From Ulota crispa (Eukaryota; Streptophyta; Bryopsida; Orthotrichales; Orthotrichaceae), in assembly GCA_963920765.1 (NCBI GenBank), contig OY987248.1, forward strand, positions 18,262,539 to 18,326,538: DNA of 64,000 nt, read 5' to 3'. The notes beneath the pieces are model-generated. The model was not told the DNA's origin, did no database searches, and saw only the letters and a list, made by a program, of their open reading frames with translations. How positions within the stretch are numbered: position 1 is the stretch's first letter; each line of letters opens with the position of its first letter. A program made the position numbers and the translations under genes. This document shows positions 1-64,000 of this stretch, one piece after another.

Positions 1-405
1 CTCTGCAAACGCAATAAGCCAACCCTACGTACAGTCATTCCAATACGGTGACAGTCTTCCGACCATGGCCATCTCTACAAAGACTGTTACTAAAGCATAC
101 TATGAAAACTGGAGGAACTGAAGGAACTGGAGCCCGAACTGGAGCCCGAACTGGAGGAACATCAGCAATGGCACAAGCTATGTTTAACTGCGTACCTTGT
201 CACTATTGAATCAATGAAGGATTGAACGGTGCAAGCACGAGCTCCTGTTGCTTGAGATGGTAACAGCGAGACCGCCGGTGAAGAAGAGCTAGCACCGATC
301 GAAAGATGACAGAGGTTTGCTGAGCACGAGAGCTGGTCTTAACGACGGCGCGGCTACACGTGAAAGTGTGAAACTGCAGATAAGAGAAGGGATGTCAAAG
401 TGATA
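1..405. other. Window start, no firm gene
   Basis: Moderately GC-rich sequence unlike the AT-rich repeats that follow. It may be the 5' flank or leader of the small candidate gene at 406-735, or the end of a gene cut by the window edge. No long open frame or repeat family was recognised. Confidence 0.3.
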
Positions 406-735
406 ATGTCGAGTCGCTCGATGCAAAGCAATGATGAGGAGAGCGAATCAAGCAAAAGCTGCAGCGGATTGAATGCCGCGCGTAGCTGCCGCAGCAGCAT
501 CAGCATCATCCGTCGTGAAGCGGTGAAGGTACGTAGCCTTGCAATGGAGATGATGTCGACGTATGTCGAGTAGAGTCTGACTTGCCACCTACTTTGAATA
601 TGCGACTGTCCTTTGCAGATCGACAAACGTACGGTCGAAAAACGTCGCGATTGCGCTGCGTCTCAGGTCTACTCTTGGACGACTTTGATCAAGTTTACGA
701 AGACGGCTTCTGTTGCAAACCACTCAGGTGGCTGA
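406..735 (+). CDS. Candidate two-exon small protein, function unknown
   Basis: Exon 1 is 406-528, ending in a good donor (AAG then GTACGT). Exon 2 is 619-735, after TTTGCAG. The joined frame is open for 79 codons and ends in TGA. The protein starts MSSRSMQSNDEESESSKSC, is rich in Ser, Arg and Lys, and has a basic stretch IDKRTVEKRRDCAAS just after the splice. I recognise no family. The support is codon-like composition, a 90-bp intron with consensus ends, and the absence of repeat-family sequence here. It could also be part of a longer gene starting left of the window, or a chance frame. Confidence 0.3.
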
Positions 736-911
736 ATGAGCTCTTATTTCATCGCACCCAGGTCTTGTTGCCAAGTGTCAACACTGATTTTCAGATTTGA
801 CTTTTTTTTAATTCTTTTAAGGTTGTGTTCACACTTGGTGTTAGGAAGGATGTTACCGATATGAATGCAGTCTAAGGCTGTGTCCACATGCATCTAATTT
901 TCCTTCACTAT

Positions 912-1121
912 AGTGCATGACACTTACAATCAACAATGATTGGTCAAACAAGAAATACTAAAGCACAACACACATATTCATTTGCTCAAAAGTAATTCCG
1001 CCACCAAGTGGGATAAACCCTAAGTTTCATCTTGGTGGTCAAATTTTTGATAACTTTTTTTTGACAAAGCTTTAGGCTAACCACTTGAATTGGGAGTTGT
1101 TGGCTATAATTGTCATGCACC
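912..1121. mobile_element. About 210-bp hairpin element, copy 1
   Basis: Ends are AGTGCATGACACTTA and the inverted ATTGTCATGCAC. The interior contains CACCAAGTGGGATAAACC and GTTTCATCTTGGTGG, so much of the element folds on itself. A second copy of the same size lies at 38923-39128, in an intron of the SMUG1 gene. Confidence 0.75.
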
Positions 1122-1124
1122 GTA

Positions 1125-1867
1125 GGGTAGTTGCAAGAAACACATGTCTTGCTTTTTGTCCCCTTGCTACACGGCGTGTGGTTTTAGGGGTGTATCTTTT
1201 GCTTACTAACTTCCTTTCACATGAAAATTTAGAGGAAGGTTCACACTGACGTTATTGACCTATTGTGTTTTTTTGGGGGGTTTTTTTTTTAAATCATTCA
1301 CTAATTTTAAATGGATTCCGATAAAATGTCTACCTTGGCTGTTTTGTGGGTTTTTAGTACTGCATTGAGGCAAAAAAAAGGCATTTGATACCACAAATTT
1401 GAGGAGTTGTTCATCATTGAACATTACAGGGATTTGCCAAGGGGTTTTAGAAAAATGTAAATTATATGCCCTCCACTTTCCCTCAAAGTGGGCATCCATT
1501 AGATAGGCATTAGAGTTTGGAAACAAACATTCTTGAAAAATTATTTGCATCAGTCAATGCCCCTCACAATGGACCAAAATAGGCTATTTTTAATTTTAAT
1601 TTTTTGAGATTTTTTACTATTTTCTAAAAAGCAAAAAGGAAATTGTCTTTTTGTTGGTAATTTATGTCCTACTTTTGTACATAACTTTTAGAATAAAACT
1701 TTTCTAAGTTTGAATTTTCACGAGTATGCTATTTTAAGTGCTTTACAAAGTGTCCATATTGTATTTTATCTATAAAAAAATTATTTCAAAAGCTCATAGT
1801 ACTACCTAGTACTACCAGTTTTAAGGGTGTTTGACACAAAACTGTGAAGTGTTTCTTGCAACTACCC
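1125..1867. mobile_element. About 740-bp element with 19-bp perfect inverted ends
   Basis: It starts GGGTAGTTGCAAGAAACAC (1125-1143) and ends with the exact reverse complement (1849-1867). No long open frame inside, so non-autonomous. It lies between two other elements in the nested block at 821-2552. Confidence 0.7.
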
Positions 1868-1877
1868 CATACCACTC

Positions 1878-2532
1878 TTAACCCCTAAATGCCCAAGCAA
1901 CCAAATTTGGGTTGCAACAAAATTTTGAAGATGAATAAAACCTTATCAAATCATTATTTTCAGTAATTTTTTTTCCAAATATAAGTTGGTTTTGAAGTCT
2001 ATTTTCAATATCAAAAATCTGATTTTGAAAATGAAAATTGATGATTTTCCTACTCAAGAATTTGTACAAGGGTATCCACTACAATCTTGAGCTTTCTAGT
2101 GTTGGAAGATCTTGAAAGTGAGCCTCAAATACATTAGAGCTTGGAGAAAAAATCACATTAGAAATCCATTTTAAAAATATATAGGAGTAGATTTGAAAGC
2201 CGTAAATTGATTAAAGTTAAACATGTAATGACTTTAAACCTCATATTTTTTTGGTAACCAACTTTTTAGATTTGACATGTGAAATGAGGATTAGAAAACT
2301 ATAAGCTGCTTTTGCAGTTTTAACACCCTCATGTTCAAACATTACAAATCTTTCAAACTATATGTGATATTGTTGTGTTTTCTTTTCTCATGTAATCTCT
2401 AACATGTTCAGTTTAAATTTGTACAGTTACAATTGAAAAAAACTTGATGAAATTTTTGAAAAGGTTGGTTGATTGTTTTGCTTTATGAAAATTCCAAGAA
2501 GCTCAGATAGGGCTTGGGCATTTAGGGGTTAA
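1878..2532. mobile_element. TTAA element, family A copy 1 (655 bp)
   Basis: It begins TTAACCCCTAAATGCCCA and ends with the inverted copy, TTAA included. The whole interior matches the copies at 18744-21502 (reverse), 54225-54566 (shortened) and 55683-56336. No coding capacity. The TTAA termini followed by CCC resemble piggyBac-type elements. Confidence 0.85.
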
Positions 2533-2566
2533 CACCAAGTGTGAACATACCCTAAGCAAGTGAAGG

Positions 2567-2806
2567 AGTGCTAAATTGTGAGCGGGGATTCATGAGCTGT
2601 GAGCCTACATTTTTTATCAAAATATTAACATTCAACTATATACATGTATATAGGGTCTTATAATTGTGCATTGTTCATCTCTTGAAAAACTTGATGTTTT
2701 TTAAGGTTTTTCCATTGATTTTGAATTAAACGTGGTTCTTCCTCACAAAATCTTGGCTCATTGCTCATGGGCTCACCATTTTAGGCTCACAAAATAGCTT
2801 TGTCCG
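2567..2806. mobile_element. GCTATTTTGTGAGC-ended element, copy 1
   Basis: About 240 bp. The right end GCTCACAAAATAGCTTTGT (2786-2804) is inverted relative to the left end GTGCTAAATTGTGAGC. Related copies lie at 10668-11024 and 32166-32410. It appears to cut off the left end of the family B element that follows. Confidence 0.6.
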
Positions 2807-3637
2807 ATTTTGATTTGTTTTCAGTTTTTGTTTTGGGTGAAGTTACACTTTGAAGTTAGTTTCAATGTCTTGTTTGAATTTTCTCCATATCACATTCCAA
2901 TTGTTTTTGGTGGAAGCTAAATTGCAAGCATGTCTCTTGCGCATCAAAAAGTATGATGAAGGATGTTACTAAAGAACCTATAATAAGTTGCCACAATCAA
3001 AAAAATGGTTAATATGTTGAGAAGAAAATGAAGATTTCCCTTGGGCACTCCCTTGGGCAATGAGGGCCCTTTTATTGAAATTGCATCATCTAACAAAATC
3101 TAAATGTATTTTTTGAGCTAGTTTCACTTGATGTGTTTTTGCTATACAAATCAGAATTCATTCACAGTTGGAAATTCTTTCATTCATAATGATTTTTGGT
3201 CAATAATTAGAGCTAAACATTTTCTTTGTACTAGGTGGTAGCTCTTGACAGTTGTATTGCATTGCCTAAAGCTTGTGTGTGGAATTGTGATCATGGATTT
3301 TAAAGGGGTGTTATTAGTTTTGAAGTAACAACAAGTGCTAAATCATCATAAGTGGTGCCGTTTCCCAATTTTGTACTTAAAAGTTGCCAATATACATAAC
3401 AAGTCTTGAGAAGCTCCAAAAAAACAAATTTGTTTTGTACTTAGCCACATTCAATCACAAATATCTTACTATCCGTGTGGCCTTTTTAGGAATTTTTGAC
3501 AACACCATCTTAAAGCCCTGAAGTTTAAAATACAATTTTCTATCATGTTTAATAATGATCTCACAACTACAATTCAAAAACCTCCAAAATGACTTCCTGA
3601 ACTGAGAAAAGTACCTTCTCATGCATTTAGGGGTTAA
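2807..3637 (-). mobile_element. TTAA element, family B copy 1, left end missing
   Basis: The right end reads CATTTAGGGGTTAA (3624-3637). Read in reverse, the interior parallels the full copy at 31155-32063, including GGGCACTCCCTTGGGCAA near 3044. The left terminal repeat is not found, and a different element sits at the expected place. Non-coding. Confidence 0.7.
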
Positions 3638-4790
3638 GGACTAGAGAACTTTCAGGAAGGTTATGGCCAAGTCGTACTCTTCACAAGTTCAGGGAGCTCA
3701 CATTAAATACAACGTTATGGATAAATAACTAAGGGGCTGTCCACATTATGTTCCATGTGTCCCAACGTCACCGGTTCCATTTCAGCGTTCACAACTTTCT
3801 AAAAAAATTTGGATTGTAAATGTCAAAAGATGCACTTATTTTTTTTATAAATTAATTGTAAAAAAGAACATGGGGATTTGGCTCTTGAGTTGGGTTCTTA
3901 TTTTTAGTTATATTCAATTCTTGAATCATTTTTTGCAAATTTTTAGTGTAGAAAAATGTGCAAAAATGCTGTCAAGAAAGCAATTCTAAGTGAATTGAGA
4001 TGTGATTAGTGGGACGTAATGTGTGAAGCTATATGTACTAGTGTTTTACCTCTCAAGAGAAGTTGGTGGGATTTGGAACTTGAGACATGATGTGAAGTTG
4101 TAAACCACCTCTAAATTGATTCTTCTAAATCAAAGACAGCTCCATACATTTGCAATTTTGCATTCATTGGAGAATTTGACATTATGCCACCTTTATTAGT
4201 ATTTTGTTTTAAATTAGACAGGTCCTCATTGGCTGGTGGCATTGCGATAATTCTTAAATCATGATTACTCTATTAAACAAAATGCATAGCAATGGTAACA
4301 CAAGCTAGGCAACTATGCTTAATAGCTATGTTTTTGGTCCCAACCGCCTATGCTTAATAGCTATGTTTTTGGTCCCAATTTATTTTATATTCATAGAGTA
4401 ACCAAATTATAATTAATTCAAGTTGGTAAGTTTTGCAAGAGAAGTTCTATTTAATTAGAACATGTGTGATTTGGAACATGTGCACTAAAATTCATGAAAT
4501 TTTTAACAAAGTATTTAGTAGGTGAAATAACATCAACATCTCATAATGACCTTTGAGTGCTCTATAGTCTACACTCTAAATGATGAGCAAAACAATTTGA
4601 GGTCATCTTTCATCCAAAGTAACAAATCTTTGTACATCCAACCTAATACATGATTTTGTAAAAAATAACCTTCCTTTTATTCCCGTGTTGACTAGTCAAA
4701 ATTTCACCAACTTAAGCAAAAACATTAACAAAAACATCCAAAAGGAACAATTCCAAAATGAGATGTGGATATTAAAAGGATTAACCCCTG
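3638..4790. other. AT-rich intergenic DNA with a short tandem duplication
   Basis: No gene recognised. At about 4314-4378 a 33-34 bp unit containing TAATAGCTATGTTTTTGG is repeated twice in tandem. Confidence 0.5.
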
Positions 4791-5015
4791 AGCCCCCTAG
4801 TGACGGGATCCTGTCATTGGGGAACACGACTTAATCTCACTTTTTTTCTTGATTTGTACATTGAAAATAGTCGTGGCTAGTCCCCATTAGTAGAGAAGGT
4901 AGTCCTTTTTCAAATTTTACGATCACTTTTTCTGAATGTAATTTTCCAAGTCCTGATGGCCATTAAACCCCATTTTCTCCTAAACCCTAAAACAACTCCA
5001 AGCGCTCGGGGTTAA
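4791..5015. mobile_element. TTAA element with CCCCTGAGC-type end (225 bp)
   Basis: It begins TTAACCCCTGAGCCCC and ends GCGCTCGGGGTTAA. The ends resemble those of the 782-bp element at 33260-34041, but the interior differs. Too short to encode a protein. Confidence 0.6.
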
Positions 5016-5727
5016 AGAAACCAGGTGCGTTTTCAAAATTGACATGTACTTGAAAAAATGCAAAGCTTTTAGAGTGTCACATTCAGGTACATAATGCTTA
5101 CCTGCTTGTACCTCTTGCTACGTGATGCTAAAATGGCATTAATAAAGCAGAATTTACAAAAAAGCAAAACAGATACTCCACGGAGTCAAAAATAAATATA
5201 AAATAGAATAAAATGTTATCTCAAAAGCAGGGTTCCATTTTTGCAAATATCACATTTTCCCTTCACTAATCTATCATTCATGATTAATTTCTATGACAAT
5301 ATTCCAAAACATGAACTCCCCTCATTTTCAGACTCCATTTTTCATGAGATAATGCTCTCTCTCTTTTTTTTTCTTTTTTTTTTTTGCAAGTTTTGCATTT
5401 TATGTTGCTCATGGCTATGGACTAGATTCCTCAAGGTCGTAAACCGACTCCAGAAAGGAGCAGAAAGGTGCTGAAAGAGACTGCCGGAGTACAGTAAATG
5501 CCGTACTCTCTTCTAAAGTCTATTTTGTACCTGGATTTTTTGGATAGTGTTTTATGTCTTTGGGTCAAACTTGTTCACTTCAGTTTGTGGAGACTAGGTA
5601 TCAGGGATTCAGGGTTGGAAAAGCTTCTGCCATGGTACTGTACTACCCAACTTAATCACACAATGCTGCCAATGTGTGGATTCATTGCAATCACTGAAGA
5701 AGAATTACACTAAATACCCTAAATAGT

Positions 5728-5850
5728 GCATTTAGGTTGCCTCACACTAATTTCTTGACATTCTGCACTATATAAATAATTACAAATTACCAATGCTAGT
5801 AATTTTCATCAATAATTATAATTATTGTAATAAATAATTTTTAAAGGGCC
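5728..5850 (+). repeat. Family H repeat, truncated copy
   Basis: Starts GCATTTAGGTTGCCTCACAC and runs parallel to the starts of the copies at 6571 and 28076. The far end with ACAACCTAAATGC is not found here. Confidence 0.5.
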
Positions 5851-6570
5851 AAGGAACAACAAAGTTGCAATAATACAAGAATCCTACTTTCTCTTAGTGG
5901 GTTTGAAAACCAAAAGCTTAATTTTTTTAACGAGCAGTTTCATATCCCCCAAATTCTCACGCAAGGATACTTTTTGCATATTGTGATGTGGAAAAAAAAT
6001 TGGAATTTCTCATGAGATAAAAACAAATTTGCATGAGAATCCCTATGTATTTTCCTTAGAAAATCCGTAGAAGCCTGTTGATTTCACTTACAAAAAACAC
6101 CTTCATAATATTTTATTTTTCACAAGCTTTGAAATCCTATGTTTAGTACTACACAAGAGAGCCCACAATATGAATATCAATAAATGTGGTAAAATGCTTT
6201 ACATATGGAGTGTATCTAGACCAGAGCAACGTCCGGATATACTCCATATATATAAAGTATGTTTCCATATTCATGGAAATTTGTGTTCCACGCTTGCACT
6301 TTTGTGCACTCCTTGCTAGATGCATAAAAGTTTTTTTTGCTTCTTCATAAGAATACTTGTGTTGCGCAAGAAGACCTTTTTTCCCGCAATAACACATGTT
6401 TTTGTCACAAGCTTTGAAACCTCTATAATAAACAAAATTGACATTGTTTTGTGTGCACAGTACATCGGTGCTTGAATTTTGTCAATGCTCTGGGATAGAA
6501 AAAATTGTTGGTCATATCTAAGTATTGATTTTAAAGGAACACTCCATTCAACTAGCCTACATCAAATAAT

Positions 6571-6855
6571 GCATTTAGGTTGCCCCATACTAATTTCTTG
6601 ACATTTTGCACTATTCAAATATTTATCAAGAATACAGTAATTTTCATCATTAACTATTGTTATAAACAATGAAGGAAGCAAGCAAAGTTGGGCTCTACAA
6701 CAAGTGCCAAAGTCAAGGAACAAGGAAGCTAGAACTTTAAATCAAACCAAGAGTTGCTGTAGCATAAAGAGAGTTGCATGCCCCTCCAAGTGACCAAACC
6801 ATGAGTCACGAAGTTTACCAAGGTAAAGCAACCTAATTGTTGAGAAACCTAAATG
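6571..6855 (+). mobile_element. Family H element (about 285 bp)
   Basis: Starts GCATTTAGGTTGCCCCA and ends near GAGAAACCTAAATGG, so the ends are inverted copies (GCATTTAGGTT / AACCTAAATG). The right half (AGAGTTGCATGCCCCTCC, GTGACCAAACCATGAGTC) is shared with the copy at 28076-28514. Confidence 0.6.
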
Positions 6856-7303
6856 GATTTTTTGGTATAGAACACACAAAAAAAAGAGTGAAAACCTTGA
6901 CACTACCCAAATGTTTCTCTTACAAAGGTTGACCTTATCCAAGCACCACTGGATCTGGTATCTGGTTTGCTGAGAATCTCTAATCAGCAAGCAAACTCAG
7001 CTTTGCCAATTTCGGAGGGTTTTTTCGATAGGGATCCATGCTGGTCAATTATCTCGGCCGTGCGACAATTGAATTCCGTACAAAGCCAATGAATGCATCG
7101 GTCCAAAGAGCACTTGATTTTAATTTTTTCCATCACTACTGGAATGGAAATCATGCACCATTCCAGTGAATGCGTTCACCTAACTTGGCTTCAATTGGTC
7201 ACAAATGTCACTTCCATATGCACGACAAGTACATCTTTCCCATGCAATTACTAAGGAAAACAAACAAAAAAAAACGGTCAAATGAACCCAACAAAATCCA
7301 TTC

Positions 7304-8130
7304 TTAACCCTTAAAGGACGGGCCTACAACCATGGATTTTTCATGGAATTGTAATCATCTTCTAGGAGTTATTTTGGCAATGCAATCAACATCAAAATTC
7401 AATATTATAATTCTAGTAGACGAAAGTATGTGTATACTACATGTTTAACCCTTAAATGCCTAGGGTATATCCGCAAATACATTGGCCCAATGTATTTGCT
7501 GGGGACGATTTTTGTCCCCGTGGGCGTTTAAGGGTTAAAAAATGTTCATAAATTTTGGTGAAATTTTGAAATTATTGAAATTTTTTGAAGCAAATGCTAA
7601 AGAAATTCATATAAATTACAAAATGTATTGAATTATGCCAAATTTTTTATTGTGGATGCGAATCATGATGAAGATCATGAGGATGGAACTTCTCTTCCCA
7701 TGTTGGTAAAATTAGAAAAAGTAACCATTCCGTGGTAATAGGTACTCAACTTGTGACAGTAATAAAATTTTCAAAACATAAATTTTTTCAAAATCTTAAA
7801 GTACAAGGAGAAACTAGATGTGGTAAACTTTCTATAACTTGTTATGCTTAGACTAAAAACACATCATTTTATTAACTTAAATTGAGTTTTGGTAAAAGAA
7901 TCCTTAGAATTCAAAATACACTACACGGTGCTGCATCTTTACTACCCAATTGGCAAGTGGGACTCTTCTGTAAACATTGTGCATGCAAAAGCTATCTATC
8001 TACATGCTCTAGAATTGCACTATTCATATCCCAATGGAATCTTAGATGAAAAACAATGTTATTCCACTCTAAGAGCACTTTTCAGTCATCTAGAAGCCAC
8101 AAAATGGCTCATGCGACGTTTAAGGGTTAA
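7304..8130 (+). mobile_element. TTAA element, family C copy 1 (827 bp)
   Basis: Begins TTAACCCTTAAAGGACG and ends GACGTTTAAGGGTTAA. The interior matches the reverse strand of 32527-33263, for example GTGCATGCAAAAGCTATC against its complement near 32670. It carries a 94-bp nested element that the other copy lacks. Non-coding. Confidence 0.8.
7445..7538. mobile_element. 94-bp TTAA mini-element nested in family C
   Basis: Begins TTAACCCTTAAATGCC and ends GGCGTTTAAGGGTTAA. The centre is a perfect palindrome, GCAAATACATTGG / CCAATGTATTTGC. The family C copy at 32527-33263 lacks it and has a single TAA-containing site there, as expected for insertion with target duplication. Confidence 0.75.
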
Positions 8131-9243
8131 AGATTGAAGAACTATATTGATTTTAAACTATTCAAATAGTTGATAATTCAAATTATAAAAAAAAGTTGAA
8201 AATGTTACTTGACTTTCTCTAAGGGTATTGATATTTGCATAAAATTATGTGATAAGAATCATGTCAAATTCTAGCCAAGGAGTCCATCCATCTAACATCC
8301 ATCTAACATGAATGTAAGTGAGCGCTAGCATCCCAACAATACAAATAGCTTCAAGATAATTCTCAAATTGTATGAACAAGGTTTACAATAAGCAACCATC
8401 TAAATTTAAACACAAAATTTGATCAATGTGGAAGCATACTTTATATACAAAGTGTATCTAGACATTGCTCTAGTCTAGATACACTCCTACATACAAAGTA
8501 TGTTTCCACGTTGATTGAAATTCATGTTACCTACTTCAAAGAGTGGGTTTTCCAAAGCTAGATACCCAAGAGATTCTCTTTACTTTCAAGATGAGCCAAC
8601 CAACAAACAAAGCTAGATTTTGCACAGGAACGAGCCAAAGGGAACAAGACATTGAGCATCATTTTCATTGATGACATCTTTATTTTCTTTTCAGTAGGCC
8701 TCTTTATTCCACCTCGTCTCTCTATTTCTTGTCATTCTACTAATAATTAAACCTCTTACAACATCAAAACTTCAATTGTTTTCGTTCTAGTACAACACAC
8801 GTCGAAACAGCATTAGAGAAAAACGCATGCAAAAAACCAAAATTCCAGAAAATAAAGCGCAAGCACTCCAGCAAAGAGAACACTCGACATCGTGCAAAGA
8901 TGTTTTTTTTGGTCCATGTCAGCACTATTATTTCGCTTCCCAAAGAGGGTGAAAAAGAAGGACCAAATTCTGTACACAACAAGCCTCCGAAACAACTAGT
9001 GTTCCCTGAGGTAACCCTCACAACTCTCACCCATGTGAGATTATCTAACCTCGAGTTCTGGAAGACCAAAGCTTTTAATTTATAATACATGCTCCCGAAA
9101 CTGAAAAAGAGTCTCTCGTCAACCTGTGAATGATATCAGAGCAAAAAAATCTCCTTCTAGAAGAAAAAAACCTTAGAAAAATGGGGAAAATAAGGTGGGT
9201 CAAAATTCACAACTACCTCGAGGGTTTTTTTGTTTTTTTCCCT
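8131..9243. other. 3' flank of the USP-DHQS gene
   Basis: No gene recognised. A hairpin lies at 8418-8520. The open frames at 8764-9090 look like chance. The part just below 9243 probably holds the 3' untranslated region of the minus-strand gene. Confidence 0.45.
8418..8520. repeat. Imperfect hairpin, arms about 48 bp
   Basis: GATCAATGTGGAAGCATAC on the left pairs with GTATGTTTCCACGTTGATT on the right, and GTGTATCTAGAC with GTCTAGATACAC near the centre. A related self-complementary stretch lies near 6205-6270. Confidence 0.6.
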
Positions 9244-12200
9244 CTACTTTTCAACGGCACGGCGTTGCCACTCAATGCCAACATCAGTCACTTCGTCTTG
9301 CATGTTCAGTAGAAGCAAGTGTCCCTTTTTCAAGCGTGTGACTGGAATTGCGTTGCCGTTCATTCCATCTGCAACAAAACAGCGCAAAGCCTTTGTCATT
9401 ACAGCTCTGTACTCCAACCAGCCTTTTCACAACTTCAACCTATAATTTTGTACATATAATTTTGTACAGTTTTCTGTTTCAGGTTTGGAAATGTCAAATT
9501 TTTTTGTGCTCCGATGAAAGTGAGACATGTATGAATCATGCAATAACAACAGGCAGAGGCTCGTCCTTTCTAAGGATGCGTTTACGATTTGTGTAACAAC
9601 TTGTAGACTGTTCATGTAACTATGGAATTTGTATGTCCCTAAACATCTGAAGATCTCCCCATATTTTGCATATATTCTTTATAGTTTGCAGGTGTCTCCT
9701 GATGTGAATAAGTCTTACACTGAATGTGTCTTACACTATTTTACAAGCAAAATTTACTTGTTTTTTTGCTGCTTTAGGCTATGGAGCTTACTTACTAGCC
9801 TAAAATAGCGGTTGGCGCTTATTACGCTATGCATTCATCATTAGAACTTTATTAGGATTTTCATATGTTAAATAAAATGCAAAGTAAAAATTTCAGCAAG
9901 TCTTCAAATTGTATCTACTTGATAATATCACTGAGATTGAAGATGTGATATTACACGAGTCAAAATGTGATATTACAAAGGTGCTTGTGATTTTAATAGT
10001 ATGGTAGGAGTTGTTACTAGTGTTGTTAGTTGTTTTTAGTATCTCTCGATGTATGCAAACCATAGTAGTTTCTAGAATGTTCCATACGAAATTTGGGTAG
10101 TTCATAAGTAGTTAAATGTGAGCTGTAAATGTGTAAATTAGAAGTTCAGTAAAAAAAGAGCATATCCACTACAAGTATCGTGCACTACCAAATGTTGGGA
10201 ACGAGGTCATTATACATTCTATGGTGTGCACTTTTTGAAGGAAACAAGGAGCACGAAAGGAAGCGAAAGTGGGAGCGTGGGGTACCGCCGGCAGGAGAGA
10301 CTAGGCAGACGGAGTCGCAGTTCTGGAGGAGCACGCTGTGTCGGAGGCCCTGGACCTGCACTTCCACGAGCAGCAGCGGCCGCGACTCGATTTTGACGCG
10401 GCCGACGAGCACGGAGCGCATGCGGCCTTGCGCGTCCACCACCATCACTTGACTGCCGGTGTGCAGCTCCGACAGGTACGACGTCACTCCCCCCGCCATC
10501 CCCACGTACGCATGCACTGGTCCCTGCAATCAATCGTTGCAACCACCACAACATCATCAAAATCGTCACAGAGACAACCACCAAAATTCCACGTCCGTTT
10601 TGTTGAAAGAAGAATGCGAGCATTTGCATCTGAAACGTCATCTCCCAAGAGTCCTATCCCATCCAGACGACGCTATTTTGTGAGCATAAAATGGTGAGCA
10701 AAGAGTTTGGGAGCAGGAACCAATTTTGAGCTCAAAATCAAAACCAATGGAAAAATAACCCAAGAGTCCCATCCGGGCAAACACTATTTTATGAGCGTAA
10801 ATCAATGAGCTATGAGTGGTGAGCCAAGATTTTGTGAGCAAGAATCAATTTTGAGCTCAAAATTAATGGAAAAAAGAAAGAAAAAAGAAGCAAGTTTTTC
10901 AAGAGCTACAAGTTTAAACTGCACAATTATAATGTCAAATGTACACGGTTATAGGTGAAATTAAGTATTTTGACAAAAAAAATCGAGGCTCACGACTCAT
11001 AGAACCTTGCTCACTGTAGCATTCCCGAGTTCCATCTTATTCATGTAGAACTGGCAACAGCTGATTCAACAGTTGAGATTATGTCGAGTAATGAAAGAGT
11101 GAAATCTAAGGAAACAACATCCCTTCATATGTCAAACTTTCACGTTACCTAATCCATGAATTTTCAAACCATAGTTGGAGCGCAAAGTTGATCAACTTAG
11201 TTCTATGCCAATTTGTTGAAGAAGAAAGCTAGAATTAGAATCACGTTAAAACGTGACTTGAGTCCCCATATGTGTACAGAGGGGCAACCAATCATTAGAT
11301 ATGCACAGCATGGTTATGTTTCATGATTTTGTGTATTACTGGCGTTGGGGTTTCTTTCTTTTCAGAGAGCATTTTTTAACAAGATTCAACCATTTGAGGT
11401 TATGTCTTGCACAAAGTACCAATTTTGATATGAAATAACATCCTTGGAATTGTGGTATGTTGGTGTACTATTACTTCAAACTTTCACATTACTTGCTTCG
11501 TAAATTAGTACCCCTGAGTAGAAAGCTTCGAAGGTTGTGAGTGACGTACAGCATTGATACGAAAAGGCCGAGAACTGGTTTGATCAATGGCTGACCACTC
11601 TGAGTGCACCAAGAAGAGAGCTCTCGCAAATGAACCCACCTGAAAAAATCAAACACATAAAAATCACGGTTTGCAAGAAAAAAATACAATTTCCATATCC
11701 AAATTGATCCTTCTTTTTCTTTTCTCTTTTATATGCAGTGATGCTTGGATAAGGTCAACACTTTGGGCTAGAAAAAACATGTTAATCATATCCAAAATTG
11801 ATCATAAACATGCACTCCATTTGCACTACTTCCCCTAGATTTGGTGGTTGCAACTCTGGAGGTGCTCTTCCACCCATATTTCTCATTCACTAACCAGATG
11901 CCTTTCTAGTTGATGAGTCAAAACAAAAAGCGAGCGTTGATCGTACGCAAGCACTTGACTTTAACTAGGCTCATGATACACATATTGGGCAAAAGGGGAG
12001 TGGGACTATGATCCTATCCAATTGTTTCTTTTACAAAGGTTGACGTTAACCAAGCACCACTGTATAATGTTATGGATTGTCTTGTGTTAAGATGAGAGAA
12101 ACTTGTAAAATAACAAGTTGAGAACATGTTCATGAGAACGGAAAGCTTACCAGGAGACCTTCTCCAGGGTGCAAAAGATTGCAGAGATCCACACACACGC

Positions 12201-15200
12201 GGTCGCCAAGTCCTACTGGCTCCACTAGCGTCACCGTGGCCGTCACCAACCTCACGCCCAAGCTGGCCTCTCGTCTTCCTCTCAAACACGCCTTGAGAGC
12301 GTAGATCTGCGACGGGTCCTCCGTTTGGAGGACAATGCCATCAGTGCCCTTGCCAAGCGCCTCCACATAAAGCTGCGCTTCACGCGCGCTCTTCGCCACC
12401 GCAAACACTGACGAACTGCAACCCTGAAACGCCGTCACGATCCTCTCGGCAGCCGTCACCTGCACCACCACCCCTACCAAAATCAGACCAAATCTTCTCC
12501 AAAACAAACATATACTAAAAAAAGGAAAATTTCATGGGTAACCCTGAAGTTTGCAATATTTACATAGATACCCCTGCTTTTTCAGAAATTACACATATAG
12601 CCTTGGACTATAATTTTAGGCATTTATTCGTTGTGCTTCATGACCAATGTTGAAGAAGGGAATGAAAGGAAACAATAAAGAAGCAGTTTGTGCACAAAGG
12701 AAGAAGGGAAGTGGCATGCACAACAAAACAAACGCCTGAAAATTTTGGTGGTCCAAGAGTATTTGTGTAATTTCTGAAAACCCAGGGATATCTATGTAAA
12801 TATTGCAAACTTCAGGGTTACCTCTGAAATTTTCCCTACAAAAAACACACCGTTGCAGCTTTGGCTTGTTTCGTTCATTGTCTGATTCTTACAACCTTGG
12901 TTTGAGCAGCTCTGTGTAAACGACGACCTAGCAATCAGCATATGTAACCTTGTGCATAAATTTCATCTCCAGCTTGCAAAAATATTGGTTTACTGGGTCT
13001 CAAGCACAAGGGAGGCTAATTCCAGTACCTGTGAGTCAAGACCATTCACGATGACTACTTCGACGCGGCCCATGAGATTGTCCAGAGGCTCGCCAGAAGA
13101 GCAATTGCAAAGCGCTGCCACGTGCCGGTTCTGAGCGTTCACGAACTGGTCGCCCTCGAGGAACACGGGTCTAATGCTTGCAACCACTGCCACACAACGA
13201 AATTTTGGCATCAAAATGACGTACTGAGCTTGCACCTCACAAAAGGAAGCAAGTTAGAGCAGTAAAACAGAAGGATGGCGACACATCAAAAAGGGTTCCA
13301 GGGGCGTACTGGTCCAGTCGTCAGCCAAGTCTTTGGTGTCAGGAGTGAAGATGAAGGTAGCCCAGCCGGTTTCAAGCGCCGAAATCATGACGTCCTTACT
13401 ACTGGTCCACACCCACACGGATTTCAAAGCTTTCTCCCGAACGCCAATCCTGCCACTGGCCACTCGGTCAGCCGAGACGGCAGAGATGGACCTGGAGAAG
13501 AAGGCGTTCGTCCTGTTGGGCAAGAGATCGCGGGACACAGGCAAGCTGCCGCTGTGGTGCAAGCTCAAGGTCAGGTCGTGGTCGTGGTCATGGTCGTCAG
13601 GGCGTGCCGCTTTGGGCCACGATTCCTGCTGATGATGCGCGACGGGTCGCTTGCGGGAGACCTCGAACGCGGGCTCGGACGCGGGCGGTGGTGCCATGTC
13701 CGGGGTGAGGGAGAAGAGCTCGTCGCAGGAGGAGCGCCCGCGCGAGGTTCCAGATGAGGAGGAGGCCATGGAGTCCTGCTTCCATAGCTGGTGCGGCAGA
13801 AACTCGTGCGTCTCTTGGGTGTAGGTGGTGGAGGAGAGGGACGACCCCCCTCGGAGGGAGGAGTTGAAGGAGGATTGGTTGGACAGAATGGCGTGCGCGG
13901 TGGCGTATTGCATTGGAGTGAAGCTCGTGGATCGGAAACTGGACACGGCCGAGGGCACCACGGGCATCACTGCTGGCTTGCTGATGGCGAACGAGCGCAC
14001 CATGTCCACTCCTCCCGAGTTTCGCACTCGCGTCACAAAGCACGTTAGGTTGTCGATGAAGTACTTCCTGTCTTTCTTCATATTCCTGTAGAGAACTCCG
14101 CAACATCCACAGACTCAAAGATCTGGAAACATGCTTTTTTTTATTTGCAAACCTTAGAGCATCCGCATCCTTGCACGCAAGCTGGAGCTCTAAAAAGGAG
14201 GTGTCCAGGGTGCATCCACAATCACAACAATCACAGGCTTGCTCAAGTCTCCAATGCCCCACCCTTGCACTCGACCAAGTACAAGCAAGCAACTGTGTAT
14301 TACAGAGGATAGGAATGTCAAGCTTCAATTGTGGGCCTCTTGTGTCGTCAACCAATCAACAAGTTTCCATTGTCCTAGATTTGGGTGCCCTAACAATTCA
14401 TCAAAGCATTTTAGTGTTCAAGCTACAATTGAGCATGCAACTTGGAGCTCTCAAAAGCAAGTGTCCAAGGTGCATCCACAATCACAAGCTTGCTCAAATC
14501 TCCAATGCCCCACCCTTGCACTCAACCAAGTACAAGGAAGCACTAAACGTGCATCCCATAAGAGGACAATGTTGAGCTTCAATTATGGGTCTCTTATGTC
14601 AACCAACCAATCAACAAGTCTCCATTGTCCTAAATTTGGGCGCGCTTACATTCATCAAACCCTTAACCCTGAATGTTTCAGTGTTCAAACTACAATTGAG
14701 CAAGCCCTTGCTAGCATAAAATAGTTGCACTAAGGCGCGCCAAGCAGAGCAGGCCCGCCACATGCTATTGAGGGCCTGATTAGCATACCAGGGCGCGGAT
14801 GCTCTTAAGAGCGCCGTGTTTTAACCCGTCCGCGGAAAGAGTTGCACCATTTACCTGTCTAAGATGACGTGATAGGCACCATGTTTCTTCGCCTCTTCCA
14901 CGGCGATCATCTTCGGGTGAAGGCCCGGTTTCACCTCCACTGTCAACGTCACTCCGGCCTTCTCACAACACCGGGCCAGATCCTCGATGCTGGCCAGCAT
15001 GTGCTGCTTCGTGATGAGCTCGTTTTCTAAGATTTTGCGGTTAGCTCCCAGCCAAGAATTCTCATCCAAACGGCACTTATACCCCACTGCACCGACAACA
15101 ACCATTCCGAAACTGTCACCCACCATACCCCCCAACAGTCCCGAAAATCACAAACCCCCTATCACGAAACCTCAGCCATCCAAGGCTTGCGAGAGAGGTC

Positions 15201-15609
15201 GACGACAACAAACACCAAGTACACCGACAAAAGAACCACCACCATGGCCTAGTTTGAATTCCGATTGCACGCACTCTCCAAGTACCAAATTCACTAGTTT
15301 CTAGAAATCTCTCTTGATTACAGCAACCTGGTGAAAGGGTAGAGTGGCTGCTGCAAGTGCACCTACGAGGCGGGGAAGTTTTTTTTTGAACTTACTAGGA
15401 TTGAGCACGTGCGAGAGAACGCCCACGAGACGAAGCGCATCGCCTTTGCGCGCTACATGGCCGAGCGCCCAATTCAAAGCATGCGTGCAGATATCCTTGT
15501 TCACATCCAACACGACCAGCACCACGCCCTGCACCGCCATCGCTTCGGGATGCAATCGTAGTCCCGTGCTGTCGACATCCTCCATCCACACATCCGACGA
15601 CCCGGCCAT
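9244..15609 (-). CDS. USP domain fused to class II 3-dehydroquinate synthase
   Basis: Eight exons, in order of transcription: 15396-15609, 14855-15086, 13310-14085, 13029-13186, 12151-12459, 11550-11639, 10286-10523 and 9244-9368. They join into 713 codons plus TAG; all junctions are GT-AG and keep frame. The ATG at 15609 has an in-frame TGA upstream. Residues about 25-182 form a universal stress protein fold of the plant type (VVLVVLDVNKDICTHALNWA, then HVLNPMGYKCRLDENSW, then HVILDRNMKKDRKYFID). Residues 177-368 are a low-complexity linker. Residues about 369-713 match plant 3-dehydroquinate synthase homologues (Arabidopsis At3g28760 type) and archaeal AroB': SVWVWTSSKDVM, GDRVCVDLCNLLHPGEGLL, VGSFARALFLVHSE, SRPFRINAGPVHAYV, LQNCDSVCLVSPAG, and the end IEWQRRAVEK. 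Archaeal members make dehydroquinate for the shikimate pathway by oxidative deamination; the plant role is unsettled. Exon 3 holds the end of the USP domain and the start of the synthase in one frame. The normally conserved stretch after HSE (usually like CLESNYIA) reads WSAIDQTS here. Confidence 0.9.
10668..11024. mobile_element. GCTATTTTGTGAGC-ended element in an intron, copy 2
   Basis: Lies in intron 6 (10524-11549) of the USP-DHQS gene. The left end GACGCTATTTTGTGAGCATA is followed by a partial repeat of the same end (AACACTATTTTATGAGCG near 10779), so the left arm is duplicated. The right end is TGCTCACTGTAGCATTCCC. Relatives lie at 2567-2806 and 32166-32410. Confidence 0.6.
12523..12834. 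mobile_element. 310-bp foldback element in intron 4 of USP-DHQS
   Basis: Left arm: GGAAAATTTCATGGGTAACC, then TGAAGTTTGCAATATTTACA. The right arm is the inverted copy, ending TTTCAGAGG-type sequence read in reverse. Each arm is about 75 bp. The middle is unique. Lies wholly inside intron 12460-13028. Confidence 0.7.
14155..14802. mobile_element. Harbinger-like element with internal tandem duplication
   Basis: The ends are GAGCATCCGC and GCGGATGCTC, each flanked by TTA, giving the 3-bp TTA target duplication typical of PIF/Harbinger. The interior holds two direct copies of a unit of about 259 bp (from about 14182 and 14441), each with GTGCATCCACAATCACAA, CCAATGCCCCACCCTTGCAC and CAACAAGT(T/C)TCCATTGTCC. 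It occupies most of intron 2 (14086-14854) of the USP-DHQS gene. Confidence 0.7.
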
Positions 15610-16300
15610 TGTCTCTACCCTCGCGCGCTCTCACCCCTGCAAATCCCGACTCTATCTCTAATCCCCATTCTCATCTAACACCCACGGCGACATCTTCGCT
15701 GCCCTTGCCACGCATGCACACCAGCGGCGATTCGGAGCAGCATGGATAGCAATCTCAAAAACACCGGCTCGCTCAGGTCATTGGACAGTTATCACGAGCG
15801 AGTGAGCGAGCGAGCAAGAGAGAGAGACACACAGATACACAGACACACACACTGCGAGAGAGACGCGACAAGAGCGAGAAACCGGCGTTCGCGGGCGCGT
15901 GTGCCGGAAAAGTCTGAGGGGTGTGTTCCGCTGGCCATGCGGTCAAGACTGAAGCATCTTTGCGGTTCGACATGCGGCCAAGCAGGCGAACTTTCAGGTA
16001 TGGCAGGCGCTGAGTGCGCACACCAAACAGTCGAGCGAGATCTCTGGACACCATGAATATGCAATGCTTCCATCGTCTTCACTACTGCAAAATCACACCA
16101 TGATTGCTTTTGTCTACCATCTCCACTACCTTCTCTACCAATGCCGCAATCTCTTCAACTTCATCTCTCATTCTCTCCTACCCCATTGCAATGCTACAGT
16201 GAAAACCTTCCCCTTCCGACCCACGGCGAGGTCTCTCATACCAACGGGATAGACGGCGAACCAGTCGTTTAGTCAAAACCATGCGCTTTATTATAATTCT
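15610..16300 (-). promoter_or_regulatory. 5' flank and probable promoter of USP-DHQS
   Basis: GC-richer than the intergenic background, with a low-complexity GAGCGA/GAGAGA/CACACA tract at about 15790-15870 that is CT/GT-rich on the transcribed strand. Pyrimidine-rich leaders of this kind are common upstream of plant genes. No TATA box was assigned. The plus-strand open frame here is judged non-coding. Confidence 0.4.
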
Positions 16301-16785
16301 GCTAAACAGTAGCCACTATCCAAACCATGATCCAGATGCTTTGGTGGAAACGTTGCAGCAGTGAGGTGCCTAGAGATGGGGGCACTAGGCAATGTGTCAT
16401 ATAGATGTGGCTCCATAGTCCATAGTCCATGCCCTTTAAAAGGAAATTTTGGGTGTGGCTGTTTGCGCCGGCAAGTTGAGAGAGGAAAGTCTCCAACTTT
16501 TCCGTTCGTTTTTCTGCCAGAGGGCGGACTGAGCTTGCATCAAAGTATGGGACACATGTGGATGGCTGGATGACAGTGTGAGCATGTCGTCAAGGGTGAC
16601 ACGCTTGTCCTGCGCCAGAGCATGCAAAGTGAGGTGTTGGACAACAGAAGATGGGCTTCTGCTTGAAGTTTTTGTACTTGGAAGTTGGGGAACGCTCCAG
16701 TAGTTGTTGGAGTGCTTGCTATCCTCCTGACAAGACAAACTAATATTTTAAACTTGTGTAATCCTTTTTTGAGATTGCCGCGCAT
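16301..16785 (-). other. Possible coding relic, unidentified
   Basis: On the minus strand, two overlapping frames run with few stops: one contains LTLHALAQDKRVTLDDM and QSALWQKNERKSWRL, the other LSQLAGANSHTQNFLLKG. The composition is more gene-like than the surroundings, but I recognise no family, no clear splice sites and no long frame. It could be a decayed exon of a host gene or chance. Confidence 0.2.
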
Positions 16786-16840
16786 CTGTAACCGAAAAAG
16801 CTGGATGATTGTCCTTTGGGGTAACAGAGAGGTTAATCTC

Positions 16841-17564
16841 TTAACCCCTAAAGGACCAAGCCTCCTTTCCGGGGATAAATGGGATTTCAGGCACGTACCT
16901 ATTGTTAAACTATTTTGTGTGATTTTTTGAAATTTTTATGAAAAATGAGGAATTCAAAGATATGTGTGGGCATCTAATTTTTTCTTTATTCCGACATTTA
17001 TCGAAGAAGTTAAAAATAAATTTATGAAAATTTTAGTTCAGCGGGCAGCCCAAAAACTTTTTTAAAAATTGCATTTTTTAAAAATAAAATTTTGAGGTTA
17101 GTTCTTTAGACTTACATATATGTGGGAAGTTTTGAATCATTCAATTCTAATTGATGAGATGGAAGTTATGAGAAGTTTTAGTTTGCGCGTAGGCATTGTT
17201 TTGAGATTCTCCACACCTACCCGCAAACTAAAACTTTTCATGACTTCCATCTCATTAATTAGAATTGAATGATTCAAAGCTTCCCACATATACATAAGTC
17301 TAAAGAACTATCCTCAAAATTTTATTATTAAAAAATGCAATTTTTAAAGAAGTTTTTGGGATGCCCACCGAACTAAAATTTTCATAAATTCATTTTTAAA
17401 TTCTTCAACAAATATCGGAATGAGGTAAAAATTAGATGCCCACACATTTTTGAATTCCCCATCTTCCATAAAAATTTCAAAAAATTACACAAAATAATTT
17501 AACCATAAGTACATGCCCAAAATCCCGAAAGTCCCCGAGGGGACTTTGGTCCTTTACGGGTTAA
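16841..17564. mobile_element. TTAA foldback element, family E copy 1 (724 bp)
   Basis: Begins TTAACCCCTAAAGGACCA and ends GGTCCTTTACGGGTTAA. It is almost entirely one inverted repeat with arms of about 340 bp, meeting near 17203 (GTTTGCGCGTAGG / CCTACCCGCAAAC). The copy at 20350-21065 has the same design. Confidence 0.85.
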
Positions 17565-17826
17565 CTGCGTTGAAGCTGTATTATGACGTGCAATTAATAA
17601 GAAGAATCGTTTCATTGATATGTTTAGGAACTAAATGATGTACTCTCTGATCTACAGCTGGATTACCCATTGCAACAAATAAATACTGTATGAAAGCCGG
17701 TGTCGATACTTAGAACTTTGGAGAGAACTATGGGTTGGAGGATTGTACACTTGGCTGGCCAAAGAAGAAACCCAAGAAAGAGTTTTGATGCCCATATTAG
17801 TTATAAGTTACATAGGTTTATCTTTT

Positions 17827-18747
17827 TTAAACCCCATAAAGGCCTTTGACTATGTTTCATAAAAAAACACTCAAAAATAAGCTGTCTTCATAGCAAGGCA
17901 AAAAAAATGACAAATAAAATCTTGATGCAATTTATTGTAATATCTAATAATAGACCATGCTATAGTTATATAAAAAGACAAGAGATAATTTATGCACAGT
18001 GTGAAAGTATAAGGTTTGAAGTGAGAAATAGTGTTTTATGGGGGCATTCAAATTTTGGGCAACTCTAATTTAAGGAGATGTTTGCACCGGCAGATTTCAC
18101 TTTTTTATTTGTAATAGTTCTGATTGATTTTCATAATACAACTAGTCATATGCCTTAATAGTTTCATAACGTTTTGAATTTAGAAACATGTACTAAAAAT
18201 ATAAAGGACAAAATTAGCTTCAAGAATATTATCATGTAAAGCTGATTTTTCAACAATTTTTAGCTTTCACATACAATAATCATTTCAAAATGTGAACAAT
18301 GGAGTTTTAGATTTTAGCTAGTTTCAAACAATGAGAAAAAAAAGGGCTTAAAATAGTGGCTTTGACAAGCTTGATCATAGGGCCACTTCCAACAAAAGTG
18401 AAGTAAAGAGCAAAAAGTAAAAACATTTGCTTTCATGGAATGAGGTTGGGTCAGATTTGACAAGGAGATATTTTTGCCCCTTAATGTTTGGGCAAGATTC
18501 CAAAATTTTAGCTATGGTGTAAAAATTTAGCCCATGCTGCCTTTGAGCAAACAAAACTACATATTCCATCATAACTTTATTTTTGCAGAAAAAAGTGGCT
18601 TGTAAACAAAACGTGTTGGAAAGCTACTCCCAGGACATGCATCTTCTAAAACTTTCATGGGAATGTATTTATTATTCTACAAGTAGGAGTATGTCCAAAA
18701 TTGCTATGTTGGCAAATGAAAACATTGTTCAAGGCTTTAGGGGTCAA
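17827..18747. mobile_element. Degenerate TTAA element (about 920 bp)
   Basis: Begins TTAAACCCCATAAAGGCC and ends AGGCTTTAGGGGTCAA, so the terminal TTAA has decayed to TCAA at the right. It shares that tetramer with the next element at 18744. No coding frame recognised. Confidence 0.5.
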
Positions 18748-18880
18748 CCCCTAAACGTCCAAGGCCTTTCTAAGCTTCTTGGTATTTCTATAAAATGGAA
18801 TAATCAATCAACTTTCTATAAACTTCATCAATTTCTTTAGAATTGTAACCGTACAAATTTAAACTAACATCTAAGAGATT

Positions 18881-19116
18881 GTAGTAGAACTCTAAACTAA
18901 TATGGTTGGGATTCCAAGAACTAGATTAGTTTAAGTAAGTTATTAGTTAATTTTGTGGAAGTGTAAATGAAGTAACCTTGAAGTTAGTGCCGGGATAACA
19001 TTACAGATAGCTTGGTTTTCTTATATTATGGCCTTGACATTCAAACTTGTATTATACATTAGTTTATAGAGCATATTAGTTTAGAGAGGTATTAGTTTAG
19101 GGAGGTTCTACTATAC
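18881..19116. mobile_element. TA-flanked short element in family A copy 2
   Basis: Left end GTAGTAGAACTCTAAACTAA; right end TTAGGGAGGTTCTACTATAC. They are inverted relatives (TAGTAGAAC...CTAAACTAATA) and flanked by TA-rich sequence. Similar ends are known from plant mariner-type miniature elements, so that class is likely. Confidence 0.55.
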
Positions 19117-19124
19117 AATAGCCT

Positions 19125-20272
19125 AAAGAAAGAGTACATAAATCCCTCTTATGGGATTCAAAGAAGTTTGTACAATCAGGTACAGTAATCTTCCGAATTT
19201 TCTCGCAGTGAAATTTCAGCCAACTTTAGGACCTTCCAAAGGCCATAACTTCCTCAAAAAATGTCTGTTTTTGAAACCAAAAATTGTGTTGGAATACTAC
19301 TGACGGGTTCTACATGATTTGATTAAAAAAAAATCTGAAATTTTATAAATGATAAAAAATTTGGGCTACTTCCTATATAGTATACTTCCACCTCTTGCCA
19401 AAATCAGCGCTTGAATTTGATTGAGCTACGTCACTAGCAACGGCCGAAGAACAAGCAAGAAATGATATACATCATTCAAAGGGTATGGGATGAGGTATCC
19501 ATGGAGCAACTAAAAACTCTTATTACAAGTATGCCCAATCAATTTAAGTGGTGATTTCTGCAAGAGGTGGAAGTACTAGATTGTAAACACAATATAGGAA
19601 GTAGCCAAACTTTTTTCATCATTTGTAAAAAAAAATTTAATCAAATCATGTAGTACTCTTCTGTGTGATTCCAATGCAATTTGCAGTTTCAAAATTAAAC
19701 AATTTTTGAAGAAGATATGGCTTTTTAAAGTTGCTGAACTATTGACTGAAATTTCAATGCAAAAAAATTTGTAAGATTACTGCACCCAATTGTACTATAA
19801 ATAAATTAGTTTTTGGCAAAAGAAACATATCATCAAGTTTAAAGGTATAAACTTAATCACATGCTTGAGTCAAATAACAAAAACTAATTTTCATAAAGAA
19901 ATATATATTTTACTAAATTTGGTCATGATCACCCTAATGTTAAAATCTCTATAGAAGGAATTTTGAAACTTTTTGGAAACATTAGATTGAAAGAAAGATG
20001 TGCATATGGATGTTTCTTACATATCATGGAATCAAATCTCAAAAATTCATCACCATTATTTATTAATCAACTTTCTTGTAAAACTATGATTTTGACACAA
20101 AACAATTTACCAAAAATAGAATGTTGGTTCTTAGTAACAGAATTTTGGTATGCTTGATCATGATTGCATGAGGATCACGTGCAAAAAATCTGAGGATAAA
20201 ATACCAATTATATTCTTTGTTATACCAACTTTTTTAAATGCCATGAGAGGGGCTTATGTACTCTTTCTTTTG
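19125..20272. mobile_element. About 1.15-kb inverted-repeat element with nested foldback
   Basis: Left end AAAGAAAGAGTACATAAATC, right end inverted GCTTATGTACTCTTTCTTTT. The ends agree over about 32 bp. A foldback at 19168-19798 lies within it. No recognisable transposase. It adjoins the short element at 18881-19116 inside family A copy 2. Confidence 0.6.
19168..19798. repeat. 630-bp foldback repeat
   Basis: The outer arms TTGTACAATCAGGTACAGTA and TACTGCACCCAATTGTACTA are inverted copies, and similarity continues inward to CTACTTCCTATATAGTATAC against ATATAGGAAGTAGCC. Arms of about 230 bp surround a unique centre holding CCACCTCTTGCC and GGCAAGAGGTGG-type pairs. Confidence 0.65.
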
Positions 20273-20349
20273 GGCATTGTACATGGAAAAAGAAAACATA
20301 ACAATACTTCTTCTAGTTTGAATGATTATAATGTTTGAACATGAGGGTG

Positions 20350-21065
20350 TTAACCCCTAAAGGACCGTTGGCCCTTCTAGGGGACAAATGGGATTTTGGG
20401 CATGTACTTACAACTAAACTACTTTCTCTGATTTTTTGAAACTTTTATGGAATATGGAGGATTCAAATATCTGCATGAGCATCTAATTTTTTCTTCATTC
20501 CAACATTTATTGAAGAAGTAAAAAATAAAAGTTTGAAACGAAGGAGAATAGGCAACCCAAAAACTTCTTGAAAATTTGCCTTTTTTTTAATACAAGTTTG
20601 AATTTGATTCTTGAGACTTATATATACGTGAGGAGTTTTGAATTTTGATTGATGAGACAAAAATTATGAGAAGTTTTAGTTTGCAGATAGGTGTGATTTC
20701 TCTCAAAATCACACCTATCTGCAAACTAAAACTTCTCATAACTTTCACCTTATTAATTGAAATTGAATGATTCAAAGCTTCTAATGTATACATAAATCTA
20801 AACAACCAATTTCAAATTTTCATTTTTAAAAAAAGGCAATTTTGAAGGAGTTTTTAGGCTGCTTTTCCTCCTTCGTTTTCCAAAAATAATTTTTGACTTC
20901 TTCAAATTATGTCAGAATGAAGAAAAAATTAGATGCTCATGTAGATCTTTTAATCTCCCATATTTCATGAAAGTTTCAAAAAATTACACAAAGTGTTTTA
21001 GTTGTAAGTACATGCCCAAAATCCCATTTGTCCCCTAGAAGGGCCAACGGTCCTTTAGGGATTAA
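20350..21065. mobile_element. TTAA foldback element, family E copy 2 (716 bp), nested
   Basis: Begins TTAACCCCTAAAGGACCG and ends GGTCCTTTAGGGATTAA. The arms are about 345 bp and meet near 20705 (ATCACACCTATCTGCAAAC). It is inserted at a TTAA inside family A copy 2. The uninterrupted copies at 1878-2532 and 55683-56336 have one TTAA/TTTAA at the same place, so the target site was duplicated. Confidence 0.9.
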
Positions 21066-21498
21066 CTAAAAAGTTGACTTGAAGTCTTCCAATCCTTATT
21101 TCACACATCAAATCTAAAAAGTTGGTCACCAAAAAAATATGAGGTGTCAAATCATTACAAGCTTAACTTTAATCCATATATAGCTTTCAAAATATACTTC
21201 CATATATATCTTAAATGAGTTTCTAATGTGGTTTTTTCTCCAAGCTCTAGAGTATTTGAGACTAGTTTTCAAGATTTTCCAACACTAGAGAACTCAAGAT
21301 TGCAGTGACACCATTGTACAAAATCTTGAATAGAAAGATCATCAACATTCATTTTCAAAATCAGATTTTTGATGTTGAAAATCGACTTGAAAACAAACTT
21401 GTATTAAAAAAATGTAATGGAAATATTGATTTGATAAGTTTTTATTCATCTTCAAAGTTTTGTAAACATTCAAATTGGGTACCTTGGACATTTAGGGG

Positions 21499-21739
21499 TT
21501 AACCCTTGAACGATCGAGCAGCCCTTTGCAACCAGTACTATACAATGTATTTTTCTTGTATTTGGAGTGCATCCACACCTTTGTTACATTTGAGATCAAC
21601 AAAGAAGTTAGAATATAAATCAATGTTGTTCTAGTGAGGTAGTCAAGATCCCAAATTAAAACTTTTTGTTGGTAGCAAATGTCAATTATACAATAGTGTA
21701 CATAGTATGTATTATAGTAGCTTGGTCCTTTAAGGTTAA
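21499..21739 (+). mobile_element. TTAA element, family I copy 1 (241 bp)
   Basis: Begins TTAACCCTTGAACGATC, sharing its TTAA with the end of the family A element, and ends GGTCCTTTAAGGTTAA. The interior (TTTGAGATCAACAAAGAAGT, TTGGTAGCAAATG) is repeated at 41109-41364. Confidence 0.7.
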
Positions 21740-22811
21740 AAGGAGCATGCTTCGCAAACCACGCACTTTCATAGCTTTTATTTATCATTTTAAAATACGT
21801 TTGAGCTTGGAAGGACTTATATTGAGTATCATGGAAAGGATGAAAACACCTTGCAAGTTAGAAAATATCTTTTAGGGAATTGCTAAAGTCATACCCAAAA
21901 TTGCTAAAGCCACATCCCAAGATATGGTTTAAACATGAAGTTTGAGAATTTAATGTTGACTTTTTTAATTTGGATTTAAAGATTTGTTTCACCTCTATCA
22001 TTCTAATGTTATATTCAAAAAAATTGGAGGCTTTTGAAATTGAAACTAAAAGTATAGGACTTTTGCATTGCTTAAAGCAAAAATACCTTAAAAAAAATAG
22101 CAATGGTGCAATTTAAGTGCAAAAAAAAATTGTGTTTATTTTTCTTTCTTTCAAGGAGGTAGTAATGCCATGATTGAATGAATCATGGACCACTTAACTA
22201 AAATAAAAATAGCATTAAATTCTCAATATGTATTCTCACAAGGGTGTAGCCTTAGCAATTTTGGGTCTGATTTTAGCAATTTCCTATTTCTATCATGGTT
22301 TCTCTTATTAACTTAATACCAAATTTGAAATACTATACTTGATAAACATTTCCAGCCACTTTCAACCACTTTCTTCACGAACTTCTCCATTTGAGGTTGA
22401 TCCCCAATCACAGAAACCAACAAGTTTTGAATAATGAATGAATGTAAACAAGTCCATGCAGAAGAAAATTACAACCATTTTCAACCACATGTACCTTATT
22501 GGATTCCTCGCTTGCTACTTTTTTTAACAATTGTAGAATGTGAACCCCCAAAACTTTGTTTGAAAAGCCGTCATTTTATTTTCTCTTACAATAGCATTTT
22601 CAAATACTAGACTAGAGCAATTTTTGCTCCTAAAGGAAATAATAGCAACATGGATTGGCCATAACATGAAACTTTTATGAGGCTAACTTTCCGCACTCTT
22701 ACCTCAATTTGGTATGGACTACCTAAACACTACAAAAATTGGATGGAAATTGGAAAAATTCACCAAACACCTTGTAAAAAAACAACATAGACATCAAAAT
22801 TTGGATAAAAA
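21740..22811. other. AT-rich intergenic DNA
   Basis: No gene, RNA gene or clear repeat end recognised. Confidence 0.5.
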
Positions 22812-23400
22812 TTACTCTCTCTGTCCCATTAAAAAGCTCCAAAAAACTTATCCATGAGGGATTAACTGTGTTTTTAGTCATTATGCAAGTGAAAAATGTA
22901 TTCTAGAATCAATATACCATCTACCAAATATTTGCAAAACCTCAAGTTTTTATGTTGCCGTTTAGACATTAAAATTCCATGCAAAAAGTATCATATTTTT
23001 GCATAGTTTGTTAAGGCTTCCAGCCCCTCATTATTTTAGTCCTTGTATTAATGACATTTGCATTCTAGAATCAATATACCGTCTACTAAATGTGTGTAAA
23101 ATCTCCAACTTTGATGTTGTTGTTTGGGCACTCAAACACCATGCAAAAAGTATCATATTTGTACATGTTGCTAGCTCCTCATTATTGATGATTCAAAGAT
23201 TTGTAGCAACAATGGTACCTCATATGAGCATGACCAAGTTTGTTAGGAGAGAAATGCTCTTTAATTGCTTAAGTTGCCCCTATAAGATCATTGGACATGA
23301 CAAATGCTTTCTCAATAATTGAAAATTAACAAAAAGGAGCTTTTTAGTGAGACAAGAACTATGCCTAATTTGGAGCTTTACATTGGGACAGAGGGAGTAC
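22812..23400. mobile_element. Stowaway-like element, enlarged copy (about 590 bp)
   Basis: Ends TACTCTCTCTGTCCCATTAA and GGGACAGAGGGAGTA match the plant Stowaway (Tc1/mariner) terminal consensus CTCCCTCYGTCCC with a TA target. The interior repeats a unit of about 156 bp twice (ATTCTAGAATCAATATACC at 22903 and 23059 or so). The related copy at 38488-38893 has it once. Confidence 0.8.
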
Positions 23401-24240
23401 TATGCTCAGCTGGTTTTATGGACACACATGCACATATGGAGTGGATGGTTCTATCCATTTTTCCCTTGCCTGCGTGCATTCTAGGGTGCATGTCGCTTGA
23501 ACAATGAAAAACCAAAAAACGGGCCATGAGCCTATCATCATGGCTATCGTCATTCCACCCATGTAACTTATACCATACATCATGAATTCGTTAGTCAACG
23601 TTACAAACCGCAGTTCCTGACGTAAGCAAACCCGCCCAAGGCTCGAGCAACAGCAAACCAAATGCCAACAAACCCTAATTTTCTACGCTCACAGGAGTCA
23701 CAGCTGTCAAATCAGATAATGTTCACAAACATTGGTAGCCTTCAGCCTCAAACAATAGGGGGTTTCAGGTATGTCGTTCAGAGGCAATTTTGTTCACGTG
23801 AATGAAATTGGTAGATGAGTTAGCCAAGCCATCGTTCATGTCCTTGCAATCATCCATTCAAATATCTGAATTGTAGTGAACTATTCACCACCTTTTCAAC
23901 TCTGTCCACAATCACTAATTCCGTATGGATCCCTTGAATTCCACCATCGTTGCTTCTAATATGGAACCCTTTGTCTCCACAATTGTCCGCTTCTAATCAA
24001 GATCTCTTCAGCTCCAACATTGTCGCTTCTGCGCATTGCGATTCCTTGAATGACCTTGATTAGGCAATCAACTTTGCATCCAAACTATCTAAAGGCGTGG
24101 AGCGAGAGCCAAAGGCCCGGAGCGAGAGCCGAGAGGCAGGCAACAACACAAACAGGCGCGGGCGTGGGCACAGGCACAGGAGCGATAGGAACACAATTGC
24201 ACGGGAGAGGCAAGGAGGGAAGGCTTCACGTCGTTCACGC

Positions 24241-24296
24241 GTGAACAAGCCATGAGGACCTCCTGAAGGTCCATGAAGGTCCTCATGGCTTGTTCA
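24241..24296. repeat. Short perfect hairpin, 20-bp arms
   Basis: GAACAAGCCATGAGGACCT, then a spacer of about 15 nt, then AGGTCCTCATGGCTTGTTC, an exact inverted copy. Transcribed from either strand it would fold into a stable stem of microRNA-arm length, but no transcript evidence is available and no known microRNA was recognised. Confidence 0.7.
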
Positions 24297-24385
24297 ATTA
24301 TGTGACTTCATGTTCACCATTAATGAAAACTTGTTCACGACCATTTTTCACCGTTTTTTTGAGATATCTGATACCCTCTAATAAA

Positions 24386-24781
24386 TAGTCACGCCTTCTC
24401 AAGAATGAAACTTGTATGAAGAATAAGAAGTGGCGTGGAAATAAGAGCCAATCAGAGCACTTCTCCATGAAGAAGGTGTGATTCTACCCTTTTGGACAGT
24501 GGAGAATGGAGAGCAAGTTTGCTAAAAAATGGTGATGCGGTAAGAAAGCAAGTTACATTCACACACTCAATCAAGGTCTCTAGCTACAAGGAGTGAAAGC
24601 AAGAAGAGCTAATGAAAAAGAGACACTCATGCTAAAACTTCTTCACACCCATTCTTCTCTTGTGAAGATGAAAAAAAAACTTCTCAATTTTCAAAGAATG
24701 GGATTTTTGCAAATGAAGAAGAGAGTGCTACGACCCTATTCTTTGAAAATTGAGAATATAGTGAAGAAGGTGTGGCTACAA
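24386..24781. mobile_element. Possible inverted-repeat element (about 395 bp)
   Basis: Left AGTCACGCCTTCTCAAGAA and right GAAGAAGGTGTGGCTAC are imperfect inverted copies. Inside, CTTCTCAATTTTCAAAGAAT pairs with ATTCTTTGAAAATTGAGAA (about 24679-24752). Family unknown. Confidence 0.35.
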
Positions 24782-24861
24782 GCTACCCACAAACATTCCT
24801 AATTTTGAAAAATGCCACATTGAAAATGTCTTATTGCGACACCAGATCTAAATACCTCAAC

Positions 24862-26390
24862 ATTGTTCACCCTTAAATGTCTGGCTGGTCACCGCGACCA
24901 ACTCGGCTACAGTGATTTTACAATGACTCTATAGTGATTCCACAATGATCTCCAGTGGTGTCACTGCCTCATTGGTGTGCCCATCATTTATAATATTGTT
25001 TTCCAAAGCTACAGATAGTACGTTCTAACCTTCTAAAAATTACAAAAAGGACAATATGGGACCTACGACCACCTAAGACCATGTCTATGAATCTTCTCAC
25101 AATTTGGGTTACCTAAAAATATGAGTACATTTGGTGAGGTTGTTTCTTGCCTTCCATGATTCAACTGTTTTTTCTTGGTTGATAAAAAGATTTTTCAGAA
25201 CTGGAGAACAAAAACCGTCCTTCTCAGCTTTGAGTTAAGGTAATTGCACCCATACCTGAGCGTTTAAGGGCTTTTAAGGGTTTAGGGTACTTTAGAGTCT
25301 CAAAAAATTCAGGATTTTTTTTGTAGGGTTAACCTTCAACAAGCTATCATGGAATGTAATTTTTGTGAAAAAGAGTATAGTAGATTATTTTATATTAAAG
25401 GGCAAAGTTGCAGCTCATAGGTCCCTATTAGCAACTCTAAACTACCTTGAAGCTGCTTTGATGTGTTCCTATACATGTGCTTGATAGTCCCAATCCCAAC
25501 CATCTCACAGCAACTTAGCAATTGACATGTGACAAGATTTTCGTGTTGAAGGGACATTCACTACTCCACTTTGGATTCACAATGAGTAGTGAACACCTCA
25601 AAAATAGGGCTCCACTTTGAGAACTGCTCATGTATGGGTACCTTAAATTTGAAATTTTAGCAAATCGAGCAGAGGTTTTAGCCGATTGACCTAATTAAGG
25701 AAATTGTCCAAGTGGGATTCTTTTGCATTGAGAATCTTGGAGCGGTAAGGAATTTTGATGAATCTTGTCCATGAGCAAGCAAAAATGGAACATGGTGTGG
25801 TCAGACGTGTGCTGTAGGGAGCCAGGATTTAATTTCTTGGCAAATTTTCACCTAAATCTTACCTTGAAATTGCGCTAGCGACTATTACACTAATAAATTC
25901 ATGTGAAAATGTGGATGAAATCGCCAAATCCTTCCCGCAGGAGATTCTTAATTTGCCATATTTTGGATGAAAGTAGCTTATATTAGCAATTTTTGGATGA
26001 ATTTTTGAATATCATTATGTTGTTCCTATTTTAGCCAACTTTTCCTTACCTGCCTGCATTGTAAGGTGTGGGTCGCTCTACCTTGACAAAAACAAAAATT
26101 AAACCTTGTGGGGCAATGATCGGGGAGAACCAGCGATTAGTGTAGTGGCAGCTAGTTGAAATTGTAAAAAACCCAATTGAAACTTGAAACTTGCGACTAA
26201 AAAACCAGTCCATTTTTCCAAAAATTCTAAATATAATATGTTTACAGTAGAAATTTAGAAATTTTACAAAAAATAACCAGTGCATGTTAGTGTAAATCCT
26301 ATAGAAATTGGGAAATACCAGATTTCAATCGGTGAAGCTAAGATTTCTCCCCAAACATTGCTGTGGGGAGCGTGTCGAGAGTAGGGCGGT
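24862..26390. other. Intergenic DNA, possible decayed TTAA element at its start
   Basis: TTCACCCTTAAATGTCTGG at 24866 and GAGCGTTTAAGGGCTTTTAA near 25260 look like worn ends of another TTAA-type element of about 410 bp. No gene recognised in the remainder. Confidence 0.3.
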
Positions 26391-27322
26391 TTAACCCTTT
26401 AGTGCTTAGTTGACCACTTTTGGGTTGATTTTGGTACTGCGTGGTTCTTGCCATTTTTGTTCTATTTAATTTGCAAAAACACAGAATGTAACGGAGTTGG
26501 GGGTTTAGTTTGTGCTCCTACTGGAACAAATTTCAAAGCAAGGCCTAAAGAAACATGGTAGCTATGCATGTTTTACATATGAAGCTGGTAATCTCATTGG
26601 GTGTAACAAATGAAATACTAATTCAATGCAATTGTGATGTGGCTCCAAAGCCCACATATTGCACCCAAAGTATCCGGTGCTAACTCTCTAGTAGTTGTGC
26701 AAAAGATGCATGGTTTATTTAGAAGCTCTACGTATGGCATATTTTAGTTACAACACTATGTATTCCATGAAACCTTAGGCTCCAAGGGTTTGCAATGCTA
26801 AATGTGGGACCTTGTACTTCAAATGACACCCAATGTAAATGATATTGACCAAGCGGATTTTGTGGAAACATGTTCCATGCATGCTGTTTTCAACTGTATA
26901 TGTGTGACCACGTTTGTATTCTTCCAATGCTCAATTTCACAAATCATGCTGTGAAATGCACAGATTGACTCAAACTTTGTATTTTTTTTATAGAAGTGTA
27001 GTAACCTAGAATGGGGCAATAGCCTCTACAAATTTCACCACTATCAAAAGTTTCAATTGCACGATTGACACTAGTTAGTTAGAGTGTCTCACATTTTTGC
27101 ACAATAATTTTTTTGGATCATCAAACTTCTCACAATCCACACGTGGAATCATTCCAATAGATCAAATTTTTTTTTAATATTCATGTTGCCAAAATCTATA
27201 ACTTTGATATGTCCGGTCCGATCTGATTTTAGAAACACAGATTTTATCCTTGAATGTTTTACAAAGCATATAATGAAAATTTGAGGTGCCCCCAAAATGG
27301 TTGACGGGCACTCAAGGATTAA
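26391..27322. mobile_element. TTAA element (932 bp)
   Basis: Begins TTAACCCTTTAGTGCTTAGT and ends GGGCACTCAAGGATTAA; the similarity continues inward (TGACCACTTTTGGG against CCCAAAATGGTTGACG). No coding frame of note. No second copy of this family is seen in the window. Confidence 0.65.
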
Positions 27323-27613
27323 TCTGTTGGAGAGTGGTAGACTGGCAGGACACATTGGCACAATGGTACGTGGGGGCAGTGGACAGGGTAGGGTGCAGAG
27401 AGAGAGAGAGCGGGGGGGAAGGGCGCGCTCAGAGCGGCAAGAGATCGGGGATTGCGTGCATGCCGTGGGCCGTGGCTGCAGGGGACTCCGAAGAACGCTA
27501 CAGTAGACTGTGAGTACAGAGGACGCAGCAGCAGCAGCCCGACAAGGGCCGGAGAAGGCAAATCAGCGCACATGCCGAGGCAAGGCCGGGCATATGCCAT
27601 GCCAGATGCCAGA
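27323..27613. other. GC-rich island in AT-rich DNA, unexplained
   Basis: About 290 bp, clearly GC-rich, with a GAGAGAGAGAG-GGGG tract (27399-27418) and a CAGCAGCAGCAG run (27526-27537). Open in several frames, but none resembles a known protein. It lies exactly between a TTAA element and a family G element. Confidence 0.4.
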
Positions 27614-27968
27614 TGCCCCCTGCCCCCTAGATAAGGTAGTCGGTCCGTAAACTGACCACGACTACCTACGGGCTGAAACTGAATTTTGGGATGTGAAACT
27701 TCTTGAAATATTTTTCAGCAAATTTCACTTGAAAGACAAGAGGAATTGTCATCCAACCCAAGTTTTTTCATATTTTTTGGAGTTTTATGGAATTAGTTAT
27801 GAAATTTTGAATTAGAAAGGTCATAGGGCTCAAGAACCGCCCACCTCGTCAAATGTACATCACTTGTACATTATTGAAAAGCTATGAAAAAAAACATGTA
27901 CCAATTGAGTACATTTGAGGAGGTGAGCAATTTTAATGCCCTAATAGAGTTTGAGCCGACTCCCTTAA
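27614..27968 (+). mobile_element. Family G element, copy 1 (about 355 bp)
   Basis: Left end AAGGTAGTCGGTCCGTAAAC; right end GAGCCGACTCCCTT, inverted. The interior (TTGAAAGACAAGAGGAATT, CATATTTTTTGGAG, GGAATTAGTTATGAAA) is shared with 53005-53334. Confidence 0.65.
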
Positions 27969-28075
27969 GGGGTTCCATCTACTGCACAAACGTCAATGTG
28001 GGGCCAAGGTGGAAAAGTTTTCATTTTTCACCATCTGTCACAAAGTGCAAGAGTTTAGATTTCTACATTGAATAT

Positions 28076-28514
28076 TGTGTTTAGGTTGTCTCAGACTAAT
28101 TTCTTGACGTTTTACACGATATAAATATTTACTATTCCTGCAAGTACTTTCATGAATAATTATTGCAATAAACATTTTTATAAAGGTTTGGCAATAACAT
28201 TGATTTTGTAGAAAAACAAATTAACGACATCCATTGCGTAAACCATGTGAATTAACTAGTAGAAAACCGCATTAGAATCTACGTTTTCATGTAATGTAGT
28301 TTCTGTTGAGTTTTTTGTTTCCAACGCAGGATCTGCATTGGAAACAAGGAACTCAACAGAAACTACATTACATGAAAACGTAGATTCTAACGCGGTTTTC
28401 TACTAGTGAATATTAAAATCTAGAGAGTTGCATGTGCCTTCAAATGACCAAACAATTAGTCATGAGATAAATTTCCAAGGTAAGACAACCTAATTTTTAG
28501 GACAACCTAAATGC
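28076..28514 (+). mobile_element. Family H element with nested hairpin (about 440 bp)
   Basis: Left end TGTTTAGGTTGTCTCAGAC, right end GGACAACCTAAATGC. The copy at 6571-6855 lacks the 153-bp hairpin that sits here at 28255-28407, so the hairpin is a later insertion. Confidence 0.65.
28255..28407. mobile_element. Near-perfect 153-bp hairpin, CACTA-like ends
   Basis: The left arm starts ACTAGTAGAAAACCGCATTA and the right arm ends AACGCGGTTTTCTACTAGTG. The arms of about 75 bp match almost base for base up to the centre (TTTCCAACGCAGGATCTGCATTGGAAA-type loop, about 28321-28346). CACTAGTAGAAAA ends are known from plant CACTA-related miniature elements. Its near-perfect pairing suggests a young insertion. 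Confidence 0.8.
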
Positions 28515-29589
28515 AATATTCAACATATCTAGGAGATTGAATTTGGAAATTTTAAATTCACATCTAGATTCAAGGACTTTGGTTCAATCTAGAATCACAA
28601 AAGAGCAAAAGAGGATGCAATCGAACAATGTTGATAGGAGGCAAATAGTTACTTTATCCTTGTTAGGTAGAGCAATTGAGATTTTCCACCAAATTCACAT
28701 TGACGTGTGTGCAGTAGATTGAGTCACAAGGGGGAACATCCTAAATCTCATGTTGGGCTCAATGACTTCAGACAGTTCGACCCCTTGTTTGTGAGGTCAA
28801 GGTGAAAAAGTTTTGAATTTTCATATGTCAGAAAACGTAAGGAATTTTGAAAATTTACCATTAAGCGATTGGATCTAGGTATTTGAAATTCGTATTTTGA
28901 ATTTTAAAGCAGTGAACTATGGATGGTAAGGTAGGAAGGTAGGAAGCTCAAATTCCGTTTGATCATTTTGAATTGTTTATGTAAAGCCTTCCAAAATAAT
29001 ACATAGAGATTCTTAAATAGGTCACATTTTCTATGTTTAGAAATTGTACTTGTGCATGCACGGCTTTAAGAATTTAAGAGAGTGACATGAGCCATTGTTG
29101 AGTGTGCTTATTGGTAACAATTGTGTTGAGTTTTGTCTTTTACCAAAATATAGGTATAGGTCAAACTAAAATAAACAAAAATGTGTTTTCAGTCATAATT
29201 TGAGCATCAAAATATGGAATGGGTGCTTGCACGCTTTAAAGGACTTATTTGAGCATCCTCAATTTATATAGTGGTTGCTTTTTTGAATGCATGTGCTCTA
29301 TTTACAAGTTGTCTTTGAATCATGAGTGTTACAACCTATGATTAGGAATAGGTACCTATAGGCCTTTTGCTTTAATAAGTTGAAGTTAATTCATACCAAT
29401 TCAAAAAAAATTCAATTTAAATGGGCATAGAATTGTTTCTTCTTTGACTTTCTAGCAAAAATACTCCACATTGCTAGGTTGGCTTGATTTTTTCACAAAT
29501 GTCCTCTTTCCCTTAGATGGTTGATTCATGAACCTCCTCCCTTAGTGAAGGATAAAATTACTTGAATGTTTCCACTAGTGCTTCATTTA
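28515..29589. other. AT-rich intergenic DNA
   Basis: No gene or clear repeat recognised. One short open frame at 28537-28722 has no recognisable product. Confidence 0.5.
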
Positions 29590-29903
29590 AGGTAGCAGCA
29601 CCCATAACCGTCAAATTAAGGGTTTTGAACATGGTGATTATTAATAAAAGTTGGCAAATTATAGGATCCTATTAGCAAGAGAAAAATGATGAGTTTGCAC
29701 TTTTGAGTGTATTATTTGGATAATGTGAGAATAAGTTGTGAATTTTTAAAGAGCCGAATGCAATTGCACCTAATACCAACACTAAGGTTTCATGTTCACA
29801 TGTTGTACATCCTTGTAATTACATCTATTCACTTCCACATATTTTCCAATATTTTAGAGGTCATGATTATGGATATAGTGATGGTTATGGATGTTGCTAC
29901 CTT
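29590..29903 (+). mobile_element. Family F element, copy 1 (about 314 bp)
   Basis: Left end AAGGTAGCAGCACCCATAAC; right end GGTTATGGATGTTGCTACCTT, inverted. The interior (ATTATAGGATCCTATTAGCA, GTGAATTTTTAAAGAGCCGA) matches the reverse strand of 40231-40563. Confidence 0.75.
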
Positions 29904-30372
29904 AGATCTTTCTTTCCAAGTAAGCCTCCGTTATTTGATTGCTTATTTTTTTAATTTATTTTTTGTTCTTTTCAAAAAAAATTCATCCCAAGTTTAATTA
30001 TTTTTAGCTGCAGTCAAAAACTTCAAGCTCTAACTTATGAGAATATTCTCTATCACTGAAACACATAGTTTTCAGAAATCCCGACAACCTTGGCCTTCAA
30101 AAGACCAGTTTCAAAACTAAATCTAAATGGAAAGGGAAAAATCGAGTGTAAAAGGCCAGTGCACATGGGCGACATGCTTTCCAACTTCACTCCAGTAGGG
30201 GAGCCCACTCCATTGTCCACTCAAGAGAAGCGCCAGAAAAATTTATCACTAAAGTCAAGAATTGCACCTAAAAGGGCCCCATTCAATACCTAAACCCTTG
30301 AAGCCAAGCCAGTCCAGAGCTTTCGAATTTGCAAAAGTACAGCTGACAAAACTACATAATAACCTTGAAAAA
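29904..30372. other. Intergenic DNA
   Basis: An open frame of 67 codons at 30090-30293 (MAFKRPVSKLNLNGKGKIE...) has a basic, coding-like composition, but no family or splice context could be found. Confidence 0.3.
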
Positions 30373-30784
30373 CAAGGGAAATGATATGCGCACACTGGGG
30401 GTTGATATTTGCACACCCCTGGGAGGTAAATTATAGATTTTTACCATCGAAAGCTGAATTTGAGAATTTTGAATTCAGATTTGGACTTAGAGACCCATGA
30501 TTTAGTTTAGAGCCATAAAAAGAGGTTGCAATTGAACAATACTCAATGAAAAAGTTTAGCTAGGGGAAAAGTGTTATTTTTACTTTTGTTTGTAGAAAAG
30601 ATAAACTTTTTCATTGGGTGTTGTTGAATTACAACCTTTTTTATGGTTCAAGACAAAATCATGATCTCTAAGTCCAAATCTGAATTCAAAATTCTCAAAT
30701 TCAGCTTAATGATGGTAGAAATCTAAAACTTATCTGGGGAGGTGTGCAAATATCAACCCCGGTGTGCATATATCAATTCCCTTG
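30373..30784. mobile_element. 412-bp foldback element
   Basis: Left end CAAGGGAAATGATATGCGCA; right end TGTGCATATATCAATTCCCTTG read inverted. Arms of about 190 bp (GTTGATATTTGCACACC, CTGAATTTGAGAATTTTGAA, TTCAATTGCAACC-type pairs) meet near a short central loop. Non-coding. Confidence 0.8.
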
Positions 30785-31154
30785 ATAAAATGGTCCGCTT
30801 TCTTAAAAAAACAAAAAGCTTCTGGTATTGAAACCTGAACCCCTGAAAGAAAACAAATCACATGCAACTGCATTTTTCAACAACTCTTCTAATATTGGCA
30901 GTTTTCACGAATCTCAAGGAGCTTAGGATTTCATTGTTGAATATGCATCTTTACATGTTGTGAATGGAGACATATCTTTGTGCTTCCTACTCTTCCTCTA
31001 TTTAGAAGAAACGCAAAATATTCTTCCTCTCTTCGGAGGATCCACAATTCCACATGATGAGTCCAAAGAAGCTCTTGCCATCCAAGGCTTGATTGCCAAG
31101 GCTCACAAAAACAGGCTTGGTCATTGCCAAAGTGTAGCAAGAGGGAACAAAACA

Positions 31155-32063
31155 TTAACCCCTAAATGCCCAGGGGTATTTTTCTCGTTTTCGGAAGGTA
31201 GTTTTGAAATTTTTGAATTGTTCTTCTAAGATCATTATTTAACATCAAAACAAAATTGTAGCCATTGAATCTTGAACTTCAAGGTTTCTAAATGGCACTA
31301 CCCAAAACAAATCCAAAATGGTCGCGCGGATTTTAAGATATTTGTGATAAAAATTCCATACTCATCATAATTTGTTCTTTTTTTTGGAACTACCCAAAAC
31401 TTCTAATGCAAATTGGCAACTTTTAGATACAAAATTGAGAAACAACCACTTAGGATGCTTTAGTGTTTATTGTTGTTACTTCAAAACCAATGGCCCCTCT
31501 TCCAAATCCATGATCACAATCTCACAAATGAGCCTGCAACGCAATTGTCAAAACGCAACCGTTTAATACAAAGAATTTTTTAGCTTCAATTATTGACCAA
31601 AAATCATTATGAATGAAAGAAATTTCAATGGTGAAAGGATCCTAATTTCTATAACAAAGATATTCCAAGTGAAATTAATCCAAAAGCATTTTTAGATTTT
31701 GTTACATGTCAAAATTTCAATAAAAAGGCCCTTATTGCCTAAGGGAGTGCCCAAGGGAAATCTTCACCTTTTGCTCAACTTGATGTCTGTCTTTTCAATG
31801 TGGCAACTTCTCATAGGCTTTGTGACACTATTCATGACACTATTCATGACAGAAAATGAATGCTTGTAGTTAACCTTCCACCAAAAACAAATGGAATAAG
31901 ATATGGAGGAAGTTGAATTTGAACGGTGAAGGTAACTTTAGCGCACAAATTTTCCAAAAACAAAAACCTCAAGACAATAAAATCTATGCCTTTGACAAGG
32001 TTTCAAAGTTTTCTGAATTTTTTTGGACACCAGAATTTGGTGCCTTGGGCATTTAGGGGTTAA
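31155..32063 (+). mobile_element. TTAA element, family B copy 2 (909 bp)
   Basis: Begins TTAACCCCTAAATGCCCA and ends TGGGCATTTAGGGGTTAA-type sequence, as in family A, but the interior is different (GCCTAAGGGAGTGCCCAAGG near 31737). It matches 2807-3637 in reverse. Non-coding. Confidence 0.8.
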
Positions 32064-32165
32064 AAAAATCTCCAAACTTTATGGTTGAGAAGATCACTTT
32101 CCTTCACATGTAAAGATTTGAAGCTCCTTTTATTCCTAGCGGGAGCACCCAAGAAACAATTAGGA

Positions 32166-32410
32166 CAACGCTATTTTTGTGAGCATATAAACAATGAGCC
32201 ATGAGCAGTGAGCCAAGATTCTAGGAGTGGGAACTAGTTATGAGATCAAAATCAATGGAAAAACTTTAAAAAATTGCAAAACTTTCAAGAGATGAAAGTT
32301 AAATATACACAATTATAGGGCCCTATGTAAATAATCATAGGTGAAATTTAGTACTCTAATTTAAAATCTATGCTCATGGCTCACATATCCACACTCACAA
32401 TATAGCATTC
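32166..32410. mobile_element. GCTATTTTGTGAGC-ended element, copy 3
   Basis: Left end ACAACGCTATTTTTGTGAGC; right end CACTCACAATATAGCATTC. The interior (AATGAGCCATGAGCAGTGAG, ATCAATGGAAAAACTTT) parallels 10668-11024 and the reverse of 2567-2806. Confidence 0.65.
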
Positions 32411-32526
32411 CATACTACATTGGGGAACTTCTATGTCCCAAGGCTCCTTTCTAAGGTGGCTAAAGTGGGCCAGCTTGTCATTTGGAAGTATGAGGCAATA
32501 AAATTGATGGTCAAGCCAAAAACACC

Positions 32527-33263
32527 TTAATCTTTAAACATTTTTGCAGACATTTTGTGGCTTTTGGATGACTAAATATTGCTATGGATAGTGGAATAAC
32601 ATTGTTTCTCATTCAAGATTTTGTGGGGATATGAATAATGCAATTTAGAGCATGTAGATAGATAGCTTTTGCATGCACAATGTTCACAAAAGGGTCCCAT
32701 TTGCCAATTGAGTAGGAAAGATGCACCACCATGTAGTATATTTTAAATTTTGAGGACCTTTTTACCAAAACTTAGAGTGAGCTACTAAAATGATGTGTTT
32801 TTAGTTTGATCGTAACTAGCAATAGAAAGTTTACCGGATCTAGTTTCTTCTTGTAGTTTAAATTTTTGAAAAATTTAAGTTTTGGAATTTTTATTATTTT
32901 CACAAGTTGAATACCAATTACCATGGAATGCTTACTTTTCCTAAATTTACCAACATGGGAAGAAAAATTACATCATGATGATTTTCATTGTGATTCACAT
33001 CCACGATAAAAAATTTGGCATAATTGAATACATTTTGTAATTAATATGAAATTTCTTTAGCATTTGCTTCAAAAAACTACAATAATTTCAAACTTTCACC
33101 AAAATTTATGAATATTTTTTACACATGTAGTATGCACATACCTTCTTCTACTTAAATTATAATATTATATTTTGATGTTGATTACATTGCCAAAATAACT
33201 CCTAGAAGATGATTGCAATTCCATAGAAAATTCATGGTTGTAATCCCATCCTTTAAGGGTTAA
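32527..33263 (-). mobile_element. TTAA element, family C copy 2 (737 bp)
   Basis: Left end TTAATCTTTAAACA, right end CATCCTTTAAGGGTTAA. In reverse it follows 7304-8130 throughout, but lacks the 94-bp nested element. Its right TTAA is also the left TTAA of the next element. Confidence 0.75.
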
Positions 33264-34041
33264 CCCCTGAGCGCCCCAGCGCCCCATATATCCCTCCCAC
33301 TATTTCAAAGCCTTGTTTTGAGGGACTGAATCTAACTTTTTGATCTTCCTATAAACTACAATTATGAAGGCATTCAAGTTGTCCATGCCAATGGAGTAAT
33401 GGCAAGGAAATCCAAATGTTATACAAGTGCTGCAAGAGATTTGATTGGGTGAAAACACCGTATGGGGTGTGGTGACACTGTACGGAGCATGGTGGCAAGT
33501 AGCGTTTTACAAGCTGCAACCGGTCAATATCCTTTGCAAGCTTCCTTGTGTAAGCTTTGTGGTAGCAGGAAAGTTGTTGGCAAGGGTTCAAGCATATTCT
33601 AGACCCTTATTATGGCAACCGTCACCAACTATGCTAGTCATTGGTTTTTGTGCAATAGCAATTTGAAGTCCTAAAACTTGACATAAAAAGAAGTGCAATT
33701 TTCAATAATTTACAAGTGTGTGTGTTCATATTTAATCTTGTTGCTCACAAAATTTGAGATGAATCCGGGGCTTATGAATTTTGTAAAAATCATCAAATAG
33801 CAACTACCTACCAAAAAATGAGATTTTGTCATCACATGTTGTTTGATCAAATGTTATAATCTCCCATCTCCTGCGGTGAATTGTTCCCAAAATTTGCAAA
33901 CCATTTTCTAAGTAGGCGTTCTTCTATTTTCAATGGTCATTTTTTGTGGATCATTTGATTGACCAAAATACAATGCATCAAAGTTGTTGGTCTCCAAAAA
34001 CCCTGATTTTGGTGAAAACGGCGTGGGCGCTCAGGGGTTAA
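33260..34041. mobile_element. TTAA element with CCCCTGAGCGCCC ends (782 bp)
   Basis: Begins TTAACCCCTGAGCGCCCC and ends GGGCGCTCAGGGGTTAA, near-perfect inverted ends of about 17 bp. It abuts family C copy 2 across one TTAA. The short frames inside are not recognisable proteins. Confidence 0.8.
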
Positions 34042-34248
34042 ATAAGGTTTTAGCCTGATCCAGCAGACCAGCACGCTTCAGTGCAGACGCTCTTAGAGAA
34101 TCTTAGAAAGATACATATTCAAAATCTCTGGCACTATTTGCATTCTCTTCCTGTTCCTGCCATTCCAATATTGGAAGCACTGAAAACTTGAATGTTGAAA
34201 CGTACTATTACGTTAGAAAGCATGCTTGGTTATCGTTAAAAAACAAGG

Positions 34249-34603
34249 GAGCCACTAGGTGGACACGCCCAGCCTATTAAATTTGGGATTATTATTATGC
34301 TGAAATATGATAAAAATCAAAACAATATTTTTTAGTATACATGTGCATTTACAAGCGTTGTAAACATATAACAAATGACATGGTCAAGTTGAACCAATAA
34401 ATGTAGAGGGCAACTAGTTTAACTCCTCATTGTGTCACAAATGAAACATATTTTACATATATTTGCAATGCTTGTAGACACAGATTTACACAAAAGTAGT
34501 GCTTAGATTTTATTTCATAATGTAATAAAATCCTCAAATTTAATAGACTAGGCTTTTTGGGGGTGTCCGCATAGCAACTAGGGGATGTCCGCCTAGTCGC
34601 TCC
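34249..34603. mobile_element. Family J inverted-repeat element (about 355 bp)
   Basis: Left end GGAGCCACTAGGTGGACACG; right end inverted GTCCGCCTAGTCGCTCC. AGCCTATTAAATTTGGGAT on the left pairs with CTCAAATTTAATAGACTAGG on the right. The right arm carries an extra partial copy of the end (GGTGTCCGCATAGCAACTAG). Confidence 0.65.
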
Positions 34604-35592
34604 AAAAACAATATGTGTGCAATCCCGAGCTAGTATTTTCCCACTATTCAAGAATTGCACACCAATTGCACTTTTTGATGCCATACTATCAATCTTTTGG
34701 AACTAACATAAGATTTGAATAGACAGGGGTAGCATTGCAAAACTCTTATGGAAAGAACACCTACAAAAACCACCCAAATTCATCAATGCACATCAGTACC
34801 ATTAAGTAATCTTCACAAAAATTTCAATAAAATTAAACTGTTTCAAGATTTTTAGGTGGACATTATTTAGAAAATCTTTCTTGTGAGTCATGACAAGGCC
34901 TCACTACAATTAGTATAACCATAGCAAGATCTCCCCCCGTCAATCACGGAGAGTGTTCTTGTTAGGATGTTGTCTAAAAGTTCACGAGACAATGTAATTT
35001 TACTATGAAGCATTGTCACATAGTAAGGCAGATTGCATGCAAGGCAGGAATTGGGAATTTACAAAAGTTTACAAAAAGACAGAAGCTTGGCTGGTACCAA
35101 TGGATGGGAGTGTACAATGTAAAACTTTGACTGTCAAGATTTATGGGCGCCCTACATAGAAAACAAAGCAAGCACATCTTGCTAATTGAATAATTTCAGG
35201 AACGCAGTTCCTCATATTGGACTGCCACATGTTTTTTCTCATTACTCGAATGGAAGTGAGCAACAATGTGGGAATATACTTTACCAACTCTAGAAAACGC
35301 CTCTGATGTTTGCCAACTTTGCCAGCGCATGGAAATCCACCCAAAGGCCCAGGTATCAAAAATTAGTACACTAATAATGGCACGATACACATGAACAAAT
35401 AAGTGCATGTAAAGCAAAGAAAAACGTGAAGAACATGAAAGAAAATGAAAAAGTTTGTTGAAAAGTGCAGCACAAAACCTATGCAGGTGTAAGCATGATT
35501 TTCAAGAGGATGCAGCATTTCGTAGTTGCTCTTCAATCTGCCACAAGCTGAGAAGAAACCGAAGATTAAGTTCAAGTCCTCAGAGAAAAGAC
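34604..35592. other. 3' flank of SMUG1
   Basis: No gene recognised. The stretch just below 35593 probably includes the SMUG1 3' untranslated region. The minus-strand frames at 35141-35417 are short and unrecognised. Confidence 0.45.
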
Positions 35593-38500
35593 TTAAATAT
35601 CCACACCCAAAGCTCGCAGTTGGGCTTCAATGAGTTTGTCCCAACCCTTATTCGCCTTTGGATTTGCAGGACTAGGGTGCATAATATCTCCCACCAGAAC
35701 CCCAGGAGGAGCACATTGTTTCACTCTCTCCGCCGCATACTTCCCTGCATCTCATCCAAAAAATACTCTCAGCTTAGAAGGCATACCAAACTTAAGCAAA
35801 CAAGAATAGCCCAGAATGACTACTAACCCTTTAACGGTTCAAACGCCACATTGCTTATTTACAGGAAGTTCGTTTTACAAATCATAAAATATCCGTGAAA
35901 GTGGACAGTTGATCAATCTCTAAATGTGATCATCAAAAACAGTCGATTTAATGCATCCATTCCTGTGGTTGGAATTGTAAACATTGTTCTAGAATTTGCT
36001 TGGCATTGTCTTGAATTTGTCCATCGAGAAATGCTAAAGCTAAAATGCTGTCATTTGTACATATATCCAAGAGTATGAACGTTAAAGGGCAACACTTGAT
36101 AACTTTCAAAAGAAAGGGCAGCACTAACCTATACCGACGATTATACGGGGATTTGTCACTTCAATAACTGCCCGAAGAGCTACGTTACAAATGTTTATGA
36201 TTGAAGCTCTCTCAGTGATGGTCAACTTGTCTGGAGTGCGATTTCTGTAAAAGGAGCACTCTGCTTAAAATCCATACATCAAGCACTAAAACTGTACATC
36301 TAAAACGAATCGCAAGGCAGTACTTTTTACTCAAAATCTTTCTATTTATGACATGATTATTCATACAAACAAGTAAAAAGAGAATGGGTTTAACAATTTT
36401 CTCACTTGCCCGAAGGCTCCATAAACATGAGGGGGCAATAGTTATGGATCCAAAAACGATCAAAAAATGCATTGGCTGTGCCGAAGCGAGCCTGTGCCCA
36501 ACCCCACAGCCTTTGCCCGCTCACCTGCTCATGAGAGATAAGACGCGTTAGAAAGGATCCTGTACCAGTCAGCTACATTTCAGGGAAAAATCACGAAACT
36601 AGATTGACACTACAGTAGTGAAGAGAAAAATTCCAGTAGAGATTTCTCCAAACCAAGTAAAAAATTTTATCACAAAAGACTTTAGTACTGTTCACATAAC
36701 ACTAATAGAGAGTATAGGTTGAGTTAAACCTCACGGCGAGGACACTTCAAACCAATAATGGGCCGCTTTGGATGCATTTCCTTCGGAGGCTCAACCTGCA
36801 CAGAATCATTATTCAGTCAGCTTTTGATTCCTTTGAGATGGAGCCCATCAACATGGGAATGAATGGGGGATTAAAAAATGCAGAAGAAGATGTACACCTC
36901 GCTTGAAATGTGAAGAAATTCGCGAACAAGTACACTATCTCCAAACGGTACTCCTGTCTTTACACGTCCAAAAACCAGTCACCAAATGAGAACTTCTGAA
37001 ACTTTATAAAGAAAACTTTCGAAGTTGACGTTTGAATGATTGCAAAAATTTGTAAGATAGACTGAGGAAGAAGCCAGACCTGAGCCATCCCAAAGGGCCC
37101 TGGGTTCATACCCACGAGCAAGACGTCTACCTTCTTACCCCCTGTGACAAAAACACCACAATTGACAGAGTGAGCACAGAAAAATAGTAAAACTCCTTCA
37201 AACTAAAATCGAGAGTAGGCATTAGGCATCACGTTTCTACACTACATGCAAAAAAGCTTAAATTCCTGAATTGGATTAGAGAAAGTTGGCAGGTTAGAGA
37301 AAGTACATTCAACCCTCTCTAATTGCACTTTGTAGAGAAAATGGACTTCTAGATGCACTCATACTTGTTGACAACTTAGCATGTGGAAGTTTTTTAATCA
37401 CGTTTACAGTACCTGACAGACAGATTTTCAGTTAGGGTGCAATTACAGATTGTGTAATTAGAGAGGGTTGAGTGTAAATACCATATGTTCGCACGTACTC
37501 TTCATGGGGGTTCCTTGCGTACTCAAGGGGATTATATCTGTCACACAAACCAAGACATTGGTACGTTCATGAGTTTCAGTGTTATTTTATGGCTACTACA
37601 CAAGTTAATTCAATTAGTGTAATATTTTGAATAGTGCAAGACTCCTTCACATTAATCTGGGTGAATTTTAGTTAATTTGTATGAAAATGTGACATGTCTC
37701 TTACCCATGTTTTTCAACTAGGGTTTATGCCATGATCTTTCACTGTCCCTCAGACAGCAACTTGGTGGAAGAATCTCTAAAATGCAACATCCTTCACACG
37801 CTCTCTAATTGAGACGTGCTTGCAAAATCTCCTTGAAATTTTGATCACTTGAATCACATCACTTGAGATAATACTCAAATATTTTGTCCCATCATGTATT
37901 GAATTAACCTAAATTACTATAAACTACTTTATTAGTGTCCCTTGCAAATTCAATTATATATTGAATTAGTGCAAGTTAGCATTATTAGTGCAGGGCGCAG
38001 TAATTGAAATAAATTGTGTAGCATAGTACAATATTGTAAATTCTTTCTATAAGCAAGATTTAAAAATGTTGCAATCAGAAAGCCACAAGAAACAATACAA
38101 AAAAGCCGCAAGAAGTTACAGTTTCTCATGTAGCAACTGCAAAGCTCCTAAAACTCTAAAACTCTAAACCCTTGGAGCAACTTACACAAACGCGACTGGC
38201 GCCTTGAAAGTCAGCGGCGCCAGAGCCACCACCATCTCATCCACAACCTTCAGCAAAGCTTCACACCCTTCCTGCAAAATCAAACAATCAACACGCACTG
38301 AGCATCGTGTGAACCCTAAATCAGAAAATGGCAAAATTGCTAAGACATGTACCACCATTTAAGACAATTTCTAATTCTACTACAATCAAGTGAAACACAG
38401 CTAGGGTTTTGCAAAGCAAGTTTGAGGATGGATTTAATAACACTATCCCAAATTCCTTTTGAGTCAACAGATACATATAAATTTTTGTACTCCCTCTGTC

Positions 38501-39596
38501 CCTCTAAAAACGTCTAAAAAGTTTCCTTGCGAAGGATTACCTGTGTTTTTAGTCTTTGTGCTAGTGACATATGCATTCTAGAATCAATATACCATCTATC
38601 AAATGTATGCAAAATTTTCAGCTTTGATGTTGCCATGAAAAATGTACCATATTTGTGTATGCTGCTAGCTCCTCATTATTGATGATTTAAAGATTAGTAG
38701 CAACAATGGTACCTCATATGGGCAAGGCCAAGATTGCTAGAAGAGGAATGCTCTCTAATCGCTTAACTTACCCCCATGAGATCATTGAACATGACAAACA
38801 CTTCCTCAACGTTTGAAATCAGCAAAAGGGAGCTTTTTAGTGGTACAAGAAATGTGTCTGATTTGGAGCTTTTTAGAGGGACAGAGGGAGTACAAAATTG
38901 CGCATGTTTCCATAATATATACAGTGCATGACACTTATAACCAATCAACAAGTGGTTAGCCTAAGGCTCTGTCAAAAAAAAAAGTCATCAAAAATTTGAG
39001 TCCACCAAGATGAAGCTTAAGGTTTGTCCCACTTGGTGGTGGAATTACTTTTGAGCTAATGAGTAAATGTGTTGTGCCTCAAAAATTCTTGTTTGGCCAA
39101 TAGTTATTGGTTATAAGTGTCATGCACTATACTTTCTTTTGAAAAGTGAGAAATGCACACAATGGGGGTGTGGAGGAAAAATTACCTCCCCTGCTGCGAC
39201 ATGAACCCTAATTGACGCCTTGGACTCCGCCCCACCACCATCTCTGCTGCTACAAAGCGCATCGTCTTTCACAACTACGCGGTTCTCATGCACTGCAAGA
39301 GTTTCTTCTTCTTCTTCTTCCAATTCCTCCGTTTTCTTCGCCTTCCGCACTTGCCTTGGCGTGAAGTCCAATGTCTTCTCCGCACTGCTCACATGCCGAA
39401 ACTCATCAAACTCGTGCTTCACGGATGCTAATCTGCTGCTGCTGCTATTGCCAGAGAATTCAACCAGAGTTGCTGCTTCTTTTCTCCGCTTCCGGGAATA
39501 TGAGATGGCGGACGCCATTCTCCGCTGCTGGCTAGATCCGAACACAACGCCGGAGGAGCAGTGGCGTGATAAAATGGCTCTCTGGAGGTGGAACAT
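35593..39596 (-). CDS. SMUG1: SMUG1 uracil-DNA glycosylase
   Basis: Nine exons in order of transcription: 39186-39596, 38186-38271, 37482-37537, 37080-37141, 36898-36957, 36730-36795, 36406-36524, 36129-36244 and 35593-35744. They join into 375 codons plus TAA, all GT-AG. The ATG at 39596 has an in-frame TGA three codons upstream. SMUG1 removes uracil and oxidised pyrimidines from DNA to start base-excision repair. Key motifs: VYNPLEYARNPHEEYV; GMNPGPFGMAQTGVPFGD (195-212; Asn197 equals human Asn85, Phe210 equals Phe98); HPKRPIIGLKCP; WIHNYCPLMF (Asn275 equals human Asn163); and MHPSPANPKANKGW (His348 equals human His239). The core aligns with human SMUG1 nearly without gaps. The first 137 residues are extra: a start rich in Arg and Ser (MFHLQRAILSRHCSSG) that could be an organelle presequence, a basic SRKRRKEA, then an acidic EELEEEEEE run. 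Introns 1-3 are loaded with miniature elements. Confidence 0.94.
37302..37477. mobile_element. TA-ended element beside a SMUG1 5' splice site
   Basis: Left end TACATTCAACCCTCTCTAAT, right end inverted ATTAGAGAGGGTTGAGTGTA (37457-37476). It lies in intron 3 (37142-37481). Its right end is only about 4 bp from the GT of the splice donor at 37481. The TA-flanked ends suggest a mariner-type miniature element. Confidence 0.65.
37591..38024. mobile_element. 434-bp inverted-repeat element in SMUG1 intron 2
   Basis: Left end GGCTACTACACAAGTTAATT, right end inverted AAATTGTGTAGCATAG; the match continues through CAATTAGTG / CAGTAATTG. Non-coding. Fills most of intron 2 (37538-38185). Confidence 0.6.
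38488..38893. mobile_element. Stowaway-like element in SMUG1 intron 1 (406 bp)
   Basis: Ends TACTCCCTCTGTCCCTCTAA and AGAGGGACAGAGGGAGTA match the Stowaway consensus with TA target. The interior (ATTCTAGAATCAATATACC, CTCCTCATTATTGATGAT) is shared with 22812-23400. It lies in intron 1 (38272-39185). Confidence 0.85.
38923..39128. mobile_element. 206-bp hairpin element in SMUG1 intron 1, copy 2
   Basis: Ends AGTGCATGACACTTATAACC and GGTTATAAGTGTCATGCACT are perfect 20-bp inverted copies. The interior TTGGTGGTGGAATTACTTTT parallels the copy at 912-1121 in reverse. It ends 57 bp from SMUG1 exon 1. Confidence 0.8.
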
Positions 39597-40230
39597 CCGC
39601 TCTCACTGGTGTGCAAATCCCAACAACACTGCCACAGAAATATGACGACAGACAAAACACACAAAAAAACAAGGCAAAAAGAAAATTGAACATGAAAATT
39701 GTGGAGCATGAAGTTTATAAGCTTACACAACCTCAAGAAAATTGAAAGTAAACTTCCATGAGAATGTCAAAATATATATAGTCTATCCGTGGTCGACTTT
39801 GTACATGGACTTGCTTTTGAGGTGGTGTGCACAAAAAAACTCAATCTTTTGTTCACTTGCTATGAGTGTTCAAAACTGGTGCAATATGATTTGGCTTGCT
39901 ATCATACTATCTTTTGCACTCATTCGTAGTGACATTATGATTACCCTCTCCACACGGTTCCTTAATTGAAGAAAGTTGGATGAATTAATAAGAATTTAAA
40001 TGATATTTTTTGAGAAAAGTTTAAATAGTCTATGTTGAATAGGATTATAATTTGGGGGAATTGGATTGGGCATTATAGAATGGTCAATTGGTTGTTTGAA
40101 ACGCCACCTTTGAATGATCTTTTTCTTTTACGAGCGAGAGCGTAATTATGCTGAAAATGACTTAATTAAGATTGAAATACCCTATTTTTTTTCAAATTCA
40201 AGTACAGGTCTCCGTGTAAGTGTCATTATA

Positions 40231-40563
40231 AGGTAGCAACACCCATAACCATCAGTGTACCCATAACCATTAGTGTACCCATAACCATCACCTTCAAAAT
40301 CTTGGAAAATTTGTGAAAGTGAATAGATATAATTACAAGAATGTACAACAAGTGAACATGAAACCTTAATGTTTGTATTAGGTGCAATTGTAGTCGGCTC
40401 TTTGAAAATTCACAACCTATTCTCAAAGTATTCAAATAATACATTCAAAAGTGCAAACTCATTATTTTTCTCTTTCTAATAGGATCCTATAATTTGCTAG
40501 ATGTTTATTAATAATCATCATGTTCAAAACCCTTAATTTGATGGTTATGGATGCTACTACCTT
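40231..40563 (-). mobile_element. Family F element, copy 2 (about 333 bp)
   Basis: Left end AAGGTAGCAACACCCATAAC; right end GGTTATGGATGCTACTACCTT. Near the left end an 18-bp unit (GTGTACCCATAACCATYA) is tandemly repeated. Matches 29590-29903 in reverse. Confidence 0.75.
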
Positions 40564-41108
40564 ATTGTTGCTTGTCATTTGCTTTAGTTTCACAGCATTA
40601 GGGAGATTTTCTATGTTACTAACCCTACACCAATTCCAGACTTCACATCCTTCAATATCCTTCAATCCAACTTCTTTCAAAACATTTTGCTATATTTTAT
40701 TACAAGATCCCACCTTATCCACATACAAAACTTGTGTTGCCTGAAGTGCCATTTCTAACCCTCCAACAATGACCAAACTCACAAACAATGATCAAATGCA
40801 TCATATGTCATTTTTCCAAAACAATAAGAATTTCTCAACAAGCTTATCTTGACAATTCTAAACTACTATAATGATTCTTCTTTACTCTATTCACATACCA
40901 CAAGATTTTGTAACATTTCTTGTACTTTACCATTTATCAAAAATGCAAAAATATCTACTTCTTTCTCTCTTCTTTTCTCTCTCTCTAGTTGGCTTCATAA
41001 TGCCAAGTTTACCTCAAAAATTTCACTAAGAGTATTCCAAGAGAGTACAGACGAGAATCCACAAAAAAAATCAGCAAAAAACACATTATTGCTAGGCCAT
41101 TTTGTTCA

Positions 41109-41364
41109 TTAAATGTCACTTGAACCTTGCGTAAACCTCAAACATCAAAAAGGCCCTTTGCAACTAGTACAATATGGGGTATTTTTCTTGTATTTGAAAT
41201 GGATCCACACCTCTATTACATTTGAGATCAACAAAGAAGTTAGAATAAAGATAAACGCGGTTCTAGTGAGCTATTTGAGATCCCAACTTAAAACTTCATG
41301 TTGGTAGCAAATGCCAAATACACAGCAACGTATCTACTATGCCCCCCTGACGTTTAGAGGTTAA
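41109..41364 (+). mobile_element. TTAA element, family I copy 2 (256 bp)
   Basis: Left end TTAAATGTCACTTGAACCTT is degenerate; right end CTGACGTTTAGAGGTTAA. The interior (TTTGAGATCAACAAAGAAGT, GTTGGTAGCAAATG) matches 21499-21739. Confidence 0.6.
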
Positions 41365-41753
41365 ATGAGTCTACGTGGGTGCACTCAGTTCTTCAATTCC
41401 AACTCAAATCTAGATATTTTTTTTGTAGAAATTTGAAGCAAGGCAAATCTATAACGCATTTGACTTTCAATTAGCCATTTTTTATTTAAGAGACTGCCTG
41501 TATGTTGAGGAATGTAACACGTTTAGAGACGTCTACTGCCAGCCCAGTATACCAAATAGATACAAAAATATTTATACAAAAGCTGATGCAAGTGGTGTGT
41601 AGAGGCAGAACACTCGCACGCTTTGAATCCAATCAGAGGCTCCAACTCCTAATGAATGAACGCAAAATCACCATGGAATAAATTCTCTGCCAAAAACATG
41701 TACCTACACGTCTACAAGACTGTTCTACAACTCGGCACAAGTTGGTGAAGCAA

Positions 41754-44700
41754 TCAAGTGGAGGATAACTTCAATTTTGTCTTCAAGAATTTAGAAGCAA
41801 CTGGATCGATTCTATGACACAACACACGCAGCAGGGTATCTGCATCAGTGGCAAGTCGTGCCGATCCTGTTCTTGTTTGGTTTGCACCTGCTGCCATTTG
41901 CTCACTTGATCGCTTGAATGTTTCTATCACCTGGTTGGTCTGCGAGAAAAACATTAACAGTTGTTCTCAATTTGACACCAACATTAGAAACCATCTCCAC
42001 CACAGAACTGTCCGTTAGAAAAACAGAACAGATTAAAAAACTTGATATATTGATAAAACGAAACGAGAGGCATACGTAGAACAGTAGGTTGAGACACTCA
42101 CATCGAGGCTGTACAAATTGAGTATTTGTTGAACAGAGGCAGCTGCATTCTCCACCACACCCTTTGGTAGCCCGTCTCCTTCCGCGATGAAGAAATCCTG
42201 AAAAGATGAAGATAAAATAAGATACAGTAGTGAGAAGATGACCAAAAACCACTCTGAACAAATTCCGACGTCCATTGCAGCAACAAGTTCAGATGGACAC
42301 TAGGAGAAGTTTATAAAACATACTTTGAGCACATTCACGTCCTCCTCCAACATTGTCGAGTCGCTTGCAGAGAAACCTCTGGTTGGTCCTCCATCCAGAA
42401 GCACGCGAAGCAAAGCATCCTGACCTCATCAGAGAAAAATCTTTCAAATCCAACGGCTAGAAAATGCTCTCAACAATTGACGAGACTACTAGAACTTATT
42501 AAGCTGTTGATAATTGAGAAAAAGATCAAGCGAAGGATCCCCTGCTCATCAGAGTCATCTTAAGCATTAACATACATATCCAAAATATTGCAAACAAGAC
42601 TTATCTGATGAACCTCCTCTGTACAAAAAAAATTCTGCGATGCAAAGCAATACATGCAAAAAATCAACAAAATCGTGAGATAATGGAAGAATCGTACCAA
42701 GGCAGCTTGCAAGAGTCCTAATACAACACGATCTCGAAGAGGCTCCACAATCACTTCACAAAGCTCCCCAAGCACCTGTACATTACTCATATGACATTGT
42801 TACAACATAGAGGTGAAACGAGTGCAACACTTCAGCAGTTTTGTAAAGTTGGATTCAACTCTCAAAATAATAGAGAACGTCATGATGCCCAAAACTGAAA
42901 CCTAACTAGCACAACAAATGATTTAGAAGAAAGGGTACTTACTGGGTCAAGACCATCTACAACCAATTGCATACGTGCTTGGGAAACAGAAATTTTATAC
43001 AAACCATCAATAAAGATCTCCCTCATATCCCAAAATATCAATTTCGTCCCTACAGCCACATTAACAAGACCACGTGAGTGTTGGAGAAAATAAAAGGCAA
43101 ACGACCAGATATCTACTAAGGCTTGCATACCGCGATCAACTGCAACCAAAAAACAAACCAAACGTAGTCGGACTTTAAGATTCAGGTCATTTCAAACCGA
43201 TGTTGTGGTGAACTGACATACTCGATATTATTCACAACAGTTTAAAAGCTCAAGCCAATACCTGTGAAATCACAGATCGTATCAATTGCAGTATTAACAG
43301 CCTTTCTTGACCCTTCAAATGCCATAGAAAGTTCATCCATGGGTCTGTTCCCCGACTCCAGCGTTTTCCTCGTATCTGTATCTCCTGATCCGCGCTCTAA
43401 AAATGCAGAATTGATTTTCACCATTACCATGTGACAAACTCTGAAGACATAAATTTTAAATCTTCTAGATTATTATCACTAAGGTTTTAGCTAAGAAAAG
43501 CTTATTCAACGTATTAGGCATCGAAACAATAGGACAAAAATCTGCGCTCTTATACACTATGAAGTATTTTAACAGACTGGACTCTTTTTAGAAAATCCAA
43601 ACCCAAATATTTTCTTAAACACTGCTGGTATGTCGCCCTTCCAAAGTCACTACCGCACAGAGCAACCCAAAACTAGGTTTTCGAAACCTAGTATCTAAAT
43701 ATGCATTAGTGCAGGGATTCTAAAACAATACACGTATGCATAACTGAGTTGCGAGGAGGAATATAGAGCTTCGACAAGAGACTGAGGTCCAAATAACATA
43801 CTTGAAAGTGAACCATTAGCACGAGAAAAGCCATCTTGTGGTCTTTTCATAGCCCAACGATCCCGTATGTTATCTTCAAGTGTGTTGGTATGGTTTAAGA
43901 CATACTGCACCATCAAATACATCATGTAAGTTATACCAGCTTGCAGTAATCACTTTTACGGCATGTAAAATTCCACGTTCAAGGTCACTAAATACAGCTC
44001 CAGAAGCCAACCCAACAAATAAGTGTATAACCATGCAAGAGTTTCAAAATAGCTGAGTTTCTTTGAATAATTGATATGACATAATAAGCTACGAACTTCA
44101 GTGAGAATCCCAATACTATCATTTTCTGAAGTTCTGACCCTACGTTAAGGTATCATTCAGGTCTACTGCATTTCGGATACTTGTAACATTTGATGTCAAC
44201 CATATGGAGAACGAAAATACTTACATGAAGAGTGTTAAGACGAACACACAGGGAAGTAGTCGACAGCATATTGATCTCGCTGGATCGTCTCTCATCTGGT
44301 AGACGGGGGTCTGCAACTTTTTTCTTGTTGCTTACTGTCTTCAAAGCAACCTCTTTCTTGTAGCGGGTCAAGCTTGGAGCTGGTGGAACAAGATCTCGTT
44401 TATCACCTGTATACACAATTTTACAGCATACAGGCTATGTAGTCAAGTGCCTGATAATTTAACCAAGCATTTCCAAACGACGACTCATGTTTAAATGCGA
44501 AAGGATACTAGGCGGACCACCAAAATGAAAAAAAAGCCAGTTTAGAAAGCCAAAGAAACCGTAAGATATTTAGAAAGGCAGCTTATACAGACAAAGAATG
44601 CTACAATCACATCCAATTTACTCTGATGACAAAGGTCCAACATAAAGCAGGAGAATCTGCACACATGCGGAAGTCCTCCTGGCATCTATGGATCCATTTG

Positions 44701-47700
44701 AGATTTCTGAGACAGTCTCAAAAAGCGTGTGATGTTTGCACACTTTTCACCATATACTTGCATGTAAGAGTTGAGCCTAAGCTTTTTCGTCACAAAATCT
44801 ACGTCTCACATAATATAAATATGACAGGACAGATTTCCAGAAAGCAAGAAAAGAACAACCCGGTGCTATAGGGTTTGTGACATATGAGGTACGCCGATCT
44901 ACCAACTAACAGGGGCAAGAAACGTTACCTAGTTGAGCTACTACTCTGCTAGTGTATTGTTGCAGTGCGTTGTCAAACCCACTGATAAGGCCTTTCAATT
45001 GAGGCAGTCTCATAGGAAGGTTCAGCTTGAAGAACTGGTCTATTTTCTGCTCAAGCCCAGAAGTGAAGTCAACAGTTAGCACAAATCAGGAAATAATAAA
45101 CAGCTGATTTCCGTTAAATAGTGCAACACTTTGCCATTACTATCAACGACGTAAACGAGAGAAAAAACCCTTCAAAGAATGCATGCCATAATTAGACGTA
45201 GATTGAGACTTTTCATAGAAAATAATACAGTAAACTAGAACACCACACACCTCCTCCACAATTCTGAAGACCTCCACAATTGATCCTCCATGTCGTTGCT
45301 GAGGGGACAGAGGTTGCCATTTCTGCATCCCACTTAAACTAATGAGACTGGAAATTATGCTTGCAAATTTAAACCAAGGATACAGGCAAAACTCAGATGA
45401 CAAGAAATTCAGGTAACAAGGTAGTGCATTAACAAACCGTACAAAGCATCAAAGATTTACACTATTACAGCACTTGATTTATACAAAAAAAAACAGAATT
45501 GTGAATGAACATAACTGAAACCCTGAAAAAAACAAAGAGCACGCTCAAGGACGATTTACAATACGACCTCCCTCAGTTCAGTGTAGAGGGCGTACCTCCT
45601 GTTGCGCTGATCGATCAACCCACTCTGTCAGTTGTGAAAGTTGAGTATTAACCCATCTCATTATTATTGTTCCAGAAACAACTTCCACCTGCCAGAGTTC
45701 AAATGTCATCCATTGAAAAATATCGACTTTTTCCAGCAAGAATTCTACATCATAATTATAAGAACACGATTCTTTAATAAGAGCGGTGCATAAGATATGG
45801 ATCCATAAGTCTTACCGATGCATTTTAAATCATGCCTCGCAATACTCACATACTTCTCACCTGATAAGGCGTCATCTGCTGTTCGAAACCACGTCTGGCA
45901 TCTTCATCGTCAGTGACGGATGCAATCAGTTCCATCAAATATTGTTCAAGACTATCTGCTGCCGGTAAGACAGACGAAACCTCGTCCGTAAGTTGTGAGA
46001 CCTCATCTAGAAAGGGTTTCTGCAGAACGACCACTCAAAGAGGTTAGCCAAATGCGCATTAGTCACATGTGACAACCTCCAAGCTCAAACAAATACTTGG
46101 TTAGAGACTTACCAATTCTTTTTGATACAGTGTATGCAATAAGCATGCACTAATAGCGATGGCCTGAGGATTCCACTTAGATAAAATAGGTGAATACATA
46201 TTGGCATCCTTCTTAGCCAATCTTTGAACCTGATTTGCAAGCTGAGCTAGTGGATGCTTCTCGTCGTCATTTTGTTCTACTTCCTCCACAATCTGAAAAA
46301 AAACAGGGTCGAAAATTTTGAACGTTGCCTTCTACATTGAACTAATAGAAATCATTCAGAAGAAAAAACTAGGAAAATACTGCAACAGAAAAGAACAAAA
46401 AGAAGCTGTTTCTGCAAACGATTGATCTTGAAATAATCATCTAATACCAAAAAAAATTAATGATAGGCTTGAGAAAAAGATCGTGCATATATCCAATTCA
46501 GTCGCTATAATATCCTCCAAAATTTTGAAGCATAAGAGGTAGCTGACAGCATGTAAATTCATTTGGACTACAGAATTCTACTAGGAATACGGAGAGCTCA
46601 CTTAATTTCTATCTCATTCTCATCTGCTTTTGAACAACTCCAGAAGGGAAGCTAAGAAGTGGAGGGTCTAGGCACAAAATATGAGAACTTCAAAAAAGGA
46701 TTCGGTTTGTACATTGTTTTGGATGATATTAAAATAATCGCTTAAGGGTTAATCAAAAAGCTTCAAAAAGGAGCAATTATTATTATTGTTATTGTTATTA
46801 TAAGATCATTTTTGGGCCAAGTACTCGGGTTGAGAGCGGAATGGACAATTTCTTCACTTCAGCAATTAAGGATAGTGAATGTCGTTAGGACAGAGTCTAG
46901 AGAAATGACCACTCTTGTAATCTATATATCTTGAGAACAGATTTCGAATGTTATTTACTTAAAATAGAATCAATCAAATCAAATAACCTCCAAAAGAAAC
47001 GGTGAAGACGTACTCTGTTATAAGCCAACTTCACAGATGACAATATGTAATCTTCAGCCTGCTTGGCAACAGCCGCCATTTCTGCAGCAGACGTCATTCT
47101 TGCTACCTGAGTAAAACATCACTCGATTAGATCTCTCATATCTTACAACAAGCGTGCTTACCATTTGAAACAAAACAATCTCAAATCTTTCAAATTCAGA
47201 ACACGAGACAGTGGCAGATGAGCACTTTGTGAAAGTGGTTTCGGAATCATGAATTACACAAACAACGTCAATTCCATGGTCCTAATTCTCTAATCAGGGC
47301 CTCCACGAATATTTTCAAAATATAAACAGGAAGTAATTAATCCAACGTATTCCATCTGTCAGAGGGTGTACTACCAAAGCCATCACACGAATTGCTCACA
47401 GAATAAAGCAAAACATATGAGAGCCAAACCAATGCACGCGCTTATTGATGTTGTACATACCCCTGATTGTTCATTCTCATCTGCAATCAGCCGGCCAGTA
47501 ATCATTGCCACCGTCACAAAAACTTCCATTTTGCTAGGATCCTGTACACAAGGGAAAACGAACACAAAAGAGAAGTAGAATTTAGTAGCTACAATTGGTC
47601 AGAACACATTCCAGTCACTAAAAGCTGGAATTGAACTACAGAAACATTTTTCACAAAAGTTCCTAACTGCTACAAAAGCTCAAACAATCATAAAAATTAG

Positions 47701-50700
47701 AGAGGTGACTTAATCAGAGAACTCCACCAAGAAGCCACAGGCTTCAAAAAGTTCCTTTATCGTAGAACAATAAAGTGCAAAAAAGTCTGACATAATTCTT
47801 ACATCTGCAAAATGTAGATGGTAGTCTTCTAGTTGTTTTTCAGCCCATTGTTTAATAGGCATGAGCACGGACTGCACATACGAAAGTTCATGAGGTCCAT
47901 CAGGTCCTTCCACAAGAGCTCTTAGTCCCTTCACATAGAACCTCTCTTGGGTACTGCGCTGGCTATCAGATGAAATCCTCTTCATTTGTTGTGCCGCAAG
48001 TTGCAGCAACGCTGATTCCCCTGTCAAGACATGCTGTCGACAAGAAAACAAGTCAGTAACAAATTCCAAAATGAATGACAAAAGATGATTGACTTGAGTG
48101 CAAAAATCATTCCCTCGTTCTTATGCATCCAGAGAAGAAATTCTTGCACAATGATTATGCATGTAGGAAATCAACCACCTATAACCACAGTATCCGACTG
48201 ATACGTACTTGTCTGGATGTTTTACCTGACGAAAAAGAATCCATGTGTAACACGTGTCATGAATTGTTTGTGTGATTCCCAAAACCCGCCAGGTAGACAT
48301 CAGCATTTCCAGAATCTCTTCCGCTTCCTGTCAATGGATTGCCCAGGCAATTATGAAACAAAATGATATCTTGTTGCGCAGTCAATAAAGGGAAACAGCA
48401 CCATTCCAGCCAAATTTCCTAAATCCAGAACCAAATTACAATTACGGAAACATGAAGAGAGCCTAAAAAGATCTTGAGCTGGGAGATAACTCAATTATAT
48501 TACAAGGCAGAGAAGGAGCAGACCGCCAGAAATTTTTCATACCTCAACAAGTTGCCCTTCGTCCAAAACGTCAAACACACTCATCAGAAGCTTCTCATAG
48601 ATACGAACATTCACCGGATAACCATCTGCCCAATGGCAAACTTCTCCAGTACGGTCCCCTCTTCCAGCTCTTTCTGCTAACGCAGTAGCCACTCCCCTTA
48701 TGCCTCTCAGGCTCTCAGTGTGTTGAGCAGGACCAGCTGGTGATGGTAATGTCTGTACACGCACTCACGTTATAATTTAAAATGCTGACAGTAACACTCT
48801 CCCAAACTGAAGAGATGCAGTGAATGTTTAAAGCATATTAGGAAGCTAGAGACATCAAGAGTAACTGCGTAGAAACTGCTCTAAATCTGGGGTAAAAACT
48901 GAACCAAACTAAGGAATTTGTATTCCATTCAACTACAGACTGCCAGGTTTTGATTCAGAACCATGTGACAAATCCTTACCTCTGCTTCTTCCAATTTGGC
49001 GATCAGCCCTCTCAATTCCAACACAGAGCGATCCAATGGTTCAATCCCAACAGAAGGGTGATTTAGCAAGCCTTCCAACAGCAGATTCATCTGTAGACAA
49101 ACTGTGCATTAATATCCTATTTCATAAGGAGTACATACTCGAACACTGGTCAGCTTCAGATATGCCGATGTAAATTACGTGACTTGAAAAAGAAGAAGTC
49201 GTTCACAGGAACTCATTATGCTACTAAGATTTTCACCAAATCGAATTCAGCATGCAAAATCCAGCTTATTTTTTCTTGAAGTAATGGAATTACATTGTGA
49301 ACTAACCTGCCGTTTCGACCAACGAACATACTGTATTTTATCAGGGAAAGCGGAATGAGGTACAGCACTAAGGAGCTCCAGAGGCACAAGTAATGTGTCC
49401 ATTCTTTTCCCAACCCTTCCTGCAGAGGCGTGTAGAATTGCTTCTCTGGTGCGTCGATCAGAAGCTCCTGAAATCTGGATCACAACCCGGTTAATCATGT
49501 CATTTGAAAGAAACGGCAAGAGTCCAAAAATTCAAGTGCTCTTGGAAATTGAGAAACCACAATCAGTTGCTTCATAAGTGGCAGCAAATAATATCTACTA
49601 AACAGTGCCCAACAGGTGATAATACATAAAAGAGAGCACTTCAAAATGTTTAAAGAGAGTGAAACTTTAATAATTGCATTTGCTATTACAGAGTGGAGTC
49701 GTAAATGCATTGACTATGAGACCAGAAAAAAATTGAGTAAAACTATGCAGGTGACTAAAGATCGAAAATGATGAGAGAAATGTATTTGAAAGCACCGGGT
49801 GCACGATTTGAAGCACGTGAAAAGCAAAGCTACCATTAAGAACCTTCTTGTGCTACCATTACAATCGTATAACTACTACTGAGGAGAAGAGACAACAATG
49901 CACAAAATAGGAATACTAACCTCCATTTGTGTGCGCATAGTTTCCATAAGCCCCGCAAGTCCTGGTGCTCGTGTGGGAGCTGGTACATATTTTTCTGTCT
50001 TGTTTCTTGTAAATTTTCTTACAAGCTTCGACTTCTTCTCCTCCTTTTTCTCTTTAGCTGGTGAAATAAGACCTCTGCATGCAATTAGGCAAGGCAGTAT
50101 TATTGAAAAAATACGTGTTAGGGTGCTGAACAACCTTCCAGATGAGATTCAATATTTATATAAGCTGGATTCAATCGGCCTTCTTTAAAATCTAACGACA
50201 AGACACGCAAAAGATATGTGTCAAGACTTGCAAAAAACAGAAATGCACTTAGAAAAGGACGAGAGGCATACCCAGCAGCACCAACAGACACAAGTAGGAC
50301 TTCATAAGCCGTTTCCCTGAAATCATCATCCGATAACCCTGCAGTAGCCACATAAAACCAATTTCAATGAGATAGTGGAAACGAACCACACAGATGATAG
50401 ATGAAAGATAAAAAAGTGATTCATCGACAACTATCCAAGAGATTATTGGTTATGTCAGAAAGAAGGTGCTGTCCGAAGGGTGATACGCCGTGCAATTTAT
50501 GGATTGGAAATTCAATGTCCTTGTTAATGCATTATAATCTGGAGTGAAGTGCGTCAAGCTCATCTGATGTTAAAGCATTCTATGACTTAGTTACGTGTAT
50601 ATGCCGACTCTCAATTAAATACACGAACTAACCGAAAAATGAGATTCGGACCTCGTGTATGAAGATATGGATTGCATCTGCAGAACTTGTCTCTCAAGCT

Positions 50701-52422
50701 TCCACCACTTAATTACTTATCTCCAAAACAAGTCTCTCGCGTGGTTGCATTAAACTCATGAATAAGATTGAACCGATGAACACCTGGATTGCATGTTGTT
50801 TAGTGAGGTATCAATTCAAAATAGGATCACCTAGCCAGGCCGTACGAGCTTGGTCAGAAATACCTGTTGCAAAAGGTGGCAAATCCAACACAAAATGACT
50901 GATATCATTCAGAGCCCGCTTTGATTTCTGAGGAAGTTCATCATCCTCCTCATATTCATCCAGCTCGTCATCATTATCCACTCGCTTTGATGGTGTGGAT
51001 TGCAGAGAGAAGCTCTTCTTGAACGTCTGACCTAGAGGCGTCGTGGGTTCAAGAGACCCCTTATGAGGAGGCGGTCGTGACGGTATAGGACCAGATAAAT
51101 CAGGATTTGTGACCAAATAGTAAATCTCTCCCACTTTAGTCCCTGACTGCAAATTCGAAAGAGAAGCGTCAGAGAATGCAATCATCGTAGGACCAATGAA
51201 TGCATGAGCACCTGAAAGCCGTTTACCAATATTGGCAGAGTACTCTAGTCTTAAAAAAGAAGCAACAATGATTTTGAGATAATCGAGGATATGAATGCTG
51301 ATCCACGTGTATGAAAAAGAATTAGCAACACAACATCCTCAGAGGTCAACCGCACGGTACATCTTGGTTCTGATTCAAATATGGAGAAAGAAAATAGACT
51401 AACCGAAGGAGGCAAGTTGAGGTCATCATGATATCTTTTAATTGCCTCCGATAGATCTAATGCAGAGTCTGAACATTTAAAAACCAACATGCTCCACAAG
51501 TTTAGATGAAACCATGTCAGAAACAAATTAAAACACTAGAATAGCCATACGTCACAGTAATGAATTACAGAACAAGCTAAGCTTTGCACCAAAATGAGAG
51601 CAAAACAGCAAAGTCATCAATAAAATCTTGCTATCTACTCAATCTGAACGGCGTACAAAAAAATTCAAAATGTCACTTACTTTTATGAGCACACTCAAGA
51701 ATGTAGTCCACGCTTATTTGATCTAGATCAATATCATCGTACGAAACAGCTCCAGGGGGCATAACAACTTTCTTGATCACACTCGCAGCCAGAAGAAAGT
51801 TCAGAAGCTCCCGGCGGTCTCGACGATACCGTTGCAACAATTCCAAGTCCGTACTTCTGAATTCAAAATATCATTAGTTAGACCTAGAAACGACAGGTGC
51901 CGATAATCAAATCAATGCAACCTCTAATCCAATAAAAACCGAGAAGCAGCAATCACGCGTAGAAAACGAGGTTAGCGACATCGAGAAAATCTAATAAAAC
52001 GATATCTTCTCAATCCCTTACGCTTACAACAACCGTAATATATTCTGCGATACTTAGCTATTATATCTAATTTTCTTCCTAAAACCTAACATTTACCTTT
52101 CGTGACCTCGTTTCCTTGATAGTCTACATTACTGCTGTTAGATCATCATTTAATTCCAATAGGAGACGTCTCCTTCGAGAAAATCTAATAAAACACTATC
52201 TTCTCAATCCCTTACAACCGTAGTATATTCTGCGATACTCTCGTCTTAAGCTATTATATCTAATTTTCTTCCTAAAACCTAACATTAACCTTTCGTGACC
52301 TCATTTCCTTGATAGTCTACATGTACTGCTATTAGATCATCATTTAGTTTCAATATGAGAGGTCGAGCAATGCTATGCAAAAGAAATGGAGGAGGCAAGA
52401 ACTAATGTACTCACCCGTCCAT
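41754..52422 (-). CDS. PATROL1: PATROL1 orthologue, DUF810/MUN-domain trafficking protein
   Basis: Twenty-six coding exons (transcription order): 52415-52422, 51681-51856, 51404-51468, 50864-51146, 50272-50338, 49921-50074, 49307-49474, 48980-49090, 48543-48752, 48226-48327, 47803-48033, 47461-47541, 47014-47106, 46113-46292, 45861-46019, 45596-45688, 45251-45322, 44929-45046, 44225-44406, 43802-43904, 43262-43396, 42943-43049, 42698-42775, 42324-42419, 42102-42197, 41754-41939. Together they give 1117 codons plus TGA (Arabidopsis PATROL1 is about 1,100), all GT-AG and in frame. The start exon codes only Met-Asp-Gly; an in-frame TAG lies just upstream. Hallmarks: SVIKKVVMPPGAVSYDDIDL, GKRMDTLLVPLELL, GDRTGEVCHWADGYPVNVR, STWRVLGITQTIHDTCYTW, LPAADSLEQYLMELI, RHGGSIVEVFRIVEE, AEGDGLPKGVVENAA and LLRVLCHRIDPVASKFLK. 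An acidic disordered segment (DDELDEYEEDDELP) precedes the MUN region. In Arabidopsis the protein helps deliver the plasma-membrane proton pump and affects stomatal movement. No missing domain was seen. Confidence 0.97.
51983..52370. repeat. Tandem duplication in PATROL1 intron 1
   Basis: Two direct copies of about 195 bp, meeting near 52180: GAAAATCTAATAAAAC starts each, and ATCTAATTTTCTTCCTAAAA, CTTTCGTGACCTC and TTCCTTGATAGTCTACAT occur in both. The copies differ by small changes and short gaps. It lies within intron 1 (51857-52414). Confidence 0.85.
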
Positions 52423-53004
52423 GGCGCTCCACTAGAACTAGTTTCCGCGAGAAAGCTGGAAAGAATAAGATCGGACGACTTCGAAAGCTGCGTCCTCGTT
52501 TTGAAGCCTCCAATCCGGCTCACTTCACCAATTTGGAAGCGGAAACTTGCGCCGTGTCCGGGAATTCGACGCAAAGATGCGAAGCGTGGTGCGGAATTGG
52601 GAAGAACAGTGCATTGCAGCGATCGCGGGATTCCTAATGGTCACGAACGCCAGAGGAGAGGAGCACCATTTTGCAAACGTTCGGGTGTGGGGGAGACGAG
52701 CAGGGTTGAATGGGAACCGGCATTTCATCCGGGTTTTCCGTCGCTCTCCATCCCGAGGGGAACGGATTCCTTGTTGGACAGAACCAGGACGAATGAATGA
52801 TTTGCACGGAGAAGCGGCCTCCGTCACTGTCTAGTAGTCTGACCAATTACGAATTCGTGGTATCTATGACCGTGATGCCTATGACCATCGAGTTGCTCTG
52901 TTCGAGATGATGGTCCTAACGTACCTTCAATCCCCAAATCAACGGGGGACTTTTCAGGGACATAACTTACAAGATTTATAAACTTCTGACGCTTTCTGTG
53001 AACT
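52423..53004 (-). promoter_or_regulatory. 5' leader and promoter region of PATROL1
   Basis: GC-richer than the intergenic DNA up to about 52830, consistent with a 5' untranslated leader and core promoter of the minus-strand gene. Open frames on both strands across 52375-52846 are put down to this base composition. No TATA box was assigned with confidence. Confidence 0.5.
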
Positions 53005-53334
53005 AAAGTAGGAGGCTCATAAATGGACCATCTCAAAGCTGAAACTGAATTTTGAGGAGGTGAGAATTTTTGAAATAATTTTCAGTAAATTTTCCTTGAA
53101 AGACAAGAGGAATTAACATCTAATCCAAGTTGTTTCATATTTTTTTGGAGCTTTGTGGAATTAGTTATGAAAATTTGAAAGCGAAAGGTCATAAGGCTCT
53201 AAAATGGACCACTTCCTCAAATGTACGCAACCTGTACATTGTTGAAGGGTTATGAAAAACAACGTATACATGTAAAGTATGTTTGAGGAGGTGGCCCATT
53301 TTAGAGCTTGGTCCGAATTAGAGCCTCCTACCTT
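53005..53334 (+). mobile_element. Family G element, copy 2 (about 330 bp)
   Basis: Left end AAAGTAGGAGGCTCATAAAT; right end TTAGAGCCTCCTACCTTA. The interior matches 27614-27968 (TTGAAAGACAAGAGGAATT, GGAATTAGTTATGAAAAT). It lies just upstream of PATROL1. Confidence 0.7.
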
Positions 53335-53446
53335 AACCCCCTCGTTGTCCCTTGCCTGGATGAATGGGATCGCAAGGCTCTGTCCATTGCACATCCACAT
53401 TTTTAGGTCATGGTGGAAAAACTTTGTAATTCCTAGGTAAAAGTAA

Positions 53447-53876
53447 GGGAAAATTACAAGTAGGGGCATGGAAACGTAAAATATTACATATAGGAGCGTA
53501 CTTTCAAAATAATTACTAATAGGGGCACGATTTCAAAAAAAATGATTTTTTGTCAAAAAATTTGGGTTGGACATTGCTTGATTTAGACACATCACATTAA
53601 ATGTTAGGTAATTTCTAAAAAACTTAAAGGTCTCTCCAAATCAAGCTTAAATAAAGAAACTTTAGTAAAGGGGATGGTTATTTTTGGGTGTTTAAAAAAA
53701 ATTGGAAGTTAGCTAACATTTGATGTGATGTATCTAAATCAACCAATGTCCATACCAAACAAATTTTACAAAAAATCACAATTTTTTTGAAATTGTGCCC
53801 CTATTTATAATTATTTTAAAACTATGCCCCTATCTATAATATTTTTTGTTTTCATGCCCCTATTTGTAATTCCCCT
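53447..53876. mobile_element. 430-bp foldback element
   Basis: Left arm: GGGAAAATTACAAGTAGGGG, then GGGGCACGATTTCAAAAAAA. The right arm is the inverse, ending CCCCTATTTGTAATTCCCC. Arms are about 190 bp with a short centre. Non-coding. Confidence 0.75.
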
Positions 53877-54224
53877 AAAACTAATAATTTGTCCACTATT
53901 TTTGTAGTATTCAATTATAGACTCCCTTTGGATTCTAGACTAAATCAAGGTTTTTGAATCCAAATATAAAGTCAAAATTTTCAAATTTAATTTCCCAATG
54001 GTCAATTTCCATATTAAATATGAAAAAGTAAAGCTATTTTGCCCTAGATTCACAAAGTCCTAAAATAGTTAACTAAGCTTCCGACCCCATTCATCCAAGA
54101 AAAGGGCAATGGGGGAGTCAGTTCACCATGGCCAACCTTGATTTTTTTAAATTACATTTTACATACCTTTCCTACCAGACTTTACTAGCAGCTCCAGTAG
54201 TAATCTACAAAATCTTTATAAATC

Positions 54225-54566
54225 TTAACCCCTCAAGGCCCAAGGGGACCAAAACTGTCTTTCCTTGTTTGTAATTTAGGATGCCTAGTATCCTTAATTT
54301 TAGATTTGAGATGTGAAAAGAGGATTGAAAGACTTCAAATCACTTTCATAGTTTTAACACCCTCTAGATCAAATTTTATAATCTTTCAATCCATAAGAAA
54401 TGTTGTTGTGTTTTCTTTTAATATGCAATCTCTAACATATCTAGTTTGAATTTGTACGGTTACAATTTTTTTAAATTTGATGCAACTTACCAAAATGTTG
54501 ACATTTTGTTCATCCAAGAACAAATTTTGAGATACTTAGGAAAGAACATGGGGCTTGAGGGGTTAA
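54225..54566 (+). mobile_element. TTAA element, family A copy 3, shortened (342 bp)
   Basis: Begins TTAACCCCTCAAGGCCCA and ends GGGCTTGAGGGGTTAA. The right part (ATTGTTGTGTTTTC-like, ATCTCTAACATATCTAG, TTTGTACGGTTACAA) follows family A copy 1, but about half the element is absent. Confidence 0.75.
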
Positions 54567-55682
54567 TCAAAAGTATCATAAAAGGGAGGAAAAGGCAAGA
54601 TTAATCCTCGGCATTGAAACAATAAATCCTTACATATTTGAAACAGTGTCCTGAAATAGCATACATACTGCATAGGAGAAGTTTTTTTAGAGTAGAATAT
54701 TCTATTGTCCTAATATTGGGCACTGCATACAAATAAACTCATTGGATTGAAAAGAAATAGCTCAAAACAAATGTAAAATAGAAAATAAAGTTTTTTCTTA
54801 AGAAGATCAACATGAAAAAAATAAGGTACATTATAGGGATCAAAGCAATGGTATATTGTTTCTTTGTTAAAAATTACAAGATGACTTACTTTCACCATTT
54901 TCAATTCTATTGTTGTTCAACGCATTGTTGCATCACTATGATGGTAAATTGTAAGCTTCACATCAAGCTATAAGATGATGGTATTAGCATTAGCTAATGG
55001 GTGTTAATTGCTTCAATCATATGTATCCTATCATGATTAAAAAAATCCCACTTCAAATATGCCAATGTGTTGTATGTGATTGCATCACTTTACACTTATG
55101 ACTACATTGAAATATTAAAAATGATATTAAAAAACCTAAGTAGGTCTTACATTACAATTGAGAGGAAAATGACAACAGATAATTGTATCTTAGATAATTA
55201 GTATTATGAAACTTTTAAGTTATTTGGAAGACAATGGGTTGTAGATTTGACTTCTTTAGGTGCGGAATAAAGGTTATAATACATGATCATCAAAATACAA
55301 AAATTAGTTATTGTGTTGTTCAGCCTTTTATTTAAATTTGGTTGATTTTTTGACATGTATATGGCAAACACACTAATACAATATAATACAACAATTACAT
55401 AAATGGTAAAGTAGGAATATTTAGGATTTCAATATCGGTCTATGATGTAGGATTAGTAATTTAATTTTCATCATGCATGTAGTTGGATTGTTTGAAGGGC
55501 AATGAACAAAGCTTTCAAGAAAATTTAGAGAGTAAAATTCAATATAATATGAAGATCTTAAGCATCCAATAATCTTTTGTTATTTCTTAGAAAAAATGAT
55601 TTCTAATTTTGATGAAACAACACCACACATCATTATAATGTTGTTTGAATGCTATAAAAAAAGCAACATGAATATTTTGTTC
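54567..55682. other. AT-rich intergenic DNA
   Basis: No gene or repeat end recognised. Confidence 0.5.
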
Positions 55683-56336
55683 TTAACCCCTAAATACCCA
55701 AGGCTTTTTTTGAGTTTTTAGGAATTTGCTCTAAACTAAACAAAAAGTCAACATTTTGATAAGTTGTATTAATTTTTTTAAAATTATAATTGTACAAATT
55801 CAAACTAGATATGTTAGATATCACATAGGAAAAGAAAACACAACAATATCACTTCTGGATTGAAAGATTATAATGTTTGATCAAGAGGGTGTTTAAACTA
55901 TAAAAATGACTTCAAGTCTTTCAATCCTCTTTTCACATGTCAAATCTAAAATGTTAGTCACCAAAAAAATATGAGGTTAAAGGACATAACATACATAACT
56001 CCAATCCATTTACAAATTTTCAAAATGTCTTTTACAATTTTTCAAAATAAGTTTCTAGTGTGATTTTTTCTCCAAGATTTAGTGTATTTGAGGCTCATTT
56101 TCATGAGATCTCAACACTAAAAAATTCAAGATTGCAATGGACACCCTTGCACAAAATCTTGAATAAAAAAATCACAATCAATAATTTTTAAAATCAAATT
56201 TTTGATACTAAAACCAAACTTCAAAAAAAATAATTCTAAACTACTAAATACTAAAAATAGCAGCCTAGTTAGGTTCTATTGAACTTCAAAATATTTTCGA
56301 CACCAAAATGTGGTACCTTAGGCATTTAGAGGTTAA
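55683..56336 (-). mobile_element. TTAA element, family A copy 4 (654 bp)
   Basis: Begins TTAACCCCTAAATACCCA and ends AGGCATTTAGAGGTTAA. In reverse it aligns along its full length with 1878-2532, and it is uninterrupted where copy 2 carries insertions. Confidence 0.8.
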
Positions 56337-56976
56337 TGGTAAAGTACCCAAACACAATCTCTAAAAACGAGCAATTGACTTTGCATCTTTAATTCTACTG
56401 TCTTAAATATCAATTTCTTGCCACATGGTCCTTCAAGCATTTTTAAGTATGGAATTTAATGAGCATTTTGAATATAAACCAATATATGTATTTATAGGTG
56501 CACTGATTATTTAAACTTACAAACAACTTTTTTGCTTAACTATTGTTGATAATTTTAGTTTGATTTTATTTAGATGAAGTTAGATTATTTGCTATTGTAG
56601 AGCATATACCAAAATCCATGAAATAATATTGCAATTTGCTATCTCGGGTAGAAAAGAATTTGATTTGGTCGCTCCTTTTTCTTTTGTTGATTTCATACAT
56701 AACTATTAATCAACTAAAAGTCTCTTAATTATAAAGTCCTTTAACAAAATCTTGGTGGTGACTAAATTTTCATATGAATGATTTATTGGGTAAATTTAGA
56801 CCAGTTAACTTGAATAAATCTACGCAGTATGTTACTTACAAATTTAAATACGCAATTCAAATTTATATCATGAGAAAATTAATTTGATCATTTGGTTTTT
56901 AACAAGGCTTGTATTAGCTATTTCATACTAAAATAAAGAATCCTCTTGCCATTAATACTAGAGGAATATGAGATAT
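56337..56976. other. AT-rich intergenic DNA
   Basis: No gene or repeat end recognised. Confidence 0.5.
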
Positions 56977-57690
56977 AAGGTAGCAGCATCCATAAGCGTT
57001 GCGTCCCCATGCCCGTCACTTAACACTAGCAGGGTTAATTAATAAAACAACAAATGGTTGTGGGTGATTGAGTGATGGTTATGGGTGATGAAGTGATGGT
57101 TGTGGGTGACTAGCATGAGGTTTTGAGTATCCATCTCACTATCTAAGAACTAACAAGCCTTGTTTTTAGCATCTCTTACACATGGTTTCTACAGTTTCAG
57201 TGATTTTGGACTTTGAAAAATCTTTGTGAACATATGCTTGCAGTTGGAACCTTGAAATTGATGCCAAAGTTTTTGGTTTCCATTTCCTAAATTAAAGTAG
57301 GCGCACCCATAAGCGTGGAAATAAGGGTTTTGGAGTAGGTAAAACAATTGACTAACTTTGAAAAAAATACTGTATGTTAGGGAATGGAAACCAAAAATAT
57401 TGGCTTAAATTTCAAGGTTCCAACTGCAAGCATTTGTTCACAAAGATTTTTCAAAGTCCAAAATCACTGAAATTGTAAGAACCATGTGTAAGAGATGCTA
57501 AAAACAAGGCTTGTTAGTTCTTAGATAGTGAGATGGATACTCAAAACCTCATGCTAGTCACGCACAACCATCACTTCATCACCCATAACCATCACTCACT
57601 CACCCACAGCCATTTGTTTTTTTTTTATTAACCTTGCTAGTGTTAGGTGACAAGCATGGGGACGCAACGCTTATGGATGCTGCTACCTTA
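56977..57690. mobile_element. Family F-related large palindrome
   Basis: Left end AAGGTAGCAGCATCCATAAG, right end CTTATGGATGCTGCTACCTT (perfect 20-bp inverted ends). Arms of about 315 bp (56977-57291 and about 57372-57690) hold repeated GGTTRTGGGTGA units. A second palindrome (57294-57771) interleaves with it. Confidence 0.8.
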
Positions 57691-57771
57691 TAGTATTTTT
57701 TTCAAAGTTAGTCAATTGTTCTACCTACTCCAAAACCCTTATTTCCACGCTTATGGGTGCGCCTACCTTAT
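57294..57771. mobile_element. Second, interleaved inverted-repeat element
   Basis: The left arm of about 68 bp (AAAGTAGGCGCACCCATAAG ... CAATTGACTAACTTTG) is repeated inverted at 57703-57771. The ends resemble family F (AAGGTAGCAGCACCCATAA), so this looks like a relative. Its right arm lies outside the first palindrome and its left arm inside. Confidence 0.75.
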
Positions 57772-60700
57772 CTTAAATGTCCTACACAATTAAGAAAATT
57801 TCCATTGTTGAATTTTGGAATTAGAACTATTAAACAGAAGGATTATAAATTTTTTCAGCTATGTCACACTTCAAATAAAAAGTTGTCAAAGTCGCAAATC
57901 ACGGATTTAGAAGCTTTTAGCTACAAAACTAATCAAATAACTGTGCATTATTTAAGAAACTACAAAATTGAAGTTTGAAAATGATTTCATTACAATTACA
58001 TGTGTTAGTATTTAAATTTTATAATTGAAGGAGGTAAATAGATGAACAGTAATTTTTTTTTCAAATTGTAATTAATCTTAAATACCTCTAACAATTGGAC
58101 ATTGTAAAGTTAACTATTTTTGCTTGCAACTTGTCAAACTCTAGTAATCATCATATAGAATTTAGTAATATATATACATGTCAGATACATATGCATATAT
58201 TCAATGAAAGTGCTTCATAAATATACTACTTAAAATAGTGTAGTAGCTACAAGAAACACCATATTTGTTATGATGAGAGTTTTCTAGTGAAATGAGAGGT
58301 AATTTAAAGGAAATACGTTTTAGGTCAATTCGACAAAAGGTTTTAGGTCAATTCCTAAATTGACATAAAACCATTTGACCTAAAATTAAAATGTTTTATG
58401 TCAATTCAGCTTGATTCGAGTTGCAAAACTCTCATTTTAATGGAAATTGGTGATTTTGGTCAATATCAACATGGTTGTATTGAGAGGTTCCCATTCTTGA
58501 TTATAACAAATATGGTGTTAACATGGTCTTTTGGCAATATCAATATATAGTTGCTTTAATGTTAATATGATTACAAATTCTTTTGTGATTAAGTAGGAAT
58601 GCAATGATACACTCCTCCTTTTTTCATGAATTTAGTTGAACACACAATCACTATTTTCTATACCATCAATCACCTAAGAGTTGATTTCCTAGGAATCATA
58701 GGTTACATACATTTTTGACTGTTCAATTTAGAAATATCTACCACTTTGTAATGTAGATGCTTTTTGGAGTACAAAACCATTTGTTTCACCATATACACAA
58801 GTAGTATTTGTACAAACAACAATCATAAATACATTGATTGCTATCACTCAATTGCAAACTAAGATACTTTACTGAAAGAATCTAATTATTTCAAATTAAA
58901 ATATTGCTTCAAAAATCACAAAAAAGTTCAAGAAACTTTTGAGAACAAGTTTAATTTTAGCCTCCAAAAGACAAAGTCAAAATTGTTGGCCATAGTTAAT
59001 TTTGAGCATGCCCTAGAAATGTGATAGTCAAATTTGTAGAAATTTGGATTATACATGTATTTCAACATTAGTTTCAAGTTTGGGTAACCCAAGTCATGGC
59101 ACAAGTTGTATTCAAAAATCATTAAAAACAAACAAATAGAGGAAATATGGGCAATGAACTAATGTTAGGGCAAACTTGCCTATCTTAATATTAACAAGTT
59201 TAATAGTGAAATAATGAATTTTTAATAGATGCTTCAAAAGCAAGAAATGAGAGAAAGGTCAAGGAAATAAATGTCTATTCCAATTAACAAGTAATGGGCA
59301 CCAATGTTGTATTTTGAAGGGTGGGTTCAACTTTCATATATGTGGAAATTTTAATTGTCCTTTACGTTTTTAAGGGTGTCAAACTAATAGGCCTCCCAAA
59401 AAGTGGGCTAGCCATGAGCAAAGAATGATTGATTTTTTTTGAAGTATTGAAAATGGTTTTTTAATTAAAATTCCTTCAAAATCCAATGAACCAACAACAT
59501 ATGTTTGAAGCTTCAAACAAAAACATACACACTTGTGAAATTTATAAAATCTATCAACATGTAGGTATAAATAATATATCATGATCAATCTCAATCTATG
59601 TGCTACTCAACCACTTTGCAATGCTTCATGCATCTCCAAATATAAAAATGCTAGACCAACTCATAGCTTCAAATCCATTTAAAAAAAAAAATGCCTTAAA
59701 AGTGCATCCAATGTTCTAAGCCTTGGTGCTCACTACAAATTTGTCTCAAGTATGGAGTGCTGTTCAAATGCTTGGCTTCAACATTAGATAGATGGACAAT
59801 TGGTGAGTTTCCTTAAAAGCAACTACATTGATTGTTGGGGCTCATGAGCTCAAGCCTTAAAAGTTGGATTAGAAGTAGATGTATAATACAAGTTGCTCTT
59901 ATGCTTTGGCAGCTTAGCTTTTGGACCTCTAAGGCTCTAATTGTGTAAAACCCCAAAGTCTCTTTTTTTTTTGCTGGTATCCATGTGTTATTTATATATA
60001 TATATATATACACACACATACATACATACATTGTTGCATATCAACTTTTGGCCCATAGTTGCCATAGTTGCCCACTTCTACACCATGTTCTCAACAACCT
60101 TGAATTAAAGGTATTGAAATTGACGCCCTAGGTAACCTTTCAATTGACTTTCAAATTTTAGGCTAGCCTTTAAGTGCAAGGTCACATGTTTCTTCACCCT
60201 TTGCCATTGCAAGGTCAATATGTTTTTTGTGCTTCATTTGAAAGGCATTTAATTCTACCTCCCTTCATTTAGAGGCTTTTTGCAATGTCAAGGGTATGAC
60301 AACTTTCAAAATCTAGAACTGGTGAGCATCCTTTACATATACTTTATGAAAAATAAAACTTAGAATAGTGAATTTTTTAAATAATTTTCATTAGAAGAAA
60401 AATATGACTTAAATGACTGATTCACAACAACTGCAAATGTTCTAAACAATTGTAAATATATCATTATATAGTTATTTAGGACAAATTGCAATTGTTGTGA
60501 GTTAGTCTTGTAAGACACATTTTTTCTTCTAGAGTTTGTACATATGACTTTTCTCTATCATAACTTGCACATTATGAAATGTTTTACATATACTCTTAAC
60601 TTATCTATGCAACATAATTCCATGAATTAACAAACGTAAAAAAACACATAGTTTTAACTTAGAACTTGTCAAGTTACTCTCAATTAAAGAATGCCCAAAA

Positions 60701-61993
60701 TTCAATATGTCACATTTTGAAATTTTCAAACTTATTAGCAGTAAGGACTTGAGTTTGAAAAAAAACTATGTATCATGACCTTTGATGGATAAATGATTGA
60801 TGAATGAATTAATGCACATTAATATATGAATTTGTGGATAAGGAGAAAAGCCCTAAAGGCGGTGTCCTGATGGAAAGTATTCTATCATATAGATATTCAT
60901 AGCTTTATTAAATATGTTTGATTTTCAATAGGTGATATGTTTTGTTTTTGAATTAAATAAAACTGCTAAAAAAAATGGATTGGATTTGAGAAGTGGGAGA
61001 GGATAAGAGGATAAGAATTTTGAGTGGAGGTCAAGCATGAGTTAGAGGATGAGCTAACATGCACCCTACTTTAGAAAGAGTGGAAAAGTAAAAGAAAGTT
61101 TCTCTTTAGCAAGCGGGAGCTGAGTGTGAGTGGGAGTTAATTGCCAGTACAAAAAGCTGAATCTTGAATGGAGGATAGCTCCTGGATTAAATATCATCTG
61201 TTTTTAAAATTTTGAGAGCTTGTTCTTGGAGAAGAGATGTTCTTGAATTGTACTTGCAACTTTGATTTGGAGCTAGGATGCAAAAGTTGTGATTGCTTGA
61301 ACTTGAAGATAGCCAAGCCATTTGAGGTAGAAAGACTGAAATTTTGACAAGTCATAATTGATGTTCAATTCATTACTTTATTACAAAATTTAGAGAGATG
61401 TGTTATTCTTGGTCTTAGTTTTCTAGAAAGATATTGCACTTGACATTTAGAGTTTAAAGGAGGAAGTTGTAAAGGTGTAAAGGTTTGGAGGTTGATTGCC
61501 TCTATTGAAAATGAGGCTTCAACTTTGAAGAGCCATAATTTCTGGTTGGTTTTGTATTTTGTTTTGAAACTTTTACAAATGATAGCTTAAAAGATTGGCT
61601 TTTGAAATTGCTATCACTTGAGTTATTTGAAGCATTATTGAAAGAATTATGGTCTGTAGAAATTGAGAGGTTGAGTGTCTTCTTCAATTAAGATATCCAA
61701 ACTTTGATTAGTTATTACTTTTGAACCAAGTCTCAGTTTTTGTTGGATTTTATACATGTTGTACTTGATAGTAATCGCTTTTCAAATTGTTGTTATGCTT
61801 GTGTTTTGAAACTATAACACAAAAGTTATAGAGCTTCAAAGAGTCGATGATTAGTTTGTCTAAGAAGGAGAGGAAACCTCACTTTGTTTTCTTTCAATTT
61901 TTGATAGTAGATTAGAATGAAATGAGGATTGAGGATTTGAGAAGAAGTTTAATAGATTTGAAGGTTTGAGGGACTTAAAGAATTGAGTAGAAG
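57772..61993. other. 4.2 kb AT-rich DNA without recognisable genes
   Basis: No gene, RNA gene or terminal repeat recognised with confidence. A small inverted stretch (TTTTAGGTCAATTC / AATTGACATAAAACC) lies near 58319-58400. A TA-CA-CATA microsatellite lies at about 59993-60031. Confidence 0.5.
59993..60031. repeat. TA/CA/CATA microsatellite
   Basis: A run of TA dinucleotides passes into CA repeats and then CATA repeats. Confidence 0.85.
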
Positions 61994-62165
61994 TCCATTC
62001 TGAAGAGCATGTGCTCTCTAGAATCCTTCTGTAAGATTCACAGTAGACAAAAACCATTTTGCAGAGCATGTACTCTCTAGAATTTCATCTAGAGTTTGTG
62101 ATAGAAAAGCCCATTCTACAGAGCATGTGCTATCTAGAATTCTATTTTGAGATTACAATAAGATA
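61994..62165. repeat. Three tandem copies of a 58-bp unit
   Basis: CCATTCTGAAGAGCATGTGC, CCATTTTGCAGAGCATGTAC and CCATTCTACAGAGCATGTGC start successive units, each followed by TCTCTAGAAT-like sequence. Imperfect copies, non-coding. Confidence 0.85.
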
Positions 62166-62288
62166 GATCGACAACACACAGAGTCGCAGCCAAACACTTT
62201 GCGTGTTTTCAAGGCGCACTCTTCTCAACCCAACAGCGGACATTTTTGGATAATGAATTTGTGTATTAGAATTAGACAACTTTACTTG

Positions 62289-62487
62289 GATGACAAGGGT
62301 ACAAGATGTACCTTTGACAACAAGTGTACATGATGCACCTTTGATGACAAGTGTACGGGATGTATACTTGAGGACAAAGGCATGGGATGTACACTTGATG
62401 ATAAGAGTATTGAGTATACCTTAGATGACAAGTGTTAAGATGTACAGTGGATGATAAGTGTATGAGATGAACACTTGATGACAAGAC
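62289..62487. repeat. Minisatellite, about seven copies of a 28-bp unit
   Basis: The consensus is near GATGACAAGTGTACGAGATG followed by TACACTTT. Copies differ at several positions. The minus-strand open frame over it simply reads the repeat (HLSSTVHLNTCH...) and is not a gene. Confidence 0.9.
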
Positions 62488-62937
62488 AAAGAACTAGAAC
62501 TTGAAGCTAGACAACTTCAGGTAAAAGATTAGATTTGATATGAGTTATATTTAGAATAATTCTAAACATAACAAAGGCTTTTACCTTAACAAAGGGTTGG
62601 AGATGAAAATTAGATAGAAAGATAAAAGCACTTAAAGTAATTCTATTTTTTATGAAAGGATTGATAGCATAAGATGGGGCTTGGAGGGTGCGGAGATTAA
62701 TTTTAATTGGGAATTAAGTCCTCTCTATGGTCGAGTGGTTGAGCTCCTTGTGATTTTTATAGTTGTTATGTATAGATTGTTGTTTTATTTGTATATTTGG
62801 ATAATTTAAGTGACCGACCAAAGAAGGTTCTTAACACTATGATAGCACAAAATCAAACTAGCTTTGAGAGTATATAATGAATGTACAAAATCTCTCCAAA
62901 AAGTTGCTTGAAGGCTTTCAAAAGACCATCACTTTTT
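62488..62937. other. AT-rich spacer
   Basis: No gene recognised between the minisatellite and the large inverted repeat. Confidence 0.5.
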
Positions 62938-63908
62938 GACAATTTTTAGGTTTGGAGTTTAGAAAAGGGGAGAAGGCTTGCTATGGCTTTGAAGCAGATG
63001 GAGAAAAAGAAAAACATAGGGCTTAGATAATGTTTAGGGTTTTGAGTTCCTAGGCAAAAATACCTGGGTTTTAGGGGGTTACTAGGGATTTAGGATTTAT
63101 GAATCCCTATAAAATTCCCAATAGATTAGGGTTTAGGGTTTAGGGTTCATAGAGTGCAAGTGCAAGTGCAATTGACACTATGGAGGCTTAGAATCCTAAC
63201 ACTTTGACCTATATTAGAGGTGACTCAAAGTTTCAGACTCAGTTAAGTGCTAAAAGAAGAAAAAGCACAAAACAAATGCCAAAGAGTCACACAACGACTA
63301 GACAACACCTAGGCATGCTCAAAGATATAAAACTTAAGTAATCCAAACTAGATTTGCTCTTAAAATAAAGCTCATTACTGGATAAATCAGAGCGGTGTCT
63401 ATGTCCAGGCTTAAGTAACCCTTAAGCCTGCACCTAGACACCTATTTCTTGCTCTTTGTCCTCTGCTTTATCTAGTGATGAGCTTTTTTCGAAGAGCAAA
63501 TCTAGTTTGGATTACTTCAATTTTATATCTTTGAGCATGCCTAGGTGTTGTCTAGTCGTTGTGTGACTCTTTGGCATTTGTTTTGTGCTTTTTCTTCTTT
63601 TAGCACTTAACTGAGTCTGAAACTTTGAGTCACCTCTAATATAGGTTAAAGTGTTAGGATTCTAAGCCTCCATAGTGTCAATTGCACTTGCACTTGCACT
63701 CTATGAACCCTAAACCCTAATCTATTGGGAATTTTATAGGGATTCATAAATCCTAAATCCCTAAAAACCCCCTAAAACCCAGGTATTTTTGCCTAGGAAC
63801 TCAAAACCCTAAACATTATCTAAACCCTAAGTCTTGTTTTTCTCCATTTGCTTTAGAGCCATAGCAAGCCTTCTCCTCTAGACTTTTCAAATCTCTCAAA
63901 AATTTGCC
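62938..63908. repeat. Nearly 1-kb inverted repeat with telomere-like motifs
   Basis: Left arm about 62938-63415, right arm about 63422-63908, highly similar, joined by only a few bases (CTTAAG-TAACCC-TTAAG). Each arm carries TTTAGGG-type units (GGGTTTAGGGTTTAGGG at 63128-63144 and its complement near 63705). Single mismatches and one gap of about 20 bp (near 63395) separate the arms. No open frame of note. Confidence 0.9.
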
Positions 63909-64000
63909 TGTGATATAGTGAAAATACTATTTCTAATACTATTAAATTGCAAAAATGTAAACAATCATTAAAACTCAATAATACACATGCAAAATGCAAC

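Follow-up and report, generated by a model that had tools for sequence, protein, structure and literature searches.

Within a 64-kb window of the Ulota crispa genome (the whole stretch of DNA analysed; contig C7, 18262539-18326538), we found what is very probably a single fused gene, hereafter gene A, predicted to encode a three-part protein in which a divergent USP-like domain of the USP-kinase kind is followed first by a Ser-rich linker and then by an entire class II DHQ synthase domain. Across its family, the single frame recurred, intron places corresponded and conserved synthase residues had been lost. With moderate confidence in the explanation as a whole, we interpret the product as a signalling protein of the USP type that has co-opted a synthase domain, its gene having originated through the joining of two genes at an intron. 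A USP-kinase gene would have been joined at an intron to a duplicated copy of the gene for the plastid class II synthase, the USP exons taking the place of the first synthase exon; the plastid address would have been lost, and the protein would probably reside outside the plastid. The linker, with its recurring [DE][DE]LFS[IL] motif, is perhaps phosphorylated, judging by its composition, and the protein would have a signalling or scaffold role, its synthase domain serving to bind a ligand or partner or to convert a different substrate. The synthase domain of gene A would then be no enzyme of the shikimate pathway, its original activity having been lost. More tentatively, we propose that the kinase of a USP-kinase was replaced by a metabolic enzyme through intron recombination, and that this enzyme came to serve, outside the plastid, as a module for ligand sensing or output.

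The splice model, drawn from the genome sequence, placed gene A on the minus strand at 15609-9244, with eight exons, seven introns that were all GT-AG (7/7), and a predicted coding length of 2142 nt, or 713 codons plus a stop, in a single frame; this reproduced the codon count, end points and in-frame junctions proposed in an earlier sequence-only reading. Exon 1 (15396..15609, minus strand, as are all features of the gene) carries the start codon and the N-terminal USP-like part (residues 1-71) and ends at a gtaagt donor, and exon 2 (14855..15086) encodes the middle of the USP-like domain in 232 nt, equal to the 134- and 98-nt exons of the related genes C7b and C8 put together. Exon 3 (13310..14085) runs from the end of the USP-like domain through the Ser-rich linker (13425..13991, residues 181-369), which contains the motif DELFSL (13707..13724, residues 270-275), into the start of the class II DHQ synthase in one uninterrupted frame, and its coordinates were exactly those first read from the sequence. 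The longest open stretch in the window, 286 codons from stop to stop, holds this exon, inside which a second start may lie. The rest of the synthase is encoded by exon 4 (13029..13186, N-terminal half), exon 5 (12151..12459, 309 nt, equal to the 168- and 141-nt exons of C2 and C7b, and including Gly496), exon 6 (11550..11639, C-terminal half), exon 7 (10286..10523, with the GPVHAY...GRVKIE core) and exon 8 (9244..9368, with Thr700-Asp701, the C-terminus and the stop). No tRNA, Rfam match or tandem repeat scoring at least 150 was found within the window.

A search of the 275-Mb genome with PF01959 gave 16 matches; scoring covered the 13 top-ranking candidates, which makes the locus count a lower bound. 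The domain was present at no fewer than five loci, namely gene A, C7b, C8, C6 and C2. At all five loci found except C2 a USP-like part lay upstream of the synthase, and at three of these four (A, C8 and C6) the two parts share one open frame. The gene models of C7b, C8, C6 and C2 were spliced via hand-picked anchors. C7b (C7:18540086-18545574, 734 residues) passes from the USP-like part to the synthase in frame across a GT-AG junction intron, C8 (C8:19031962-19036823, 869 residues) does so inside one 974-nt exon, and C6 (C6:3221692-3223647, 651 residues) is intronless and crosses in one open frame. Because USP-like and DHQS-II sequence occur together at three further loci of the genome, the join in gene A goes beyond chance, and the same recurrence led us to set aside a mistaken gene model or read-through by chance. 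The fifth locus, C2 (C2:18827667-18831725, 397 residues), is a stand-alone synthase with a transit-peptide-like start, and no USP match was found upstream of it by tblastn to E 1 in two stretches (L023 and L026) reaching about 13 kb upstream. With no acidic residue among its first 51, compared with seven in gene A, C2 looks like the plant synthase with a transit peptide alone in front to which gene A had been contrasted.

The USP-like domain of gene A spans residues 27-180. Its PF00582 (Usp) match scored 15.7 bits, under the Pfam curated cut-off of 24, and in the Pfam search Usp was not listed at E ≤ 1 for the other three fused proteins (C7b, C8 and C6); the label "USP" therefore stands on weaker evidence than the DHQS assignment. 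A profile of ten relatives could nevertheless be aligned to a canonical USP encoded in this genome (hhalign 73.6%, E 2.9e-5, 133 columns), whereas the control alignment of the USP-like profile with part of C2 gave 0.6%. The best PDB sequence match of the family profile, weak at E 0.029, was 2gm3, which we take to be a plant USP. Nucleotide-binding USP domains carry the motif G-x2-G-x9-G(S/T). This motif was not present in gene A, where the stretch reads LDRNMKKDRKYFIDNLTC, and none of the ten aligned relatives of the domain had such glycines at this place. Nucleotide control through the USP domain was set aside, since the motif is absent.

In the synthase part, PF01959 (DHQS) matched residues 370-713 of gene A along the whole profile (positions 1-344 of 344) at 318.6 bits, compared with a cut-off of 22.2, and the domain was 60% identical to C2. 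Prokaryotic homologues were collected by a DNA pattern because a search of genome contigs with the synthase alignment gave no relative. The pattern occurred in at least 119 stretches; among the 80 listed, 79 ORFs matched, and the 72 ORFs of at least 300 codons were aligned, the seven shorter ones being left out. Conservation in at least 97% of these 72 rows defined 38 near-invariant columns, of which C2 kept 38, C7b 36, gene A 32, C8 29 and C6 11; the nine lost in C8 comprised six changes and three gaps. The changed positions in gene A were 462, 463, 469, 496, 700 and 701. Position 496 is Gly in gene A and Glu in 70 of the 72 prokaryotic rows, the Glu being kept in C8, while positions 700-701 read Thr-Asp in place of the Arg-His found in C2 and in 71 of the 72 rows. 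Eight of the 38 columns fall inside the stretch encoded by the picking pattern; gene A keeps all eight, so that its count beyond that stretch is 24 of 30. When each prokaryotic row was left out in turn at the 95% level, 50 of the 72 had no misses and the maximum was six; at this level (42 columns), gene A had seven misses, C7b three and C2 one.

These counts bear on an alternative in which the fusion works as a class II DHQ synthase, or as an enzyme for a related substrate, whose activity or stability is switched under stress by the USP-like domain. PF01959 is complete in gene A and C7b, which keep most of the near-invariant columns, and gene A retains the GRVKIE-RP core and the RPFRxNAG block. 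Pairwise dN/dS between A and C7b was low, at 0.17 for the USP-like part and 0.19 and 0.09 for the two synthase halves, with dS near saturation. Given the columns kept and this low dN/dS, the synthase domain of gene A may be catalytic. We nevertheless judge the active-enzyme alternative unlikely, as gene A has lost Glu 496 and the Arg-His pair, C8 has lost more and C6 is without the N-terminal half, the USP nucleotide motif is absent, the start of gene A is not transit-peptide-like, and a class I synthase is present in the genome while the ADH synthase was not found.

The last two points came from an exon-by-exon search of the genome. It gave two matches to PF01761 exons of a class I DHQ synthase, and for the archaeal partner enzyme, ADH synthase (TIGR01949), no match at E ≤ 0.001, in a search that a split gene may escape. 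In the control, TIGR01949 gave matches in six of 14 genomes, above its cut-off in three, and the same exon-by-exon search did detect the split genes of PF01959 and PF01761. One review describes the ordinary DHQS gene of plants as single-copy in every species compared, soybean excepted (PMC3608921). Because the class I enzyme is present, the ADH synthase was not found and the ordinary plant gene is single-copy, the fused domain is an unlikely main source of dehydroquinate; a role in providing it for aromatic amino acids was set aside in view of the class I enzyme and the failure to find the archaeal partner. The suggestion that the fusion places aromatic precursor synthesis under direct stress or nucleotide control is not supported, given the replaced nucleotide motif, the Usp score below cut-off, the class I enzyme, the failure to find ADH synthase at E ≤ 0.001, and the near-invariant residues lost from the fused proteins (two in C7b, six in A and nine in C8, out of 38).

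Returning to a co-opted synthase domain born by intron joining, we compared exon structures. The junction intron of C7b lies at the same place and in the same phase (phase 1) as intron 1 of C2, and the sequence after the intron reads ILVRPS in C7b and VLVRPS in C2. Exon lengths were 267, 167, 168, 141, 90, 235 and 125 nt in C7b and 225, 167, 168, 141, 90, 235 and 125 nt in C2, the last six being equal. The 50 residues after the junction intron of C7b include no acidic residue, and this stretch would correspond to a former part of the transit peptide; in gene A, the last part of the linker aligned with the transit-peptide-like stretch of C2. Gene A has lost introns, as seen from the 168- and 141-nt exons joined as 309 nt and the 134- and 98-nt USP exons joined as 232 nt. 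C7b and C8 keep all three intron places of the USP-like domain and gene A has lost one. All three places were found, as in C7b and C8, in two USP-kinase genes (L032 and L035), which share the intron place at the end of exon 1 of gene A; a third USP-kinase gene (L029) matched at the second and third places, the first donor being unconfirmed, and L027 also matched. From the shared junction intron and exon lengths of C7b and C2, and from the USP introns common to the USP-kinase genes, it appears that an intron was probably the site at which a USP-kinase gene was joined to a copy of the gene for the plastid synthase, the first exon of the latter being lost.

The trees of the synthase domain do not settle whether there was one fusion event or several, being compatible with either. 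The fused trio formed a clade with support of only 48/7.6, and a grouping of C2 with C7b was not rejected (p-AU 0.277). In the USP tree, L027 and L028 grouped with C8 (98/97), C6, L030 and L033 formed another group (100/100), and gene A was not placed with confidence. If the kinases mark the root, this tree suggests repeated loss of the synthase part.

A genome search with a query extending from the USP-like part into the synthase start gave 31 matches in all: 15 loci including gene A matched in the USP-like part, and C2 in the synthase start only. Beyond the four fusions, we examined 11 USP-like loci with no PF01959 match. With the kinase fragment of L029 itself as query, a kinase was detected within the stretch examined at three of the 11 (L029, L032 and L035), and the three fragments scored above Pfam kinase cut-offs. 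No synthase match at E 1 was obtained in 10 of the 11. The remaining locus, L033 (C10:10738001-10746000), has a frame-broken remnant of the C-terminal synthase half at 4468-4806 (tblastn E 1.2e-7), upstream of which lies an intact 345-codon USP-linker frame. Neither kinase nor synthase was found in the USP-like genes L027 and L028 (on C1 and C4); in both, an open frame further downstream contains WPLMHWADC, ends in LNY-DM-DSD and may represent a further partner domain. Elsewhere, L036 (C6:17150001-17159000) carries at 2466-2860 USP-like exons near those of the kinase gene L035 with in-frame stops, and is possibly a pseudogene.

One genome holds a series from a near-complete set of conserved residues in the full fusion C7b, through the losses in the full fusions A and C8 and the half synthase of C6, to the remnant in L033 and relatives with no synthase detected. 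In C6, the synthase match covers profile positions 157-328 only, that is, the C-terminal half. An archaeal homologue modelled with AlphaFold (mean pLDDT 94.3, pTM 0.76) shows helices and strands mixed in its N-terminal half and strands alone in its C-terminal half. The top PDB fold matches of this model were mostly TIM-barrel enzymes, with TM-scores of 0.3-0.4 of the query, and NAD kinase accounted for two of the first six with a TM-score of 0.14. C6 would therefore, by alignment, be without the barrel-like half. Sequence searches of the PDB gave no match up to E 10 for the C2 synthase and no convincing relative for an archaeal homologue, which had six matches up to E 1, the best being a designed protein at E 0.0042. 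In C8, one exon (L021 4857-5285) is 288 nt longer than in C2 and C7b and adds about 96 Ser/Gln-rich residues within the synthase.

Such a series could also arise in a decaying family, in which the fusion belongs to the past, the synthase half is being lost without a role of its own and the USP-linker part is the working unit. The half synthase of C6, the broken remnant of L033, the 10 further USP-like loci with no synthase match and the grouping of L027 and L028 with C8 fit this account, as do the long synthase branches of A and C8: end branches were 0.071 for C2, 0.20 for C7b, 0.44 for A and 0.61 for C8 in one tree, and 0.12, 0.16, 0.40 and 0.35, respectively, in the other. However, the frame is open across the whole spliced synthase in A, C7b and C8, and the dN/dS values of the A and C7b synthase halves, although read at saturated dS, are low, so that we consider decay without function improbable.

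The Ser-rich linker of gene A is open for 189 codons. The pattern [DE][DES]LF[STC][ILM], composed after inspecting the sequences, was present in five of six linkers tested, C8 being the exception, and matched in 0-4 of 2000 shuffles per linker. The A and C7b linkers alone were only weakly alike (blastp E 8.2). In-frame ATG codons between the domains in exon 3 would suit two adjoining transcription units, a USP-linker gene that terminates within or beyond exon 3 and a synthase starting inside that exon, which chance or a past fusion would have left readable as a single frame, but this is very improbable given the open linker, its motif in four of the five other members tested, the single open frames of C8 and C6, and the in-frame passage of C7b over its GT-AG intron.

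Among the known systems close to gene A are the plant USP-kinases, which consist of a USP domain, a linker and a kinase of the receptor-like cytoplasmic type. The USP-like domain of gene A was 49%, 46% and 47% identical to those of L029, L032 and L035, respectively, and intron places inside the domain are common to both kinds of gene. Unlike these proteins, gene A has no kinase (none at E ≤ 1) and carries a class II DHQ synthase after the linker instead. Like the class II synthases (PF01959, the archaeal MJ1249 type, represented here by C2), gene A has the complete domain, and its exon lengths correspond to those of C2 after one intron loss and small indels; it differs in having a USP-like domain and linker in front rather than a transit-peptide-like start, and in six of 38 near-invariant columns, Glu 496 and Arg-His 700-701 among them.

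To our knowledge, few outputs of USP-headed plant signalling proteins are known. In the available text of a review, multi-domain plant USP proteins combine USP with a kinase, with a kinase and a U-box, or with a cation exchanger (PMC6560075); gene A similarly joins USP to another domain, and no synthase partner appears in that text. Among the titles and opening parts of abstracts listed from the open-licence literature, there was no report of a USP-synthase fusion. A literature search with At3g28760 and class II synthase terms returned no paper naming At3g28760, and what class II DHQ synthases do in plants consequently looks open. The fusion family offers a way into the function of the synthase fold in plants. 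With its two kinds of parent gene remaining in the genome and the junction intron kept in C7b, it also provides an instance of plant exon shuffling that can be put to the test.

Several repeat structures lie in or near these genes, outside the protein-coding parts. Intron 2 of gene A contains a tandem duplication of about 260 nt (14173-14705), its pieces 73-94% alike, and intron 4 an inverted-repeat element (12524-12835) with 85-nt arms that are 91% complementary. By eye, these arms resemble a 30-nt unit repeated 26.6 times in a C2 intron (L023 3886-4687). About 1.3 kb upstream of gene A, at 16890-17517 of the window, an inverted repeat with 232-nt arms (91% complementary) and a 22-nt gap is flanked by 77-nt arms (87%), and by its look is a foldback- or MITE-type element.
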